Below are positions 1-64,000 of a stretch of DNA of 64,000 bases, in pieces; position 1 is the first letter of the stretch; each line of letters opens with the position of its first letter. Source of the stretch: Lacrimispora saccharolytica. GTDB taxonomy: Bacteria > Bacillota > Clostridia > Lachnospirales > Lachnospiraceae. Made by a program: the position numbers and the translations under genes. The DNA lies in NCBI GenBank assembly GCA_016899975.1, contig JACJJN010000007.1:1-64000 (forward strand). Direction: 5' to 3'. The notes under the pieces are model-generated. The model saw only the letters and a list, made by a program, of their open reading frames with translations, was not told the origin of the DNA and made no database searches.

Positions 1-100
1 GGTTCCTCCCATGGTAAAACGTAGGCAGTATTATGAGACTTTGGAGCTGGTGGCATAGTCAGTGATATCCTTGAGAAAAATGTGTCAACTAATCTTGACA
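1..100. other. possible mobile-element junction at the window edge
   Basis: The tape measure reading frame loses its expected sequence at about position 100. The sequence to the left does not continue it in any frame I recognise. Positions 83-100 form a short palindrome with arms TGTCAA and TTGACA. A minus-strand frame beginning with ATG at 56 stays open to the window edge but is too short to name. The simplest reading is an insertion or deletion breakpoint. An insertion-sequence end is possible but unproven because the window stops here. Confidence 0.35.
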
Positions 101-321
101 ATATCAAGCTTCTTTTCTGTATCTCCGATGGCAGCCTGCAGAAGTTCCTGCTTCTGTGCCAAAAGGATGGTATTGGACGGATCCAATTTCAGAAGATTAT
201 TCACATCCCGAAGCTGGCTCTGGGTCTTCTTTATGGAATTGTTCACTGCGGCAAGCGACTTTTCCAGTCCGCTGGTATCGCCGCCGATCTCCACTGTAAT
301 ACCTTTGATCCGGCTCGCCAT
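85..321 (-). pseudogene. phage tail tape measure protein, N-terminal fragment
   Basis: The 78 residues resemble the start of Siphoviridae tape measure proteins. They open with MASRIKGITVEIGGDT and run into a helical stretch ending near EKKLD. Full-length proteins have several hundred to over a thousand residues and set tail length. Here the frame closes at a TGA at 85-87, directly inside a short palindrome, and no continuation is visible. A strong GGAGGTGG ribosome binding site lies just upstream of the ATG, so translation would still start. It lies after the tail chaperone, as expected for phage tail order, but the AlbA-type gene sits between them. I read it as a truncated, non-functional gene; the truncation cause lies at or beyond the window edge. 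Confidence 0.7.
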
Positions 322-349
322 GTGTCACCACCTCCTGAAAATGGACATA

Positions 350-380
350 GAAAAAGCACCTACCATTTCTGATAGATGCC
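350..380 (-). terminator. intrinsic terminator after the AlbA-type regulator
   Basis: On the minus strand, a 10-bp stem (AGCACCTACC at 355-364 against GATAGATGCC at 371-380, with G-U pairs) has a 6-nt loop. It is followed by five T residues. It lies between the stop of the AlbA-type gene and the tape measure start. It closely resembles the hairpin at 7755-7787 that caps the other cargo insertion. Confidence 0.7.
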
Positions 381-408
381 TTGTTTCATTTATTAATTCT
401 TATATCAT

Positions 409-1791
409 TCACTCAAGTACTTTCCAATAACCAGTCTTTTTAGATCCAACCCTTTCCACATATCCATTCTCTTTCAGGAATGTAAGATTGTTTTCCACTG
501 CCGTTTCACTGATTCCCAATATTTGATGCAGTTCACTGGTAGTAATATTCGGATTATCTCTCATTTCCGTGATGATTCTTTGCCTTCTTGCATTTAATCC
601 TTTTTTATTCCCCACCTTATTCCCAACTTTATTCCCAACCTTTTTTATATGATGCAGCGGGATCGTGACAACGATTGAATTTTCTCTGAAAGTAAATGCT
701 TCCCTTCCATAAGTCTCAATGATCTTAGGCACGCCGCGGCCTGATTTTTCACTGATATGCAGCTGCAAAAAGATTTCTGATAGCTTTTCATTTACCGGAA
801 CCGATTCTCCCAGGAAAAATCCCTCCATTGTCTGTGCCGGCGGCAGTGTCCCTCTGGATAAAATTTCTATCCTGTCTGAAAACACAGAAATCATTGGCTC
901 ATTTCCGCTTACCCACAGATTATGCAAAACTGCATTTATAATTGCTTCTCTAAAGGCTTTGTTATCAAACAACGGTGTTTCCGGACGTTCCACTACCCGC
1001 TCACTTTCATCTGTCTGGATCAGATTCAATACATCTGCATATCTTAAAACTTCATCCAACGTATAGAGCAGACAGTTATTGCCAAATTCTCTTACAGAGA
1101 ATAAATTAGAGCCTTTCGTTTCTCCCTCAAAAATCGAAACTCTTAGTGGAAAATGCGAATTATCCGAAAGCAGCTGTGCCAACAGATTATATTCTCCGTT
1201 TTTATTTCTCAAGCCGAGATTTTTCTCAAAAGTTTTTTCATTTAAAACAATCCCTTTTGAGCCATAATACCCAAACAGTTTAGAAAACGTCAGTTCCTGG
1301 TATTTTGCCGCCAGAGTTTCAATGGTTTCCACTCTTCCATCCAGAATTTTAAACAGCTGGATCTCTCTTTTCGGATAATCCTTCAAATTGGCTTTGGACG
1401 AACCAATGCGGATGTATCGCTTTTCTTTAAAAGCTGTCGGGATCTCTTCTGCTGCAGGAATGACCAGAACAACAACTCTTTTATCATCTATAACTGCTTC
1501 CTCGAACGAAAAATTAATACTCGGAGATAAATTTCTCGCCAAAAAGTTCTGATAGGGTTCTTTATTGTAGTCCCCATATTGATTGAATGTTGTACCTACA
1601 ACCTCATGGGTTTCATCATTTACGCCCCACACAAAATAAGCTTGAGCTTTATAATGAAATGCGGCTGCATTTGAAAGTGCTGAAACATATTCGCCCAGCA
1701 CCTCCGGCTGAAACCAGTTTTCTTTAAATTCAAACCATTCCTGTTCGTCATCATATGCACATAAATCCAAGACTAATTTTTCGATATTCAT
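409..1791 (-). CDS. Schlafen/AlbA_2-type ATP-binding regulator with winged-helix tail
   Basis: The 460-residue protein has three parts. Residues about 15-135 look like an AlbA_2 (Schlafen-like) domain. Residues about 240-380 look like a GHKL ATPase of the HATPase_c_4 type, with the N-box-like FREAIINAVLHN and a later SGRGVPKI motif. The C-terminal 55 residues are a winged helix. A linker at about residues 384-395 repeats KVGN three times. Such proteins are usually called transcriptional regulators or ATP-binding proteins; their targets are mostly unknown. It sits between phage tail genes with its own promoter and terminator, the layout of a phage moron. The 12-bp coding repeat of the linker is also found, as an inverted pair, around its own promoter, which suggests autoregulation. 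The start follows a GGATGAAG ribosome binding site. Confidence 0.8.
   Translation of the reverse strand: MNIEKLVLDLCAYDDEQEWFEFKENWFQPEVLGEYVSALSNAAAFHYKAQAYFVWGVNDETHEVVGTTFNQYGDYNKEPYQNFLARNLSPSINFSFEEAVIDDKRVVVLVIPAAEEIPTAFKEKRYIRIGSSKANLKDYPKREIQLFKILDGRVETIETLAAKYQELTFSKLFGYYGSKGIVLNEKTFEKNLGLRNKNGEYNLLAQLLSDNSHFPLRVSIFEGETKGSNLFSVREFGNNCLLYTLDEVLRYADVLNLIQTDESERVVERPETPLFDNKAFREAIINAVLHNLWVSGNEPMISVFSDRIEILSRGTLPPAQTMEGFFLGESVPVNEKLSEIFLQLHISEKSGRGVPKIIETYGREAFTFRENSIVVTIPLHHIKKVGNKVGNKVGNKKGLNARRQRIITEMRDNPNITTSELHQILGISETAVENNLTFLKENGYVERVGSKKTGYWKVLE
606..641 (-). repeat. three 12-bp coding repeats matching the promoter repeat
   Basis: Three consecutive 12-bp units (TATTCCCCACCT, TATTCCCAACTT, TATTCCCAACCT on the plus strand) encode the KVGN linker of the AlbA-type regulator. 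Positions 619-638 are identical over 20 bases to the reverse complement of 1844-1863 in the promoter. The repeat may therefore act as DNA as well as coding for a linker. Confidence 0.85.
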
Positions 1792-1805
1792 TATTCTTCA
1801 TCCTT

Positions 1806-1863
1806 TTCCCAACTTTTATTCCCAACATTAATACTATAACACATTGGGAATAAAGTTGGGAAT
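1806..1863. promoter_or_regulatory. inverted repeat operator bracketing the regulator promoter
   Basis: Two arms each hold two TTCCCAA half-sites: 1806-1826 in one orientation and 1844-1863 in the other. Between them on the minus strand is a TATAGT -10 hexamer (1833-1838). One arm covers the -35 area and the other runs into the ribosome binding site of the gene starting at 1791. This is the layout of a repressor operator. Self-binding by the encoded winged helix is inferred. Confidence 0.65.
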
Positions 1864-1891
1864 ATTTTATGCATTTATCAAAAAATTATTC

Positions 1892-2056
1892 CTAAAACTT
1901 ATCAAAATCCTCCTGCGTTGCCACCACCGCATACTTATGCTCATCGTTCCGGCTCTCCACATACATATCATTCACCATCCCGATGGTCAAAAGATCCAGA
2001 TCCCGGATGGACAGCCCCAGCTGCACGCACCGCAGGAGGAACAGCGGCGTTGTCAT
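1892..2056 (-). CDS. tail assembly chaperone, frameshift extension (T part)
   Basis: This 54-residue frame begins with ATG overlapping the stop of the upstream chaperone gene (ATGA). It lies in the -1 frame relative to that gene. Residues such as TPLFLLRCVQLG and DLDLLTIGMVNDMY match the second part of tail chaperones in phages of Clostridia. It is most likely made as a fusion to the upstream protein by -1 slippage at 2077-2088. The in-frame extension before the ATG reads KKLRPTDRE, which fits known fusion proteins. Independent translation from the ATG cannot be excluded. The gpG and gpGT forms help assemble the tape measure in lambda-like tails. Confidence 0.7.
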   Translation of the reverse strand: MTTPLFLLRCVQLGLSIRDLDLLTIGMVNDMYVESRNDEHKYAVVATQEDFDKF

Positions 2057-2430
2057 TTCCCGGTCAGTCGGGCGAAGTTTTTTTTAGCCTGCACATCCGT
2101 CCGGGTGTTCAGCCCCCACAGCTCAATGATCTGGGGCAGCACCTGATAGATGGAAAAGGTGTTGAACCCATCCAGCCATTCCTCCGGCGTATCCGGGATG
2201 GATGGGTCGGCGTGCTTCGCCATGACATAGGCGATGTTCTCAAACATTTCCAAAGAGAATAGATCCAGATTGGAATTCTCCGGGTCATTCTTGTCGATCC
2301 CCTTTTCCAGATCCCGCAGGTCTTTATAGATATCCCGGTGAAACCGCATCCGGTAGATCCGGGGGATGGCAGCGGAGGCCTTAAAAGCGACCTCCTGCCC
2401 GTCAATCATGATATTCTGTTTCATGCTCAT
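2053..2430 (-). CDS. phage tail assembly chaperone (G part)
   Basis: The 125-residue protein begins MSMKQNIMIDGQEV and is rich in helices. It lies directly after the tail tube gene, overlapping it by 4 nt, and before the tape measure, which is where lambda gpG-type chaperones sit. The C-terminal codons contain a run of eight A residues, a typical slippery site. The family keeps the tape measure soluble while the tail tube polymerises around it. Family assignment rests on position, size and the frameshift signal, supported by general similarity to Gram-positive phage chaperones. Confidence 0.75.
   Translation of the reverse strand: MSMKQNIMIDGQEVAFKASAAIPRIYRMRFHRDIYKDLRDLEKGIDKNDPENSNLDLFSLEMFENIAYVMAKHADPSIPDTPEEWLDGFNTFSIYQVLPQIIELWGLNTRTDVQAKKNFARLTGK
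2077..2088 (-). promoter_or_regulatory. -1 ribosomal frameshift slippery site
   Basis: The minus strand reads GCTAAAAAAAAC, in zero frame GCT AAA AAA AAC. This gives the slippery heptamer A AAA AAC. Slipping back one base enters the frame of 1892-2056 without meeting a stop and yields one continuous chaperone fusion ending at 1892. Confidence 0.75.
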
Positions 2431-3065
2431 AAGGTCTCCCCTCCTGTCTCATCGTCCGTACCCTGCTGGCCGGACTGCTGCGTCCCGGAGGTATCCGGCG
2501 TCACCTCCGGCAGATACACCGCTGTATACCATCCCGTATAAACCGTATCCGTAGTGCTGTCCCCGGTACGGGCTTTCACATACCCATTGGCCAGGGGTGC
2601 CGCCGTGATGGCCAGCGTTTCCGTCTGTACCTCGATCTCTTCCTCATTGGTCGCGGACTCGATGTTGGGCCTGGCCGCAGAGCAGTTATACAGCACATGG
2701 CGGATCTTTTTCACATCCCCGTCAAACTCAAAGAGCAGGGCAAAGTTCGCTGTTTCCACATTGGCGCTCTCCACCAGCACGCTGTTGTCATCCAGAGATT
2801 CCTTCAGCACATCCGTCCGGAAACTCTCCGGCACCATGGCCAGTTCCAGATCCCCTTCATAGCCCATGTTGTTGGAGATCGTATAATAAGCATACCCATC
2901 CGCGTAAAAGTTGGACGGCTCGCCGTTTGGCTCCAAAGACAGGGATACCGCTCCTGGCATAGCCACCGGCGTCCCAAAGGTCACCTCCCCGTCATCGTCC
3001 ACCGCAATCAATGCGTAATGCACATTGCAAATATTAAATTTTACTTTATTCTTCTTTGTAGACAT
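2427..3065 (-). CDS. phage major tail tube protein
   Basis: The 212-residue protein resembles the phi13/HK97-type major tail protein of Firmicute phages. It has beta-rich sequence, a central SNFYADGYAYYTISNNMGYE region and an acidic Gly/Thr-rich tail. It would polymerise into the tube of a non-contractile tail. It sits between the tail completion protein at 3046-3387 and the tail chaperone, overlapping both neighbours slightly, so the genes are translationally coupled. No sheath gene is seen, which supports a siphovirus. Confidence 0.82.
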   Translation of the reverse strand: MSTKKNKVKFNICNVHYALIAVDDDGEVTFGTPVAMPGAVSLSLEPNGEPSNFYADGYAYYTISNNMGYEGDLELAMVPESFRTDVLKESLDDNSVLVESANVETANFALLFEFDGDVKKIRHVLYNCSAARPNIESATNEEEIEVQTETLAITAAPLANGYVKARTGDSTTDTVYTGWYTAVYLPEVTPDTSGTQQSGQQGTDDETGGETL

Positions 3066-3387
3066 TTCCTACTCCCTCCATCTCAAAAGAGTACAGAACC
3101 TCATACAGCTTTTCGCTTTCGATCCAGGTTTCCGTCTTGTTATAAAAAACTCCTGCCGCATCCAGCGCATCCTCCATCTTCCTCTCCGCAGCTAAATCCT
3201 TCTGGTCCGTATATAATTCCACCCGCACCTCGCTGATCCGGTAATAGACCTTTCCATCCGCAGAAAAGTTATCGCTCCCCGGCAGCAGGTAACAAAGAAA
3301 TGGCGGATCCGGCGCTTCCCCTTCCGCGAAATGGTCATAGGCATAGGGGAAGCCGGCGCTTTTCAAAATATCCAGAAATTTATCCAT
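3046..3387 (-). CDS. phage tail terminator / minor capsid-like protein
   Basis: The 113-residue protein opens MDKFLDILKSAGFPYAYDHF and contains PPFLCYLLPGSDNF. This matches small phage proteins placed between the HK97 gp10-like protein and the tail tube gene. Such proteins cap the tail or join it to the head. It overlaps the tail tube gene by 20 nt and the gp10-like gene by 8 nt. The function is assigned mainly from gene order and size. Confidence 0.65.
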   Translation of the reverse strand: MDKFLDILKSAGFPYAYDHFAEGEAPDPPFLCYLLPGSDNFSADGKVYYRISEVRVELYTDQKDLAAERKMEDALDAAGVFYNKTETWIESEKLYEVLYSFEMEGVGNVYKEE

Positions 3388-3769
3388 GCCTCAGGCTCCT
3401 TTCAATCTCGTCTTCCATCTGCCGGATTCCCTTCTCCTCCGCCGGGGCGATATGGGCTTTGCCCTCCACCCGTCCGCCGCCCCGCTTTGCGTGGCCATAC
3501 TCCAACAGATGGGCCAGCTGGTAGCGGTTTTTGGAATGAACCGTCAGCGTCAGGCTGGAGGAAGTTTCTTTTGTTTTCTTCACCGCCCAGCTTTTGGCAT
3601 AGTCCCCGGTATCCTTCGGGGCGTTGGCACGGATCTCCTTTCTTACCGTCTCCCCGGCATTCCGGACCGCCTGTTTCACATCCTCGGCAGCCAGATCCGC
3701 GTATTCCTCCAAAGTCTCCATAACAGCGTCCGCCAGTTCCCCAATCCGCACGGTCTGTCCCATAGTCAC
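3380..3769 (-). CDS. HK97 gp10-like tail component
   Basis: The 129-residue protein has the family pattern of HK97 gp10: an N-terminal helix, then APKDTGDYAKSWAVK, then YQLAHLLEYGHAKRGGG. It is a head-tail joining or minor tail component. It overlaps the closure protein gene upstream by 4 nt and the next gene by 8 nt, so it lies in a tight structural operon. All motifs are visible in the translation. Confidence 0.82.
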   Translation of the reverse strand: MTMGQTVRIGELADAVMETLEEYADLAAEDVKQAVRNAGETVRKEIRANAPKDTGDYAKSWAVKKTKETSSSLTLTVHSKNRYQLAHLLEYGHAKRGGGRVEGKAHIAPAEEKGIRQMEDEIERSLRHG

Positions 3770-4098
3770 CGCCTCGCTTTCTCACATCGGAACTTCAGCG
3801 CTTTCTTTCTATAGTTCATGTGGTCCACAGCCGCGACGTTGTAGATTTCCCCTTGAAACAGGATACGGAACCCGTCCGCCGTTACCTCTGCCGCCTGTTT
3901 ACAAAAACGGACAGTAAAGGCAATGTCAGATTCCGCAACCGTCAATCCGGCTGCTGTCTTTTCCTGCCCGCCTTCACCGCTGACTGTGGCATGACAGGTA
4001 TAATAATCCTCCCAGACATTCCTTCGGTTTCCGATATCGTCCACAGCTACGGAGTTTTTCTGGAAGGTCACTTTCACATTCAGAAGAGCGATCTCCAT
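3766..4098 (-). CDS. phage head closure (head-tail adaptor) protein
   Basis: The 110-residue beta-rich protein has the pattern of SPP1 gp16-like head closure proteins, ending GEIYNVAAVDHMNYRKKALK. These proteins plug the portal after DNA packaging and provide the docking site for the tail. It lies between the gp6-like connector and the gp10-like gene, with coupled start and stop codons on both sides. Confidence 0.75.
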   Translation of the reverse strand: MEIALLNVKVTFQKNSVAVDDIGNRRNVWEDYYTCHATVSGEGGQEKTAAGLTVAESDIAFTVRFCKQAAEVTADGFRILFQGEIYNVAAVDHMNYRKKALKFRCEKARR

Positions 4099-4373
4099 CA
4101 GAACGCCTCCTTCCGGCTTCCAAAGAGCAGGGAGCGCAGCGTCAGGACCAGGGCATGGTGGTCAGCTTCCTCCCGGTGTTCATACAGATAGGCCACGGTA
4201 TACATCACCGCCGTTTTCCCATTTTCTGCCTCCTGCAGGCCGCTTTCCTCGTCTGTCCGCAGGATATCCATACACATCCGCTCCGCTGACGCCAAAAGCG
4301 TGGTGATCAGCCCATCGTCTTCATCGTCATTCACCCGGAGATAATTTTTCATTTCTTCCAGCGTCACCAGCAT
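4098..4373 (-). CDS. phage head-tail connector, gp6-like
   Basis: I start this 91-residue protein at MLVTLEEMKNYLRV because an AGGAAGGGGG ribosome binding site lies just before that ATG. The frame stays open 13 codons further upstream. It matches the short helical gp6/gp15-type connectors (residues YLRVNDDEDDGLITTLLASA) that ring the portal. It follows the major capsid gene as usual in HK97-type modules. Confidence 0.78.
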   Translation of the reverse strand: MLVTLEEMKNYLRVNDDEDDGLITTLLASAERMCMDILRTDEESGLQEAENGKTAVMYTVAYLYEHREEADHHALVLTLRSLLFGSRKEAF

Positions 4374-4447
4374 CCCATTGCCCCCTTCCTGGTTAGCGGC
4401 GGCTCCCCGCATCTGGGGATGCCGCCCGCTTTTTCACATCAGATAGC

Positions 4448-5653
4448 TCAGGCGCTGGCCTTCTGCGCCAGTACCTTCACCGCCTCGGACAGCACCAGCT
4501 TCCCGTCCACCCTCTGGGAACCAAGGAAGCCCACCTGGCCGTTGGCGGCATACAGTTCGTTCAGCCGCTTGAAGGAACGTCCCTGCCGGTCCGCGATCCA
4601 GTAATAGCTGAAATCACCGAAGGCAATGGTCTTCGCCCCCGCCGCGATCACCGGCATATAGGCGGAGGTCTTCACCGGCCTGCCAAGCAGGGTATCCGGC
4701 GTACCAGCCGTCAAAGATGGCTGCCACAAGTACTGTCCCGTGGAATCCTTCAGTTTCCGCACCGCCTTGATGGTGGAATCGTTCAGCACCCATACCGCCT
4801 TTTTCCGGTAGGGGGATTTCAGGGAATAAAACAGGTCCATCAGTTCATCCGCCGTAATAGCCGTAGAGGACGCCGCCGTCACCCCGGTCTCCGCCCCGCC
4901 GGTGGCTGCCAGCACACCCAAAGGCTTCCCGGAGCCGTCCCCGGTAAAGAAGGCCTCTTCCTCCTTCGCCCCGATCCGGCGGGCAAATTCCTTCGCGATA
5001 TAGGATTCCAGGTCAAAGACGCTGTCATTGAGAAGTTCCTCGGATACCTTGATCATGGTACCTACCTTATAAGCCCCGATGGATACCTGCCCGAAGGAAT
5101 CATCGCTCTCCGTGTACGCCCCTTCCTCATCGATCCAGGAGGCCGTCCCTTTTGTCGCCACCACCGGGATCTTCCTGTCGCCGCTGGAAGTACGGATCAC
5201 GTTTGCCAGCTGGCGGAACACGTTTTCCTCTTCCAGGGCTTCCACCAGGGTACGCTCATACTCATCCGGCACCAGGTACCCGCCCTCGGAATCCGTCCCT
5301 TCCTCCAAAGCGTTGACCACGCCGGGAAGCGGCACCTTGGAGCGCATGGCATTCCAGAAGTTCGTCCTGTATTCCTCCGAAGCGCGGCCGGTCTTTTCCT
5401 TTCCCGCGCCGCCGGATGCCGGGCGCCCGGTCAGGGGCGTATTCACCGGCTGGGACAGTTCCCTCTCAAAGGCTTCCTGCCGCTCCATCCGGGCGATCTC
5501 TTTCCCCAGATCCGTGATCTCCTGCTCCATGCGGGTATAGGCGGCGTCATCTTCCGCAGACAGCACACCTTTTTCATTCCTGTGGGAATCCAGAAAGGCC
5601 TTCGCTGCCTCCCACGCCTTCGCCCTCTTTTCTCTCAGTTCTAAAATCGTCAT
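4448..5653 (-). CDS. HK97-type major capsid protein
   Basis: The protein has an N-terminal coiled coil of about 100 residues (the delta scaffold) that would be cut off by the prohead protease. The capsid fold follows, with motifs such as EGGYLVPDEYE, SSGDRKIPVV and FTGDGSGKPLG. I place the start at the ATG at 5653 because a GAGGAGG site lies 8 nt upstream; another ATG two codons earlier is too close to it. About 401 residues is normal for an HK97-fold capsid protein. The protease gene ends just upstream. Confidence 0.9.
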   Translation of the reverse strand: MTILELREKRAKAWEAAKAFLDSHRNEKGVLSAEDDAAYTRMEQEITDLGKEIARMERQEAFERELSQPVNTPLTGRPASGGAGKEKTGRASEEYRTNFWNAMRSKVPLPGVVNALEEGTDSEGGYLVPDEYERTLVEALEEENVFRQLANVIRTSSGDRKIPVVATKGTASWIDEEGAYTESDDSFGQVSIGAYKVGTMIKVSEELLNDSVFDLESYIAKEFARRIGAKEEEAFFTGDGSGKPLGVLAATGGAETGVTAASSTAITADELMDLFYSLKSPYRKKAVWVLNDSTIKAVRKLKDSTGQYLWQPSLTAGTPDTLLGRPVKTSAYMPVIAAGAKTIAFGDFSYYWIADRQGRSFKRLNELYAANGQVGFLGSQRVDGKLVLSEAVKVLAQKASA

Positions 5654-5667
5654 CGTCATATCCTCCT

Positions 5668-6408
5668 CTAATTCTTCAATAAATTCAGCCGCTCGTAGAG
5701 ACTGTCTACGCTGCGGCCCATCGGTTCGGTTTTCGGTTTTGTCCTGCACTTTGCCGCGATCTTATCCATTAAGGAATTGACCGCGGCTGCTTCGGAATAA
5801 AGCATGGATACCGCGGGCGGTTCCATGTCATCCGGAACTTCAGAACGTTTCAGGATCCCATCGGCAAAGCCCAGTTCCACTGCTTTCCCGGCGTCCATCC
5901 AGGTCTCCGCGTCCATCATGTGGGACAGCTTCGCCCGGGACAGGCCGGTCTTGATCTCATAAGCGTTGATAATGGAATCCTTCACGCTTTCCAGCATCTC
6001 AATGGCCTTCTGCATCTCCCCGGAATTTCCCCAGGCGATGGTCGCCGGGTTATGGATCATCAGCATCCCCACCGGCGAAATCAATACCTTTGTACCCGCC
6101 ATGGCGATCACGCTTGCCGCGGACGCCGCAAGCCCATCGATCTTTACCGTGACATTTCCCTTATAATCCATCAGCATGTTGTAGATCTGGGCCGCGGCCA
6201 CGCAGTCCCCGCCTGGGCTGTTGATCCATACCGTGACATCGCCGCTCCCCGCCATCAGTTCCTCCTTAAAAAGAGCCGGCGTGACTTCATCGTCATACCA
6301 GCTCTCTTCCGCGATGGTCCCATTCAGGAACAGCACCCTCTCAATCCTCTCCTCACCGGAATCCTGATCCCGGATCTTCCTGCTTTTCCAGTTCCAAAAC
6401 TTCTTCAT
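5668..6408 (-). CDS. Clp-type prohead protease
   Basis: The 246-residue protein is a ClpP-like serine protease used for capsid maturation. The nucleophile region reads GLAASAASVIAMAG and the histidine lies in GMLMIHNPATIAWG. The substrate-binding NSPGGDCVAAAQIY element is also present. It overlaps the portal gene stop by one base and precedes the capsid gene. In HK97-type phages with a Clp-type protease, this enzyme trims the capsid delta domain. Confidence 0.9.
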   Translation of the reverse strand: MKKFWNWKSRKIRDQDSGEERIERVLFLNGTIAEESWYDDEVTPALFKEELMAGSGDVTVWINSPGGDCVAAAQIYNMLMDYKGNVTVKIDGLAASAASVIAMAGTKVLISPVGMLMIHNPATIAWGNSGEMQKAIEMLESVKDSIINAYEIKTGLSRAKLSHMMDAETWMDAGKAVELGFADGILKRSEVPDDMEPPAVSMLYSEAAAVNSLMDKIAAKCRTKPKTEPMGRSVDSLYERLNLLKN

Positions 6409-7706
6409 CAGATCTCTACTCCTTTCCCCGCAAAATCATCTGCCCCTGCAGGCATCCCCTGCTGGCCTGTTCCAAACAGCCCGGCATCCGCAAGCTTCGT
6501 CATGTTCCCGTTGATCAGGTACAGATCCCCGCCCTGCTCCGCCGGGATCCGGTCCAGGTTTTCCAGTTCCCGGATATCGTTGGCGCTCATCCAGCCGTTC
6601 TGCCTTGCCGTGGCATATCCGTTCATCCGGCTCTGGTAGGCCCCTCTGAGCAGTCCGTCCACATTGAACTTGATGAAATACTTTGATTTCTCTTCCCTGG
6701 ACAGCAGCGAGCGCACCATGGACTGTTCCCACCGGGACACCCAGGGATCCAGGGTATATTTTACGAATTCCAGGGACTGCTGCTCGATGTTGTTGAAAGA
6801 CGACTTTTCCAGGTCCCCGATCATATGGGGCGGCACCCGGAAGATCCTGGCGATCTCATCCAGCTGGAACTTCCTGGTTTCCAGAAACTGCGCCTGCTCC
6901 GGCGAGATGGAAATGGGTGTGTATTTCATCCCTTCCTCCAGCACTGCCACCTTGTTGGCGTTCCCGCTTCCTCCGAAGGTCCTTTGCCAGCTTTCCCGCA
7001 CCCGGCTGGGATCCTTGATGGTCCCCGGATGCTCCAGCACCCCGGAAGGTGCCGCGCCGTTGGCGAAAAACTTCGCCCCGTATTCCTCGCAGGCCATGGC
7101 CATGCCGATGGCGTTCTTCGCCATAGCAATGGGCGAGTATCCCGCCAGCCCGTCAAATCCCAGACCAGGGATATGCAGCACTTCACAAGGGGACAGCCGG
7201 ACAATGGATCCCTTCATGGTAGGCGCGTCATCGGAATACAGGGTGTACTCGTAGTACAGCTGCCCCTTGTCATCCCTGTCCACATACATCCGGTCCGCCA
7301 TCAGGGGATATAAGGCCACCACCTCGCCCCTTCCGTTCCGGATGATCTGGGCGTAGGCATTGCCCCACAAAAGCAGGTGCGTCATCAGCGTCTCCCGGAA
7401 CACGAAAGACGTCATCTCCGGGTTCGGCTCGTCATGGAGCAAAAAATAAAGCGGATGTTCCACCGCTTTTTCTTTACCGCCATCATCGGTATATCTGTAA
7501 AATTGTAATGGCAGGCTGGCCACCGCCTCCGACAGGATCCTCACGCAGGAGTACACCGCCGTCATCTGCATGGCCGTCCGTTCATTCACCCGCTTCCCGG
7601 ATGTGCTCCCTCCCATAAAGAAGGTATAGCCGCTGCCGGACGTCCGGTCAGACGGCTTGTCACGAGAACGGAATAAACTGCTGAAAAATCCCATAACCGT
7701 CATCAT
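6408..7706 (-). CDS. phage portal protein, HK97 family
   Basis: The 432-residue protein has the HK97 portal pattern: RTAMQMTAVYSCVRILSEAV, HPLYFLLHDEPNPEM, LLLWGNAYAQI and IFRVPPHMIGDL. It forms the dodecameric ring for DNA entry at one capsid vertex. The start could be the ATG pair at 7706 or the ATG at 7694. The initiation region, including its AAAGGATGATG site, is part of a 31-bp perfect tandem duplication (7681-7742). The upstream copy would start an out-of-frame peptide. Confidence 0.9.
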   Translation of the reverse strand: MMTVMGFFSSLFRSRDKPSDRTSGSGYTFFMGGSTSGKRVNERTAMQMTAVYSCVRILSEAVASLPLQFYRYTDDGGKEKAVEHPLYFLLHDEPNPEMTSFVFRETLMTHLLLWGNAYAQIIRNGRGEVVALYPLMADRMYVDRDDKGQLYYEYTLYSDDAPTMKGSIVRLSPCEVLHIPGLGFDGLAGYSPIAMAKNAIGMAMACEEYGAKFFANGAAPSGVLEHPGTIKDPSRVRESWQRTFGGSGNANKVAVLEEGMKYTPISISPEQAQFLETRKFQLDEIARIFRVPPHMIGDLEKSSFNNIEQQSLEFVKYTLDPWVSRWEQSMVRSLLSREEKSKYFIKFNVDGLLRGAYQSRMNGYATARQNGWMSANDIRELENLDRIPAEQGGDLYLINGNMTKLADAGLFGTGQQGMPAGADDFAGKGVEI

Positions 7707-7742
7707 CCTTTCTGAAAAATCCCATAACCGTCATCATCCTTT
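7681..7742. repeat. 31-bp tandem duplication of the portal start region
   Basis: Positions 7681-7711 and 7712-7742 are identical copies of 31 bases. The unit contains the portal ribosome binding site and its start codons. Because 31 is not a multiple of three, the upstream copy starts a short peptide in another frame that overlaps the real gene. Confidence 0.95.
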
Positions 7743-7754
7743 CTGAAAAATGGC

Positions 7755-7787
7755 AAAAGAAAAGCACCTGTCGCCATGACAGATGCT
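7755..7787 (-). terminator. intrinsic terminator after the HxlR gene
   Basis: The minus strand forms a 10-bp stem from 7763-7772 and 7778-7787 with a 5-nt loop. A T-rich tail follows (plus-strand AAAAGAAAA at 7755-7763). It ends the HxlR transcript before the portal gene. Confidence 0.75.
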
Positions 7788-7799
7788 CTGTAAATAAAG

Positions 7800-8132
7800 T
7801 CAAATCCGGTTTTCTTCACCCCAAACGCAGAGCTGGTCAAGAATGTTCATCAAGGACCTGCCCCGCTCACTGAGCATATATTCTACCTTTGGAGGGATCT
7901 GCGGATATTCTTTCCGAATAATAAGCTGATCCGCTTCCAGTTCCTTCAGATTGCTGCTCAATGTCTTATCCGATATCTTCTTCAGATAACGCTTCAGTTC
8001 ATTAAAACGGACTGTCTGGTATTCCATAAGGCAATACATGATTACCATTTTGTGTTTACCGGAAATCAAGGACATTGTGTAGCTAAACCCCGTATCTTCA
8101 AAATTAGCTGTTTCAATATATTTTTTTATCAT
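7800..8132 (-). CDS. HxlR-family winged-helix regulator
   Basis: The 110-residue protein has the HxlR fold pattern: ISGKHKMVIMYCL, FNELKRYLKKISDKTLSSNLKELE and YPQIPPKVEYMLSERGRSL. Many HxlR regulators respond to aldehydes, quinones or oxidants through a cysteine; here cysteines occur at CLMEY and LCVWG. It is divergent from a flavin reductase-like gene with 127 bp between the starts, a standard regulator-target layout. Both genes lie between the phage portal and terminase genes, so they look like acquired cargo. The target is inferred from position. Confidence 0.88.
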   Translation of the reverse strand: MIKKYIETANFEDTGFSYTMSLISGKHKMVIMYCLMEYQTVRFNELKRYLKKISDKTLSSNLKELEADQLIIRKEYPQIPPKVEYMLSERGRSLMNILDQLCVWGEENRI

Positions 8133-8259
8133 TTTACGCTTTCCTTTATGATAGTACCTTTCATATAAGCCAGTACTTGTTTTTTATTCAGTGATTGCTA
8201 TAATTGTAAGCAAGGACATGAAAAATGTCAATCCCAACAGGAAAGCGAGGTTTATTTTT

Positions 8260-8826
8260 ATGAGGAGACAGCTTAATATCACAGAAGGTATTTTCCCAAT
8301 GCCAGTCCTGATGGTTGCAACTTATAATGAAGACGGCAGTGTAAATGTCATGAATGCCGCCTGGGGAACCATGCAGGAACGGGACACGGTAGCATTGAAC
8401 CTTACCGAATCCCATAAAACGGTAAAAAACATCAAAGCCAGAGGCGCATTTACGGTCAGTATCGCGGATGCTGCCCATGTCGTGGAAGCGGATTATTTCG
8501 GCGTGGAATCCGGAAACCATACCGCTGACAAATTTAAAAACAGCGGACTGACAGCTTCCAGATCCGAAGCCGTAGACGCTCCTGTCATCAATGAATTCCC
8601 TCTGTGTCTGGAATGCCGTTTTATCGAATATCAAAACAACGACTTCGGATGCGGTGTAATTGGAAAAGTTGTCAGGGTAACTGCTGATGAAAGCGTCATG
8701 GAAGGTGATAAGCTGAATATGTCATTGGTCAACGCAATCGCATTTGATCCCTATACACATGGCTACTATAAAGTCACTGACAGAATAGGGGAAGCCTTCA
8801 AGGATGGTTTGAAGCTGAAAAAATAA
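8260..8826 (+). CDS. flavin reductase-like FMN-binding protein
   Basis: I start this 188-residue protein at MRRQLNITEGIFPMPVLM; the open frame begins 23 codons earlier but lacks a good ribosome binding site there. The sequence fits the flavin reductase-like (FMN-binding split barrel) family, with MNAAWGTMQERDTVALNL and a C-terminal DPYTHGYYKV. These proteins bind FMN and reduce flavin or small substrates with NAD(P)H. The gene is divergent from the HxlR regulator and runs opposite to the phage genes. A terminator follows at 8843-8868. Confidence 0.85.
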   Translation: MRRQLNITEGIFPMPVLMVATYNEDGSVNVMNAAWGTMQERDTVALNLTESHKTVKNIKARGAFTVSIADAAHVVEADYFGVESGNHTADKFKNSGLTASRSEAVDAPVINEFPLCLECRFIEYQNNDFGCGVIGKVVRVTADESVMEGDKLNMSLVNAIAFDPYTHGYYKVTDRIGEAFKDGLKLKK

Positions 8827-8842
8827 CACGGTATATCTGCAA

Positions 8843-8868
8843 AGAGTCTTGCCCCGGCAGGACTCTTT
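8843..8868 (+). terminator. intrinsic terminator after the flavin reductase
   Basis: An 11-bp stem (AGAGTCTTGCC against GGCAGGACTCT) with a 1-base loop is followed by TTTT. Its T-tail touches the stop codon of the convergent terminase gene, so it may serve both directions. Confidence 0.75.
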
Positions 8869-10475
8869 TATATAAACAGAAGGCCCCTGGTATCGTAAAC
8901 AGATTCCCCTGTATCATTCCCGCACCGGATCGCCCGGTCCAGCCCCATGATCGCCGCGATCGCTCCATCGATCTTCTCCGTGGACTTCTCCTTATCCGCC
9001 TTGATATTCCCCGCCGGATCGGTACGGATGAAGATGTTGTCCATCATCCACCGCAGCACCGGATGCCCGCCGTGGGCGATCCTCTGCTCCAATGTCAGCT
9101 TCATCAGCTCCTTGGTAGGCGGCGACATATCCTTAAATCCCTGACCGAAGGGAACCACCGTGAATCCCATGCCTTCCAGGTTCTGGACCATCTGCACGGC
9201 GCCCCACCGGTCAAAAGCAATCTCCCGGATGTTGAACCGTTCCCCCAGGCGCTCAATGAATTTCTCAATATAGCCGTAATGCACCACATTCCCCTCCGTG
9301 GTCTGCAGAAAACCCTGCCGCTCCCACACATCATAGGGGACATGATCCCTGCGTACCCGCAGATCCAGCGTCTCTTCCGGAATCCAGAAATACGGGAGCA
9401 GCTGGAACTTATCTTCTTCATCCAGGGGCGGGAACACCAGGACAAATGCCGTGATGTCCGTGGTGGAGGAAAGGTCCAGGCCCCCGTAACAGACACGCCC
9501 TTCCAGTTCCTCTTCGCTCACAGCAAAGGCGCATTGATCTCATTTCTCCATCGGCATCCAACGCACCGCCTGCTTCACCCACTGGTTCAGCCGCAGCTGC
9601 CGGAAGGAATTCTCTTCCCCCGGATTCTGCTTTGCCGATTCACAGGCTGCCTTCACCTTGTCCATCCCCACCGTGATGTCCAAAGAAGGATTGGCCTTTT
9701 TCCAGACCTTCGGGTCTGTCCAGTCGTCACCCTCATCCGCCCCGTAAATCACCGGGTAAAAGGTCGGATCGATCTTCCGGCCTTCCAGGATATCCTTTGC
9801 CTTCTGGTGCGTCTCATAGCAGATGGAGTTGGTATCCGTTCCCGCTGTGGTGATCAGGAAATACAAAGGCTGCATCCTGGCATCGCCGGAACCCTTTGTC
9901 ATAATATCGAACAGCTTCCGGTTCGGCTGGGTATGCAGCTCATCAAAGACCACTCCATGGATATTGAATCCATGCTTGCTGTAGGCCTCTGCGGACAGCA
10001 CCTGATAAAAACTGTTGGTCGGCTGATAGATGATCCGTTTCTGGGATGCCAGGATCTTCACCCGCTTAGAAAGCGCCGGACACATCCGCACCATATCCGC
10101 CGCCACCTCAAAAACAATGGAAGCCTGCTGCCGGTCTGCGGCGCAGCCATACACTTCCGCGCGTTCCTCCCCATCGCCGCAGCAGAGCAGAAGGGCCACC
10201 GCAGCCGCAAGTTCTGATTTTCCCTGCTTCTTCGGGATCTCAATGTATGCAGTATTGAACTGCCGGTAGCCGTTCGGCTTGATGGTGCCAAACACATCCC
10301 GGATGATCTGCTCCTGCCAGTCGATTAGTTCAAAGGGCTTCCCGGCCCAGGTGCCTTTGGTGTGGCACAGGCACTCGATAAAGTTCACGGCAAAATCTGC
10401 CGCTTCCTCATCGTAAACAGAATCCTTCGCCTTGAACTTTGTCGGCTTATATTTCTTCAGCTTCCGCATCTTCAT
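8868..10475 (-). pseudogene. terminase large subunit interrupted by an in-frame TGA
   Basis: Two frames, 9540-10475 and 8868-9521, are in the same register and together give a normal-length HK97/YmfN-type large terminase of about 535 residues. The first part carries the ATPase, with PKKQGKSELAAA (Walker A-like) and GVVFDELHTQ (Walker B-like). The second carries the nuclease with YGGLDLSSTTDITAF. They are separated by TGA at 9540-9542, read MEK-stop-DQCAFAV. Homologues usually have Trp there, so one G-to-A change would explain it. The GTG at 9521 could restart translation, but ATPase and nuclease would be separate. I read it as a broken gene. The start at 10475 follows AAAGGCGG. Confidence 0.85.
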
Positions 10476-11562
10476 CCCCGTCACCGCCTTTCAGCCACTG
10501 CCGGTACACCTGCTCAGAGATCTTCGCCATCATCACCGGCGGCACGCTCATGCCGCAGATATACTGGACACTCTGACCCATAAAATCATAATCCTGCGGG
10601 AAGGTCTGGCAGCTGATGATATCCTTATCCGTCATCAGCAGACCGTCGCACATCCGGTAAAGGCTGCTGCCGGAAACAATCGTCTGCACCGGTTCCTCAT
10701 CCCTGTTGATCGGAGTGGAAAAACCGTTGTTCTTCACCTTCCGCACCCGCTCATTGATATCCGCGATACACCGGTCCGTCGGAATCCGGTATTTCAGGAG
10801 CTTCGCCTGCATACTGTCCGGATCCATCGGCTTGCCATATGGCTCCCGGACATCCCCAAACGGGATCGGCTTAGAATGGAACTCCATAGACAGCTTCGGA
10901 TATTTCAGGTCTTTCCGATGGGCAATAAAAAAAACGCGCTCCCTTTTCTGAGGCACGCCCATCCTCGCCGCATTAAACAAAAAGATCTGCACCACATAAC
11001 CGGCATCATCAAACCCCTTCACGATCTGGTTGACCCAGCCCTTGGCATTTCCGATGATGATCCCCTTCACATTCTCCGCGACCACAACCTTCGGCTGCAG
11101 CCTCTTTGCTATCGCTATGAAATAAAGGAACAGATCATCCAGCCGCTGCTTTGCCTGTCCTTCCCGGAATACCTTTTCCGTATTCCATCCCTCTTCCCTT
11201 GCTCCGGCTGTGGAAAACACAGAACAGGGCGGTGAACCGTCCAGCACATCCAGATAGAATAACTCTTCCGGGATCTTTTCATCCGGCAATTTCAGGAAAT
11301 TCCGGATATCCATCAGGAAGCTGTATTTTGGATGATGGTTCGCTTTGTACACCTTCATCATATCTGGATCAATCTCGCAGTTACCCACGACATCAAATCC
11401 CGCCAGCTTGTATCCCATTGAGGACCCGCCGCCGCAGGAAAAACAGGAAAACACGGTATGCCCATGCTTCGGTCTTTTCTCCAGTTCCCACAGGCTCCAC
11501 TTCCACGGAAACTCAGTTGAACCGGAAACCGCAGTTCGGGCATTCATATTTGAACTCTTCAT
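10447..11562 (-). CDS. DNA cytosine-5 methyltransferase
   Basis: All main C5-methyltransferase motifs are visible: motif I FSCFSCGGGSSMGYKLAGF, motif IV DGSPPCSVFS with the catalytic Cys, motif VI VVAENVKG, motif VIII QKRERVFFI, and motif X GMSVPPVMM. The 371-residue length is normal. I start at the ATG at 11562 because a GGAGGTG site lies 8 nt before it; it then overlaps the ParB-like gene end by 50 nt. No restriction endonuclease is adjacent, so it is an orphan phage enzyme, probably protecting phage DNA or tuning packaging. The target sequence cannot be read from the protein. Confidence 0.92.
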   Translation of the reverse strand: MKSSNMNARTAVSGSTEFPWKWSLWELEKRPKHGHTVFSCFSCGGGSSMGYKLAGFDVVGNCEIDPDMMKVYKANHHPKYSFLMDIRNFLKLPDEKIPEELFYLDVLDGSPPCSVFSTAGAREEGWNTEKVFREGQAKQRLDDLFLYFIAIAKRLQPKVVVAENVKGIIIGNAKGWVNQIVKGFDDAGYVVQIFLFNAARMGVPQKRERVFFIAHRKDLKYPKLSMEFHSKPIPFGDVREPYGKPMDPDSMQAKLLKYRIPTDRCIADINERVRKVKNNGFSTPINRDEEPVQTIVSGSSLYRMCDGLLMTDKDIISCQTFPQDYDFMGQSVQYICGMSVPPVMMAKISEQVYRQWLKGGDGDEDAEAEEI

Positions 11563-12004
11563 CCCCAAACACCTCCGTATCAAGTTCCGTTGATCCTATC
11601 AGTTCCTTATTGGTTCCTGTGCCATCGCTATCTACAGGCAGGTCGGCCGTCATGCCCAAAAAGTCGAACCCTTCCAGATCCAGTCCTTCCAGTTCGACTT
11701 CCAATTTCATAAGATCCCATGCTGCTTTTTCGCCGGTCTTGTTATCCAGGAACCGGTATTTCTTTTTCTGTTCCTCCGTCAGCCCATCACAGATCAGGCA
11801 TTCCGCATCATCCATACCAAGAGCAACTAGCGCCTTGTATCTGGTATGGCCTGCGATAATCACATAATTCTCATCTACGATGATCGGCGTAATATAGGAA
11901 CACTGGCGAATACTTTCCGCAACAGCATTCACCGCCTCATCGTTTTTTCTCGGATTATTCTTATATGGTTCTATGTTAGCCAGCTTTAATTTCTGAAGCT
12001 TCAT
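11513..12004 (-). CDS. ParB-like nuclease-domain protein with C-terminal zinc ribbon (copy 2)
   Basis: The 163-residue protein starts MKLQKLKLANIEPYKNNPRK, the ParB/Sulfiredoxin N-domain pattern, followed by the box II GHTRYKAL. Its tail ends in YECPNCGFRFN, a CxxC half of a zinc ribbon. It is a close paralogue of the next gene upstream and overlaps it by 4 nt (ATGA). ParB-domain proteins next to methyltransferases are common in phage genomes. They bind DNA, and some hydrolyse CTP. The start is chosen by the GGGGAGGTG site. The role here is unknown. Confidence 0.8.
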   Translation of the reverse strand: MKLQKLKLANIEPYKNNPRKNDEAVNAVAESIRQCSYITPIIVDENYVIIAGHTRYKALVALGMDDAECLICDGLTEEQKKKYRFLDNKTGEKAAWDLMKLEVELEGLDLEGFDFLGMTADLPVDSDGTGTNKELIGSTELDTEVFGDEEFKYECPNCGFRFN

Positions 12005-12441
12005 ACCTCGAACACCTCCCCACAGCACGGACAGGTCATCGTCTTACGCCCCAACTCTTCCGTTTCTTCATCAGGAAGTGCGACCTTAGGCTGTCCGAAA
12101 TCATATCCCTGAAAATCCACATCGCATAATTCCGCACTCAGCTTCCTTTGATCCCAGGAAGCCATCTCAGCCGTTTTGTTGTCATACAGACGATACTTTT
12201 TCTTCTGCGTTTCCGTCAGATCGGAAACGATGACCACTTCACACTCCTGATACCCCAGCTTCTTCAAAGCTTTATATCTCGTGTGTCCGGCCAGGATCAC
12301 GCCATCCTCATCAATGATGATCGGTGCGATGTAGGAACACTGCCGGATGCTCTCAGCAACATCGTCCACCGCCTCATCATTGATCCTCGGATTATTCTCA
12401 TACGGCTTTAATTCCGAAAGCCTTTTTCTTACATACTCCAT
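12001..12441 (-). CDS. ParB-like nuclease-domain protein with C-terminal zinc ribbon (copy 1)
   Basis: The 146-residue protein has the same plan as its downstream neighbour: LSELKPYENNPRINDEAVDD, then IRQCSYIAPIIIDEDG, then LAGHTRYKALKKLG. It ends with TMTCPCCGEVFEV. The two proteins are about half identical, so they come from a tandem duplication. A GGAGGACTTGG site precedes the ATG. It lies between the terminase small subunit and the methyltransferase. Confidence 0.8.
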   Translation of the reverse strand: MEYVRKRLSELKPYENNPRINDEAVDDVAESIRQCSYIAPIIIDEDGVILAGHTRYKALKKLGYQECEVVIVSDLTETQKKKYRLYDNKTAEMASWDQRKLSAELCDVDFQGYDFGQPKVALPDEETEELGRKTMTCPCCGEVFEV

Positions 12442-12451
12442 CCAAGTCCTC

Positions 12452-12991
12452 CTATCCCCGTTTCCGTGCCGATAGCAGCTGCTCCATCAGGTCATCGTGG
12501 GGATTGGCGCCGCCGTACTCCACGGAGCAGTTTTCCTTCACGATCTGATAGATCTGGTACCAGCACTGGTTTACCTGTTTCAAATAATTCTGGCTCATGG
12601 TCACATACGGAGAAGTGATCGCCGCCCCTGTGGTCGGATGCTTCGCCAGAAAACCGTATTCAGAGATACAGGTTTCGCACTGCACCCACCGGGACACCGA
12701 CATAGCGTACTGCTCGATCAGCTGGCTATTCACCAGCCGGTCACACCCACGCTCCTTCAGCCAGAGGAACGTAGACCTGAACACATCCTCCGCGCAGAGA
12801 TCAATGCCGCTTTTCTGAGCCGCCTTTAAAAACTCCTTTACCGGAGGCACGTCCTCGCCGCTGATCTCTTCCGGTTCCGGAAGATCAATAACCGATGCCG
12901 CCAGCCCGCCGCCGATCTTTTCCGTCAATGCCTTGGATTTTCTGCCGGAGCCAACCCTGGCACCGCCGCGCATCGTTCCATCTTTCGCCAT
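12452..12991 (-). CDS. phage terminase small subunit, P27-like
   Basis: The 179-residue protein begins with a basic Gly/Arg-rich head (GGARVGSGRKSK) and a helical body with SQLIEQYAMSVSRWVQCE and YLKQVNQCWYQIYQIV, matching P27-type small terminases. It recognises phage DNA and loads the large subunit. Two ParB-like genes and a methyltransferase separate it from the large subunit, an expanded packaging module. Confidence 0.8.
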   Translation of the reverse strand: MAKDGTMRGGARVGSGRKSKALTEKIGGGLAASVIDLPEPEEISGEDVPPVKEFLKAAQKSGIDLCAEDVFRSTFLWLKERGCDRLVNSQLIEQYAMSVSRWVQCETCISEYGFLAKHPTTGAAITSPYVTMSQNYLKQVNQCWYQIYQIVKENCSVEYGGANPHDDLMEQLLSARKRG

Positions 12992-13121
12992 GTTCCTCTC
13001 ACCTCAATTCCATACAGGGATAATTCCCCGTTTGATTTCTCATTTTTGTGCGTGACACCCCCGCACCGTTCCCCGGAAGAAAGGCTGCTGAGATTTTGAC
13101 CGCCCCTCCCCGGCTGAAATT

Positions 13122-13481
13122 TCACCGGTTATGCCAGCGGTCTCCATTCTCCGCATGGATCTTCGCATGGCAGGACCGGCACAGGGCGATCAGGTTGCTC
13201 CGCTCATGGGTTCCGCCTTGAGACAGCGGCAGCTTATGGTGGATCTCCTTGGTCTTCACATACCGCCCTTCCTTCAGGCACTGCTCACACAGCGGATGCT
13301 CCGATGCGTATTTATCGCGGATCCGTTTCCATGCCCGTCCATATCTGCGGCGTACAGCAGGATCCCTGCCGTACTTCTCGTAGCGGCGGTTCTCTTCTTT
13401 CTGGTGTTCCTCACAAAACCTTCCCTCTGTCAGGTTCGGGCATCCCGGCCAGGAACATGGCCGTTTCGGTTTCCTCGGCAA
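13122..13481 (-). CDS. phage HNH endonuclease
   Basis: The 119-residue protein has an N-terminal Cys pair region (CSWPGCPNLTEGRFCEEH) and a C-terminal HNH core: CEQCLKEGRYVKTKEIHHKLPLSQGG, then RSNLIALCRSCHAKIH. Such nucleases next to terminase genes stimulate genome cutting at cos sites in HK97-like phages. I choose the TTG at 13481 as start because GGAGGTGGGAG lies just before it. An open frame from 13125 to 12925 follows but shows no family features. Confidence 0.85.
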   Translation of the reverse strand: MPRKPKRPCSWPGCPNLTEGRFCEEHQKEENRRYEKYGRDPAVRRRYGRAWKRIRDKYASEHPLCEQCLKEGRYVKTKEIHHKLPLSQGGTHERSNLIALCRSCHAKIHAENGDRWHNR

Positions 13482-13509
13482 TACTCCCACCTCCTTCGGG
13501 CATAAAGAA

Positions 13510-13537
13510 AGCCCTGGGGAATCGCTTCCTCAAGGCT
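13510..13537 (-). terminator. probable terminator hairpin
   Basis: The minus strand forms an imperfect 12-bp stem with a TCGC loop, followed by a T-rich stretch (TTTCTTTAT). It lies between the 50-residue phage protein and the HNH gene. Confidence 0.5.
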
Positions 13538-13545
13538 CTCTCATT

Positions 13546-13698
13546 TTATTTTCCGCATCTTAACAATATCATACTTCCATACTGCATATACCAGACGTGT
13601 TTTGTGTTGTTGCTGATCAGAGTCACATCGTAGGCATCTGCCACGATCACCGTGAAATACTTCCGATCTATCGCCTGCAGTTCTTCCGTGGTAAACAT
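13546..13698 (-). CDS. small phage protein, 50 residues
   Basis: The frame encodes MFTTEELQAIDRKYFTVIV and continues with ADAYDVTLISNNTKHVWYMQ. It starts immediately after the SymE-like gene, whose stop is at 13701, so the two are coupled. The codon use matches the neighbours and similar short proteins occur in this position in related phages. I know no function for it. Confidence 0.65.
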   Translation of the reverse strand: MFTTEELQAIDRKYFTVIVADAYDVTLISNNTKHVWYMQYGSMILLRCGK

Positions 13699-13700
13699 GC

Positions 13701-14000
13701 TCACCACCTCGCTCCCGGCTCCGCCACCATCTGAGCCCTTATTTTGACTTTCTCGGCTTCGTAGCGTTTCTGCAAGGCTTTCATCTCTCTTTCCATGAAC
13801 TCTGCCTCTGCGGCCTTCACAGCAGCCCTCTCAGCGTCCTGTGCGATGATGAGCTTACCGGCTTCGCAGGTGACGGAGATATAATCCCCGATGTCGAACC
13901 CGGCTTCCTTCAACCACTGTCCTTTAAGCATGATCGTCGGCGTTTCCCGATACTTGTAGCCACTCTGTCCATAGACCTTAATGCTTCTCTTTTTTGCCAT
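13701..14000 (-). CDS. SymE-like AbrB-fold protein
   Basis: The 99-residue protein has the SymE core: TPTIMLKGQWLKEAGFDIGDYISV and EAGKLIIAQD, followed by a helical charged tail of about 40 residues. SymE is an AbrB-fold protein known as a type I toxin in Escherichia coli. Phage copies like this may act differently. No antisense RNA is identifiable. The start at 14000 follows GGAGGAAATCATA. It is the first phage gene of this segment. Confidence 0.7.
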   Translation of the reverse strand: MAKKRSIKVYGQSGYKYRETPTIMLKGQWLKEAGFDIGDYISVTCEAGKLIIAQDAERAAVKAAEAEFMEREMKALQKRYEAEKVKIRAQMVAEPGARW

Positions 14001-14092
14001 TATGATTTCCTCCGTTTCTGTGATTGTCATTGATTGTCAGTACCATTCCAGAATCACCGGATCCAGATCATAGGCCCCACCTCCCTTCGGCG

Positions 14093-14132
14093 AAAAAAAT
14101 AAGCTGCCAATGCTTTTACACATCAGCAGCTT
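14093..14132 (-). terminator. intrinsic terminator after rlmD
   Basis: Arms AAGCTGC (14101-14107) and GCAGCTT (14126-14132) pair on the minus strand and are followed by TTATTTTTTT. It separates chromosomal rlmD from the prophage genes, so the prophage edge is close to it. Confidence 0.7.
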
Positions 14133-14157
14133 TCGCTCTTAGTTCGGTGTTTTATTT

Positions 14158-15624
14158 TCAGTTCTGATTCTTTTTAGAATCCTTGATACGGTAGTAGTCT
14201 TCCAGATCAACATCGATCCTAACTTTCGTATCTGGTTTTCGGTTGCTCAAGAGGCACACAGTCTCCACATGCACCGTCTGCGGAAACATATCCACCAACC
14301 TCACCTTCTCCACCCGATACCCACTCGGAATCAAAACCCCCAGATCCCTCGCCAGGCTCGTCGGCTTGCAGGAAATATACAGCATCCGGTCCACGCCATA
14401 AGCGATAATCCGCGGCAGCGCCTTCGGATGCACCCCATCCCTCGGCGGATCCAGCACGATCAGATCCGGCTTTTCCGTAATCTCATCCAGAACCTTCAGC
14501 ACATCCCCCGCCAGAAAACGGCAGTTATCCAGCCCATTGGCAGCCGCATTCTCCCTGGCGGCTTCCACGGCCTCCTCCACGATCTCCACACCGACCACTT
14601 CCTTGGCGGCCGGCGCCAGGATCTGAGCGATCGTACCGGTTCCACTGTAAAGGTCAAACACGGTCATATCCTTCGTCTCGCCGATATAATCCCTTGCCGC
14701 GCTGTAAAGCACTTCCGCCCCTTTGGAATTGGTCTGGAAAAAGGAAAACGGCGTAATCTTGAACCGCAGTCCCAGAATCGTTTCATAAAAGAAGTCCTGT
14801 CCATAGAGAATCCTCGTCTCGTCACTCTGCACCACATCCGCCAGAGAATCGTTGATAATATGCAAAAATCCCACGATGGTTCCTTCCAGCGGAAGTTCCA
14901 GTACCTGCTGCACCAGCGTCTCCAGCGGTTCTTCCCGCTGGCTGGATGTGATCAGGCAGACCAGGATCTCCCCGCTGCTCTCCGAACGGCGCAGAAGCAG
15001 ATGACGCAGATAGCCCTCATGGCTCATTTTCCGATAATACGGCGTCTTTCTCTCCTGGAAATAGTTCAGCACACAGTTCAGAATCCGGGTCAGGTCTTCG
15101 TGTACCAGTTTACAGTCCGAAGCGGTCAGCACATCGTAGGTGCTTCCTTTCTTGTGAAGTCCCAGAGACAGCGGTCCGTCTTTGTACTCATCGCCGAAGG
15201 AAAATTCCATCTTATTCCGGTAGGCAAATTCCTTCGGGCTTCCCTGGATTCCTTCAAAGCAGTAATCGGCATTTCCCTCGCTGTCCGTCTGTCCCGCCGC
15301 AGCGATTGCCTCGTCCAGCAGGCTGCGGATCTGGCTTTCCTTCATTTTCAGCTGCTCCTCATAGGACATGGTCTGGTACATACAGCCGCCGCACGCCGGA
15401 AACAGGCTGCACACCGGTTCCCGGGTCTCCAGCGGTGATTTCTCCAGCACCTCCAGCAGACGTCCCTCCGCCTTGTTTTTTCTTTTTTTATTGATGGCAA
15501 ATCGCACGTTCTGTCCCGGAATTCCGTTCTTGACCGTCACCCTTTCGCCGTCTACACGGACGGTTCCCTTATTCGGAAAATCCACGCATTCAATTACGCC
15601 TTCGTAAATTTCACCTTTTTTCAT
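14158..15624 (-). CDS. rlmD: 23S rRNA (uracil-5-)-methyltransferase RlmD/RumA family
   Basis: The 488-residue protein has an N-terminal TRAM domain (about residues 1-60). Iron-sulfur cysteines follow in CSLFPACGGCMYQ. The SAM-dependent core contains FDLYSGTGTIAQILAP, VLDPPRDGVHPKAL and the nucleophile region YISCKPTSLARD. It methylates U in 23S rRNA (U1939 or U747 type); the exact site is uncertain because Firmicutes have RlmCD variants. It follows the MATE gene on the same strand. Its ribosome binding site abuts a 54-bp dispersed hairpin element also found before modB. Confidence 0.92.
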   Translation of the reverse strand: MKKGEIYEGVIECVDFPNKGTVRVDGERVTVKNGIPGQNVRFAINKKRKNKAEGRLLEVLEKSPLETREPVCSLFPACGGCMYQTMSYEEQLKMKESQIRSLLDEAIAAAGQTDSEGNADYCFEGIQGSPKEFAYRNKMEFSFGDEYKDGPLSLGLHKKGSTYDVLTASDCKLVHEDLTRILNCVLNYFQERKTPYYRKMSHEGYLRHLLLRRSESSGEILVCLITSSQREEPLETLVQQVLELPLEGTIVGFLHIINDSLADVVQSDETRILYGQDFFYETILGLRFKITPFSFFQTNSKGAEVLYSAARDYIGETKDMTVFDLYSGTGTIAQILAPAAKEVVGVEIVEEAVEAARENAAANGLDNCRFLAGDVLKVLDEITEKPDLIVLDPPRDGVHPKALPRIIAYGVDRMLYISCKPTSLARDLGVLIPSGYRVEKVRLVDMFPQTVHVETVCLLSNRKPDTKVRIDVDLEDYYRIKDSKKNQN

Positions 15625-15634
15625 CTTTTCCTCC

Positions 15635-15688
15635 TTCCTGACGCACTTGCTGCGTCATCAAGGTAGATTTGGAAGTTTACTTCCAAAC
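15635..15688 (-). repeat. 54-bp two-hairpin dispersed element, copy 1
   Basis: The element has two palindromes, TGACGCA/TGCGTCA and TTTGGAAG/CTTCCAAA. It is 52 of 54 bases identical to 28089-28142. On the minus strand it ends directly at the ribosome binding site of rlmD, and the similarity extends into that site. Confidence 0.9.
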
Positions 15689-15702
15689 CTCACATTTCTC
15701 CT

Positions 15703-17091
15703 TCAATGACTTCTGTCATCTGCTGTTTTTCGTTTCATCTGCTTTCCATGCGTCAGTTGATGCATTTTTCTATAATAGGAAGTGACCAGAAGCACCGCCG
15801 CTCCGATCCACGCCAGAATTTCCGCATAGAACACTCCATTTTGTCCGATCACCGCCGGCAGAAGCATGACCGCACAGACACGCATCACAAATTCCACAAT
15901 TCCTGACACCATCGGCAGTACGGTATCGCCAAGGCCCTGCAGAGCGCTCCGGTAAACACACAGTGCATACAGCACCACAAGGAAGTAGCTCATAACCGAC
16001 AGATAGCGGTAAGCGATACTCAATACTTCCGCTGTCTGTGCCGGATCACCTGATACAAACAGGCTCAGGATGGAACGTCCGAAGATCAGCATGACCGCCG
16101 ATACCGCCACGGATGTCAGCGCCGCCATTGCCATCCCGCTGCGCATTCCTGTTCTGATCCGGTCCAGACGTCCGGCGCCCAGGTTCTGTCCGGTATAGGT
16201 GGTGATCGCATAGCCAAAGGAAATCGCCGCCATCTCCAGCAGGCCGTACAGTTTATTGGCCGCGGTAAATCCTGCAACAAAAATAAATCCAAATCCATTG
16301 ATCACGGTTTGTACGACCATGCCGCCGACACTGATAATGACATTCTGGAACATCAGCGGCATGCCCAGAGTCAGAAGTCGGACAACCACGCCTTTCTCCA
16401 ATTTCGTATCCCGTCTGCTGATTTTCAGCACTTCGATTTTTCGAAGCACAACAAAACAGAAAAGAAAAGAGAATGCCTGGGCGATCACCGTCGCGATGGC
16501 TGCTCCCGGAATTCCCCAGTGGAATACCATGACAAACAGAAGATCCAGGCCGATATTGATACATGCGGCAATGATCATCGCATACAGCGGTGTCTTGCTG
16601 TCTCCCAGCGCCCGCAGGATGGAAGCCGCCAGATTGTAAGCGAGAATGACCGGGATTCCGCCGAACATGATCCGCAGATAGCTCTCAGACCCTGCATAGA
16701 TATCTGACGGCGTGTTCATCAGGTCCAGAAACAACCTCAGCCCGCCCTGGGCGATCAGCAGGAACACCACCGCCGCGCCCACCGTGAGCACGATGGAATT
16801 TCCGATGGTCTGTTTCAGTTTTTCGATTTTCCCGGCGCCGTACAGCTGGGAGATCTGAATGGAAAATCCCTGTGTCAGGCCTGTCACCAGTCCGAGGAAC
16901 AGCCAGTTCAGCCAGTCCGCCGCTCCCAGGGAAGCCAGCGCCTGTACGCCTACGCCCTGTCCTACAATAATGGTATCCACCATCGTGTACATCTGCTGGA
17001 ACAGATTGCCCAGCATCAGCGGAACCGCAAAGAACAGCAGCAGTTTTGCCGGATTTCCGCTGGTCATCACCTTTGTATTTGTCTTCTGCAT
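15703..17091 (-). CDS. MATE family efflux transporter
   Basis: The 462-residue protein has twelve predicted membrane segments and the MATE pattern, with PLMLGNLFQQMYTMVDTIIV near the start and a matching MPLMFQNVIISVGGMVVQTV in the second half. MATE proteins export drugs or metabolites using Na+ or H+ gradients. I start at MQKTNTKVMTSGNPAKLL (17091) because GGGGGAAACAATCG precedes it. No regulator is adjacent. The substrate is unknown. Confidence 0.92.
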   Translation of the reverse strand: MQKTNTKVMTSGNPAKLLLFFAVPLMLGNLFQQMYTMVDTIIVGQGVGVQALASLGAADWLNWLFLGLVTGLTQGFSIQISQLYGAGKIEKLKQTIGNSIVLTVGAAVVFLLIAQGGLRLFLDLMNTPSDIYAGSESYLRIMFGGIPVILAYNLAASILRALGDSKTPLYAMIIAACINIGLDLLFVMVFHWGIPGAAIATVIAQAFSFLFCFVVLRKIEVLKISRRDTKLEKGVVVRLLTLGMPLMFQNVIISVGGMVVQTVINGFGFIFVAGFTAANKLYGLLEMAAISFGYAITTYTGQNLGAGRLDRIRTGMRSGMAMAALTSVAVSAVMLIFGRSILSLFVSGDPAQTAEVLSIAYRYLSVMSYFLVVLYALCVYRSALQGLGDTVLPMVSGIVEFVMRVCAVMLLPAVIGQNGVFYAEILAWIGAAVLLVTSYYRKMHQLTHGKQMKRKTADDRSH

Positions 17092-17155
17092 CGATTGTTT
17101 CCCCCGTTCCTTTCTCTTTCCTATCCAACAGCGGACGCCATATTTCCCATGACCC

Positions 17156-17182
17156 AAAAAAAGCTCCGGCGCATACTGCCGG
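17156..17182 (-). terminator. intrinsic terminator after the small acidic membrane protein
   Basis: CCGGC and GCCGG arms flank a 7-nt loop, followed on the minus strand by GAGC and seven T residues. It lies between the small membrane gene ending at 17250 and the MATE gene start. Confidence 0.7.
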
Positions 17183-17249
17183 GGATCCCTCTTCCTGATC
17201 TCCCGACAGCCTTCGGCGCCGAAGCTCTTCTCTTCATCCTGCTGTCGAC

Positions 17250-17483
17250 TTACTCTTCTTCTCCTTCTTCGTCCTCAAAGTAATCGTCAAAGTCATCGTC
17301 GAAATCATCCTCAAAGTCTTCCAGATAATCCGGTGTAACAAAACGATATACTGCATAGGCGATGCCGGCAACGGCAGCTACCACACCAATGATCGCCAGA
17401 ACCCATAAAATGGCATTCTTTGACTTATCGTCATCGCTTTCCCTCTTTTTCAGGATATCCACTAATTCATCAATCTTATTCAT
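17250..17483 (-). CDS. small single-span membrane protein with acidic tail
   Basis: The 77-residue protein begins MNKIDELVDILKKRESDDD, has one membrane span (AILWVLAIIGVVAAVAGIAY) and ends in a run of Asp, Glu, Phe and Tyr (DDFDDDFDDYFEDEEGEEE). Similar proteins occur widely in Lachnospiraceae as I recall, but I know no function. A terminator follows. Acidic cytoplasmic or exposed tails of this sort can bind cations or basic proteins; that is only a suggestion. Confidence 0.75.
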   Translation of the reverse strand: MNKIDELVDILKKRESDDDKSKNAILWVLAIIGVVAAVAGIAYAVYRFVTPDYLEDFEDDFDDDFDDYFEDEEGEEE

Positions 17484-17596
17484 GCTCGCCACCAACCTTT
17501 TCGTTTATTCGTTGAAGTTTTACGTTAGAAATAGTATACCATAATCCATCGGATTTTACCACAACTTTAAAAAGTTTCCCCATACTTTTTCTGATT

Positions 17597-18223
17597 TCAG
17601 CTCTGACAGCATTCCGATTGTTCCTTTTTTTCTTTCAATTCACGCAGAATCTGATGAAACTGTCCTCCACACCGTTCGACCTCACCCAGGACCAGATCGA
17701 TCCCGCGTTCGGAGCGGTACCAGTTTTCCTTCGCCACCTCCGTATTCGACGGCACCACCAGAAATTCCGTGTCCGGATACAGAAGCTGATAATACATCCT
17801 GCAGCGCCTTGCATGGTGGCTCTGGCAGCAGATGATTCCCCTCCGTACCTGTATTCCCGCCGCATCTGTCATCTGCCGGGAAAAGATCGCGTTCTCATAG
17901 GTATAGGAAGCCTGGTTCTCTTTCAGGATCGCTTCCCCTGGAACCCCTTCTTTGATCAATACGTCTCTCAGAAATTCCCATTCCGTTTCATACGGCCCCG
18001 GATACCGTTCCTCCATCGTCCGGACACCGGAGAACTTTCCTTTCGTAATGCTGTATCTCCCCGACGGGAGGATCCACGGTGCAGCTCCTTCCTTCCAGAG
18101 TTCTGCCGCCCGCCGCGCCATCTGCGGCCATCCGTTCCCCGGCACGAAGATCACATCCGCCTTCTGCGGCTGATCCTCCAGAAAAATAAAATCCGTAAAG
18201 TTCTTTAAAAATGCTTCCTGCAT
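17597..18223 (-). CDS. YdcF-like DUF218 protein
   Basis: The 208-residue protein has the DUF218/ElyC-SanA-YdcF pattern: KADVIFVPGNGWPQMARRAAEL, WILPSGRYSI, then YENAIFSRQMTDAAG and CCQSHHARRCRMYY. Members are linked to cell envelope or SAM-binding roles, none settled. It has no signal peptide, so it is probably cytoplasmic. The start at 18223 follows AGGGGATACAT; the frame is open 24 codons further upstream. Confidence 0.82.
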   Translation of the reverse strand: MQEAFLKNFTDFIFLEDQPQKADVIFVPGNGWPQMARRAAELWKEGAAPWILPSGRYSITKGKFSGVRTMEERYPGPYETEWEFLRDVLIKEGVPGEAILKENQASYTYENAIFSRQMTDAAGIQVRRGIICCQSHHARRCRMYYQLLYPDTEFLVVPSNTEVAKENWYRSERGIDLVLGEVERCGGQFHQILRELKEKKEQSECCQS

Positions 18224-18259
18224 ATGTATCCCCTGCTTTCGTGTTGTTTGATCTTTCGT

Positions 18260-18284
18260 AACCATTCCGCTGGCTGAACTGCTT
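18260..18284. repeat. dispersed AACCATTC element, partial copy
   Basis: AACCATTCCGCTGGCTGAA matches the palindromic element at 29124-29147 over its first half and then diverges. It lies in the 5' part of the open frame ahead of the DUF218 start. Confidence 0.5.
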
Positions 18285-18331
18285 CCATTTTCCAATTTTC
18301 TATATTTTTTTGATTTTTTTAAATTTATCTA

Positions 18332-18361
18332 TTGACAAATCCTGTCATTTGATTATATAAT
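18332..18361 (+). promoter_or_regulatory. promoter of the tRNA cluster
   Basis: TTGACA (18332-18337) and TATAAT (18356-18361) are both perfect hexamers with an 18-bp spacer. They lie 34 bp ahead of tRNA-Val. Confidence 0.9.
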
Positions 18362-18394
18362 AGCAAAGCAGGTTGCGAAAAGCAACAAAAACAT

Positions 18395-18467
18395 GGGGTC
18401 TTAGCTCAGCTGGGAGAGCATCTGCCTTACAAGCAGAGGGTCATAGGTTCGAGCCCTATAGGCCCCA
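18395..18467 (+). tRNA. tRNA-Val(UAC)
   Basis: The 73-nt sequence folds as a cloverleaf: acceptor GGGGTCT/AGGCCCC, D-loop AGCTGGGA, anticodon loop CTTACAA giving UAC, and T-loop TTCGAGC. The CCA end is not encoded. It is the first gene of the cluster. Confidence 0.95.
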
Positions 18468-18497
18468 TATTTATGCCAGACAACCTGAAAACCTTAT

Positions 18498-18571
18498 GGC
18501 GAGATAGCTCAGTTGGCTAGAGCATACGGTTCATACCCGTAGTGTCGAGGGTTCGAATCCCCCTCTCGCTA
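18498..18571 (+). tRNA. tRNA-Met(CAU), copy 1
   Basis: The 74-nt cloverleaf has acceptor GGCGAGA/TCTCGCT with a terminal G-U pair, anticodon loop TTCATAC (CAU) and T-loop TTCGAAT. It looks like an elongator Met tRNA; an Ile tRNA with modified C34 is less likely. CCA is not encoded. Confidence 0.92.
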
Positions 18572-18601
18572 TTTATTTTTTTCCTTTTTACAGTTTCATA
18601 T

Positions 18602-18675
18602 GGCGAGATAGCTCAGTTGGCTAGAGCATGCGGTTCATACCCGCAGTGTCGAGGGTTCAAATCCCCCTCTCGCTA
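18602..18675 (+). tRNA. tRNA-Met(CAU), copy 2
   Basis: This copy differs from copy 1 by a compensated pair in the anticodon stem (TACGG/CCGTA becomes TGCGG/CCGCA) and TTCAAAT in the T-loop. It lies 30 bp downstream in the same transcript. Confidence 0.92.
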
Positions 18676-18681
18676 CGCAGA

Positions 18682-18716
18682 AAAGATGCAGGAATTTTTC
18701 CTTGCATCTTTTTTCT
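18682..18716 (+). terminator. terminator of the tRNA cluster
   Basis: AAGATGCA-GGAA pairs with TTCC-TTGCATCTT across a short T loop and is followed by TTTTTTC. Confidence 0.85.
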
Positions 18717-18722
18717 TTTCCA

Positions 18723-18786
18723 AAAAAGCTCCGGAACCAGACAACACATCTTTTACGTCCTCTGATTCTGGAGCTATTTTTTCTTT
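18723..18786 (-). terminator. terminator after the HIT gene
   Basis: On the minus strand, AGCTCCAGAATCAG pairs with CTGGTTCCGGAGCT around a larger loop, followed by six T residues. It also faces the tRNA operon, so both transcripts end in the gap. Confidence 0.75.
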
Positions 18787-18799
18787 TAATTACAGTCGA

Positions 18800-19219
18800 T
18801 TACAGGTTCGCTTTGATCTTCTCGATCATCTCCGCATACTCTTCGTCAGACAGGTAGGTCCGGCCCGGATTCATCTCGAATACACCGCCCCATTCATACT
18901 CGTCTTTATACTTCGGAACCAGGTGCATATGCAGATGGCATCCGGTATCTCCGTATGCGCCATAGTTTACCTTATCCGGATGGAACGCTGCGTGGATGGC
19001 ATTCGCTGCGCGTGTCACGTCTGCGAAAAATGCATTTCTCTCCTCGTCGCTGATGTTTACGATCTCGCTCACATGATCTTTGTATGCAACGATACATCTT
19101 CCCGGATGGCTCTGCTCTTTGAAAAGGATCAGACTGCTGACCTCCAGGTCACAGATAAAAATTCCGAACTGATCCAGCAGTTCGCCTCTCATACAGTATC
19201 CACAATTCTGGTCTTTCAT
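18800..19219 (-). CDS. HIT family hydrolase
   Basis: The 139-residue protein has the histidine triad CHLHMHLVPK near the C-terminus. The N-terminal CGYCMRGELLDQFG is typical of the HIT subgroup with a Cys pair for zinc. HIT proteins hydrolyse nucleoside phosphoramidates or dinucleotides. The start at 19219 follows AAGGAG with an 8-nt gap. It stands alone between the tRNA cluster and an AraC regulator. Confidence 0.9.
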   Translation of the reverse strand: MKDQNCGYCMRGELLDQFGIFICDLEVSSLILFKEQSHPGRCIVAYKDHVSEIVNISDEERNAFFADVTRAANAIHAAFHPDKVNYGAYGDTGCHLHMHLVPKYKDEYEWGGVFEMNPGRTYLSDEEYAEMIEKIKANL

Positions 19220-19320
19220 AATTCGTACTCCTTTTCTCTCTTGTGCGGCTCGCCGCTTTTCTTTTATCATACCGCAGCTTCCATCAAAAGTCCAGCTTTA
19301 CCTTTTCCGTTCCGTTGGCT

Positions 19321-19393
19321 AGAGCGTGTTTGAAAATTGCTTTCTGCGAGATGTGCGTCACAGTTTGTGGGAATGAATTTTCAAACACGCTCT
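19321..19393. repeat. 73-bp palindromic intergenic element (GAGCGTGTTTGAAAATT family)
   Basis: Arms of 18 bp (19321-19338 and 19376-19393) are perfectly complementary around a 37-bp centre. Related elements lie at 36046-36090 (full) and at 30145 and 37116 (one arm). It lies just after the AraC gene and could act as a structured 3' end. Confidence 0.9.
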
Positions 19394-19415
19394 AAACTGC
19401 TGCTTCATCATTCTA

Positions 19416-20249
19416 TTATCCTTTCCGCAGGCTGCTGGGCATGCATCCGTAAATTTCCTTGAACATTTTTGTGAAAAGTTTGTAATTGGTAAAACCGTGT
19501 TTTTCCGCGATCACCATAATATTGTCCTGAGTATTCACGATGTCATCGTAAATATGCACCAGCCGCACCAGGTTGACGTGGCGGGCATAGTTGATTCCCA
19601 TGTGCTGTTTGAAGAACCGGCAGAAGTATTCTCTGCTCAGTCCGACCTCGGACGCGACCGCCTCCAGCGAGATGGGTTCCCGGTAATGTTCTCTTACATA
19701 ATTGGTAATCTCATTGAGCCGTTCCCGGACTCTGGCGTCCTTTACGTCTTCTGTCTCCACTTCTCTTGTGCAGAAATCGTTCAGCAGCAGAAACATTACT
19801 TCCATTACAATCGCTTCACAGCGCATTTTGTATCCCACCGGCTGCAGAATGTACATCCGCGGCATCTCTTTCATCATCTCGCAGATTTTCAGATAGCTGT
19901 CCAGTTTTTCCCGTTCCAGCGTCTCCCTGGAGCATTCCAGGTGGCAGACGTCCAGATCCGGGACATATTTTTTCAGGAATTCCCGTGATACATAGATGGA
20001 AACACCCATGGAGACTCTGGCACATTGGGTATGATGGATCACATTGGAATCCACCAGCAGAAATTCACCGCTGACCAGCGCATGACGCTTTTTCCCGAAA
20101 AAAATCTCGCCGGTGCCGTTCAGGGCGTAGTGCAGTTCCAGCGCCGAATGCCAGTGGGGCGGCGTATATTCTCCTCTCTGGGTATAATAACGGATGCTGA
20201 TCCCGGTCTTGTCCAGATCATAAATCTGTTCATATATAACATTGTTCAT
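19416..20249 (-). CDS. AraC family transcriptional regulator
   Basis: The 277-residue protein has an N-terminal cupin (about residues 10-120; HWHSALELHYALNGTGE) and a C-terminal double helix-turn-helix (about 175-277; ISLEAVASEVGLSREYFCRFF and NIMVIAEKHGFTNYKLF). Such regulators usually sense a sugar or small metabolite and activate a nearby gene. It is divergent from a 40-residue protein gene, with paired repeats between them. The start at 20249 follows GGAGAAGAGAAG. The ligand is unknown. Confidence 0.92.
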   Translation of the reverse strand: MNNVIYEQIYDLDKTGISIRYYTQRGEYTPPHWHSALELHYALNGTGEIFFGKKRHALVSGEFLLVDSNVIHHTQCARVSMGVSIYVSREFLKKYVPDLDVCHLECSRETLEREKLDSYLKICEMMKEMPRMYILQPVGYKMRCEAIVMEVMFLLLNDFCTREVETEDVKDARVRERLNEITNYVREHYREPISLEAVASEVGLSREYFCRFFKQHMGINYARHVNLVRLVHIYDDIVNTQDNIMVIAEKHGFTNYKLFTKMFKEIYGCMPSSLRKG

Positions 20250-20283
20250 CTTCTCTTCTCCCGCTTTTTCCTGCTTTTTCGAT

Positions 20284-20326
20284 GACAATATGTCAATATT
20301 GGACAATAACTAGTCAATTACTGTCC
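20284..20326. promoter_or_regulatory. candidate AraC operator repeats
   Basis: GTCAAT occurs at 20292-20297 and 20313-20318, 21 bp apart (two DNA turns). GACAATA occurs at 20284-20290 and again at 20302-20308 within GGACAATA. The block lies between the divergent AraC and microprotein genes. Spacing fits direct half-sites for an AraC dimer; binding is inferred. Confidence 0.45.
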
Positions 20327-20415
20327 TAATCTCCCCTTACTTTTAGTGCTATGATAATTCATGTAATCGATAAGAACAACACAGACACATTGAAAGATTG
20401 AAAGGAGTCATTGAT

Positions 20416-20538
20416 ATGTCTAATAATACAAAAAAATCTTTAAAAGAAAGAATCGCAAACTTCGTTCAGAGAAACTCTGAATACTTCGAGAGCCTCTCTA
20501 CTTTCCTTGGAAACATTGACTACAATCCGTACAACTAA
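20416..20538 (+). CDS. 40-residue microprotein
   Basis: The frame has an excellent AAAGGAG site 8 nt before the ATG and encodes MSNNTKKSLKERIANFVQRN then SEYFESLSTFLGNIDYNPYN. The N-terminal half would form an amphipathic basic helix; the tail is aromatic and polar. A rho-independent terminator follows at 20613-20662. Its divergence from an AraC regulator suggests it may be the regulated target. I recognise no family. Confidence 0.65.
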   Translation: MSNNTKKSLKERIANFVQRNSEYFESLSTFLGNIDYNPYN

Positions 20539-20612
20539 GACAGATCCGACAGTATAAGGGATTCGGTCTGAATCCATCGGAATAGTCAAAAAACGGATGT
20601 TTGGCAAAAAAC

Positions 20613-20662
20613 GGCGGGACAGGAAAATCATCCTATTTTGATTGACCTTCCCGCTCTTTTTT
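20613..20662 (+). terminator. bidirectional terminator
   Basis: GCGGGA-AGG pairs with CCT-TCCCGC, with further pairing inside, followed by seven T residues on the plus strand. It lies between the microprotein and the xdhC-like gene end. Confidence 0.75.
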
Positions 20663-20668
20663 TATGCT

Positions 20669-21679
20669 TTACAGCCGCAGAAAGAAGATTTCATTGCTTC
20701 CGCCGCAGATCATTCCGAGCCCGGCGCTGTGGATATTGTTCAGCTGATAAGCTTTCAGATCCGTTTCCCGCTTCTCCCGCAGCATGGCAAGCCCATGTTT
20801 CTGCACTTCATATTCGATCGCTCCGCCTCCGATCGTCCCCGCCGCGGCTCCTTTCTCCGTGATCACCATGCAGGCTCCGGCGCCCCGCGGCGCGGATCCT
20901 TTCTTTTCCACGATCATCGCAAGGATTTTCTCTTCCGGCTTCAGCAATGCCTCCAGGGCTTTTTCATCCATCACCTGGACAGTCTCGCGATTTTTTACCT
21001 GTATCAGTTCCGCCGCGATGCTGACTGCGATTTCCTCCGGAGTGACCGCTCCGATGTCCAGCCCGATCGGCGCATGGAGCTGTTCCAGAAGGCTGTCTGC
21101 AAATCCTTCCGCTTTCAGATCCTTCTTGGTCTGCGCCACTTTCCTTCTGCTTCCGATCATTCCGGCATAGCGGAACGGACGCTGCAGAATTCTGCGGACA
21201 CATTCCTTGTCCCCAAGATGTCCTCTGGTCACCACGACATAATACCCCACCGGAGTCTCCGGAAGTTTCTCAAACACCTGGTCATACGCTCCGCAGATTA
21301 CCCGATCCGCATCCGGAAACCGTTCTTCCGACGCAAACTCTTCCCGATCATCCACGACCGTCACACGGAAACCAATCTGTTTTCCAAAGGAAACAAGTTC
21401 TCTGGAAATGTGTCCGCCGCCCAGGATCACCAGCTCCGGCTGCGCGGAATATCTCTGCATAAATATTCGGTCGTTTTCCAACTGCACACATGAGCCGGAC
21501 ACAGCATCCCGAAGCTGTGCAACCCACTGTTCCGCAAGTTCTCTGTCACCTGAGGTCCAAATCTCCGGGTCACTCCACAACACCTGCATACCCGGATGTT
21601 CCCCCTCCACGGATACAGCCATACGAACGGATGGCTCCTGCTCCAGCATAGTTTTCAGTCTGTCATAGAATCCTTTCAT
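20669..21679 (-). CDS. XdhC/CoxI family molybdenum hydroxylase maturation protein
   Basis: The 336-residue protein joins a Rossmann domain (about residues 85-215; ELVILGGGHISRELVSFGKQ and RVTVVDDREEF) to a CoxI-like domain at the C-terminus (GSAPRGAGACMVI, GTIGGGAIEYEV). In classical XdhC the CoxI part comes first. XdhC-type proteins bind molybdenum cofactor and promote its sulfuration or insertion. It fits the selenium/molybdenum operon that ends at 24318 but is separated from it by glgC and glgD on the other strand. The start at 21679 follows GGAGCAAAAAG. Confidence 0.88.
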   Translation of the reverse strand: MKGFYDRLKTMLEQEPSVRMAVSVEGEHPGMQVLWSDPEIWTSGDRELAEQWVAQLRDAVSGSCVQLENDRIFMQRYSAQPELVILGGGHISRELVSFGKQIGFRVTVVDDREEFASEERFPDADRVICGAYDQVFEKLPETPVGYYVVVTRGHLGDKECVRRILQRPFRYAGMIGSRRKVAQTKKDLKAEGFADSLLEQLHAPIGLDIGAVTPEEIAVSIAAELIQVKNRETVQVMDEKALEALLKPEEKILAMIVEKKGSAPRGAGACMVITEKGAAAGTIGGGAIEYEVQKHGLAMLREKRETDLKAYQLNNIHSAGLGMICGGSNEIFFLRL

Positions 21680-21869
21680 CTTTTTGCTCCTTGTTTTTCT
21701 ATTTGTTTCATTATACTTCACTTCCCTTTCCCACACAACCACCGACACTTTTGCCAATACCCATCCAGCATTTCTCTGATCTTCGAATTATTCCCACAGT
21801 ATTTTAAAAAAACACGAAAATTTAATAAGAATTTTTCACAAAAATGTGGAAATTTTTTTCAAAAATATG

Positions 21870-21875
21870 TATAAT
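21870..21875 (+). promoter_or_regulatory. -10 element for glgCD
   Basis: A perfect TATAAT lies 31 bp before the glgC ATG in very A/T-rich DNA. No strong -35 is seen at the expected distance. Confidence 0.55.
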
Positions 21876-21906
21876 ATATGATAATAAATGAAAGTGAGGA
21901 ATTGCT

Positions 21907-23046
21907 ATGAAGCAGAATAATATGTTGGCAATGATTCTTGCCGGCGGTCGTGGCACCCGTCTGCATGAATTGACAAAAAAAGTTGCAAAACCGGCCGTTT
22001 CTTACGGAGGAAAATATCGTATTATCGACTTCCCCCTCAGCAACTGTGCAAACAGCGGCATTGATGTGGTAGGTGTCCTGACGCAGTATGAATCAGTTTT
22101 GCTGAACAGCTATGTAGCCGCCGGACGCCGCTGGGGTCTGGACGCAAAGGACAGCGGTGTTTATGTACTTCCGCCCCGTGAGAAGGCGGACGCAAATCTG
22201 GACGTTTACCGCGGTACTGCAGACGCTATTTCACAGAACATTGATTTTATTGACTCTTTCTCTCCAGAGTATCTGCTGATCCTCTCCGGAGACCATATTT
22301 ATAAAATGGATTACTCCGAAATGCTTGCTCACCACAAGGCATGCGGTGCTGATGCCACCATCGCTGTCATTGAGGTTCCACTGAAAGAAGCCAGCCGTTT
22401 CGGTATCATGAATACCAACGAAAGCGGACGTATCATTGACTTCGAAGAAAAACCGAAAGAACCAAAGAGCAATCTTGCTTCCATGGGTATCTATATTTTT
22501 GACTGGAAACAGCTTCGCAAACTGCTTCTGGCGGACATTAAGAATCCGGATTCCAACCATGATTTCGGCAAGGACATTATCCCGGAAATGCTGAACAGCG
22601 GAAAAAACCTGTACGCATACAAATTCCAGGGCTACTGGAAAGACGTAGGAACCATTGATTCCCTCTGGGAAGCAAATATGGATCTGCTGGACAAGAACAA
22701 TGCCCTTGACCTGAACGACAATACATGGAAAATCTATACAGAAGACGTTACCACACCGCCTCACTATATCGGACCGAATGCTGAGATCAAGCGTGCGTTC
22801 ATCACTCAGGGCTGCATCATCGACGGAGAAGTAAAAAATTCTGTATTGTTCACCGATGCCAAGGTTATGACCGGGGCAAAAGTAGTAGACAGCGTTCTGA
22901 TGCCGGGCGCCGTTGTTGAGGAGGGCGCCGTTGTTCACCGCGTGATCATTGCCGACGGTGTCAAAGTTGGAAAAAATTCCGTCGTAGGCGATCCGAACAG
23001 CGAGCATATTGAACTGATTTCGAAACGTGTAAAGGGGGACGAATAA
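21907..23046 (+). CDS. glgC: glucose-1-phosphate adenylyltransferase
   Basis: The 379-residue enzyme makes ADP-glucose for glycogen synthesis. The N-terminal nucleotidyltransferase part has [20 protein letters not shown] and [13 protein letters not shown]. The C-terminal left-handed beta helix includes repeated VVxxSVLxxGAVVxxGA-type turns. A GAGG site precedes the ATG. It is followed one base later by glgD, so the two are co-translated. No other glycogen gene is in the window. Confidence 0.95.
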
Positions 23047-23047
23047 A

Positions 23048-24163
23048 ATGGCTAACGCATTTGGTATTGTAAACTTCTCAGGAAAACAGATCTGGGTCGA
23101 CGGGATGCAGACCTATCGCCCCATCGGAGCATTTTCCTTCCTCGGCCGTTACCGTGTGATCGATTTCCCGATTTCCAACCTGACCAACAGCGGCATTGAG
23201 CATATCCAGGTATATATCCGCAGAAAACCACGTTCTCTGACCGAGCATCTCGGAACCGGACGCCATTACAACATCAACTCCAAGAGAGGAAAAATGCACA
23301 TCCTGTTTTCCGAAAACGGTGTGGAAAATGATATCTACAACAACGATATCGCCGCATTTATCGAAAACATGAACTGTATCGAACGTGTACATTATCCATA
23401 TGTTGTAATCGCGCCAAGTTATATGATCTACTCCATGGACTTTGATTCTCTGCTCCACACCCATATCGATTCCGGCGCAGATATCACCTTGCTGTATCAC
23501 TCCGTGGACAATGCAAAGGAGAACTACCTGAACTGCAACACCCTGGAGCTGAACCGCCAGAAAGGTGTCAACGGCATCGAGCAGAATCATGGAAACGCAA
23601 AGAACAGAAATATCTTCATGGATACATATATCCTGAAAAAAGATCTGTTTATCGAACTGGTAAACAAAGCGCATAAACTCTCCTCCGCATACTCCTTTGC
23701 CGATATCGTCAACAGTGAGTGCGGCGAACTGGATATCCGCGGCGTTGCACATCGTGGATACTTCGCATCCATTACGGATTTCAAGAGTTATTATGACGCA
23801 AACATCTCCCTGATCGATTTCAAGACATCCACAGGGCTGTTTGACGAAAACTGGCCGATCTATACCAGAACCAATGACTCCTGTCCGACACAGTATTTCG
23901 AAACTTCCGACGTTAAGAATTCCGTTGTCTCCAACGGATGTCTGATCGAGGGAACGGTAGAAAACTCCATCATCGGACGTGGATGTGTGATCAAACCGGG
24001 CGCTGTGGTTAAGAACAGCGTGATCCTTCCGGGCGTTACCATCGGAAAAGATGTAAATGTAGATAGTTTCGTGGTTGATAAAAATGCAAGGCTGATCCAT
24101 GAGAAATCCATCCTTGCTGATCCAAGCCATCCGGGATATATCCGAAGAGACGATACTCTTTGA
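23048..24163 (+). CDS. glgD: glucose-1-phosphate adenylyltransferase regulatory subunit
   Basis: The 371-residue protein resembles GlgC but lacks the N-terminal GGxGTRL loop; it starts at GIVNFSGKQIWVDGMQTYRP. That is typical of GlgD, a non-catalytic partner forming GlgCD in Bacilli and Clostridia. The beta-helix tail is present (GCLIEGTVENSIIGRGCVI). It follows glgC with one base between them and ends before a strong terminator. Confidence 0.93.
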   Translation: MANAFGIVNFSGKQIWVDGMQTYRPIGAFSFLGRYRVIDFPISNLTNSGIEHIQVYIRRKPRSLTEHLGTGRHYNINSKRGKMHILFSENGVENDIYNNDIAAFIENMNCIERVHYPYVVIAPSYMIYSMDFDSLLHTHIDSGADITLLYHSVDNAKENYLNCNTLELNRQKGVNGIEQNHGNAKNRNIFMDTYILKKDLFIELVNKAHKLSSAYSFADIVNSECGELDIRGVAHRGYFASITDFKSYYDANISLIDFKTSTGLFDENWPIYTRTNDSCPTQYFETSDVKNSVVSNGCLIEGTVENSIIGRGCVIKPGAVVKNSVILPGVTIGKDVNVDSFVVDKNARLIHEKSILADPSHPGYIRRDDTL

Positions 24164-24195
24164 TTCAGATTCTTTGAATAAAACTCTTTGAATAA

Positions 24196-24248
24196 AAAGG
24201 CGTGTCCACAGATTGCCTTCTGGCATTCTTTGGACACGCCTTTTTTTG
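24196..24248 (+). terminator. terminator of glgCD
   Basis: AAAAAGGCGTGTCCA and TGGACACGCCTTTTT form a 15-bp stem followed by T residues. It is bidirectional and also lies beyond the convergent end of the yqeC gene. Confidence 0.92.
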
Positions 24249-24317
24249 CACGTCTTTATCTTCTTTTTCATTATCTTATTCTTTTTCAAAATTTACATAA
24301 AACTCCTGCCAAAGTTT

Positions 24318-25043
24318 TTACTCCGCCAGATTTTTCAGATAACTCCTTTCTCTCAGGCTTCCCAGTACAAATTCCGTTCCTTCCATGGCTTTTGCGATTT
24401 TGTTTTTCTGCTCTTCACTCAGACAGTCCGCCTGATTGAAGAAATAACAGCCGGATATGGAAAATCTCTGATAGCCTCTCTTTGCCAGCTGCACCGCCAT
24501 TTTTTCCGTAACCGTCTGTGTTCCCGGACACCCCAACAATTTCGTCGCCTGTTCCAGTCTGTGGCAGACCTCCTCCAACGGCTGACCGATACCGGAAAGC
24601 CCTTCCACTGCAATCAGAAAATCACACTCCGCGGGAAGCACCGGCTCACCGGCTCCCGGAACTTTCAGCGGAAGCCGCCGGGAACCGTCTGCTTCCACAA
24701 GGACCACATCCGCTTCCCTCACCACATCTTTCCATATTTCCAGAGGCAGCGGACCCATTTTTTCTTCTGAAACGGTTGTTCCCGACGTCACAAAACTGTC
24801 CCGCTCCAGACAGGCAAGGATTTCCTCCGCAGAGCGGTCCAGTGCCGCATATTCCTTCGGAAGATACATTTTCGTCGTAGTTGTCAGGAGAACCTTTCTG
24901 CCCCGCGCCCGGTACTCTTCAGCAAGACGATGCAGAAGACTGGTCTTTCCCCCTGCCCCTACCGCACAGATACAGCGGACGGAATCAGGAATTCCAAGCG
25001 CCTGGATCAAATTTGAATACTGCTGCCATTGGCTCATACGCAT
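24318..25043 (-). CDS. yqeC: selenium cofactor biosynthesis protein YqeC
   Basis: The 241-residue protein has a P-loop (CAVGAGGKTSLLHRLA), then LLTTTTKMYLP and ADVVLVEADGSRRLPLKVP, the YqeC pattern. YqeC is found in genomes with the selenium-dependent molybdenum hydroxylase trait; its chemistry is not settled. It is the last gene of the operon running from 35799. Two start codons are possible (25043, 25037). Confidence 0.88.
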   Translation of the reverse strand: MRMSQWQQYSNLIQALGIPDSVRCICAVGAGGKTSLLHRLAEEYRARGRKVLLTTTTKMYLPKEYAALDRSAEEILACLERDSFVTSGTTVSEEKMGPLPLEIWKDVVREADVVLVEADGSRRLPLKVPGAGEPVLPAECDFLIAVEGLSGIGQPLEEVCHRLEQATKLLGCPGTQTVTEKMAVQLAKRGYQRFSISGCYFFNQADCLSEEQKNKIAKAMEGTEFVLGSLRERSYLKNLAE

Positions 25044-25130
25044 CCTTCACCTTTTCTCTCAGCTGGACATTTTTTTGCTGAACATCCAGATCTACAATCA
25101 TCCAGCCAACTAAACTGTTATCCGGATCTG

Positions 25131-25367
25131 TCAGATCACCAGTTCAACAATCTGATGATACTCCAGACCTTTCTCCCGGATCAGCTGTTCCATTTCCCCG
25201 CGGCTCTGCACAGGTTCACTCCACGCCAGCCCGCAGTCTGCCGTCAGCTGCCGGGGAATTGGAATCAGCCTCCCGTTCAGTCCGGCTTCCTTTCCTGCTT
25301 CCTCCATGGCAAGCGCCTGGGTCGTTGTGTCAAAAGCGACAACAACCCTCAATTCTTTTTTTCGCAT
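25131..25367 (-). CDS. DUF3343 putative Se/S carrier protein
   Basis: The 78-residue protein contains VVAFDTTTQALAMEEAGKEA, then NGRLIPIPRQLTADCGLAW, the DUF3343 pattern with its single conserved Cys in DCGLAW. The family is described as a putative Se/S carrier. It directly follows the cysteine desulfurase-like gene, which supports chalcogen transfer. I chose the ATG at 25367 because this family is about 80 residues long; the frame is open further upstream. Confidence 0.82.
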   Translation of the reverse strand: MRKKELRVVVAFDTTTQALAMEEAGKEAGLNGRLIPIPRQLTADCGLAWSEPVQSRGEMEQLIREKGLEYHQIVELVI

Positions 25368-25431
25368 TCTTTTCTGTCCTCTCGATCTTTCTCCGGGGTC
25401 TGACGAAACAGTGATTTTCATCATCTTGGAA

Positions 25432-26598
25432 TCAACCATCCCCGTTCTCAACCTCTTCTTCTGCGATTTTCCGCACCGCCTGTACCGCGCAGTCAATCTC
25501 TTCTTCCGTATTGAAAAAGCAAAAACTGAACCGCACCGCTCCCTGCTCCACCGTTCCCAAAGCTTCGTGCATCAGCGGTGCACAGTGAGCGCCTCCCCGC
25601 ACAGCGATCCCATATTCCTGCGCCAGTTCATCACAAACTTCGTCGGAAGGCAGTCCGCCAATATTCAAAGCGATCACCGGCGCCCGCTCACCGGAACTGC
25701 ACAGAGCTGCGTCTCCATATACTTTCACATTCGGAATCTCACATACACCCCGGTAAAACCGCTGCATCAGTTCCGTCTCCCGTCTATGAATCTCTGAAAT
25801 CCCCGTCTCCTCCAGCCATTCCACAGCTGCCAGAAGCCCGGCAATTCCATGTACATTGGCAGTTCCCGCTTCCAGACGCTCCGGCATCTGCCGGGGCTGT
25901 TCCCTTCGGTAACTCTGTACGCCGCTTCCGCCTACACAGAAGCTTTCCAGCTCTATCCCGTTCCGGACGCATAACCCTCCCGTTCCCTGCGGGCCGAGAA
26001 GTCCCTTATGTCCGGTAAAACACAGCACGTCAATCTGATCTTGTTCCATATGAATAGGAAAGATCCCCGCCGTCTGCGCCGCGTCCAGAACAAAGAGCAG
26101 ACCGTGTTCCCGGCAGAACCTCCCGATTCTACGGATATCGTTCAGATTGCCGATCAGGTTGGAGGCATGGGTACAGACGATTCCTTTCGTCTCCGACCGC
26201 ACCGCCTGCTCAAGAAGATCATACCGCAGCCTGCCCGCCTCATCACAGGGCAGGATCGTCAGCGAAGCGCCTCTGCTTTCCTGACGGTACAGCGGACGCA
26301 GAACACTGTTATGCTCCATGCAGGTGGTGATCACATGACTGCCCGGTCCAAACAGACTGCTGACAGCCAGGTTCAACGCCTCCGTCACATTGGCTGTAAA
26401 CACCACGCGGGACGGATCTTCCATCCCGAACAGGCTGCCAATCTTCTTTCTCGCCTGATAAACCGTCCGCCCCGCCTCCAGAGCCGCGTCATAAGCGCCC
26501 CTGCCGGGATTTCCCAGGCACTGCATCCCTTCGCAGACCGCCTGGATTACTGACTCCGGCCGATGCAGACTGGTAGCGGCGCTGTCAAGATAGATCAT
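25432..26598 (-). CDS. cysteine desulfurase-like PLP enzyme of the SDMH cluster
   Basis: The 388-residue class V aminotransferase has the PLP lysine in CFTGHKGLLGPQGTGG and the catalytic Cys in RGGAHCAPLMHEALG. It matches the EF2568-type family seen in selenium/molybdenum clusters. It would release sulfur or selenium from cysteine or selenocysteine for hydroxylase activation. It overlaps modC by 4 nt and is followed by the DUF3343 carrier gene. Confidence 0.9.
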   Translation of the reverse strand: MIYLDSAATSLHRPESVIQAVCEGMQCLGNPGRGAYDAALEAGRTVYQARKKIGSLFGMEDPSRVVFTANVTEALNLAVSSLFGPGSHVITTCMEHNSVLRPLYRQESRGASLTILPCDEAGRLRYDLLEQAVRSETKGIVCTHASNLIGNLNDIRRIGRFCREHGLLFVLDAAQTAGIFPIHMEQDQIDVLCFTGHKGLLGPQGTGGLCVRNGIELESFCVGGSGVQSYRREQPRQMPERLEAGTANVHGIAGLLAAVEWLEETGISEIHRRETELMQRFYRGVCEIPNVKVYGDAALCSSGERAPVIALNIGGLPSDEVCDELAQEYGIAVRGGAHCAPLMHEALGTVEQGAVRFSFCFFNTEEEIDCAVQAVRKIAEEEVENGDG

Positions 26599-27407
26599 AA
26601 GACATCCTCCTGTTTCTGCAGATTTTCTTTCTCCGCCGGATCATCCTTGCCTCCTGTATTTCCCTTCCCTGACAAATTTTCCTTTCCCATTTCCTCCGCA
26701 CGGATTCCATGGATCAGCAGCCTGCCTTCTTCAGACTGAGGCGCCGCAAAAATCTTCGCTGTCTCTCCGATTTCTGCAATCCGTCCCTGATCCATCACCA
26801 TACACCGGCTGGTCAGGCGGCTGATCTCTTCCTTGTTATGGGACACCAGGATGGATACACCGCCGAAAGTATTCAGCACCTCCTGAACCTCTCGCTCCAT
26901 TTCCTGGCGCAGAAAGCTGTCAAGAGCAGAAAACGGTTCATCCAGCAGAAGCACTCCCGGACACGCCGCCAGCATACGTGCCATGGCAGCCCTCTGCTGC
27001 TGCCCGCCGGACAGGATCGCGGGATAAGAGTCCGCCACATCCGTCAGATAAAAACGTTCCAGAAGCTCCCTGGCATACTTCCGCCCTTCCCGGTCTCTTT
27101 TTTTCAGAGAAAAACAGATATTTTTCAGAACTGTCATATTGGGGAACAGCGCATAATTCTGAAACAGATAACCGATGCCCCGCTCCCTGGCTTTCAGACA
27201 GATCTTCTTCCCGCTGTCATAAAGCACCCTGTCGTCCAGCAAGATCCTGCCCTCGTCCGGCTGCAGGGTTCCCGCGATACACCGCAGCGTGACGCTCTTT
27301 CCGCAGCCGCTTCTCCCAAGAATCCCAAGCACTTCGTTTTCCAGGGCAAACTCCACCTGGATCGTCCCTGTCTTCACTTTTTTGACAATCTCTACCTGTA
27401 ACTTCAA
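26595..27407 (-). CDS. modC: molybdate ABC transporter ATP-binding protein
   Basis: The 270-residue ATPase has Walker A GILGRSGCGKSVTLRC, signature LSGGQQQRAAMARML and Walker B VLLLDEPFSALD. It lacks the C-terminal TOBE domain of long ModC proteins; the tail is a Lys/Glu-rich extension. It starts at a TTG after AGGACG and overlaps modB. With modA and modB it imports molybdate (or tungstate). Confidence 0.93.
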   Translation of the reverse strand: MKLQVEIVKKVKTGTIQVEFALENEVLGILGRSGCGKSVTLRCIAGTLQPDEGRILLDDRVLYDSGKKICLKARERGIGYLFQNYALFPNMTVLKNICFSLKKRDREGRKYARELLERFYLTDVADSYPAILSGGQQQRAAMARMLAACPGVLLLDEPFSALDSFLRQEMEREVQEVLNTFGGVSILVSHNKEEISRLTSRCMVMDQGRIAEIGETAKIFAAPQSEEGRLLIHGIRAEEMGKENLSGKGNTGGKDDPAEKENLQKQEDVL

Positions 27408-28078
27408 AACGTATCGTCCTTTCCCCGGTTCTTTCCCTGTTCAAAATAGTTGATGGCAAGGATCGCCGCCGCAGACATGAGGACAATGATCACTGCCCAC
27501 TGAAATGCCTCTTCCCGGTTTCCTCCCTGCACTGCCGTGTACACCGCCAGCGCCACGGTCTGGGTTTTCCCGGGGATATTTCCGGCAAGCATGATCGTCG
27601 CTCCGAATTCCCCCATCGCCCGGGCGAATGCGAGGATCGTTCCTGCAAAGATGCCGCTCCGGCAGTTGGGCAGAATCACACGGAAGAAAATCTTGCCCTC
27701 ATTGGCGCCCAGTGTCCGGGCTGCATACAGCAGCTGCCGGTCCATCTGCTCCATCGCGCCCCGGGCGGAGCGGTACATCAGCGGAAACGAAACCACAAAG
27801 GCAGCCGCCACCGCCCCGCGCATCGTAAAAATAAACGGGAGACCTATCTCATTGAAAAATTGCCCGATCACACTGTTTTTGCCAAGTAAGATCAGCAGAA
27901 AAAAACCAACCACCGTAGGCGGGAGCACCAGAGGAAGCGTCAATACTGCGTCCGCCAGCGGGCGGAGCTTTTTCAGCTTCATCACACCGTAGGCAAGCGC
28001 CGTTCCCAGGATCACGGAACATACGGTCGCAAGGACCGCTACCTGCACAGATATCCACAAAGGTGACCAATCATCCAT
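27404..28078 (-). CDS. modB: molybdate ABC transporter permease
   Basis: The 224-residue membrane protein has the ABC permease EAA motif region (AARTLGANEGKIFFRVILPNC) and five or six spans. It sits between modA and modC. Its ribosome binding site joins a 54-bp two-hairpin element also found before rlmD. Confidence 0.93.
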   Translation of the reverse strand: MDDWSPLWISVQVAVLATVCSVILGTALAYGVMKLKKLRPLADAVLTLPLVLPPTVVGFFLLILLGKNSVIGQFFNEIGLPFIFTMRGAVAAAFVVSFPLMYRSARGAMEQMDRQLLYAARTLGANEGKIFFRVILPNCRSGIFAGTILAFARAMGEFGATIMLAGNIPGKTQTVALAVYTAVQGGNREEAFQWAVIIVLMSAAAILAINYFEQGKNRGKDDTF

Positions 28079-28088
28079 GTTTTCCTCT

Positions 28089-28142
28089 TTCCTGACGCAC
28101 TTGCTGCGTCATCAAGATAGATTTGGAAGTTTGCTTCCAAAC
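28089..28142 (-). repeat. 54-bp two-hairpin dispersed element, copy 2
   Basis: This copy differs from 15635-15688 at two positions. It lies between modA and modB and runs directly into the modB ribosome binding site. It may tune translation or stabilise the upstream modA mRNA. Confidence 0.9.
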
Positions 28143-28156
28143 TTTTTCTTCACTGT

Positions 28157-29041
28157 TTATGCAAGGAAAGTGAATCCATAGGACTCAAACGCATCCTTTG
28201 CCTCTTCGCTGGCCAGATAGTCCAGGAATTCCGCCGCGCCCTCCGGGTTTGCACAGTCTTTGATCACAGCCGCCGGATAAAGCACTTCCGGTCCTCCCTC
28301 CGGCGCACCGCAGATCACCTGCACCTGATCGCTGGTCATCGCGTCTGTCGCATATACAACGCCGCAGTCCGCTTCGCCTGCCTCTACCCACGCAAGCACC
28401 TCACGCACATTGCCGGCAAATACCGCATGGCTCTGCACGCCTTCCCAGTTGCCAAGGCTCTCAAAAATCTGCTGTGCATACTTTCCTGCCGGCACACTTT
28501 CCGCCTCACCAAGGGCAATCGTTGGCTCAGAGTCCAGGATGTTCTCAAAGCTGGCAACCTTGGTATCGCCCTGCGGCGCGATCAGGACAATCTCATTTTT
28601 CAGGACATTCTTGCGGGTTTCCGTATCGATCAGCCCCTGCTCTTCCAGCGCATCCATATTTTCCTCTGCCGCTGAGAAAAACAGATCCACCGGCGCTCCC
28701 TCTTCAATCTGTGTCTGCAGCGCGCCGCTGCCGCCGAAGGTAAAGGAAATCTCCATGCCCGGATTTGTCTCTTTGTATTTTTCCGCCAGTTCATTCAGTA
28801 CATCCGTCAGACTTGCCGCTGCGGAGACGGTGATGGACTGCTCTTCGCTTCCCGCCTGTTCAGCATCAGAAGCAGAACTGCTGTCCTGTGCGCTCTCTGC
28901 ATTGGTGGAAGCGTCCGATACTGCCTGTGAGCTGTCTGATGTGCTGCTCTGCGTATCTGTTTCCCCACTGCTGCTGCATCCCGCCAGCAGGCTTGCTGCC
29001 ATTACTCCTGCGATTCCGATCACTGCCAGTCTTTTTCTCAT
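28157..29041 (-). CDS. modA: molybdate-binding lipoprotein
   Basis: The 294-residue protein has a lipoprotein signal (MRKRLAVIGIAGVMAASLLA then GCSSSG), a Ser/Asp/Glu-rich linker of about 45 residues, and a ModA-type binding domain (SAAASLTDVLNELAEKYKE, TFGGSGALQTQIEEGAPVDL). I start at 29041 because GGAGG lies 9 nt before that ATG. It captures molybdate outside the membrane and passes it to ModBC. Confidence 0.93.
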   Translation of the reverse strand: MRKRLAVIGIAGVMAASLLAGCSSSGETDTQSSTSDSSQAVSDASTNAESAQDSSSASDAEQAGSEEQSITVSAAASLTDVLNELAEKYKETNPGMEISFTFGGSGALQTQIEEGAPVDLFFSAAEENMDALEEQGLIDTETRKNVLKNEIVLIAPQGDTKVASFENILDSEPTIALGEAESVPAGKYAQQIFESLGNWEGVQSHAVFAGNVREVLAWVEAGEADCGVVYATDAMTSDQVQVICGAPEGGPEVLYPAAVIKDCANPEGAAEFLDYLASEEAKDAFESYGFTFLA

Positions 29042-29110
29042 TTGTCCCATCCTCCTGAAAATATTTGTTCTTATTGTTTCCATTTGTGACCATTTGTGAC
29101 AGTTTCATCG

Positions 29111-29152
29111 GTTGAACTGTTACAACCATTCCGCTGACTGAATGGTTACTTC
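29111..29152. repeat. dispersed AACCATTC palindrome
   Basis: AACCATTC (29124-29131) and GAATGGTT (29140-29147) surround CGCTGACT. A related palindrome is at 48958-48981 and a half copy at 18260-18284. It lies in the gap between the mogA-like gene and modA. Confidence 0.6.
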
Positions 29153-29199
29153 CACTTACATGCTCTGTCTGGTCCGGCTTTCTCTTGCCCTGCTCTGCC

Positions 29200-29694
29200 T
29201 TATCCTTCCGTCACATTTCCGGTCAGGATATCCAGCCCATGTCCCAGAGCCGAAAGCAGATACTCCAGATTCTCCCGGACTGCCTTCGGGCTGCCCGGAA
29301 GATTGATGATCAGCGTCTGTTCCCGTATCACGGAAACACCACGGCTCAGCATCGCTCTCGGTGTGATCTTCAGCGAATATGCCCGCAGAGCCTCACTGAT
29401 CCCCGGCACCTGCCGGTAAGCAATCTCCAGTGTCGCTTCCGGCGTCCAGTCTCTCATGGAAAATCCGGTTCCCCCTGTGGTAAGGATCAGATCCGCCTGA
29501 TGTTCATCACAGATCTTTTTCATCTCTTCGGCAAGCAGGTCTTTTTCGTCCGGCAGGACTCTGGTTTCCACCACCTGGTATCCCGCCTCTTCCAGCATCC
29601 GGACTGCCTCCGGGCCGCTTTGATCCTCCCGGATCCCCTGTGCGCTGCGGTCACTGACCGTCAATACAACTGTCCGATACAAGTTCCATCTCAT
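29200..29694 (-). CDS. MogA/MoaB-like molybdopterin protein
   Basis: The protein has the molybdopterin-binding pattern TVVLTVSDRSAQG, ILTTGGTGFSMRDWTPEAT and LPGSPKAVRENLEYLL. Family members adenylylate molybdopterin before molybdenum insertion. The frame overlaps the end of the MOSC gene. The ATG at 29694 sits right against AAAGGAG; a TTG four codons on at 29682 has better spacing and gives MYRTVVLTVSD, so it could be the true start. Confidence 0.88.
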   Translation of the reverse strand: MRWNLYRTVVLTVSDRSAQGIREDQSGPEAVRMLEEAGYQVVETRVLPDEKDLLAEEMKKICDEHQADLILTTGGTGFSMRDWTPEATLEIAYRQVPGISEALRAYSLKITPRAMLSRGVSVIREQTLIINLPGSPKAVRENLEYLLSALGHGLDILTGNVTEG

Positions 29695-30103
29695 CTCCTT
29701 TCTCAATGATGCCTCCGTGGAGAACTCTCGCAAAAATTCCCTCCGTCGGCATAATACATTCTCCCATTTTTTTGTAAATCTCACAGTGGCTGTGGCATTC
29801 TTTGCCAATCTGCGTTACTTCCAGCACCACCTCATTGCAGCGGAGCCTGGTCCCCACCGGAAGACTCTTGAAATCAAATCCTTCCACGACAAGATTTTCT
29901 CCAAATGCGCCATGGTCCACACCGGCTCCTCTTTCATTGAACTCCCGGATCCTGTCATAGGAGAGCAGGCTTACCTGGCGGTGCCAGCTTCCCGCATGGG
30001 CGTCTCCCTCCAGCCCGTAATTTTCGATCAGGCGGACCTTCTCCACATTTTTCTTCTGTGTGCCGCGTTTCTCACTGATACATACTGCCAGCACTTTTCC
30101 CAT
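29651..30103 (-). CDS. MOSC domain protein
   Basis: The 150-residue protein has the MOSC pattern: GLEGDAHAGSWHRQVSLL, FGENLVVEGFDF, VTQIGKECHSHCEIYKKMG with the conserved Cys. MOSC proteins handle molybdenum cofactor sulfur. Small MOSC proteins are often fused to or next to MogA, as here, where the two genes overlap. Confidence 0.88.
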   Translation of the reverse strand: MGKVLAVCISEKRGTQKKNVEKVRLIENYGLEGDAHAGSWHRQVSLLSYDRIREFNERGAGVDHGAFGENLVVEGFDFKSLPVGTRLRCNEVVLEVTQIGKECHSHCEIYKKMGECIMPTEGIFARVLHGGIIEKGDEMELVSDSCIDGQ

Positions 30104-30144
30104 TGCTGTTTCCTCTTTTCCATTTCTTTTGTCGCTCCGTCATC

Positions 30145-30158
30145 GGAGCATGTTTGAA
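30145..30158 (+). repeat. single arm of the GTTTGAAA palindromic element
   Basis: GGAGCATGTTTGAA matches one arm of the elements at 19321 and 36046. The second arm is not visible. It lies between the moaA stop and the MOSC gene. Confidence 0.5.
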
Positions 30159-30179
30159 GCTTGCATTTTGCAAGGTCTT

Positions 30180-31166
30180 CTATCCTCCGATCCTCCACAT
30201 CGGCCGGCTTTCATCGGTGTGATATCCATCCGCAGGCTTCGCCTGAACCAGGCGCGTCAGCCAGCTGCAGAGCTCTTCCGGTGTTTTCCCTGCCCGGATC
30301 AGTTCCCGGACATCCCCGTTGACCGGATGGTGAAGACAGAGTTTGATCTTTCCCTCAGCCGTCGCCCGGATTCTGTTGCAGGTACTGCAGAATCCGTGCT
30401 GTACCGCCTGGATGAAGCCGATACTCCCGGCAAAGTCCGGACGTGTAAAAACCTCCGCCGGTCCCTGTCCGGCCTGATGGCTCACAGGGAACAGAGGACC
30501 AAACGCCTGCTCCAGTGTTTCCCGGATCTGACCGCTGTCGATCGGCGGAAAGTCCTTCCCCTCACCGATCGGCATCATTTCGATAAACCGCACCTGGACA
30601 GGATAGGTTTTCGCCAGCGCTGCCAGGGAAAGCCACTGGCTGTCGTTGATTCCTCCTACCGGAACGCAGTTGATCTTGACGGGAATCTGCGCTTCCAGGC
30701 AGGCGGAAAGCCCTTCCAATGCTTCCCGGCACCGGTCCCTTCCGGCAATCCTCCGGTAACCCTCGGTCTCCAGACTGTCCAGGCTGATATTCACACCGGA
30801 AAGCCCGGCTTCTTTCAGCTCCCGGATTTTTCCCGCGAGCCCCACCCCATTGGTGGTCATCACGACCTGTTCCACCTGAGGCAGCGCGGCGATTCCCCGA
30901 ACCAGTTCCGTCAGGTCCGGACGCATCAGCGGCTCCCCTCCGGTCAGCCGGATCTTCCGGATTCCCGCCATAGATGCCGCCCGTGCGAACGTAATCCATT
31001 CCCCGGCTGTCAGCAGTTCTTCCTGAGGAAGAAAGACCGGCCCTCCGTCCGGATTTTCGGAAGATTCCGGCATGCAGTACATACACCGAAGATTACACCG
31101 GTCCGTCACAGAGATTCTCAGATAATCGATAACCCTTCCTCTGGAATCCGTCAGTGTTTCACTCAT
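30180..31166 (-). CDS. moaA: GTP 3',8-cyclase (molybdenum cofactor step 1)
   Basis: The 328-residue radical SAM protein has the first cluster motif [29 protein letters not shown], and C-terminal cluster cysteines in [20 protein letters not shown]. It ends in the two glycines (RIGG) needed for activity in MoaA. The start at 31166 follows GGAGGCGGGA and overlaps moaC by 8 nt. With MoaC it makes cyclic pyranopterin monophosphate. Confidence 0.95.
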
Positions 31167-31713
31167 TCCCGCCTCCATTTTGGTCGCTTTCGCCGTGGTT
31201 CTTTTCCTCTTGGTTGTTGCCCCTATCCCTTCGGTCCGGTTCTTCCCGGTAGTCGCCGCTCTTTCCGCCGCTTTTCTGGCACAGGCGGATACCGTTCATC
31301 TCCATGGACCGGTCCAGCGCCTTGCACATGTCATAGATTGTCAGGAGGGCAATCTCCACTCCCGTCAGCGCCTCGATTTCCACTCCGGTCTTTCCTACCG
31401 TTTTTACCGTACAGCAAGCCTCAATCTCCAGGGAATCTTCCAGATATTCAAAATCGATGGTGCATTTCGTCAGCGCCAGCAGATGGCACAGGGGAATCAG
31501 TTCAAAGGTACGTTTCGCCGCCATGATTCCCGCGGTGCGCGCAATCCCAAGCACATCCCCTTTTTTCATCGTCCCCTCACGGATCTTGTCAAAAACCTCT
31601 CTGCTCACGCGGATCCTGCCTTTTGCCACCGCCGTCCGCTCCGTGATGTACTTCTCACTGACATCCACCATCACCGCTCTGCCGGCGTGGTCAAAATGTG
31701 TAAATTCTCCCAT
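31159..31713 (-). CDS. moaC: cyclic pyranopterin monophosphate synthase
   Basis: Residues 1-150 carry the MoaC pattern: [34 protein letters not shown] and [20 protein letters not shown]. About 35 extra C-terminal residues are polar, rich in Glu, Asn and Gly, and look disordered; this tail overlaps the moaA start. It catalyses the second half of pterin ring formation. Confidence 0.94.
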
Positions 31714-31722
31714 GTTTCCTCC

Positions 31723-32742
31723 TTACTGCCCGAATCCGCAGTCCGGATAGGTACAGACTTCACAGTTCTGGCACTGGCCGCCGTGCGCCAGCAGCACAAA
31801 ATCACGCTTTGTGAGCCTTTCTCCTGTCAGCAGCCGCGGAACGATCAGGTCATAGATGGAACGCTTCGCATACATCACGCAGCCCGGCAGTCCTACCACC
31901 GGCACGCCGTTGACATAGGAAAGCATAAACATAGCTCCCGGCAGCACAGGCGTTCCATAAGTGATCACCTCTCCGCCGCAGGCACGGATCGCCGAAGGCG
32001 TCATATCGTCGGGATCCACCGACATTCCTCCGGTCACCTCTACCATATCCGCTCCCTGCCGCAGAAACTCCTGGATCGCCGCCGTGATCGCCTCCGGATC
32101 ATCTCCCGGAAATACCTGCCCCATGATCTCTGCGCCCAGCTCTTTTGCCTTTGCCTCCAGGACCGGGCCGAATTTATCCTGAATTCTTCCGCTCTGGATC
32201 TCAGAACCGGTGGTCACAATTCCAATTTTCGCCGGATGGAACGGACGCACCGAGATCACCGGCCGGTGCTCCGCACTGATCTTTTCGAAGGCAGCAAGAA
32301 TCTCCTCCTTCACCGCCAGCGGAATGACCCTCGCCCCTCCGAGAAGCTTGCCTTTCGTCACCATCTTGTTTCCATGAATGGTGGAAAAACAGATTTCATC
32401 CACATCGTTCAGCTGATACAAGCCTTCCAGATCAATCTTCAATACGCCGTCGCATGCCGCCCGCAGTTCGATCTTTCCTTCTTTCACCTCGCTGAATGTA
32501 ATATTCTCTCCCGCCGCAGCCTGAACCATCCGCAGCGCCGCGTCGTTCTCATGCACATATCCCTTAGCCGGATCCCACACATAAATATGGCGTTTTCCGA
32601 GATCCAGCAGCTTTTCAATATCCTTTTCCTCGATCACATGGCCTTTGGCGAACGCCCTGCCCTTAAACTTCCCCGGAACAATTTCCGTGATATCGTGGCA
32701 GAGCACCATGCCGACCGCATCCTCCACTCTTACTTTATCCAT
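31723..32742 (-). CDS. MoeA-like molybdopterin-binding protein with C-terminal Cys cluster
   Basis: The 339-residue protein has a variant N-terminal part and a central MPT-binding domain (KIGIVTTGSEIQSGRI, VEVTGGMSVDPDDMTPSAIR, LPGAMFMLSYVNGVPVVGLP). It ends with CQNCEVCTYPDCGFGQ, four closely spaced Cys that could bind Zn or an iron-sulfur cluster. Proteins of this type occur in SDMH clusters and may replace MoeA. The start at 32742 follows AAAGGACGAG. Confidence 0.85.
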   Translation of the reverse strand: MDKVRVEDAVGMVLCHDITEIVPGKFKGRAFAKGHVIEEKDIEKLLDLGKRHIYVWDPAKGYVHENDAALRMVQAAAGENITFSEVKEGKIELRAACDGVLKIDLEGLYQLNDVDEICFSTIHGNKMVTKGKLLGGARVIPLAVKEEILAAFEKISAEHRPVISVRPFHPAKIGIVTTGSEIQSGRIQDKFGPVLEAKAKELGAEIMGQVFPGDDPEAITAAIQEFLRQGADMVEVTGGMSVDPDDMTPSAIRACGGEVITYGTPVLPGAMFMLSYVNGVPVVGLPGCVMYAKRSIYDLIVPRLLTGERLTKRDFVLLAHGGQCQNCEVCTYPDCGFGQ

Positions 32743-32805
32743 AACTCGTCCTTTCAAAATTCTCACATTTTAAATCTCTCATATTTCAAATCACAGGTTC
32801 GTATT

Positions 32806-33618
32806 TTAAATCACAGGCGTTCTTTCGCTTCTGCTCAGGATGCCCTCCAGTACGCTTCCCGCAATGCACCTTGCCTTGTCGGAGATCGTGAAACAATTTT
32901 TCTGTTCACTTTCTCTCGGATCGATATCGGCGATTTTAAACCCTTCGGTCACAGGGTAGCCGTCCCGGAGCAGTCCCCGGAGCACGCCGGTCAAAGCCGC
33001 CTTCACAGGAACTTCGTCAATGGAAGCGATAATCTGGCCTTTCTCCACGATTTCCCCGATTCTGCTGTGATTTTTCATAATCCCCGCCGCCGGTGCGTGG
33101 ATCACCCGCTCTTTTCCATAACCAGCGATCACTCCCGGCACTCCGGTATTGGGCAGCGCAGTTCCTTCGGTGAGAATCCGCCCCAGGTTATGGCCGCGCA
33201 TCGTCTCGATCACAAGATGTGCGTCCACGCCCGCCGTAAATCCCGGTCCCAGGGCGATCACCGTGTCCGCCATATCCATCCGCGTACCGAGGTTTTTCTT
33301 TGCCAGGATCCCATCCACCAGAACCTGTGGGCGGAACTGTTTCAGACACCGGCATCCCGGATCGATGAGAACCGGAACTTTTCCCTGCCTCTGGCACTGC
33401 AACGCATCCTCCAGGCTCTCCACACGCACAGCCTCAACGCCTTCAATGGTCCAGCTTCCCTCATAGACAGCTTCCGAAAAAGCCACATATCTGCGGATGG
33501 CTGACGGCCGCTCCGTTTCCAGCGCCAGCACGGAAAATCCGCAACGATGAAGACGGTGGATCGTCCCCGTGGCGATATCTCCCGCGCCCCGCACAACAAT
33601 CTGAAATTCCTCTCTCAT
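32806..33618 (-). CDS. yqeB: EF2563-type selenium-dependent molybdenum hydroxylase protein YqeB
   Basis: The 270-residue protein matches the YqeB/EF2563 family: VVRGAGDIATGTIHRLHRCG, ALGPGFTAGVDAHLVIET and EGTALPNTGVPGVIAGY. The family marks genomes that use labile selenium in molybdenum hydroxylases. It overlaps yedF by 4 nt. Its biochemical role is not established. Confidence 0.92.
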   Translation of the reverse strand: MREEFQIVVRGAGDIATGTIHRLHRCGFSVLALETERPSAIRRYVAFSEAVYEGSWTIEGVEAVRVESLEDALQCQRQGKVPVLIDPGCRCLKQFRPQVLVDGILAKKNLGTRMDMADTVIALGPGFTAGVDAHLVIETMRGHNLGRILTEGTALPNTGVPGVIAGYGKERVIHAPAAGIMKNHSRIGEIVEKGQIIASIDEVPVKAALTGVLRGLLRDGYPVTEGFKIADIDPRESEQKNCFTISDKARCIAGSVLEGILSRSERTPVI

Positions 33619-34271
33619 GGCCTTACCACCCTGCCTGCTTCTGTCAGGACTTCCACAATCTCATACATGTTGGTCACAGACCCTACCGCCAGCTGCTCCG
33701 ACTTCCCATAATGATTCAGACAGGTGCCGCAGGTCAGGATCTTCACTCCCTGTTCTTCCAGCCTGCGCAGATCCTCCAGACAATCGGAGCCTTCACAGGA
33801 GAGAAGCGCTCCTCCGTTGTACAGCAGAATCGTCTCCGGAAGCTGTCTCTGTTCTGTCAGTGCATAGACAAAGCTTTTCATCAAAAGTTTTCCAAGAACC
33901 GGATCTTTCTGGCCCATCTCATCGGAAGACAACACAACCACCAGACCATGTCCTGTGGACGGTGCAGCTGCTTGTTCCGGCATTGGCTCTTGATCCTCTG
34001 TTTCCTTGTCCTTCCCGCTCCCGTTTTCCACCGTTTCTTCGGAATTGTTCCCGTTTTTCCAGATTTCCACCAGGTAACAGCCGTCCTGAACCTTTTCACT
34101 GTCTGCCTGGTACTGTTTCTGTGCCGCCATCTTACAGAGATTCTGCACCGCAATTTCATTGTCCACCAGAACTTCCACTTTTGCCCCCTCCGGGGAAGCT
34201 TCCAGCGCACGCTTGGCTTCAATGACCGGAAGCGGGCATGCCTTTCCTCTTGCATCAATCTGTTTGATCAT
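33615..34271 (-). CDS. yedF: sulfurtransferase-like selenium metabolism protein YedF
   Basis: The 218-residue protein has an N-terminal TusA-like domain (about residues 1-70; DARGKACPLPVIEAK with the CPxP Cys), an acidic linker, and a C-terminal DsrE-like domain (YNGGALLSCEGSDCLEDL, KILTCGTCLNHYG). This is the selenium-associated YedF layout, usually beside selD as here. It may carry selenium or sulfur as a persulfide-like species. The start at 34271 follows AAAGGAAC. Confidence 0.93.
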   Translation of the reverse strand: MIKQIDARGKACPLPVIEAKRALEASPEGAKVEVLVDNEIAVQNLCKMAAQKQYQADSEKVQDGCYLVEIWKNGNNSEETVENGSGKDKETEDQEPMPEQAAAPSTGHGLVVVLSSDEMGQKDPVLGKLLMKSFVYALTEQRQLPETILLYNGGALLSCEGSDCLEDLRRLEEQGVKILTCGTCLNHYGKSEQLAVGSVTNMYEIVEVLTEAGRVVRP

Positions 34272-34402
34272 ATGATTTCTTGTTCCTTTCCATTTATCAT
34301 AACTTAATAACCGTTCAGTCATCTAAACCGTTACGCATAATTTACACTGTTTTTTATTTTTCAAAACACCCTTTTCAGATTCCAGACACCGAATCTATTT
34401 TC

Positions 34403-35434
34403 TCAGGCTTTTACCAGAATTTTCTGTGTTTCCTCCCTGGTGATTCTGCCTACGATCCCGCAGCAGATTCCTTCTGCTTCCATCTTTGCAGCTGCCGCTT
34501 TGGCATCTTCCTCCGGAAGGCTGATCAAAAGTCCTCCGGAAGTCTGCGGGTCAAACAGCAGCTCTTCCATTTCAAAGGAAACTCCTTGGAATTCCACAAA
34601 ATCGCCAAGATGATTTCTGTTCCTCTGGGCGGCGGCCGTCAGATAAAATTCCCCGGCGTACTCCAGGCTCATCGGCAGTCTTGGAATCTTTTCGCTGTCG
34701 ATCACTGCGCTGAAGGAATCTCCCAGCATCTCTTTCAAATGCCCAAGAAATCCAAATCCGGTCACATCCGTACACCCGTGCACACGATACTCCCGGACAA
34801 TTTCCGAAGCCCGCCGGTTCAGCCGGATCATCGACTGCACGGCGCCTTCCATCGCCTCATCGGAGGCTTCCCCGATCCGTCCGGCTGTGCAGATGATACC
34901 CACTCCCAACGGTTTGGTCAGCAGCAGCACATCTCCCTCCTGGCAGCCGTTGTTGGCAAAAATCCGGTCGGGATGTACGGTTCCCATCACCGAAAGCCCA
35001 TATTTGACGCCGGTATCCTGGATGGAATGACCTCCTGCCAGCGTTCCTCCTGCTTCCTGTACTTTCTCATTTCCTCCCTGAAGGATTTTTCCCAGAATAT
35101 TCAGATCCATCTGTTCCGGAAAACAGACAATGTTCAATGCCGTCTTCACATCCCCGCCCATCGCATACACATCGCTGAGCGCATTCGCTGCCGCAATCTG
35201 CCCGAACAGATACGGGTCTTCCACCATCGGCGGAAAAAAGTCCAGGGTCTGCACGATTGCCGTATCGTCCGAAATCCGGTAAACGGCGGCGTCATCCGAG
35301 CTGTCATATCCTATGATAAGATTTTCATCTCTTACTTTCGGCTTTTCCAGTTTTTCCAGCATGCGGGCAAGCGCTGCCGGTCCAAGCTTCGCGGTACATC
35401 CGCCGCCGGTGCAAAATACAATCTCTTCTGCCAT
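34403..35434 (-). CDS. selD: selenophosphate synthetase
   Basis: The 343-residue enzyme makes selenophosphate from selenide and ATP. The N-terminal active site reads [16 protein letters not shown], keeping a Cys at the usual Cys/Sec position and the following Lys. [14 protein letters not shown] and [16 protein letters not shown] are also typical. The start at 35434 follows GGGAGACG. No selA, selB or tRNA-Sec is in the window, so the selenophosphate may serve the labile molybdenum-hydroxylase selenium; use for selenocysteine elsewhere is possible. Confidence 0.95.
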
Positions 35435-35448
35435 CCATTCGTCTCCCT

Positions 35449-35799
35449 TCACACATTCCTGTCACCAAAATATTTTTCAAACAAAATCCCAACCTGCTCC
35501 CGGGCTTCCATTTCAAACGCAAGATACTGTTCCATCATCTTCCGTCCCTCTTCCGTAATCCGGGAACCACCGCCGGAACGTCCGCCGCTGACACGTTCCG
35601 TCAGCGCAAACCCAAGACCTTCCTCCGCCGTCTTCATCATCTTCCATGCCTTGCTGTAAGCAAGACCCATCCGCGCCGCCGCCTGGTGCATGGAGCCAGT
35701 TTCCTCAATCTTCGTCAGCAGCTGACAGATTCCCGGTCCGAAAACCTTATCGTCTTTCCAGAGTTTGATTGTCATCTTATAATGAAGCTTTTCTTCCAT
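35449..35799 (-). CDS. ModE-like N-terminal winged-helix regulator
   Basis: The 116-residue protein has the LysR-type winged helix of Mod[37 protein letters not shown]-like helix, then [20 protein letters not shown]. The molybdate-binding domains of long ModE are missing, as in many Firmicute copies. It is the first gene of the operon, and a palindrome with ModE-type arms lies just upstream. The start at 35799 follows GGAAAGGACAGG. Confidence 0.9.
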
Positions 35800-35866
35800 C
35801 CTGTCCTTTCCTTTCTCTGTACACACAGATCTTGGAATCTCTATGAATCTCCCGTTCTTTCGCCTT

Positions 35867-35890
35867 CGTTATTCTTTTGAAAAAATAACG
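35867..35890. promoter_or_regulatory. ModE-box-like palindrome
   Basis: CGTTAT and ATAACG flank 12 bp; the perfect arms extend to CGTTATT/AATAACG. I recall the Escherichia coli modA operator having the same hexamers and spacing. On the minus strand it lies between a TTGAGA -35 and an AAGAAT -10. Confidence 0.7.
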
Positions 35891-35899
35891 GTTTCTCAA
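35871..35899 (-). promoter_or_regulatory. candidate operon promoter overlapping the ModE box
   Basis: TTGAGA (35899-35894) and AAGAAT (35876-35871) are 17 bp apart. The -10 is only 4 of 6 matches. A better -10, TATAAT at 35948-35943, lies further upstream but is followed by a terminator-like hairpin. Confidence 0.45.
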
Positions 35900-35923
35900 A
35901 AAAAGAATGTGTCCGACACATTC
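35898..35923 (-). terminator. terminator upstream of the Mo/Se operon
   Basis: GAATGTGT and ACACATTC pair around a 3-nt loop, followed on the minus strand by seven T residues. It can end AEC-transporter transcription, or act as an attenuator if the TATAAT at 35943-35948 is used. Confidence 0.75.
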
Positions 35924-36045
35924 CACATGGAACCTATTTTTTATTATATCAAAAAATGACGGTTTCTTCCATCTTTTTCTGCGGCTGCTGCCGGTCGGAT
36001 GTAACCGTCCAGCTGTCTGAACAGATACAGCCAAAAACAAAAGCC

Positions 36046-36090
36046 GGAGCCTGTTTGAAAACCCATTCCCGTAATTTTCAAACAAGCTCC
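36046..36090. repeat. palindromic intergenic element (GTTTGAAAA family)
   Basis: Arms GGAGCCTGTTTGAAAA (36046-36061) and TTTTCAAACAAGCTCC (36075-36090) pair with one G-U. A 26-base stretch including the arm is close to one in the 19321-19393 element. It follows the AEC gene. Confidence 0.85.
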
Positions 36091-36146
36091 AGATATCGAG
36101 GCAGCTGTTCCTGACCAAAACACAGCCGCCTCAGCAGTTTCCTGAA

Positions 36147-37052
36147 TCACGCAAGAATGAAACTCCAGATCGGTGTGGTGATCACCGATGCCAGCGTAGA
36201 CATTATGATCATTTTCGTTGCGAACCCGGCATCCGCGTCATACTTCGCCGCCAGAATACTCGTCGTCGCTCCCGCCGGCATCGCCGCCAGAAGAACTGAA
36301 ACGCCTGTGACCATCTCATCCAGTCCCAGCAGCCGGCACGGGATCAGCACCAGTACCGGGATCAGAATCAGACGAACCGCAGAGTAAACCATCACCGGGA
36401 CGTCCACCATTTCCCGCAGCTTCAAATCCGCCAGAATCATTCCCACAACCATCATGGACAGCGCCGTATTGCAGGCAGCCAGTGAATTGACCGTAGACTG
36501 AACCATCCCCGGCAGCGGAAGCTGCGTCAGCATCAGAAAAATACCGATTTCACATGCGATGATACACGGATGCGTCAGCACCTTCCTGACCAGCGCTTTC
36601 ACATCCCTGCTTCCAGAAAAAACGGAGATTCCCGAAGACCACATAACGATTCTCTGAGGGATCAGATAAATGGACGCAAGGGCAAGTCCCTGGGAACCAA
36701 ACACGCCCTCCGCGATGGGGTTTCCCAGGAATCCCGCGTTGGAGCAGACCGTTCCGTAATACAGACATTTCCATTTATTCCTCGGCATCCTTCCGAACAG
36801 AAGCTTGCCAAGCACCATACATCCCAGCTGGATACAGATCGATACGATAAGGATTGTCCCGAAAGAATGCATGGTCTCCCAGGAAAATTCAATCTGAAAG
36901 GACCGGATGATATTGCAGGGGAGGATCAGGTTCAGTACCAGATCCGTCATATTTTTCTGTCCCTGCTCCCCCACGATCCCGACTTTTTTCAGAACCAGAC
37001 CCGCCAGCATCAGCAGAAAAATGGTTCCCTGTAATGACAATAATTCATTCAT
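36147..37052 (-). CDS. AEC family (auxin efflux carrier-like) transporter
   Basis: The 301-residue protein has ten hydrophobic segments and the AEC pattern, with NELLSLQGTIFLLMLAG at the start, VCSNAGFLGNPIAEGVFG in the middle and AMPAGATTSILAAKYDADAG near the end. Bacterial AEC proteins export or import carboxylates such as malate. GGAGAGAAAACAG precedes the ATG. The substrate is unknown; no enzyme gene is coupled. Confidence 0.9.
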   Translation of the reverse strand: MNELLSLQGTIFLLMLAGLVLKKVGIVGEQGQKNMTDLVLNLILPCNIIRSFQIEFSWETMHSFGTILIVSICIQLGCMVLGKLLFGRMPRNKWKCLYYGTVCSNAGFLGNPIAEGVFGSQGLALASIYLIPQRIVMWSSGISVFSGSRDVKALVRKVLTHPCIIACEIGIFLMLTQLPLPGMVQSTVNSLAACNTALSMMVVGMILADLKLREMVDVPVMVYSAVRLILIPVLVLIPCRLLGLDEMVTGVSVLLAAMPAGATTSILAAKYDADAGFATKMIIMSTLASVITTPIWSFILA

Positions 37053-37115
37053 CTGTTTTCTCTCCGTTGTACTCTTGAAACTGACTTAATTCTCTGCAAC
37101 AAAAAGCGACTCCCC

Positions 37116-37130
37116 GGAGCATGTTTGAAA
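37116..37130 (+). repeat. single arm of the GTTTGAAA palindromic element
   Basis: GGAGCATGTTTGAAA matches one arm of the 19321 and 36046 elements. It lies upstream of the AEC gene. Confidence 0.5.
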
Positions 37131-37229
37131 CTTCCTTTCAGCCACACTCCCGGAGCCGTCCGGGAAATCGTTGGATGCGTCTTCGCATCACTCGAATAGA
37201 TTCAGTATAAGGCGTTACCTATAAAAAGT

Positions 37230-37335
37230 CAAGCCCGGCACTGTGTTCCACAAATAACTACAGGCACCATGTTCTGCAAATAACTCAGATACTGCCTTCT
37301 GCAAATCGCTCAATAGCACTTCAGCCAGCCGGGCT
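37230..37335 (-). repeat. imperfect 26-bp tandem repeats inside an inverted repeat
   Basis: AGCCCGGC at the left and GCCGGGCT at the right enclose about three degenerate units, best seen as TTCTGCAAATAACTC and TTCTGCAAATCGCTC. On the minus strand it directly follows the phosphoesterase stop and ends in TTGACTTTTTAT, so it may form its 3' end. Confidence 0.6.
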
Positions 37336-37346
37336 GCTACATAACT

Positions 37347-38093
37347 CTACCAGATTCGTATCATCTGCTCATAAAGCAAAATATGCCTGTCTGTCACATT
37401 GCGGTTATCATGATAATGCCCGAAGAACCATTTTCTGTATTGCAGCCGCTCTTCCACTTCCTGCAGATAATCAGTCAGACGGTCCGGAACGAACAGACCG
37501 TTTCCAACGATGTCCTGTATTTTGGTCGGCGCGCAGTGCGTTACCACATAGTCCACCGTGGCATTGCATTTCTCTATGTTCCGCAGTCCTTCCCTGCACT
37601 CTTCCTCTGACGGCAGTTCTTCCTTCCACCAGCTCACATGATTGATCCGGTACGGAAGATAACCTTTATCCAGCTGTTTTTTCCTGCTCTTAAACTCCGG
37701 ATCATCCAGCTCCAGAATACCGCCCTGGATATCATGGCTCTGCGCTCCGCCAAAGGTAAATATCCTGCATCCGCCGATCTCATAAACCTGACCGCGCATC
37801 AGATGGATCACCGATGGCATGATCTCCTGTACCTTTCCGCCATGCCACTCCTTTACCGGGCATGTCTTCAGCAGATCATAGTTTTCATGATTCCCGTCTA
37901 CCCAGAGCGTTGTGAACGGCTTCTGGTCCAGCCACCTTAGCCACCACAGCTGCTCCTTATCCTCCGACCAGTAGCCGAAGTCACCGCAGATGATCACATA
38001 GTCGTCCTTTGTCATTCCTCTCTGTTCCGGAAAGATCTCCATGTTGAACCGGCGATAATCCCCGTGGCAGTCTCCTGTAATATAAATAGACAT
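37347..38093 (-). CDS. metallophosphoesterase
   Basis: The 248-residue protein has the calcineurin-like motifs GDCHGD, CGDFGYWS, WVDGNHENYD, VTHCAP and FGHYH. It cuts phosphoesters using two metal ions; its substrate is unknown. Strings of Trp (QLWWLRWLDQKP) are notable. AAGGAGG precedes the ATG. It lies between the AEC gene and the purine genes and appears independent. Confidence 0.9.
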   Translation of the reverse strand: MSIYITGDCHGDYRRFNMEIFPEQRGMTKDDYVIICGDFGYWSEDKEQLWWLRWLDQKPFTTLWVDGNHENYDLLKTCPVKEWHGGKVQEIMPSVIHLMRGQVYEIGGCRIFTFGGAQSHDIQGGILELDDPEFKSRKKQLDKGYLPYRINHVSWWKEELPSEEECREGLRNIEKCNATVDYVVTHCAPTKIQDIVGNGLFVPDRLTDYLQEVEERLQYRKWFFGHYHDNRNVTDRHILLYEQMIRIW

Positions 38094-38146
38094 GGCAGCC
38101 TCCTTATTCCAAGTCAGATATCCCGCAGCAAGCTATGGGGCATCAA

Positions 38147-38192
38147 AAATACCACAAGCACTCAGTATTTTACTGACAGCCTGTGGTATTCT
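38147..38192 (-). terminator. terminator of the purine operon
   Basis: AATACCACA and TGTGGTATT pair with an inner CAGTAAAATACTG hairpin, followed on the minus strand by a short T run. It lies after purD. Confidence 0.7.
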
Positions 38193-38238
38193 TTCTCATG
38201 ATTTCAAAGTACGGATCAGCGAAAACTGAATCGTATCC

Positions 38239-39519
38239 TTACTTCTCCGGCGCTTCGTCGATCGCCTTTCCAATATCATGGCGATAATATTTATTCTCAA
38301 AATCCACCCAATCCACTGCCTCATAGGCATTGGCGCGGGCTTCTTTCAGATCCCTGCCCAATGCGGTAATTCCAAGAACACGTCCGCCGTTTGTGACGAT
38401 CTCGCCGTCTTTGAATTTCGTTCCCGCATGGAAACAGTAATATCCTTCGGTCTCCTTGAACTTCTCCAGTCCATGAATCGGATATCCTTTTTCATATGCC
38501 ACCGGATATCCGTCCGATGCCAGAACAACGCAGACACAGGCATTGTCTTCAAACTGCAGATCCACCTGGTCCAGAGTTCCGTCGATGCATGCCTCAAAGA
38601 CGTCGACGATATCCGTCTTCATCCGCGGCAGTACCACCTGGGCTTCCGGATCACCAAAACGCGCATTGTATTCCAGTACCTTCGGTCCTTCTTCCGTCAG
38701 CATCAGTCCAAAGAAGATCACGCCTTTGAACGGTCTTCCTTCCGCCGCCATTGCGTCCACCGTTGCCTGGTAGATATGCTTCTGGCAGAATGCATCGATT
38801 TCTTTTGTATAGAACGGACTTGGAGAAAAGTTTCCCATGCCTCCGGTATTCAGTCCGGTATCTCCGTCTCCGGCACGTTTATGATCCTGCGCGGAACTCA
38901 TGGTCTTGATGGTTTTTCCATCCACAAAGGACAGTACAGAAACCTCGCGGCCTGTCATGAATTCTTCGATCACCATTTCATTTCCGGCGCTTCCGAACTT
39001 CTTGTCCATCATGATGGTCTTCACGCCTTCTTTTGCCTCTTCCAGCGTATTGCAGATCAGAACGCCCTTTCCAAGCGCCAGACCGTCCGCTTTCAGAACG
39101 ATCGGAAACTTCGCGGTTTCCAGATATGCCAATGCCGCATCCGGGTCGGAGAATGTCTCATATCCTGCCGTCGGAATTTGATATTTCTTCATCAGATCTT
39201 TGGAGAATGCTTTGGATCCCTCCAGGATTGCCGCATTTTTTCTCGGTCCGAAAACGCGCAGACCTTCTTTTTCAAAGACATCCACAATGCCGCCCACCAG
39301 CGGATCATCCATTCCGATGACAGTCAGGTCGATTTCTTTTTCCTTGGCGAAAGCTGCCAGACGGTCAAACTCCATTGCCGGAATATCCACACATTCCGCA
39401 TACTCTGCAATTCCCGCGTTTCCCGGAGCACAATAAATCTTTTCTGCTTTCGGGCTATGCGCGATCTTCCATGCGATGGCATGCTCTCTGCCGCCGCTTC
39501 CAACAATCAAAATTTTCAT
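38239..39519 (-). CDS. purD: phosphoribosylamine-glycine ligase
   Basis: The 426-residue ATP-grasp enzyme begins MKILIVGSGGREHAIAWKIA and has GLALGKGVLICNTLEEA and LEYNARFGDPEAQVVLPRM. It makes GAR in purine synthesis. It is the last gene of purE-M-N-D, with 7 bp between it and purN. Confidence 0.96.
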   Translation of the reverse strand: MKILIVGSGGREHAIAWKIAHSPKAEKIYCAPGNAGIAEYAECVDIPAMEFDRLAAFAKEKEIDLTVIGMDDPLVGGIVDVFEKEGLRVFGPRKNAAILEGSKAFSKDLMKKYQIPTAGYETFSDPDAALAYLETAKFPIVLKADGLALGKGVLICNTLEEAKEGVKTIMMDKKFGSAGNEMVIEEFMTGREVSVLSFVDGKTIKTMSSAQDHKRAGDGDTGLNTGGMGNFSPSPFYTKEIDAFCQKHIYQATVDAMAAEGRPFKGVIFFGLMLTEEGPKVLEYNARFGDPEAQVVLPRMKTDIVDVFEACIDGTLDQVDLQFEDNACVCVVLASDGYPVAYEKGYPIHGLEKFKETEGYYCFHAGTKFKDGEIVTNGGRVLGITALGRDLKEARANAYEAVDWVDFENKYYRHDIGKAIDEAPEK

Positions 39520-39526
39520 CCGTATC

Positions 39527-40174
39527 TTACTCCTTATTTCCTTCCTCTGCCTCAGTGATCTTTACCAGACCGTCCACAACGGAAACTCTTCCGTTCGCGA
39601 TCAGATCGATCGCCCGGGGCATGATCTTCCACTCTGCTTCTTCCATTACCCTGCGCTGAAGGATTTCCGGCGTATCGCCCTGTTTTACCTCCACCGCTTT
39701 CTGAAGGATGATCGGTCCGGTGTCCGTTCCGTCATCCACAAAGTGTACGGTCGCTCCCGTAATCTTCACTCCGCGTGCCAGCACTGCTTCATGAACTTTC
39801 AGCCCGTAATATCCGGTTCCGCAGAAAGACGGGATCAGGGACGGATGGATATTGATCATTCTGTTCGGGAAGGCATCTACCATGATCTTCGGGATCACCA
39901 CCAGACATCCAGCCAGGACCACAAGATCAACGCCGTAAGACTGCACCTTCTCCAGCAGCGCCTCATTGAACGCTTCCCGGGTTTCGTAGCTTTTCGGTGA
40001 AACGCAGACTGCATCCACACCTCTTTGGCGTGCCCGCTCCAGCGCATACGCGTTGGGGTTGTTGCTGATCACCACAGAAACCTCAGCGTTCGTAATGCTT
40101 CCGTCATCGATCGCGTCAAAAATCGCCTGCAGGTTTGTGCCTCCTCCAGAGACGAGGACCGCCATTTTTAACAT
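39527..40174 (-). CDS. purN: phosphoribosylglycinamide formyltransferase
   Basis: The 215-residue enzyme has [28 protein letters not shown] and [19 protein letters not shown], with the catalytic His and Asp. It uses 10-formyl-THF to convert GAR to FGAR. Its start overlaps the purM end by 7 nt. Confidence 0.96.
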
Positions 40175-41193
40175 AATGTAACTCCTTTTTCTCCTGCCTC
40201 AATGTGGCCGATAACATACGGTGTCTCTCCGGCATCCTTGATCGCTTTCATCGCAGCATCCACATCTTCCGGACGTACGGCAACGATCATGCCGATTCCC
40301 ATATTATAAGTGTTGTACATCATCTGTTCTTCAATGTTTCCTTTTTCAGCCATCAGACGGAAGATCGGCGGTACCGGATAGCTGTCTTTCTGGATGACCG
40401 CAACTGTACCATCTTTCAGCATACGCGGAACGTTCTCATAAAATCCGCCGCCGGTAATGTGGCTGCATGCTTTGACTGTCACGCCTGCTTCCTTCACGGA
40501 ACGCAGCGCTTTTACATAAATCTTGGTCGGAGCCAGCAGCGCCTCGCCAAGTGTTGTTCCCAGTTCTTCATAATAAGTATCCAGAGAATCTTTGGTCATC
40601 GTAAAGACCTTGCGCACCAGGGAGAATCCATTGCTGTGTACGCCGGATGACGCCATACCGATCAGGACATCGCCAGCCTCAAGATCTTTTCCTGTGATCA
40701 GATCCTTTTCATCCACAACGCCTACGGAAAAACCGGCAAGATCGTACTCATCTTCCGGATAGAAGCCAGGCATCTCAGCAGTCTCTCCGCCGATCAGCGC
40801 CGCATCTGACTGAAGGCAGCCTTCTGCCACACCTTTTACGATATCTGCAATCTTTTCCGGTGTGTTCTTTCCGCACGCGATGTAATCCAGGAAAAACAGC
40901 GGTTCGCCACCTGCACATGCAATATCGTTGACACACATAGCCACACAGTCGATACCTACGGTATCATGTTTGTCCATCAGAAATGCCAGTTTCAATTTGG
41001 TTCCTACACCGTCGGTTCCGGAAACCAGCGTCGGTTTTTCCATGTCCTTGAATTTCTCCATGGAAAATGCTCCGGAAAATCCGCCCAGATTGGTCAGCAC
41101 TTCCGGGCGCATGGTTTTTTTCACATGCTCTTTCATCAGTTCCACGGACTTGTATCCGGCTTCAATATCAACACCTGCGTTCTTGTAATCCAT
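40168..41193 (-). CDS. purM: phosphoribosylformylglycinamidine cyclo-ligase
   Basis: The 341-residue enzyme begins [20 protein letters not shown] and has [20 protein letters not shown] and [20 protein letters not shown]. It forms AIR. The ATG at 41193 is chosen because GGAGGATACT precedes it. It shares its fold family with SelD, also in this window. Confidence 0.95.
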
Positions 41194-41281
41194 AGTATCC
41201 TCCATCCTGGCCGCTTCCGCGAACCATTCTTTTCTATCTGTCTTTTTTGGTAACCGTTTTTTCGTTCTTTTCCGCCGTTTC

Positions 41282-41788
41282 TTATTTGGTGTAATTCTTA
41301 TATCCGACTTCCTGCAGTTTTTTATCCTTTGCTACAACCTGCTCCTTCATCTCCTCGGAGTATGCTTTCAGTTTTTTCAGAAGCTCTTCATCGGAAGTAG
41401 CCAGGATCTTTGCCGCGAGGATCGCCGCATTCGCTCCGCCATTGATGGCAACGGTTGCCACCGGAATTCCGGACGGCATCTGTACGATAGAGTAAAGGGA
41501 ATCGCGTCCTCCCAGGGATGTGGTGTGCATCGGAATACCGATGACCGGCATCGGGAAGATTGCCGCACACATACCCGGCAGATGAGCCGCCATGCCAGCG
41601 CCTGCAATGATCACCTTCAGACCTCTCTCTTCTGCGGTCTTTGCATACTCAAAGAATACGTCCGGCTCTCTGTGAGCGGAGATGATCGTCATCTCGTAGT
41701 CGATTCCGAATTTCTCCAGCATGTCTGCTGCCTTGCTCATTACCGGCATATCTGAGTCGCTTCCCATTACAATTCCTACTTTTGCCAT
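41282..41788 (-). CDS. purE: N5-carboxyaminoimidazole ribonucleotide mutase
   Basis: The 168-residue enzyme has [32 protein letters not shown] and [13 protein letters not shown], the class I PurE pattern. It is the first gene of the purine cluster. The start at 41788 follows AAAGGAGAACAAAC. No purK is adjacent. Confidence 0.95.
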
Positions 41789-41825
41789 GTTTGTTCTCCT
41801 TTTCTCATAAATACTCATTAGTTCG

Positions 41826-41866
41826 ACTTATAAGTAGAATTTATTAATTTAGTCTTACTTATAAGT
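41826..41866. promoter_or_regulatory. two ACTTATAAGT palindromes upstream of purE
   Basis: The 10-bp palindrome occurs at 41826-41835 and 41857-41866, centres 31 bp apart (about three DNA turns). The block lies between purE and a divergent helix-turn-helix gene. It does not match a PurR box as I know it. Confidence 0.55.
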
Positions 41867-41919
41867 AATTGTACTAAGCACCAGGGCTGTTGTCAATAGT
41901 TTTTTGTGTGAAAGCGGAC

Positions 41920-41961
41920 GGCAGCGGAATCGCCGGGGAGACGCGGGGCGATTCCACTGCC
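41920..41961. repeat. strong hairpin upstream of the HTH gene
   Basis: GGCAGCGGAATCGCC (41920-41934) and GGCGATTCCACTGCC (41947-41961) pair over 15 bp with one mismatch and a 12-nt loop. No T run follows. Confidence 0.7.
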
Positions 41962-41976
41962 TGTGCTTTGTGGGTG

Positions 41977-42198
41977 GTGCTGCCGCTGGGTGATGTTTTA
42001 AAGTCTCATCGAACCCGCTGTAATATGACTCAGGAATTTGTTGCTGAAAAAGTGGGAGTAAGCAGACAGGCAGTCTCCAAATGGGAGAAAGGGCTTTCGG
42101 AACCGAGTACTTCCAATCTGATCGCCCTGGCAAAAGTCTTTGGGGTCTCTGTGGAAGAGCTGCTGAAGAATGTGGGCAGTGGTGAAGAGAATCATTAA
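41977..42198 (+). CDS. XRE-type helix-turn-helix regulator
   Basis: The C-terminal 65 residues are a clear Cro/C1 helix-turn-helix: CNMTQEFVAEKVGVSRQAVS and LIALAKVFGVSVEELL. The frame is open from 41890, but its first 29 codons lie across a strong hairpin and do not look like protein. I propose the GTG at 41977, giving a normal start before GDVLKSHRTRC. No good ribosome binding site is visible, so the start is uncertain. It is divergent from purE and may bind the palindromes between them. Confidence 0.7.
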   Translation: MLPLGDVLKSHRTRCNMTQEFVAEKVGVSRQAVSKWEKGLSEPSTSNLIALAKVFGVSVEELLKNVGSGEENH

Positions 42199-42226
42199 TT
42201 AAAAACAAGGAACATTTCTGTATATC

Positions 42227-42273
42227 CCGGAAAAAGGAGGCCGGCTGCCGCTCAGCCTGCCTCCTTTTTCCGG
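42227..42273. terminator. bidirectional terminator overlapping the GNAT stop
   Basis: CCGGAAAAAGGAGGC and GCCTCCTTTTTCCGG form a perfect 15-bp stem. The right arm includes the last codons and stop of the acetyltransferase gene. Confidence 0.8.
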
Positions 42274-42824
42274 GTTTCGTATTCTTCCCTCAGGATAGAA
42301 TAATAACTCGCGTCACAGATTCCCTGGTTGTTCCAGTCGCTGTGGCGGAGTGTACCTTCATATATCATTCCGCACTTTTCCATCACTTTTCCGGAATTAA
42401 CATTTCGCGAATCGTGTCTGGCGGAAACGCATCCGGCCTGTACTTCCTCAAACAGGAAGCGTATCACCGCTTCCAGCGCTTCCGATGTGATTCCCTGGTA
42501 CCACCATTTTCTTGAAATACAGTATCCCATATGCGCCAGTTCCGCTTTTTCATTCATGGAAACTACGCTGATATTTCCGATCGGTTCGCTGGTCTCTTTC
42601 CACACGATCGCCCAGTTATAATAATCCGGCTGGTCATACTGCCCGATCCATTCACTGAGAATCTTCTCGGAAACACCTGCATCTCTGTGCGCCGGCCAGG
42701 TAAGAAACTTCGTCACCTCATCATCCGCCGCCCAGTTCCGGTACATCGCCTGAGCGTCCTCCAACTGAAATCTTCTCAGAATCAAACGCTCTGTTTCAAG
42801 TGTTACCGTACCTTTGTGTTCCAT
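42252..42824 (-). CDS. GNAT family N-acetyltransferase (RimJ/RimL type)
   Basis: The 190-residue protein has TLETERLILRRFQLEDAQAM, then YCISRKWWYQGITSEALEAV and NSGKVMEKCGMIYEGTLR. It transfers acetyl to an amino group, perhaps a protein N-terminus or antibiotic; the target is unknown. GAGGAGTGGAGAG precedes the ATG. It has its own terminator. Confidence 0.9.
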   Translation of the reverse strand: MEHKGTVTLETERLILRRFQLEDAQAMYRNWAADDEVTKFLTWPAHRDAGVSEKILSEWIGQYDQPDYYNWAIVWKETSEPIGNISVVSMNEKAELAHMGYCISRKWWYQGITSEALEAVIRFLFEEVQAGCVSARHDSRNVNSGKVMEKCGMIYEGTLRHSDWNNQGICDASYYSILREEYETRKKEAG

Positions 42825-42838
42825 CTCTCCACTCCTCT

Positions 42839-44914
42839 TTATTCCTGAAACGCTTCGTTCAGTTCCTCGGTTCCCGGAAGTACGAATCTTCCGTCCTCAA
42901 TCAGGGAAACCTCCGATCCGTCTTCTTTCTGTACGCGGATGTAGTCCAGTTCATCGTAAGGGATCGTGATATCCGTGTGGCATCCGAAATATGCTTTTCC
43001 CGGATCTTCCTTCCGCAGGATGGAGATCTCGTTGTCTCTTGCTATGATCTCCTTACCGTCCGGATTGAAGACCGCGGTATCTTCCGCCCAGCTGTAACAG
43101 GTATCTCCCATCGCAAAGTGCGGTCCCATCTTTTCCGCGATCAGGATCGGCAGTTTATCTGCAATCTGATATTTTTCCGCCACCACGTAGGCGGTGGTGT
43201 TGGTTCCGATGGCAAATTCTCCGATCGGCAGAGTTTTGTGATGGTTGAGGATATTTGCCTCGATGTATTTTCTGTTTTCCCCTTCCTGTTCAAAATTCGT
43301 ACAGCCGTAATCTGTGATCATTCCATCGGTGAGCGTCAGACACAGGTTCTGATAATTCAGCTCATTCAGATATACAGAGGTCACATGGAGTACTCCATTG
43401 GTTCCTTTCAGCACCGGAGAGGTAAAGACCTCGCCGACCGGGATATTCACATCCGCAACGCAGTTTTCAAAGTTGGTCTGCTTTTCCGGCTGTTCCAGTT
43501 TGTGCAGCTGGATCCAAAGGTCTGTGCGGTTCTCCCCTTTTCCTTTGACATGAACGCGGGTGCCCTGATCCAGCGCATCGATCAGGTGCTGCTGGATTCT
43601 CTGATATTTCCGGTAGTCCAGAGTGTTGATCTTTACTGTCTCCCGGAAGATTTCTTCAAACTGCTCCCCGATTTCCGGAACCGGATAGGCAATGATCGTA
43701 AAGCTTCGTTCTTCTCCGATAATGTAGCGGTTGGTGATCTGTCCTGCCTCGTTGTCGTACCGTACCTGCAGCTTCTGCTGTTTTTCATTGAAGGAGAGGG
43801 CATCTTTGTTCGCCTTCGGGCTGAACGGTTTTTCTCCGAAAATCTCGATCACTGCAGGACCGGCATGGGTATTCGCCTCTTCCTTATGCTTCTCATAAGC
43901 CACCTGCATCGCTCTCAGCCTGCGCTGTACCAGATCCTCGTCCAGGAACAAAGCCGCATCTTCTTTGTGATCGTAATCAAACTGTTTGTTTGGAACCGCT
44001 CCGGAATATCCTGTTCTCAGTCCTCTCCGGTTCCGGTCCGCCCCGTGAACGGCGCTGCGGTAAATGACCGGCTGCAGTCCCATCTCCTCAAACTGAAGGA
44101 TCGCCGCGCGCACCATCCGCTCGAAGCCCAGATGGTAGCGGATATTGACGGTCTTCTTCTTTGAGAGATCCTTGTTTCCAAGAACAAAACCGATGCGGTA
44201 TCCTTCGGTGTAAGTCCGTGCCATTGCATCGATCTGTTCCTGCGGCAGACCGTTCAGGAATTCTGCCGTCTTCCGTTCATTTTCCGTAACATATTCACCG
44301 TAGCGGTACAGATAACGGAGATCCGTCAGGTCCGCTTTCCGGACAATCCCGGACGCGAAATCCAGAGTAGGATCCACCATCTCACGGATACGGTATTCCA
44401 TAGTCTCATCGGTGTAATCACTCACATACCAGTAGAATACATCCCGAAGCGCCGCCTTCGTAGGAAACTCCTCTTCCTCAAACATATGATAAATCTCCAG
44501 GAACAGTTCCATCACTACCACACAGTCCCACAGACGGCCTTCGTAAACGGACACCACCATCCCCTGGATCTCCGCGTACAGAAAGCTGAGCATCTGGCCA
44601 TAACCTTCCCCCAGCATCTTTGCCGCGTACGCCGGATTTCCGTAAGAATGTTCATACATTTCCGGAAGGATATCCCGATAAGGTCCCACATTGAGCGCCT
44701 GCAGTTCCTCCATGGAACCATGTTCCAGAATGCCTTCTTTCAACCTTTTCTCCAGCTCCTGCAGTTTTACGATATACTTCGCCATCTCAGCAAAATATTC
44801 CCGGTAAGTCACCGGAACACTTTTTTCCTCCGGAATCTGCCGTATCCTCTCCAGCGAAAGCTTCCGCCGTTCCTCGAGAAGCTCTCTTTCTTCCGTATCA
44901 TTTCTGTAATCCGT
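42839..44914 (-). CDS. M29-type aminopeptidase
   Basis: The 691-residue protein has a C-terminal M29 metallopeptidase region: KTLPIGEFAIGTNTTAYV, EKMGPHFAMGDTCYSW, and upstream GRNRxD-like KGKGENRTDLWIQ. Metal-binding Glu, Glu, His and Asp can be placed there. The N-terminal 300 residues are helical and not typical of short AmpS proteins, which have about 400 residues. It overlaps the HD-domain gene. The start at 44914 follows AAAGGAAAAGAG. Confidence 0.82.
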   Translation of the reverse strand, partial: TDYRNDTEERELLEERRKLSLERIRQIPEEKSVPVTYREYFAEMAKYIVKLQELEKRLKEGILEHGSMEELQALNVGPYRDILPEMYEHSYGNPAYAAKMLGEGYGQMLSFLYAEIQGMVVSVYEGRLWDCVVVMELFLEIYHMFEEEEFPTKAALRDVFYWYVSDYTDETMEYRIREMVDPTLDFASGIVRKADLTDLRYLYRYGEYVTENERKTAEFLNGLPQEQIDAMARTYTEGYRIGFVLGNKDLSKKKTVNIRYHLGFERMVRAAILQFEEMGLQPVIYRSAVHGADRNRRGLRTGYSGAVPNKQFDYDHKEDAALFLDEDLVQRRLRAMQVAYEKHKEEANTHAGPAVIEIFGEKPFSPKANKDALSFNEKQQKLQVRYDNEAGQITNRYIIGEERSFTIIAYPVPEIGEQFEEIFRETVKINTLDYRKYQRIQQHLIDALDQGTRVHVKGKGENRTDLWIQLHKLEQPEKQTNFENCVADVNIPVGEVFTSPVLKGTNGVLHVTSVYLNELNYQNLCLTLTDGMITDYGCTNFEQEGENRKYIEANILNHHKTLPIGEFAIGTNTTAYVVAEKYQIADKLPILIAEKMGPHFAMGDTCYSWAEDTAVFNPDGKEIIARDNEISILRKEDPGKAYFGCHTDITIPYDELDYIRVQKEDGSEVSLIEDGRFVLPGTEELNEAFQE

Positions 44915-45524
44915 CATCACTCTTTTCCTTTCTGTCATCGATCAGTCTGCCCTGCGCCACATTTTTTTCCAGCAGTTCCTTCATATATTCCCAAATCTGG
45001 CTGGAACCGGTCTCCGTATACTCGTTGCGCTTCAGCACCTGGGAGATCCGCACCTGATGTCCCGTCCAGTCTTTTCCTTCGTTGTAATCGTTCAGGAGCA
45101 GCGGCTGAAAATTGTCCATCGTATGGGCGAACCTTGCCTCCGGCGTTTCGTACGCCTCAAATTCCTCCCAGAGCTGTCTCAGTTTTTCTCCCTGATCCTC
45201 CGGAAGCAGCCCGAAGATCCTTTCGGCAGCCTTTTTCTCCCGTTCTTCCTTCGTGCGGTTCGCCTCCTCGTCATAGGCATAGGTATCCCCCGCATCGATT
45301 TCCACCAGATCGTGGATCAGTATCATGACCATTGTTTTTGCGATATCCACCGGCTGATTGGAATATTCCTGCAGAAGCCACGCCATCAGCGCCATATGCC
45401 AGGCATGCTCCGCGTCGCCCTCTCTGCGGGAATATCCGCAGATATGCGTCTGCCGCTCGATCTGCTTTTCCCGGTCAATCTCAAGAATAAAATCCACCTG
45501 TCGGTCCCATCGTTCCCGATCCAT
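44898..45524 (-). CDS. HD domain hydrolase
   Basis: The 208-residue protein has HD-domain residues in DAEHAWHMALMAW and MILIHDLVEIDAGDTYAYD, like YfbR-type 5'-deoxynucleotidases. It overlaps the M29 gene start by 17 nt. The exact substrate is not known; dNMP hydrolysis is a fair guess from the family. Confidence 0.87.
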   Translation of the reverse strand: MDRERWDRQVDFILEIDREKQIERQTHICGYSRREGDAEHAWHMALMAWLLQEYSNQPVDIAKTMVMILIHDLVEIDAGDTYAYDEEANRTKEEREKKAAERIFGLLPEDQGEKLRQLWEEFEAYETPEARFAHTMDNFQPLLLNDYNEGKDWTGHQVRISQVLKRNEYTETGSSQIWEYMKELLEKNVAQGRLIDDRKEKSDDGLQK

Positions 45525-45530
45525 CTTTTC

Positions 45531-45842
45531 TCACACTCCTATCAGAAACAGAGAAAGCCACAGTACCGCCAGCACTCCGCAGGAAACGGAGCCGATCACC
45601 GACTTTCTGTGACTGACTTTCTCCTCCCGGAAGCTTTTCAGCCCCAGGTAAAATCCATAAACAGACGTCAGCATGGCAAACAAAGCAATGGCACCTGCAT
45701 AAACGCCTGCCTCACCTCCGAAGGCAAACGATATCACCGCGTCCACCACGAAAAGCCCGCCGGAAAGAATCGCCAGCCGGACCGCCGTACCGCCTCCCTG
45801 GGAATGTTTCCTGATAAAATTGTAATTATACTTCTTCGCCAT
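45531..45842 (-). CDS. DUF6142-like small membrane protein
   Basis: The 103-residue protein begins MAKKYNYNFIRKHSQGGGTA and has three hydrophobic segments. I recognise it as a DUF6142-type protein; no function is known. The start at 45842 follows AGGAGACACAGGT and overlaps the VanZ-like gene by 17 nt. Confidence 0.72.
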   Translation of the reverse strand: MAKKYNYNFIRKHSQGGGTAVRLAILSGGLFVVDAVISFAFGGEAGVYAGAIALFAMLTSVYGFYLGLKSFREEKVSHRKSVIGSVSCGVLAVLWLSLFLIGV

Positions 45843-46299
45843 ACCTGTGTCTCCTGATTTTATCACATAGTAAAAAGATCCAATAACCGCTCAGCGCGCC
45901 CAGCGTGTTCAGGATCATATCATCCACGTCAAAACAGCCGACCTTCCAGATCAGCTGCACCGTCTCCACACCGAGGCTGAACGCAAATCCCAGCAGGGTT
46001 ACCAGCCAGAAGCTTCGCATCCTCCGGTGCATCACCGGAAGAAAAAATCCGAACGGCCAGAAGCCGATCACATTTCCAGCCAGATTCAGAAACGCAGCCA
46101 GATGTCCCACCTGGCTGCGGTAGATCCAGAATCTCCGAACCTCCCGGAACGGTATCAGATTATATCTGTAATCCTGATCTGCAAAAGAATTCCTTCCATA
46201 AATTTCCGCAAAAAACAGAAAATACACCAGCAGCAGGATATAAATTACAAACAGAATCCGGCCGATCACACGGATTCTGTTTTTAGTTTCTGTTTTCAA
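45826..46299 (-). CDS. VanZ-like membrane protein
   Basis: The 157-residue protein has four spans and VanZ-type motifs: NLIPFREVRRFW, LNLAGNVIGFWPFGFFLP and SLGVETVQLIWKVGCFDVDDMILNTLG-like sequence. VanZ proteins are linked to low-level teicoplanin resistance, but most homologues have other unknown roles. It starts at TTG after AAGGAG. Confidence 0.88.
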   Translation of the reverse strand: MKTETKNRIRVIGRILFVIYILLLVYFLFFAEIYGRNSFADQDYRYNLIPFREVRRFWIYRSQVGHLAAFLNLAGNVIGFWPFGFFLPVMHRRMRSFWLVTLLGFAFSLGVETVQLIWKVGCFDVDDMILNTLGALSGYWIFLLCDKIRRHRYGEEV

Positions 46300-46321
46300 T
46301 AACTTCTCCTTGTCAAATAGA

Positions 46322-46474
46322 TCAAAACGTTATTTCTGCACGACGCTTCAAAAGTCTGGCACCGTTTACTATCATCAGGACTCCCATGGAAATCCCGGCA
46401 GCAAGAAGAAGGATTCCCATCGCAATGCTTCCGCCTCCGGTCTGGCCCATGGTCTTGAAAACTTTTTCATTCAT
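46322..46474 (-). CDS. small membrane protein, 50 residues
   Basis: The frame reads MNEKVFKTMGQTGGGSIAMG, a membrane segment (ILLLAAGISMGVLMIVNG) and a basic end (ARLLKRRAEITF). AGAGGTG precedes the ATG. It lies between pyrE and the VanZ-like gene. Similar small proteins occur in Lachnospiraceae as I recall; the function is unknown. Confidence 0.7.
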   Translation of the reverse strand: MNEKVFKTMGQTGGGSIAMGILLLAAGISMGVLMIVNGARLLKRRAEITF

Positions 46475-46496
46475 AAAAACAACACCTCTTTATTTT

Positions 46497-47171
46497 TTAC
46501 TGTGCACCATATTCCGCATAATATGCATCAATCGCTGCTTTCATTGTGTCGTCGATAATCACTTTTCCCTGGCATGGCTTGTTGTACAGATATTCGATCA
46601 CTTCTTCCATCGTAACGATCGCATTTGCCGGGAATCCGTAAGTTTCCTGAATCTCTTCCAGCGCGCTCTTGGTTCCTTTTCCGCGCTCCATGCGGTTCAG
46701 GGATACCATCAGGCCCTTGATCTCCACATTGCCCTGTGCCTGGATGATCGGGAAGGTTTCCTCGATGGATTTTCCGGAAGTGGTCACATCCTCAATGATC
46801 ACCACACGGTCTCCGTCCTTGATCTTGCTGCCCAGAAGGATTCCTGTATCCCCGTGATCCTTCACCTCTTTCCGGTTGGAACAGTAACGGATATCCACAC
46901 CGTACAGCTCGCTGATCGCCATGGTAGTGGCAACACTCAGCGGAATGCCTTTGTATGCCGGTCCGAAGAGCACGTCAAAATCCAGGCCATAATTGTCATG
47001 GATCGCCTTCGCGTAATACTCACCCAGACGCTTCAGCTGTGTTCCTGTCACGTAAGCGCCCGCGTTCATGAAAAATGGGGATTTTCTTCCGCTCTTCAGC
47101 GTAAACTCTCCAAATTTCAGTACCTGGCTCTCCACCATAAACTCAATAAATTCCTGCTTATATGCTTCCAT
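46497..47171 (-). CDS. pyrE: orotate phosphoribosyltransferase
   Basis: The 224-residue enzyme has LKSGRKSPFFMNAGAYVTG, FGPAYKGIPLSVATTMAISE and the PRPP loop RVVIIEDVTTSGKS. It makes OMP. It is the last gene of pyrC-F-K-D-E. GGAGG precedes the ATG. Confidence 0.96.
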   Translation of the reverse strand: MEAYKQEFIEFMVESQVLKFGEFTLKSGRKSPFFMNAGAYVTGTQLKRLGEYYAKAIHDNYGLDFDVLFGPAYKGIPLSVATTMAISELYGVDIRYCSNRKEVKDHGDTGILLGSKIKDGDRVVIIEDVTTSGKSIEETFPIIQAQGNVEIKGLMVSLNRMERGKGTKSALEEIQETYGFPANAIVTMEEVIEYLYNKPCQGKVIIDDTMKAAIDAYYAEYGAQ

Positions 47172-47198
47172 TGTATTTCAAACCTCCTGTAGAAACGA

Positions 47199-48116
47199 TC
47201 AGACGATTCCGATCAGTTCATGAATATCGCTGACATTATTTTTTCTCATGTATTCTTCGATTCCGTGAACGGTCTCCACCGTCGCGTACGGATTCACAAA
47301 GTTTGCCGTTCCGATGGACACTGCCGTCGCGCCTGCCATCAGGAACTCCAGAGCGTCCTCTGCATTGGAGATGCCTCCCATTCCGATGATCGGAAGCTGT
47401 ACCGCATGGGCAACCTGGTAAACCATCCGGACTGCGATCGGCTTCACCGCCGGGCCGGACATTCCTCCGGTCTTATTTGCCAGGGCAAAGGTTCTGCGGT
47501 TGATATCGATCTTCATACCGGTCAGAGTGTTGATCAGGGAAAGGACGTCCGCCCCTCCGCTCTCCGCCGCCCGCGCCATCTCGGTGATATCCGTCACGTT
47601 CGGGCTGAGCTTCATGATCACCGGCTGCTTCGCGTATTTTTTGATCTCCCGGGTAATTGCCTCCACGGCCTTCGGATCCTGTCCGAAAGCGATGCCGCCT
47701 TCCTTTACGTTCGGGCAGGAAATGTTGATCTCCAGAAGATCCACCGGCTCGTCGGACAGACGTTCCACGACCTCACAGTAATCCTGTGTGCTCTTTCCGC
47801 AGACATTGACGATCACTTTCGTGTCAAACTGCTTCAGGAACGGCAGATCTCTTTTGCAGAATACTTCCATTCCCGGATTCTGAAGACCGATGGCATTGAG
47901 CATGCCTCCGTAAACCTCAGCGATCCGAGGGGTAGGATTTCCCGGCCACGGTACATTCGCCACACCTTTGGTCACCACCGCGCCAAGCTGGTTCAGATCC
48001 ACAAACTCACTGTATTCCGCTCCGGAACCAAATGTGCCGGAGGCTGTCATCACCGGATTTTTCAGTTCCACTCCCGCCAGGCTGACGCCAAGATGCAGAC
48101 TGTCTTTCTTCATCAT
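47199..48116 (-). CDS. pyrD: dihydroorotate dehydrogenase, catalytic subunit (type 1B)
   Basis: The 305-residue FMN enzyme has NPVMTASGTFGSGAEYSEFV, INISCPNVKEGG with the catalytic Cys, and GMGGISNAEDALEFLMAGA. It pairs with PyrK, whose gene overlaps it by 4 nt, to use NAD+. Confidence 0.96.
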   Translation of the reverse strand: MMKKDSLHLGVSLAGVELKNPVMTASGTFGSGAEYSEFVDLNQLGAVVTKGVANVPWPGNPTPRIAEVYGGMLNAIGLQNPGMEVFCKRDLPFLKQFDTKVIVNVCGKSTQDYCEVVERLSDEPVDLLEINISCPNVKEGGIAFGQDPKAVEAITREIKKYAKQPVIMKLSPNVTDITEMARAAESGGADVLSLINTLTGMKIDINRRTFALANKTGGMSGPAVKPIAVRMVYQVAHAVQLPIIGMGGISNAEDALEFLMAGATAVSIGTANFVNPYATVETVHGIEEYMRKNNVSDIHELIGIV

Positions 48117-48883
48117 AACTCCACCTCCGTGCTCAGGAATACAGGACCATCCTTGCAGATCCGCTTATTGTGAACCTGAGAATGTCCGTCCACCTCTGTG
48201 GATTTGCAGACGCAGGCAAGGCATGCGCCGATTCCGCAGGCCATTTTTTCTTCCATGGATACCCAGCAGGGGATTCCTTTGTCCAGCGCGTAAGCTTTAA
48301 TTGCCCGCAGCATCGGAGTCGGTCCGCAGGCGAAGATCAGATCCGCCTCCAGCCTGTTGGCTTTCACCGCGTCCAGCACATTTCCTTTCGTTCCTGCGCT
48401 GCCATCCTCGGTGGCAAGATACAGCTGTCCCGCCGCGTTCAGTTCCTCGGTCAGGAACAGTTCGTCCCGGTATCCGGAGACAATGATTTTCTCTCCCTGG
48501 ATCGCCTTGGCGGTTTCCAGCATCGGCGGGATACCGATTCCTCCGCCCATCAGCATGACACGTTTCCCTTTCGCCTCCTCCAGCGGAAATCCGTTGCCAA
48601 GAGGTCCCAGGATATCGATGGTATCCCCGGCGCGAAGCCGGGAAAACTCTCTGGTTCCGTCTCCCGCGATCCGGTAAACGATACGCAGGGCGTCCTTTTC
48701 CCGGTCGATCTCACACAGAGAAATCGGACGCGGAAGCAGTCTGCTGGCATCTTTCGTATATACAGAAACAAATTGTCCCGGCTTCGCCTCTCTTGCGATC
48801 GCTTTTGTGGAGATCCACATGCTGTAGATATCCTTTGCAATGCATTCCTGGCTGATCACCGTACAGCATTCTTTGATTTTCAT
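48113..48883 (-). CDS. pyrK: dihydroorotate dehydrogenase electron transfer subunit
   Basis: The 256-residue protein has FAD-binding RLLPRPISLCEIDREKDAL, NAD-binding MLMGGGIGIPPMLETAKA and 2Fe-2S cysteines in MACGIGACLACVCKSTEV with a later CK. It passes electrons from PyrD to NAD+. Confidence 0.95.
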   Translation of the reverse strand: MKIKECCTVISQECIAKDIYSMWISTKAIAREAKPGQFVSVYTKDASRLLPRPISLCEIDREKDALRIVYRIAGDGTREFSRLRAGDTIDILGPLGNGFPLEEAKGKRVMLMGGGIGIPPMLETAKAIQGEKIIVSGYRDELFLTEELNAAGQLYLATEDGSAGTKGNVLDAVKANRLEADLIFACGPTPMLRAIKAYALDKGIPCWVSMEEKMACGIGACLACVCKSTEVDGHSQVHNKRICKDGPVFLSTEVEL

Positions 48884-48957
48884 ACTTCTATCTTTCTCCT
48901 CATCCAGATGGTAATTCCCTATTGTTCAGGCGCCATCTCTTTTATCTAGTTCCAAGC

Positions 48958-48981
48958 AACAGTTCAGCTTGCTGAACTGTT
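48958..48981. repeat. dispersed AAC..TTCAGC palindrome
   Basis: AACAGTTCAGC and GCTGAACTGTT are perfect 11-bp arms around TT. It is related to the element at 29124-29147. It lies between pyrF and pyrK. Confidence 0.65.
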
Positions 48982-49903
48982 ACTTCTCTAAAGCTGTGCT
49001 GATGTCTGTCACCATATCCACAACCGCCTGACGGGAAGCGTCCGCAAAATTCTCCGCGCCGAAGGACGCATATTTCTCCTGCTTGTAAGCGGCAATGATT
49101 CCTCTGGAAGAGTTCACGATTGCGCCCAGGCCGTCTTCATTGAAGAAATGTACCAGATCCTTGCCCTGGCCTCCCTGTGCTCCGTAGCCCGGCACCAGGA
49201 TGTATGCCTTCGGCATGATGCTCCGCAGTACTTTTCCCATCTTCGGATAAGTTGCTCCCACTACGGCTCCGATGTAGCTGTAGGAATCACCCATGTGCTC
49301 CTCGCCCCATACAGCCACCTGCTCGCCGACCCACTCATACAGCGGGCGTCCGTCGATCAGACGATCCTGAAATTCTCCGCTGGAAGGATTGGAGGTCTTT
49401 ACCAGAATGAACAGACCTTTTTTCTCCTCCTTGCAGACTTTGATAAACGGTTTTACACCGTCAGAGCCAAGATACGGATTCACAGTTGCAAAATCCTCAT
49501 GGAATCCTGCATAAGATTTGGAACCCACCTGAACATGACCCAGATGACCTACCGCATAAGCCTCGGAAGTAGAGCCGATATCGCCGCGCTTTACGTCGCC
49601 GATGACCACCAGTCCTTTTTCCTGGCAGTAGGAAACGGTCTTCTCATAAGCAGCCATTCCCGGAACGCCGAACTGCTCGTACATCGCCACCTGCGGTTTT
49701 ACCGCCGGGATCAGGTCATACGTCGCATCAACGATCGCCTTGTTGAACTGCCAGATTGCCTCTGCCGCTCCCTCCAGTGTCTCACCGTATTCAGCAAACG
49801 CTTTTTTCTGCACATGCTCCGGCACATAGGACAGCATCGGGTCCAGTCCTACGACGATCGGTGCATTGGTTGCTTTGATCTTTTCAATCAGTTTGTTAAT
49901 CAT
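48980..49903 (-). CDS. pyrF: orotidine 5'-phosphate decarboxylase (long type)
   Basis: The 307-residue enzyme has IVVGLDPMLSYVPEHVQKK, the catalytic VIGDVKRGDIGSTSEAYA and VPGYGAQGGQGKDLV. It matches the type 2, about 300-residue PyrF. It lies between pyrC and pyrK. Confidence 0.95.
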   Translation of the reverse strand: MINKLIEKIKATNAPIVVGLDPMLSYVPEHVQKKAFAEYGETLEGAAEAIWQFNKAIVDATYDLIPAVKPQVAMYEQFGVPGMAAYEKTVSYCQEKGLVVIGDVKRGDIGSTSEAYAVGHLGHVQVGSKSYAGFHEDFATVNPYLGSDGVKPFIKVCKEEKKGLFILVKTSNPSSGEFQDRLIDGRPLYEWVGEQVAVWGEEHMGDSYSYIGAVVGATYPKMGKVLRSIMPKAYILVPGYGAQGGQGKDLVHFFNEDGLGAIVNSSRGIIAAYKQEKYASFGAENFADASRQAVVDMVTDISTALEK

Positions 49904-49992
49904 GTTTCCCTGTTCTCCTCATTTTATCTTATCATTTTATCTCATCTTTTGATCATTCCTGCTTTTCAGGCTTTTGTGATACTGCTGTGATA

Positions 49993-51273
49993 CTATCTTG
50001 CCTGATAAACGATCTTTCCGTCACAGATCGTGTACTTCACGCTGCCTTTCACCTTTTTTCCGCCAAAAGGAGTATTCTTTCCTCTGGAGACAAAGGTTTT
50101 CGGATTGATCACGTATTCCTCGTTGGGATCTATGATCGTCACATCCGCGTCCTTTCCCGGCTTCAGGGAGCCTTTCTGCTCCATGTGAAGGATCCGCGCC
50201 GGATTGTAGCTCATCTTCTCCGCCATCTGCATCGGGGTCAGGATTCCGGTGTCCACCAGTTCCGTGATGGTCAGCGCCACGCTCGTCTCAAGTCCGACAA
50301 TGCCGAACGGAGCCTTCTGAAAGCTCTGCTGTTTTTCTTCCCTCGCATGAGGCGCATGGTCGGTGCTGATCACGTCAAAGATATCGTCCTTCAGACCCTG
50401 TTTCAGCGCTTCCACATCTTCTTTCGCGCGCAGCGGCGGGTTCATTTTATAATTGGTATCTCCCTTTGCCATATCGTCGGTGGAAAGCGTAAAGTGATGC
50501 GGGCATACTTCCGCAGAGATCGATACGCCGTTCCTGCGGGCTTCCTCCACCATCTTCGCACTGTCCTTTGTGGAGCAATGGCAAAGATGCAGGTGCGCTC
50601 CCGTGCTTTTGGCAAGGACAATGTCACGGGCAATGATCACATCCTCCACCGCATTGGAAATGCCTGGAAGATTCCATTCCTGCGACTTGTCTCCCTCATT
50701 CATGCAGCCGCCGTGTACCATATTGATATCTTCACAGTGCGCAAGCACCGGAATGTTTCTTCTCGCCGCGATCTTCATTGCTTCCTCGTAAAGCTGGGCA
50801 TTCATCACGGACTTTCCGTCCTCGCTGATGGCCGGAATTCCGGCATCCACCATCCCGTCGATATCCGCCAGTTTTTCTCCCATCATACCCTCTGTGATCG
50901 CGCCCACCTGAAGCACATGGATCGGCGCATGCTGTCTCGCCTTGTTTTTCACATAATTGACACGGTCCGGATTGTCAATGACCGGTTTTGTATTCGGCAT
51001 TGCAAGCACCGTTGTCACACCGCCCTTGGCTGCCGCCATCGCACCGGTGATGATATCCTCCTTATGGGTCAGGCCCGGATCTCTGAAATGCACATGCATA
51101 TCGATCAGACCCGGCATTACATAACAGCCTGCCGCGTCGATCACTTTTGCGGCGCTGTCCGAAATCTCCTTCTCAACCTTGGCGATCCTGCCGTTCTCGA
51201 TCAGCACGTCACAGATCTCGTCCAGCCGGCTGTCAGGATCGATGACATGTCCGTTTTTAATCAAGATGCTCAT
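49993..51273 (-). CDS. pyrC: dihydroorotase
   Basis: The 426-residue class I enzyme has metal ligands in GLIDMHVHFRDPGLTHKED, a Lys-free-region typical AAAKGGVTTVLAMPNTKPVI, PVLAHCEDINMV and ISTDHAPHAREEK. It is the first gene of the pyr operon. The start at 51273 follows GAGGAAAACGAAG; the frame is open 38 codons further but has no support there. Confidence 0.95.
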   Translation of the reverse strand: MSILIKNGHVIDPDSRLDEICDVLIENGRIAKVEKEISDSAAKVIDAAGCYVMPGLIDMHVHFRDPGLTHKEDIITGAMAAAKGGVTTVLAMPNTKPVIDNPDRVNYVKNKARQHAPIHVLQVGAITEGMMGEKLADIDGMVDAGIPAISEDGKSVMNAQLYEEAMKIAARRNIPVLAHCEDINMVHGGCMNEGDKSQEWNLPGISNAVEDVIIARDIVLAKSTGAHLHLCHCSTKDSAKMVEEARRNGVSISAEVCPHHFTLSTDDMAKGDTNYKMNPPLRAKEDVEALKQGLKDDIFDVISTDHAPHAREEKQQSFQKAPFGIVGLETSVALTITELVDTGILTPMQMAEKMSYNPARILHMEQKGSLKPGKDADVTIIDPNEEYVINPKTFVSRGKNTPFGGKKVKGSVKYTICDGKIVYQAR

Positions 51274-51369
51274 AACTTCGTTTTCCTCGTTTCTGCTTAT
51301 GATCTGCTTACAGATTAAATTTACCCTTTTATCATACACGAAATCCTCAATGAAATAAAGAGTTTTTTC

Positions 51370-51398
51370 TTGACTTTTTGCATTCAAAAGTCTATAAT
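51370..51398 (+). promoter_or_regulatory. promoter of the cold-shock gene leader
   Basis: TTGACT (51370-51375), 17-bp spacer and TATAAT (51393-51398). It is divergent from pyrC and leads into a leader of about 180 nt. Confidence 0.88.
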
Positions 51399-51404
51399 GA
51401 GAGC

Positions 51405-51510
51405 AATTAAAAAAAGTTGTGGATGTAATACAAGGTCACTAGTTATTAGAGATTATATTAACGATTCACCTTCAATATAATCTGTAATAGCTGGTGAATT
51501 TTTTTCCGAA
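51405..51510 (+). ncRNA. csp leader RNA / possible short RNA
   Basis: A transcript from the promoter at 51370 would pass a 24-bp imperfect stem (51436-51459 with 51474-51497; 14-nt loop) followed by seven T residues, a complete intrinsic terminator. It could end as an RNA of about 100 nt or read on into the cold-shock gene. Cold-shock mRNAs often have long structured leaders. The RNA call is inferred. Confidence 0.5.
51436..51505 (+). terminator. terminator/attenuator in the csp leader
   Basis: TCACTAGTTATTAGAGATTA and its partner ending AGCTGGTGA form a long stem with three mismatches, then TTTTTTT at 51499-51505. Confidence 0.8.
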
Positions 51511-51586
51511 AACTTCGCCCGCTTACGGTGAGCAAAGACTTGCCAAACATCTCGTTTTTATTTTATTTCTATGGAGGTAACACACA

Positions 51587-51787
51587 ATGAACAAGGGAAC
51601 AGTAAAATGGTTTAACGCTGAGAAAGGTTATGGCTTCATCACCGGAGAAGACGGAAACGACGTATTCGTACACTTCTCCGCAATTCAGGGCGAAGGATTC
51701 AAATCTCTGGATGAAGGCCAGGCTGTTACTTACGATCTGACCGAAGGCGCTCGCGGCATGCAGGCTGCCAACGTTGTAAAATGCTAA
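51587..51787 (+). CDS. CspA-type cold shock protein
   Basis: The 66-residue protein has both RNA-binding motifs: [11 protein letters not shown] and [13 protein letters not shown]. It is a single beta-barrel domain that binds single-stranded RNA and DNA. TGGAGG precedes the ATG. Its leader holds a terminator-like hairpin. Confidence 0.96.
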
Positions 51788-51827
51788 TCATTTCCATTAC
51801 GGAAGAATACGGATCAAGAACATTCCA

Positions 51828-51863
51828 TACCGCTGCCCACACTCTGTGGACAGCGGTATTTTT
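51828..51863 (+). terminator. terminator of the cold-shock gene
   Basis: ATACCGCTG and CAGCGGTAT form the outer stem with an inner CCACA/TGTGG stem, followed by TTTTT. Confidence 0.88.
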
Positions 51864-51879
51864 AACAAACTTACAGCAT

Positions 51880-51913
51880 ATAAAAAGAACCGCTGCATAT
51901 GATCTACGCAGCG
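51880..51913 (-). terminator. terminator of the 90-residue membrane protein gene
   Basis: CCGCTGC and GCAGCGG arms on the minus strand are followed by TTCTTTTTAT. Confidence 0.72.
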
Positions 51914-51963
51914 GCCTATCCATTTTATCCCTGATATACTCTTTTTCGTTTCCCGTCTCTCTT

Positions 51964-52236
51964 TTACTCTTCCGAAGTATCTTCCAGTGAACTGTTGATC
52001 TCCGCCAGATAATCCTGCATACCGGTCACGTTCATCGTCGTAGTCGTCGCCTCACGCTGACTTTCCTTCTCCGCCTGAACATTCGTATAAACCGCCATGG
52101 AAAACCAGGTGATCAGACCTCCGAGCACCAGAACCGTAGCCGTATACTCCAGACGGCGAACCCATTTTTCACGGCGCATGAGTTTCTGGCGATTCGCCTT
52201 TTCCTTTTTATATTTGTCAACTTTTTCCTGACTCAT
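51964..52236 (-). CDS. small single-span membrane protein
   Basis: The 90-residue protein has a very basic N-terminus (EKVDKYKKEKANRQKLMRRE), one span (TATVLVLGGLITWFSMAVYT) and an acidic outer tail. By the positive-inside rule, the N-terminus is cytoplasmic. No function is known. The start at 52236 follows AAAGGAAG. Confidence 0.78.
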   Translation of the reverse strand: MSQEKVDKYKKEKANRQKLMRREKWVRRLEYTATVLVLGGLITWFSMAVYTNVQAEKESQREATTTTMNVTGMQDYLAEINSSLEDTSEE

Positions 52237-52310
52237 GTTTCGACTTCCTTTCGACAATACATAATGATTTAAAATTATACTACAATTCTCCAGGAATTAA
52301 AAGCCCTTTT

Positions 52311-53150
52311 TCAAATCACCACGATCACGCCGCCGTCATTTGCGTACATGCTGCTCACGCCCCGGGTATCCAGGATTACAGAGTCTTTCACCTTGATCCT
52401 CTCAAGGATTGCGTCCCTGACGATCTCCGCACGTTCCGGACAGTTACAGTGGGAAATGCCGAGAACCTTCTTTTCCGGTTCTTTGACTTCCTTTACAATA
52501 TAATCCACCATCTTCATCAGCGCTTTGTTGATTCCCCGTGCCTGATCCAGCTGGCAGATGGTTCCTTCCGGTGTGGCGCCCATCACCGGTTTGATCTTCA
52601 GCGCAGACGCGACAAACGCTTTCAGATTGGAAAGGCGGCCGTTCTTTCTCAGCGTCTCCAGATTTTCCAGAACGAAATAGGTGTTCTGACCGTCAATATA
52701 CTTTTCCACCGTGTCGACCAGCTCGCCAAACGGCATTCCTTCCTTCTCACATTCAATGATCTTTTTCACGATCAATGTCTCGCCCACAGACGCGCTTCTG
52801 GAGTTAAACACATGGATCTTCTTTGTACCGTCTTTCTCCAGTGCCAGTCCTCTTCCCAGCATCGCGCTATTGTAGGAACCGCTCAATTCCGCAGAGAGAG
52901 TCACCGCATACTGGTGCTCCTGTTCTCCTTCAAACGCCTGTTGATATACCTCCGGGGAAGGGCACGCAGATTTCGGGCATTCCGGACACGCCGCCACTTT
53001 TGCCAGAAAAGACTTCTGATCAAAAGTCTCGTCGTCAATGATCTGCTCCTCCCCCACTTCCAGAGTCAGAGATGCTGTGAGAACTCCCTGATCTCTTTTC
53101 ATTTCTTCTGTCAGTTCGCAGCAGCTGTCTGCAATAATCTGATAGGACAT
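52311..53150 (-). CDS. DegV family fatty acid-binding protein
   Basis: The 279-residue protein has YQIIADSCCELTEEMK, CPKSACPSPEVYQQAFEG and LSGSYNSAMLGRGLA, the DegV pattern. DegV-type proteins (FakB) bind fatty acids for phosphorylation by FakA. No fakA is adjacent. The start at 53150 follows GGAGGTAATAG; the frame is open 22 codons upstream. Confidence 0.92.
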   Translation of the reverse strand: MSYQIIADSCCELTEEMKRDQGVLTASLTLEVGEEQIIDDETFDQKSFLAKVAACPECPKSACPSPEVYQQAFEGEQEHQYAVTLSAELSGSYNSAMLGRGLALEKDGTKKIHVFNSRSASVGETLIVKKIIECEKEGMPFGELVDTVEKYIDGQNTYFVLENLETLRKNGRLSNLKAFVASALKIKPVMGATPEGTICQLDQARGINKALMKMVDYIVKEVKEPEKKVLGISHCNCPERAEIVRDAILERIKVKDSVILDTRGVSSMYANDGGVIVVI

Positions 53151-53364
53151 ACTATTACCTCCAAAATCACTCTCTATCTTCGATTGAATCGATAAATGAT
53201 TGTCACATTTCATCACATAGTTTTAATAACTACATTTTATGATACCATACTCTCCATAGCATTGCAAAACATTTTTGCTGTCTTTTTTCCCTTTTTTGAG
53301 GTATACTGATGGTAATATTAACCTCAGTGAATCCATATGCTGAATCTGAACAAGGAGAATCTAT

Positions 53365-54285
53365 ATGCGCTATGATCTGCGTTCAGGCATAACGCCTGTC
53401 CCTGAAGAAACCGCGGTGTTGGATCAGCCGCAGCTTGAACTGTATACCTTTGAAGAGGCCGAAAGTGCCCTTTCCTCCATTCCGTTTTATCCGATTCTGA
53501 AGCGAAATCTGGGAGCCGAGAAGATCCAATACTGCAAGGCAGAGATGCTGCCAGGCTGCGTGATCGGCACTCTGGTCATTCCAGACAAGTCGGCGCCCCT
53601 CCATGACAGTATGAAACTTGCCTATTACCTGGAACCGAGCCGTCTGATCCTGATCGATGAAAATGGCCAGCTTCTGGAGACACTGAATCGTATGCTGGAA
53701 TCCGAACTGCTGGAAACCTCAGAGACTCCGCGCTTTTTCTTTTCCTTTCTGGAATCGCTGATCCAGGATGATCTGGTCTTTCTCCAGAATTTTGAAAAAC
53801 GTCTTGCCACCATGGAGGAATCGCTGACCGACGCCCTGCCGCGGGAACTGAAAACCAATGTGCTCACCGGGCGGCGGGAACTCCTGGTCTTTCACGCCTA
53901 CTATCAGCAGCTGATGGACATGTGTGAGATCCTCTCAGAAAATGAAAATCATTTCTTTCCGAAAGATTTCACCATTCACTTCAACCGGCTGTCCGGCAGG
54001 ATCGACCGTCTCTATGACCATACCCAGATTCTCAGAGAATATGCCCTGCAGATACGGGAAATGCATCAGACACAGGTAGACGTCCGTCAAAATGAAACCA
54101 TGCGTCTGCTGACTGTCGTTTCCACAATTTTCTTCCCCCTGTCCCTCCTGGCGGGATGGTATGGGATGAATTTCAAATATATGCCGGAGCTTCAGAGCCC
54201 TTTCGCTTATTTTATCCTGATCGGCGTATGCCTGTTGATCGTGGTTCTGGAAATCTGGTATTTCAAAAGAAAAGGCTGGCTGTAA
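53365..54285 (+). CDS. CorA-like divalent cation transporter
   Basis: The 306-residue protein has a soluble N-terminal part and two C-terminal spans, with the selectivity motif YGMN in LAGWYGMNFKYMPEL. CorA family members carry Mg2+ or other divalent cations as pentamers. AAGGAG precedes the ATG. A DUF5721 gene follows 14 bp later. Confidence 0.92.
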   Translation: MRYDLRSGITPVPEETAVLDQPQLELYTFEEAESALSSIPFYPILKRNLGAEKIQYCKAEMLPGCVIGTLVIPDKSAPLHDSMKLAYYLEPSRLILIDENGQLLETLNRMLESELLETSETPRFFFSFLESLIQDDLVFLQNFEKRLATMEESLTDALPRELKTNVLTGRRELLVFHAYYQQLMDMCEILSENENHFFPKDFTIHFNRLSGRIDRLYDHTQILREYALQIREMHQTQVDVRQNETMRLLTVVSTIFFPLSLLAGWYGMNFKYMPELQSPFAYFILIGVCLLIVVLEIWYFKRKGWL

Positions 54286-54299
54286 GGAGAGAAACTCAT

Positions 54300-54803
54300 A
54301 TGCGCGCGTTTACAATAAAAAATCTGAAAGACTTTATGAACCAACTGCTTCTGGCAGATACCTTCGACTATTTTTCTGTATCGGAAGCTTCCATTACCAC
54401 ATTCGTCACTTTTTCCATCGACGGTTCCCTCCACCCGGATTTCTACGATTCCGACACGGCGGCACGCCTGAAAGCCGCCGGCAAATCACAGGTAAGATGG
54501 TCGGGCATCAAATCCTGGTGTTATTCCGTGATCCGGGGCAAGCGGACGCCGGTCAGCTTCCGTTTTATCTTCCTTCTCCCGGAAGACCGGAGCCGGGCGC
54601 TGTGCGAATCCAGCCAGGCCCCCGTGGAACCGGACAATATCGCCGCACTTTTTCTGAATATCCATTACAACGGCACCGCGCTGACTGTCACAACAGGAAC
54701 CTCCCTGAAAATCTTTACGCTGGACAAGACCCTGGAACATGCCTTTGACAACGCCGTCCAAAAGTTCCTCCTGGAACATGGCATTGACTTCGAAATGGAA
54801 TGA
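54300..54803 (+). CDS. DUF5721-like protein
   Basis: The 167-residue protein begins MRAFTIKNLKDFMNQLLLAD, is mixed alpha/beta and ends FLLEHGIDFEME. I recognise it as DUF5721-type; the role is unknown. Its start is 14 bp after the CorA-like gene with GGAGAG between, so the two are likely co-transcribed. Confidence 0.75.
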   Translation: MRAFTIKNLKDFMNQLLLADTFDYFSVSEASITTFVTFSIDGSLHPDFYDSDTAARLKAAGKSQVRWSGIKSWCYSVIRGKRTPVSFRFIFLLPEDRSRALCESSQAPVEPDNIAALFLNIHYNGTALTVTTGTSLKIFTLDKTLEHAFDNAVQKFLLEHGIDFEME

Positions 54804-54872
54804 AAAAATGGCACTTTATAAAAACTTTACAAATCTGGAAACCCTTGATTTTACATAGTTTTCCGCCTTTTG

Positions 54873-54899
54873 TTAGCACTCTTTTAAAATGAGTGCTAA
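54873..54899. promoter_or_regulatory. CIRCE element (HrcA operator)
   Basis: TTAGCACTC, nine bases, then GAGTGCTAA: a perfect CIRCE. It lies upstream of htpG and ahead of a TTGACT -35 at 54907. Six T residues follow it, so it could also terminate the upstream transcript. Confidence 0.95.
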
Positions 54900-54906
54900 T
54901 TTTTTC

Positions 54907-54938
54907 TTGACTTTTTGATTTTCCGGTATTAGTATAAC
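54907..54938 (+). promoter_or_regulatory. htpG promoter
   Basis: TTGACT (54907-54912) is paired either with TAGTAT (17-bp spacer) or with TATAAC (20-bp spacer). It lies between CIRCE and the AAGGAG site of htpG. Confidence 0.6.
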
Positions 54939-54973
54939 TCTTATCAAGAAAAGAAAAAGGAGCGTGACTTATC

Positions 54974-57073
54974 ATGGCAGCAAAACATGGTAATCTGTCA
55001 ATCAACAGCGACAATATTTTCCCTATCATAAAAAAATGGATGTACTCAGATCATGACATTTTCGTTCGTGAACTGGTTTCCAACGGCTGCGACGCCATTA
55101 CAAAACTGAAAAAACTGGACGGCATGGGCGAATACCAGCTTCCGGAAGATTACAAAGCCTGCATCCGGGTGATCGTAAATCCGGAAGAAAAGACTCTGAA
55201 ATTTATCGATAACGGTATCGGTATGACCGCCGACGAAGTGGAAGAATACATCACCCAGATCGCATTTTCCGGCGCTACAGAATTTCTGGAGAAATACAAG
55301 GACAAGACCAATGCGGATCAGATGATCGGTCACTTCGGACTTGGCTTTTACTCTGCGTTCATGGTTGCAGACGATGTGCATATCGACACCCTGTCCTACA
55401 AAGATGGTTCCACTCCGGTTCACTGGGAATGTGACGGAAGCACCGAATACGACATGCAGGACGGCGATAAGACAACCGTCGGAACAGAAATCACCCTGTA
55501 TCTGAACGAAGACTGCCTGGAGTTCTCCAACGAATACCGTGTCAGAGAAGTCATAGAAAAATACTGCTCGTTCATGCCGGTGGAAATCTTCCTTTCCAAG
55601 GCAAACGCTCCGCAGGAATATGAGACCATTGATGAGAAAGACCTGCGGGACGACGATGTTGTCGTAGAGCACATCCATGAGGATGCCAAATACGAGGAAA
55701 AGGAAAACGAGGACGGCACCAAAGAACAGGTAGAAGTTTCTCCCGAAAAAAATCAGGTGAAGATTAACAAACGTCCGGTTTCCTTAAGCGATATTCACCC
55801 GCTTTGGAGCAAGCACCCGAACGAGTGCAGCGACGAAGATTACAAAGAATTCTACCGCAAGGTATTCAACGACTACCGCGAGCCGCTGTTCTGGATTCAC
55901 CTGAACATGGATTATCCGTTCAACCTGAAAGGTATCCTGTACTTCCCGCGGATCAACACCGAGTATGATTCCATCGAGGGAACAATCAAACTTTACAACA
56001 ATCAGGTATTTATCGCGGACAACATCAAGGAAGTGATTCCGGAATATCTGATGCTGCTGAAAGGTGTCATCGACTGTCCGGACCTGCCGCTGAACGTATC
56101 CCGAAGCGCCCTGCAGAACGACGGTTTCGTCAAGAAGATTTCCGATTATATTTCGAAGAAATTTGCGGATAAGCTTTCCGGCATGTGCAAGACAGACCGT
56201 GAGAATTATGAGAAATTCTGGGATGACATCAGCCCGTTCCTGAAATTCGGATGCATCAAGGACGAGAAATTCTCCTCCAAGATGATGGACTATATGCTGT
56301 ACAAAAACATCGACGGCAAATATCTGACCCTGGAAGACTGCATCAAGGAGAATACAAAATCTGAAGAGACTGCCGAGAATACCGAAGGCGCTTCCGACTC
56401 CGCAGAATCCAACAGCGAAACTGCTTCCGATTCCGCATCCTCCGAAGAAAATAAGGATGAAAAGAAAGAGCCGGAAAAGACAACCATCTATTATGTGACG
56501 GATGAAGTGCAGCAGAGCCAGTACATCAATATGTTCCGCTCCCAGGGCATGGATGCTGTGATCCTGAAGCACAACATTGATTCCGCATTTATCTCTCATG
56601 TGGAACGTTTGAAAGATAACGTAAGATTCCAGCGGATTGACGCGGATCTGACGAACGATATGAAAGAAGAAAGTTCCGAAGACCTGACCGATGCAGCCAA
56701 GACTCTGACCGATCTGTTCCGCAAGGTACTGGATAAGAAGGATCTGGATGTAAAGGTAGAAAACCTGAAGGATGAAAACGTCTCCGCAATGGTAACCCTC
56801 TCCGAGGAAAACCGCCGTATGCAGGAAATGATGAGAATGTACGGCATGACCGGAATGGATCCGTCCATGTTCGGCGGTCAGGAAACTCTGGTACTGAACG
56901 CAAAACATCCTCTGGTAAAATATGTTCTGGAACACGGCGACGGCGAACATACACCACTGTTCTGCGAGCAGCTGTATGATCTGGCGATGATCAGCCACAA
57001 ACCGCTCGACCCGGACGCTATGACAAAATTCGTAAACCGCAGCAATCAGATCATGATGCTGTTGGCTAAATAA
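54974..57073 (+). CDS. htpG: Hsp90 family chaperone HtpG
   Basis: The 699-residue protein has the ATPase motifs LVSNGCDAITKLKKLDGMGE, DNGIGMTADEVEEYI and GHFGLGFYSAFMVADDV. It is longer than the usual 620 or so, mainly because of an acidic Ser/Glu-rich insert at about residues 458-501 in the middle domain, before TTIYYVTDEVQQSQY. A second charged stretch follows DDVVVEHIHEDAKYEEK. CIRCE upstream predicts HrcA heat-shock control. Confidence 0.96.
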   Translation: MAAKHGNLSINSDNIFPIIKKWMYSDHDIFVRELVSNGCDAITKLKKLDGMGEYQLPEDYKACIRVIVNPEEKTLKFIDNGIGMTADEVEEYITQIAFSGATEFLEKYKDKTNADQMIGHFGLGFYSAFMVADDVHIDTLSYKDGSTPVHWECDGSTEYDMQDGDKTTVGTEITLYLNEDCLEFSNEYRVREVIEKYCSFMPVEIFLSKANAPQEYETIDEKDLRDDDVVVEHIHEDAKYEEKENEDGTKEQVEVSPEKNQVKINKRPVSLSDIHPLWSKHPNECSDEDYKEFYRKVFNDYREPLFWIHLNMDYPFNLKGILYFPRINTEYDSIEGTIKLYNNQVFIADNIKEVIPEYLMLLKGVIDCPDLPLNVSRSALQNDGFVKKISDYISKKFADKLSGMCKTDRENYEKFWDDISPFLKFGCIKDEKFSSKMMDYMLYKNIDGKYLTLEDCIKENTKSEETAENTEGASDSAESNSETASDSASSEENKDEKKEPEKTTIYYVTDEVQQSQYINMFRSQGMDAVILKHNIDSAFISHVERLKDNVRFQRIDADLTNDMKEESSEDLTDAAKTLTDLFRKVLDKKDLDVKVENLKDENVSAMVTLSEENRRMQEMMRMYGMTGMDPSMFGGQETLVLNAKHPLVKYVLEHGDGEHTPLFCEQLYDLAMISHKPLDPDAMTKFVNRSNQIMMLLAK

Positions 57074-57085
57074 AAAAAAGCAAAC

Positions 57086-57136
57086 CGAGGGCACCGCAAA
57101 ATCATCAAATCCGATGATTGAGCGATGCCCTCGATC
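57086..57136 (+). terminator. terminator after htpG
   Basis: CGAGGGCA and TGCCCTCG form an outer stem around an ATCATC/GATGAT inner pair, followed by ATCTGTTT. Confidence 0.65.
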
Positions 57137-57170
57137 TGTTTAGAAAACAGTAAATGTGCAGTAAATCCCA

Positions 57171-57863
57171 TCACAAAAACATAGCGAATACCGAAGCGCC
57201 GATCACTGTCAGCAGTCCGGAAACGGCAATAGAAAGACTGCTCATGGCGCCTTCCACTTCCCCCATTTCCATCGCCTTTGCCGTTCCGATGGCGTGGGAC
57301 GCGCTTCCGATAGCGATTCCCTTCGCGACCGGCTCATGAATCCGGAAAATTTTGCACACCAATTCTGCGATGATATTTCCCAGGACTCCCGTGACAATGA
57401 TCACCGCCACAGTGATCGTCACAATACCGCCCAGTTCCTCCGAAACACCCATGCCGATGGCCGTTGTAATGGACTTCGGCAGCAGCGTCACATATTCTTC
57501 GTGGCTCAGTCCGAACGCGGCTGCCAAAGCAAGAACACTGACCAGACTGCTCAGGACACCGGAAAGAATCCCTGCCGCTATCGCCTTCGCGTTTTTCTTC
57601 AACTGTTCCAGCTGTTCATACAGCGGAATTGCAAGGCAGACAGTCGCCGGAGTCAGCAGGTAACTCAGATATTTCGCCCCCTCATTGTATCTTTCATAAT
57701 CCACGTCAAAGATCAGCAGAACTGCTATCACAAGAAAGATCGAAATCAAAAGCGGATTAAACACCGCCAGTTTCCATTTCCGTTTGATCCATAACCCCGC
57801 CTGATAAGCCAGAACGCTGACTACCACGCCAAAAAACAGAGAATCTCCCATCAACTCACTCAT
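57171..57863 (-). CDS. lrgB: LrgB family membrane protein
   Basis: The 230-residue protein has about six spans and LrgB motifs: [40 protein letters not shown] and [20 protein letters not shown]. With LrgA it forms a holin-like or pyruvate/metabolite transport pair. It overlaps lrgA by 8 nt. Confidence 0.93.
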
Positions 57864-58218
57864 CTTTTTCCCTCCTGTCCATCCGTATTATTTTCTGTGT
57901 CACCTTTCCGGATATCACCATCACTACCACCGTTGACACAACAGTGATGGCTGCCACAGACAGTAGAATCGGACGCAGTGCGCTCCAGGAATCCAGAAGC
58001 CCCACTGCCGCCGGAATAAACATCAGCGGCATAATTTCAATCAGAAACTTTCCGGAATCCTGCACCGCTTCCAGCGGCAGAAGATGTGTCATCAACGCTG
58101 CCAGCATCAGCACAAGCCCGTAAATGCTTGCAGGAATCGGCAGCGGGATCACTGCCCGCAGGATTTCTCCCAGAAACGAAATCAGAAGAATGATGCCAAA
58201 TTGTTTGATATATTTCAT
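57856..58218 (-). CDS. lrgA: LrgA/CidA family holin-like protein
   Basis: The 120-residue protein has four spans with IPLPIPASIYGLVLMLAALM and LIEIMPLMFIPAAVGLLDSW, the LrgA pattern. The start at 58218 follows GGGAGGAATATGGGAA and overlaps the GNAT gene stop. Confidence 0.92.
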   Translation of the reverse strand: MKYIKQFGIILLISFLGEILRAVIPLPIPASIYGLVLMLAALMTHLLPLEAVQDSGKFLIEIMPLMFIPAAVGLLDSWSALRPILLSVAAITVVSTVVVMVISGKVTQKIIRMDRREKDE

Positions 58219-58781
58219 TTCCCATATTCCTCCCTGCATTTACTGACTGCCCGCTCCGCCGGATCACATCCCTCTGCAACCGCGGTGGCTCCTTTTCCCT
58301 GCACCTTCTGGTAAGCGATTCTCGGACTTCCATCCGCTACGTAAATAGTTCCACAGGATACAAATCCATTCTTTTCCAGAATGTGCTGCATCACCCGATT
58401 ATCTCTGTGAGTGTCAATGCGGAGATTTCCGCATCTGGCAACCGCCCATTCCAGACAACAGTCCGCGACTCCCCGGACACGGCCCCGCCCCGCAAGACGG
58501 TGAACCACTCCGTAAGGCTCTTCGTTCAGCCATTTTCCACCGTCTATCCTCTGATACGTGGAATCCGGACCCGGAAGATAAGAAAACACTCCCTCGATCT
58601 CATTTTCCTGTACGCATACATAACAAACACCCCGGCGGATTTCTTCCCGTATCAACGCTTCCGCGGGATAAGAATCTTTCCACTGACCTGGATTTCCTGT
58701 TTTTCTCATAAATGCTCTTGCATGAGCATAAATTTCCATCAATATCCCCAGGTCTTTCTCTTCTGCTTTTCGAATATCCAC
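58215..58781 (-). CDS. GNAT family N-acetyltransferase
   Basis: The 188-residue protein has the GNAT pattern with MDIRKAEEKDLGILMEIYAH, HRLAGRGRVRGVADCCLEWA (acetyl-CoA loop) and HRDNRVMQHILEKNGF. It is the first gene before lrgAB and overlaps lrgA by 4 nt. The substrate is unknown. Confidence 0.87.
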   Translation of the reverse strand: MDIRKAEEKDLGILMEIYAHARAFMRKTGNPGQWKDSYPAEALIREEIRRGVCYVCVQENEIEGVFSYLPGPDSTYQRIDGGKWLNEEPYGVVHRLAGRGRVRGVADCCLEWAVARCGNLRIDTHRDNRVMQHILEKNGFVSCGTIYVADGSPRIAYQKVQGKGATAVAEGCDPAERAVSKCREEYGK

Positions 58782-58958
58782 TGTCTATCTCCTTTTCTGT
58801 CTTTTTCTCTGATTGGCAATGCCAAACCATTGCCTATCTTACACCAAACGCCTTTTCCACGTCAAGCAGGAACGATTTTTAAAAATTCTTAAGAAATTTC
58901 GGCGCTTTCCTTTATTTTTCTTCGATATACTGGAGCAAACAAATGTGGGGGAAATATT

Positions 58959-59855
58959 ATGAAGACAATGAAAAAGAACAGTAAAATAAAAAAACGCCGG
59001 TTCTGGATTTTTCCGGCATGTTTGCTTTTTGCCGCAGTAACAGGCGTACTCATTCTTGTCCGCATAAAACCGGACTGGATCTATCTGGCAAACCAAAGCG
59101 TCCGATCTCTGTTTAGCAGCGCCCAGTTCGAATCCTTTTCTCCGGAAAACCAGACGCTGCAGACCGCTTCAGCGGACGAACTGCTCCAGGGCGCCTACGG
59201 CTGCAGCCCCGGCACAGAATTGTTTCTCGTCAATGAAAACCATCCGCTTCCTTCTGATTATGCTCCAGAGCTGACCGTGTATCCGGATACCGACGTCCAG
59301 CTCTCACCTATGCTGACCGAACCTTACCGCCGCCTTGCCGAGGATATCTCCTCCCGTTTCGGAAATACGCTCTATATCCGCAGCAGCTTCCGCACCGCCG
59401 AAGAACAGGCGCAGGAAAAGGCGGAACAGCCTGCGGTCGCAGCGGCAGCAGGCGCCAGCGAGCATGAAACTGGGATGGCGCTTGACGTCTATATCCCATA
59501 TTATGCCGGATACGGCTTTCTGAAATCCGAGGCAGGCCAATACGTAAACAGCAACTGCTGGAACTACGGATTTATCATCCGTTATCCATTTCTGAAAACA
59601 GAAAGCACCGGCATTCCCTTCGAACCCTGGCATCTGCGCTATGTAGGCCTGCCCCATGCGGAAATCATCGAAAAGAATTCCTGGACGCTGGAAGAATATC
59701 TGGAGCAGATGATTCCCGGAACTTTTTATCGCAGCGGAAACTACTGGATCTCCCGTCAGGAAGGACCGCAGCTGTCATTTCCCGCCACAGAATCAGATTT
59801 CCATATCTCCCCGGACAACCAGGGGTTTTACGTCCTGTGGGGACGGCTTGACTAG
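58959..59855 (+). CDS. VanY-like D-Ala-D-Ala carboxypeptidase (M15B)
   Basis: The 298-residue protein has a basic N-terminus and one signal-anchor span (residues about 15-37). The M15B metallopeptidase core reads RSSFRTAEEQAQ, GASEHETGMALDVYI (zinc His and Asp) and EPWHLRYVGLPHAE (catalytic Glu and zinc His). It trims the terminal D-Ala from peptidoglycan stem peptides outside the membrane. GGGGGAAATATT precedes the ATG. Confidence 0.93.
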   Translation: MKTMKKNSKIKKRRFWIFPACLLFAAVTGVLILVRIKPDWIYLANQSVRSLFSSAQFESFSPENQTLQTASADELLQGAYGCSPGTELFLVNENHPLPSDYAPELTVYPDTDVQLSPMLTEPYRRLAEDISSRFGNTLYIRSSFRTAEEQAQEKAEQPAVAAAAGASEHETGMALDVYIPYYAGYGFLKSEAGQYVNSNCWNYGFIIRYPFLKTESTGIPFEPWHLRYVGLPHAEIIEKNSWTLEEYLEQMIPGTFYRSGNYWISRQEGPQLSFPATESDFHISPDNQGFYVLWGRLD

Positions 59856-60460
59856 AGTGTGTTTGCTATGGTGCGATAAACATTTTCCAGAATTTCCGCT
59901 GCCTGCTCCACGGAAACCCGGCTGCTGTCCAGACAGAAATCGTATTCGTCCATCTTGTCCCAGCTGCCTTCTGTAAAGTAGTTATAATAATACTCTCTCT
60001 GCTTGTCGATCCTGCGGATCAGGCTCCGGGCTTCCTTTGCATTGATGGAAGCCCGCTTCATGATCGTCTGAACGCGCACCTCCATCGGCGCATAGACAAA
60101 CACGCTGACACAGCTGTTCATTCCTTTCAGGATACGGTTCGCACACCTTCCCACAATAATGCAGTCCTCCCGTGCTGCCAGTTCCTCGATAATCTTTTTT
60201 TCCGTATCGAACAGCATGTCGTTCATTGGATAAAAACGGAATCGATTTTCCATCTGCATTTTCTCATCCACCGGATACCTCCAGGGATTAGCTCTCTGTT
60301 CATCCACCTTCAGCAATTCCTCATAGGGAATATCACTGCGTTCCGACGCCAACCGGATCAGTTCCTTATCATAAAAATGGATTCCCATGCGTTCCGCAAG
60401 AGCTCTGGCGATCCGCCGGCCATTGCTTCCGTACTGCCTTCCAATTGTAATTACTCCCAT
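59852..60460 (-). CDS. cytidylate kinase-like protein, copy 1
   Basis: The 202-residue protein begins MGVITIGRQYGSNGRRIARA, a Gly-rich phosphate loop variant, and has CIIVGRCANRILKG and RIDKQREYYYNYFTEG. It belongs to the cytidylate-kinase-2 group, distinct from Cmk, with unknown substrate. It is a close paralogue of the gene at 60627. Confidence 0.88.
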   Translation of the reverse strand: MGVITIGRQYGSNGRRIARALAERMGIHFYDKELIRLASERSDIPYEELLKVDEQRANPWRYPVDEKMQMENRFRFYPMNDMLFDTEKKIIEELAAREDCIIVGRCANRILKGMNSCVSVFVYAPMEVRVQTIMKRASINAKEARSLIRRIDKQREYYYNYFTEGSWDKMDEYDFCLDSSRVSVEQAAEILENVYRTIANTL

Positions 60461-60483
60461 AGTCGCTTCCCCTTTCTTTTCTT

Positions 60484-60520
60484 TGAAAAAAGGAAGACCG
60501 CCCGCAGGCAGTCCTCCTTT
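60484..60520 (-). terminator. terminator between the kinase paralogues
   Basis: AAAAAGGA-GGACTGCC and GGGCGGTCTTCCTTTTTTC pair on the minus strand with a short TGC loop. It would end the upstream copy 2 transcript. Confidence 0.7.
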
Positions 60521-60626
60521 TTCGCACTGTGAAGATCCGGCACTCTTTTCCGCTCATTTGCCGTCCCGTTCACAGCAGCTTTGATGTTGTCATTCAGCTG
60601 TTACCAGGTACGTCTCTCAGTCACAC

Positions 60627-61235
60627 TTACTCTTCTTTCAGCGTCTGATACATCTTTTCCAGGATCTTCGCATATTTTTCGATGGACCACTTGCTGCTGT
60701 CGATACAGATGTCGTACTCATCCATATCTTCCCAGTTCCGATCGGTAAAGTAATTGTAGTGATATCTTCTTTGTTTGTCCACCTTTCTGATCCGTGCACG
60801 GGCTTCTTTCTCACTCATGGAATCCCGTTCCATAACGTTCTTGATCCGGAAATCCATCGGGGCATAGACAAAAACACTCAGACAGTCATCTCTGTCTTTG
60901 AGAATCCGATTTGCACATCTTCCGACGATCACACAGTCTTCCGTTGCGGCTTTTTCCAGAATGATCTTCTTTTCTGTATCGTACAGAACATCATTGACAG
61001 AATAATACCAGCGTTCTTCTGCTATCCAGACATTGTCTGTCATCGCAGGATATGCCCAGACACTTGCCCGCTTTTCGTCTGCTTTTACCAGGTCATCGTA
61101 AGGAATATCACTTTTTTCCGCAGCCAAACGGATCAATTCCTTGTCATAAAATTTGAAACCAAGACGCTGTGCCAGTTCCTTTGCGATTTTTCGTCCATCG
61201 CTTCCGTATTGTCGGCCAATCGTTATAACACCCAT
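60627..61235 (-). CDS. cytidylate kinase-like protein, copy 2
   Basis: The 202-residue protein has MGVITIGRQYGSDGRKIAKE, CVIVGRCANRILKDRDDC and KVDKQRRYHYNYFTDRNWED. It is well over half identical to copy 1. The start at 61235 follows GGAGAGGTGAAT. The substrate and reason for duplication are unknown. Confidence 0.88.
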   Translation of the reverse strand: MGVITIGRQYGSDGRKIAKELAQRLGFKFYDKELIRLAAEKSDIPYDDLVKADEKRASVWAYPAMTDNVWIAEERWYYSVNDVLYDTEKKIILEKAATEDCVIVGRCANRILKDRDDCLSVFVYAPMDFRIKNVMERDSMSEKEARARIRKVDKQRRYHYNYFTDRNWEDMDEYDICIDSSKWSIEKYAKILEKMYQTLKEE

Positions 61236-61444
61236 ATTCACCTCTCCTTTCTTCTACAATTACCTTTGTATCTTGATTTTACCACACCTTTCTCTGTTTT
61301 TCTATAAGTTTTCTAATAATTTTAATAAAATTTTCCATTTTATTTTTTTAAATCTCATATATTCATGTATTTCTGAATTTTTTTGATAGTTTTAATGTTT
61401 TATTTGGCATTTTTTCCAATGCGTTCCAAAGTATGTTTGTACAT

Positions 61445-61810
61445 TCAGACATGATCTGCGAGGGAAGCAGTTGCCATTCCCAAAACCACGCCTGTCAAAC
61501 ATGCCACCACACTTACCACCGCATATCCCACCCCGGTAAACAGCCTTCCTTTTTCCAACAGCTGAACGGTTTCCAAAGAAAACGTGGAAAACGTCGTGAA
61601 ACCTCCGCAGAAACCGGTTTTCAAAAACAACACCAGCCTCGGAGATTCCGACCATCGGTTTGCCGCCAGTCCTACGATCAGTCCGATCAAAAATGCTCCT
61701 GCAAGATTGGTGACAAACGTCATCACCGGGAAATCCGCTTTCACCGGAACCAGGCTGACCAGGTACCTGCACACCGCGCCTGCCGCACCTCCTGCCGCCA
61801 CCAGTATCAT
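61445..61810 (-). CDS. crcB: fluoride channel FluC/CrcB
   Basis: The 121-residue protein has four spans with AAGGAAGAVCRYLVS, TFVTNLAGAFLIGLIVG and GFCGGFTTFSTFSLE, the Fluc pattern. It exports fluoride as a dual-topology dimer. A TTG at 61822 with GGAG ten bases before it may be the true start. Only one copy is seen; dimer partners can be identical. No fluoride riboswitch pattern was found upstream. Confidence 0.9.
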   Translation of the reverse strand: MILVAAGGAAGAVCRYLVSLVPVKADFPVMTFVTNLAGAFLIGLIVGLAANRWSESPRLVLFLKTGFCGGFTTFSTFSLETVQLLEKGRLFTGVGYAVVSVVACLTGVVLGMATASLADHV

Positions 61811-61852
61811 TTTCTCTATCAATCTACCGACACTCCTTTCCACAGCAAAACC

Positions 61853-61912
61853 CCCGGAAGACATCTGACTGCTGCGCCTTGCCGGCTTCACCGGCAAATG
61901 TCTTCCGGGGTC
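61853..61912 (-). terminator. terminator after the IclR gene
   Basis: CCCCGGAAGACAT and ATGTCTTCCGGGG pair over 13 bp, enclosing an inner TTGCCGG/CCGGCAA hairpin, followed on the minus strand by GGTTTTG. Confidence 0.6.
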
Positions 61913-61918
61913 TGCTCT

Positions 61919-62782
61919 TTACTGAATCGCCCGGGCGATCTCCTCTTTCATTTTCAACACATAATATGCCAGTTCCTCCACCCGCTGATCATCCATCCTG
62001 CTCACCGGAGCGGAAATACTGAACGCATATTTAGGGCGTCCCTTATAGTCCGTCACGCCTGCCGCAATACATCGGACACCCAGCTCATTCTCCTCATTGT
62101 CCAGAGCGTATCCCTTTTCCCGAACCTCCTCCAGAGTCTTCAGGTACTCATCACAGTCTACGATCGTATGAGGCGTCAGCGCATGGATCGAACTCTTCGC
62201 CCACATTTTGCGCACCTGCTCCTCCGTCATCTGTGCCGCCATGGTCTTTCCAACACCTGAACAGTACAGAGGGATCCTGCTGCCCACCTTGGAAACCATA
62301 CGCACAGAATTCTGATCCGATTCCACCTTATCGATATACACCGCATAATTCCCATCCTTCTGGACGAAATGCACGGTCTCACCAGTCTGGCGCATCAGCT
62401 TTTTCAGATAAGGCCGCACGATCTCGATCACATCCACATGGGCAAGCAGCTGATTGGACAGCTCCAGAAGCTTAAAGGTGAGACTGTACTTGCCCGTTTC
62501 CAGATCCTGTCTTGCGTACCCCATATAAATCAGGGAATTCAACAGCCGGTGAACGGTACTCTTATGAAGCTCCATCTGATTGGATAATTCAATCAGCCCC
62601 ATTGGTCCCCTCTGTGCCAGCGTTTCCATCGTGAGAAACAGCCGGTCCGCCACCTGGATCGGGTTCTTCTCTTCCCGGATTTCTTCCCTGGTGTCCTCTC
62701 CCGCCGCTGTTCCGGTCCCGTTCAGGATCTCTTTTTCGACCTGCTTTCCGGTCGATTCTTTATTATTTTGTTCCGTATTCAT
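61919..62782 (-). CDS. IclR family regulator
   Basis: The 287-residue protein has a disordered 40-residue head, a winged helix (VADRLFLTMETLAQRGPMGL, LHKSTVHRLLNSLIYMGY) and a ligand-binding domain (VSKVGSRIPLYCSGVGKTMA). It resembles KdgR-type regulators of hexuronate use. It is divergent from the KDPG aldolase gene and probably controls it. Confidence 0.93.
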   Translation of the reverse strand: MNTEQNNKESTGKQVEKEILNGTGTAAGEDTREEIREEKNPIQVADRLFLTMETLAQRGPMGLIELSNQMELHKSTVHRLLNSLIYMGYARQDLETGKYSLTFKLLELSNQLLAHVDVIEIVRPYLKKLMRQTGETVHFVQKDGNYAVYIDKVESDQNSVRMVSKVGSRIPLYCSGVGKTMAAQMTEEQVRKMWAKSSIHALTPHTIVDCDEYLKTLEEVREKGYALDNEENELGVRCIAAGVTDYKGRPKYAFSISAPVSRMDDQRVEELAYYVLKMKEEIARAIQ

Positions 62783-62856
62783 TCTTCCACGCTTTCCCGT
62801 GAATCACATCGTTCCATACTCGCATTTTAACACACCAAAAATTTTCTGACAAGAGG

Positions 62857-62902
62857 GGGGACGGGGAAGCCGGGGAAGAGCGGCAGGGGCGCCTCCGTCC
62901 CC
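62857..62902. repeat. G-rich hairpin element
   Basis: GGGGACGG and CCGTCCCC close a 46-bp G-rich stem-loop. It lies just before the eda promoter. Similar GGGGACGG palindromes are dispersed repeats in many bacteria. Confidence 0.6.
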
Positions 62903-62921
62903 AAAAACTTTTATTTTTTGC

Positions 62922-62949
62922 TTGACTTTTGGGGGTATGGCGGTATAAT
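62922..62949 (+). promoter_or_regulatory. eda promoter
   Basis: TTGACT (62922-62927), a 16-bp spacer and TATAAT (62944-62949). Confidence 0.88.
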
Positions 62950-62970
62950 GAAATCATAAAGTATTACATC

Positions 62971-62997
62971 GTGAAACTTAGTTCCATATTGTGAAAC
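62971..62997. promoter_or_regulatory. candidate IclR/KdgR operator
   Basis: TGAAACTTAGTTCCA (62972-62986) is an imperfect palindrome of the TGAAAC-N3-GTTTCA type, and GTGAAAC repeats at 62971-62977 and 62991-62997. It lies just downstream of the -10, a place for repression. Confidence 0.55.
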
Positions 62998-63037
62998 CAA
63001 AAAACTTTAAATCCAAGAAGAAAAGGAGAACAGAATC

Positions 63038-63997
63038 ATGAATGCAGTATTAGAAGAAATTCAGAAAATTGGTATTGTACCAGTCGTAGTTCTGGACAAG
63101 CCGGAAGACGCTGAGCCGCTGGCAAAAGCTCTTTGCGAAGGAGGGCTTCCGTGTGCAGAGGTTACGTTCCGTACCGCTGCTGCTGAGGAATCCATCCGCA
63201 TCATGTCCGAGAAATTCCCGAACATGCTGGTTGGAGCAGGTACTGTTCTGACCACAGAGCAGGTTGACCGTGCAGTGAATGCAGGCGCTAAGTTCATCGT
63301 AAGCCCGGGTCTGAATCCGGAAGTTGTAAAATATTGTGTAGACAAGAACATCCCGGTGACTCCTGGTACCTGCAACCCGAGCGATATCGAGACTGCTATT
63401 TCTCTGGGCCTGGATGTTGTTAAGTTCTTCCCGGCTGAGGCTGCAGGCGGACTGGCTATGATCAAAGCTATGGCTGCTCCGTATGTAAATATGAAATTCA
63501 TGCCGACCGGCGGTATCAACGCAAAGAACGTAAACGAGTATCTTGCCTTTGACAAGATCATCGCATGCGGCGGAAGCTGGATGGTAAACAAAGCTCTGGT
63601 AAATGCCGGCGAGTTTGACAAGATCAAAGAGATGACCACAGAGGCTGTCCGCACAATGCTTGGCTTCGAGATCGTTCACATCGGAATCAACTCCGAGGAC
63701 GAGGCTGAAGCTGAAAAAACTGCTTCTGCTTTCGAGGGTCTGTTCGGATGGGCAAAAGACGAGCACACCAAATCCGTATTTGCAGGAAAACAGATTGAGG
63801 TTATGAAATCTAAAGTTCGCGGAACCCACGGACATATCGGAATAGGAACCAACAGTGTTCTCCGTGCAAAACATTTCCTGGAGTCTCAGGGATACAAATT
63901 TGATGAAAGCACAGCTACCTACAAAAACGGCAAGCTGAACTTCATCTATCTGCAGGATGAGATCGGCGGTTTCGCAGTTCATCTGGTAAATAAGTAA
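63038..63997 (+). CDS. eda: KDPG/KHG aldolase fused to a VOC-like domain
   Basis: Residues 1 to about 210 are a class I KDPG aldolase: AEVTFRTAAAEESIRIMSEK (catalytic Glu), GAGTVLTTEQVDRAVNAGAK, and the Schiff-base Lys in GLDVVKFFPAEAAGG. About 105 further residues resemble a VOC/glyoxalase-like fold (FEIVHIGINSEDEAEAEKTA to GGFAVHLVNK). The aldolase splits KDPG to pyruvate and glyceraldehyde 3-phosphate. The role of the extra domain is unknown. AAGGAG precedes the ATG, and no further genes are visible before the window end. Confidence 0.93.
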   Translation: MNAVLEEIQKIGIVPVVVLDKPEDAEPLAKALCEGGLPCAEVTFRTAAAEESIRIMSEKFPNMLVGAGTVLTTEQVDRAVNAGAKFIVSPGLNPEVVKYCVDKNIPVTPGTCNPSDIETAISLGLDVVKFFPAEAAGGLAMIKAMAAPYVNMKFMPTGGINAKNVNEYLAFDKIIACGGSWMVNKALVNAGEFDKIKEMTTEAVRTMLGFEIVHIGINSEDEAEAEKTASAFEGLFGWAKDEHTKSVFAGKQIEVMKSKVRGTHGHIGIGTNSVLRAKHFLESQGYKFDESTATYKNGKLNFIYLQDEIGGFAVHLVNK

Positions 63998-64000
63998 AAA

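Follow-up and report, generated by a model that had tools for sequence, protein, structure and literature searches.

A candidate AraC-controlled microprotein family in Lachnospiraceae

A divergent regulator and microprotein gene

In the 64,000-nt stretch of DNA analysed here (the window), the gene of an AraC-type regulator of 277 aa (19416–20249, minus strand) is divergent from a 40-codon ORF on the plus strand (20416–20538) that encodes the microprotein MSNNTKKSLKERIANFVQRNSEYFESLSTFLGNIDYNPYN. The ORF begins with ATG, and its ribosome binding site, AAAGGAG at 20401–20407, was read from the sequence and ends 8 nt 5′ of the start, in agreement with the initial annotation; three genus homologues carry AAAGGAGG.

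The regulator combines an N-terminal cupin sensor domain with a C-terminal double helix-turn-helix (HTH) domain (AF2 mean pLDDT 88.7). Pfam places AraC_binding (34.9 bits; cut-off 21.1) and Cupin_2 (32.1 bits; cut-off 27.2) on the N-terminus and HTH_18 (58.5 bits; cut-off 33.6) and HTH_AraC (43.7 bits; cut-off 26.6) on the C-terminus, and the closest matches among solved folds come from ToxT, Rns, CsvR and BgaR, each at 10–13% identity. Across 29 regulator orthologues, residues H32, H34, E38, G45 and H72 do not vary, giving an HxHxxxE...H set that we take to resemble the metal-site pattern of cupins. The best NCBIfam match, AryK (NF047455; E = 8.1e-37), covers about a third of the model and scores 126.9 bits against a cut-off of 850, and the regulator was not accepted as a member.

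Distribution of the microprotein family

The microprotein belongs to an unnamed family of about 29–67 residues in Lachnospiraceae, which was found by following the AraC gene. In the genus (Fusicatenibacter), the microprotein and the same AraC gene occur together in four of seven genomes, the window's included, and both are absent from the other three, where the best AraC match is just 31–32% identical. The homologues in G001, G003 and G005 (45–51% identical; E = 2.8e-6 to 7e-8) each adjoin an AraC gene 86–87% identical to the window's, and the G005 locus also has the HIT and XdhC neighbours (domains by Pfam) seen in the window. Three of the six other genus genomes therefore keep the frame, and the conservation in relatives on which the gene call had been staked beforehand was found. 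Searches of the microprotein's own genome gave no second match to it. Of the 13 places that the 40-residue query matched, nine, all outside the genus, were dropped as chance or as frames inside long ORFs; weak matches inside long ORFs or with stops were likewise left out of the family searches.

Beyond the genus, the AraC gene was found at 46–53% identity in four other Lachnospiraceae genomes. A small divergent ORF with the pattern K-x-S-[LF]-x-E-R-x-x-K-Y-x-x-[ED]-N lies beside AraC in G228, G427 and G323, and in G402 the microprotein is on a different contig from AraC. A scan of genome contigs with an AraC alignment, from which the best 80 of 178 loci were taken, yielded a microprotein recognised by our microprotein HMM at 31 of these best 80, many of the 31 being in the HMM seed; four of the 80 have upstream sequence of less than 320 nt, and not every partner is linked. 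The same HMM, which was trained on AraC-linked loci, matched in 33 of 397 family genomes at E ≤ 0.01 and strongly (E < 1e-5) in 12, with AraC-unlinked copies among them. An order-wide search of 246 genomes, four of which had a match, gave nothing convincing outside the family; one match, from outside the family, contains an internal stop, and one lies within a 690-aa frame. Genera with family loci include Blautia, Mediterraneibacter, Faecalicatena, Anaerostipes, Roseburia and Fusicatenibacter. The earlier statement that the protein has no known family agrees with a scan of 22 members against Pfam, NCBIfam and PHROG, in which no family match was shared and each match occurred in a single member (best E = 9.2e-4). 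A search of the open-licence PMC literature found nothing on the AraC–microprotein pair. The way the family was found also shows that a regulator gene can be a better probe than sequence search where microproteins are very short and divergent.

At E ≤ 1e-60, the AraC gene is present in 14 of the 397 family genomes; the strong microprotein is present in 12 and both in 9 (p = 7e-13, a value inflated by the AraC-linked loci in the HMM training set). Four of the six copies outside the training set are in AraC-positive genomes (p = 1.4e-5), two of them (G404 and G216) being weak and picked by eye; for strong copies alone, the figure is two of four. Five AraC-positive genomes have no strong microprotein: G404 and G216 have the weak matches, G345 has a 29-aa candidate, G278 has a 70-aa ORF and G073 has none. 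The microprotein is present and the operator described below absent in G206 and G401, neither of which is among the 14 AraC-positive genomes, and in G034 the microprotein lies beside an AraC match of 102 residues only. Clustering of neighbours over 51 loci placed AraC at 42 of 51; the next largest cluster reached 10 of 51, all at loci without an adjacent microprotein. A conserved operon partner besides AraC was rejected, since no other cluster exceeded 10 of the 51 loci.

Coding evidence

The dN/dS ratio of the microprotein was finite in 17 of 20 close family pairs, at 0.08–0.61 (14 of the 17 at 0.08–0.23), and that of the AraC partner gene was 0.02–0.07 in 19 of 20; dS was saturated in all three pairs of the window's own microprotein and in one AraC pair. 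Judged by these ratios, the microprotein codons are under purifying selection across the family. Within the genus, the microprotein diverges much faster than AraC, at 46–54% identity in the window's pairs as against 86–87%. With homologues in the genus, purifying selection in close family pairs and a terminator of its own, the ORF at 20416–20538 is very probably a real gene, and the initial call is backed by comparative evidence.

A tandem candidate operator

The paired repeats that had been noticed between the two genes are best described as a tandem candidate AraC operator. The distal half-site is GTCAATATTGGACAAT (20292–20307, plus strand), and the proximal half-site, GTCAATTACTGTCCTA (20313–20328, plus strand), starts 21 bp past the distal start and reaches the place of a −35 box. 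Automated repeat finding in the window did not report the pair, but relatives conserve it. Across the family, the half-sites begin with GTCAA and are 21 or 22 bp apart. Of 43 microproteins, 40 have the pattern GTCAATATYGNCNWAA-N5/6-GTCAA upstream with three or fewer mismatches, AraC-unlinked copies included; it lies 73–207 nt from the ATG (83–107 nt for 35 of the 40) and always points to the microprotein gene. For 39 of the 40, none of 100 shuffled sequences equalled the match (one of 100 for L126), and the best reverse-strand match has 4–9 mismatches. The exceptions are L129 (4 mismatches), L150 (6) and L151 (7). These counts are to be read knowing that the pattern was partly derived from sites that were later counted.

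Good sites are rare elsewhere. In its own genome, the window's is the only site with at most one mismatch to the 21-bp pattern, and five sites have two mismatches, against six for a reversed control. A scan of 30 genomes at the 21-bp spacing only, so that the 22-bp sites of L070 and L149 fall outside the count, gave 17 sites with at most one mismatch, of which 14 lie in front of a microprotein, including unlinked or second copies in G272, G216, G311 and G482. The other three adjoin AraC-family genes without a recognised microprotein. The good site in G278:C37 has a divergent 70-aa ORF that the microprotein HMM does not recognise, and the one in G404:C141 faces a divergent BspA-type leucine-rich-repeat protein. 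At two mismatches, two of seven sites (G345, G486) precede a microprotein, and the 89 sites with three mismatches are about as many as the 92 total matches of the reversed control pattern. The 30-genome pattern fits the window's own site with three mismatches and misses the known sites of G001, G003 and G005, so within this genus the scarcity of other targets rests on the own-genome scan.

Two arrangements stand out among these good sites. The third site without a recognised microprotein, at L192 (G216:C59, 1–1557), precedes an AraC-family regulator that carries a fused glycoside hydrolase 39 domain. G482:C5 has two operator–microprotein copies (at 34162 and 42838) separated by about 8.7 kb, and one copy adjoins AraC.

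Because the operator accompanies the gene even far from AraC and good sites are rare elsewhere, the microprotein looks like the regulator's output, as far as comparison of sequences can tell. The proposal that it is the controlled target of the AraC regulator thus gains comparative support, from an operator that tracks the microprotein and from a promoter of class II-like form. If so, the family, which is absent from Pfam, NCBIfam and PHROG, is accompanied in gut genera by its predicted activator and by an operator that can be read from sequence, and one regulator with essentially one microprotein target would offer a clean handle leading from an inducer to one 40-residue protein to a phenotype.

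Promoter, transcript and terminator

The predicted microprotein promoter has a −10 hexamer, TATGAT (20350–20355, plus strand), 37 nt past the start of the proximal half-site. When 39 promoters were aligned on that half-site, CT stood at offsets 13–14 (97% and 100%) and the −10 box at the same fixed offset of 37 (T37 97%, A38 95%, A41 95%, T42 95%), and a −35 consensus was absent from the 39. Tandem half-sites, a proximal site over −35, fixed −10 spacing and a poor −35 are the features of class II promoters, and the 39 aligned promoters show them all. A transcription start about 7 nt past the −10 box puts the centre of the proximal half-site near −41, the class II activator position. This geometry favours activation over repression, and we consider it likely, with good confidence, that the AraC protein activates the microprotein promoter. 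Known AraC class II activators, as at araI1-I2, use two tandem half-sites about 21 bp apart with the proximal one at −35. The system described here resembles them both in half-site geometry and in the fold of the regulator (ToxT, Rns, BgaR); it differs in that known targets are catabolic or virulence operons, whereas here the target would be a lone microprotein gene.

Downstream lies an intrinsic terminator (20613–20662, plus strand) formed by a hairpin at 20613–20655 and a T run. The hairpin has an MFE of −20.6 kcal/mol (z = −5.07; none of 200 shuffles was as good), although a simple hairpin scan with loops of 3–8 did not detect it, and terminators scoring at least 11 follow 25 of 33 members, against 1.6 expected in shuffles. 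The dedicated terminator of the initial annotation is therefore present and recurs in the family, and we infer that the microprotein is made from a single-gene transcript. The four Fusicatenibacter terminators (window 20613–20655 and L060–L062) keep an inner AAAATC-n5-ATTTT hairpin within the GC stem, and three of them match it exactly.

The bases presumed to be transcribed first, GTAAA...A at offsets 50–59 (window 20363–20372), are also unusually conserved across the 39 promoters, perhaps for promoter escape or mRNA stability. Such conservation, and the low dS of the microprotein (0.10–0.53) beside AraC in several Blautia pairs, would fit a regulatory RNA or attenuator leader in which the ORF is incidental. 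This reading seems to us highly improbable: the amino acids are under purifying selection and the ribosome binding site is conserved, the terminator lies 3′ of the ORF with the next gene on the opposite strand, no Rfam match was found here, and folding of the 5′ region is unremarkable (z = 0.36).

Predicted structure and possible roles of the microprotein

From 32 sequences, AF2 predicted a single helix at residues 9–32 of the window's microprotein (block pLDDT 65, 82, 73 and 58; pTM 0.33); the model is a helix, and nothing further can be read from it. A search of solved structures with the microprotein gave no match (best E = 0.56). The earlier description of the protein as a basic amphipathic helix is partly right: the helix stands as a prediction, the best 18-residue helical moment (0.51) was matched by 18 of 300 shuffles of the same sequence, and the net charge is +1. 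Basicity is not a family trait, since the charge spans −2 to +7 in 33 members. An alignment of 32 members shows one Asn and one Gly that are each at least 90% conserved and no conserved Cys; the near-invariant Gly is followed by a short variable C-terminal tail, often with [YF]xP (examples are DYNPYN, DYVPFN and TYIPTNLRNR).

The suggestion that the protein is a peptide signal, antimicrobial or membrane-active factor is not established by our results. Inspection by eye revealed no apparent signal peptide or membrane span, no neighbour cluster beyond AraC exceeded 10 of 51 loci, and the C39 frames found are short. Peptidase_C39 matches occur in five of seven genus genomes, where they are weak (24–26 bits) and confined to frames of 275–328 aa, too short for peptidase-containing ABC transporters, although a contig-split transporter could be missed; the C39 domain of a G404 transporter scores 123 bits. 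A GG/GA/GS cleavage site is found only in some members, and the window protein has GN. Double-glycine export through a PCAT in the genus is thus not supported, since there are only short C39 frames and the GG motif is not kept.

An antimicrobial or membrane-active peptide would be in keeping with helical moments of 0.34–0.59 over 33 members and the positive charge of many of them, and in G404:C161 (L154) the C39-peptidase ABC transporter (Pfam) that had suggested PCAT export lies downstream of a family member in the same orientation. The idea is nonetheless very unlikely: the charge range includes negative values, just 11 of 33 moments exceed shuffles at 5% (reached by at most 15 of 300), the neighbour clusters of the 51 loci contain no recurrent immunity or transporter gene, and the G404 transporter has no other strong match among the compared loci.

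The fast divergence of the microprotein relative to AraC and the variable tails would also suit a reading in which the C-terminal tail is released and switches on its cognate AraC regulator, in the way that SHP acts on Rgg. The regulator is often beside a small ORF that is the main promoter target detected, and Rgg/SHP, RopB/LCP and other Firmicutes RRNPP circuits have a similar two-gene layout, with a regulator gene beside a small ORF under its control. The regulators of those circuits are TPR-type peptide receptors. Here, in contrast, a cupin AraC protein bearing an invariant HxHxxxE...H set takes that place, and membership of the RRNPP or Rgg–SHP group was rejected for this reason. Signs of export or maturation were likewise not found (no signal peptide by eye, and genus C39 matches only in short frames), and unlinked copies of the microprotein would be unusual for a signal. 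We regard a released signal as unlikely. A narrower variant, which we consider quite unlikely, is that cupin AraC proteins recognise the tail of the leaderless microprotein they switch on, with lineage-specific tails serving as codes; if true, this would be a new, widespread kind of signalling outside every known peptide-receptor family.

The microprotein could instead be a negative feedback partner that dampens the AraC protein by binding to it, much as AggR is held in check by the ANR protein Aar. Aar is itself switched on by AggR (PMC4038620), and our locus resembles that pair in its divergent layout and in the predicted activation of the small gene by its AraC partner. More broadly, ANR pairs such as Aar/AggR and Rnr/RegA share with our locus a very small protein encoded near, and often divergent from, an AraC/XylS activator. 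According to PMC4038620, ANR proteins have three predicted helices and a conserved Cys, whereas AF2 predicts one helix (9–32) here and no Cys is conserved, and ANR membership was rejected. The ANR systems belong to Gram-negative pathogens and have partners with large regulons, AggR controlling at least 44 genes (PMC4038620); the present system is in Lachnospiraceae, has a dedicated operator and shows few other detected targets and no large regulon. A regulator whose only product was its own inhibitor would have no output, and we think feedback rather unlikely.

Our preferred model is that the locus is a dedicated sensor-to-microprotein switch with an intracellular effector, which we give about an even chance of being the best explanation. 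The AraC-type protein would sense a signal through its cupin domain and bind the two tandem half-sites in the intergenic region; from there, in a class II position where a −35 box is missing, it would activate the microprotein promoter. The resulting protein, 40 residues long and translated from a transcript of its own, would have a short flexible tail and one predicted helix, and the helix may dock on a partner protein or a membrane surface. That the microprotein acts inside the cell is a roughly balanced proposition, drawn by analogy with other small bacterial effector proteins. It is favoured because a circuit whose sole target was a feedback inhibitor would lack an output.

Other features of the window

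Between the HIT-domain gene and AraC lies a palindromic element of 75 nt (19320–19394) with 19-nt arms, TAGAGCGTGTTTGAAAATT. Allowing at most two mismatches, the genome has 85 copies of the arm, against none for a reversed control, which points to a REP- or MITE-like repeat family. Two tandem tRNA-Met(CAT) genes (18497–18572 and 18602–18676), very similar by eye, follow a tRNA-Val gene.
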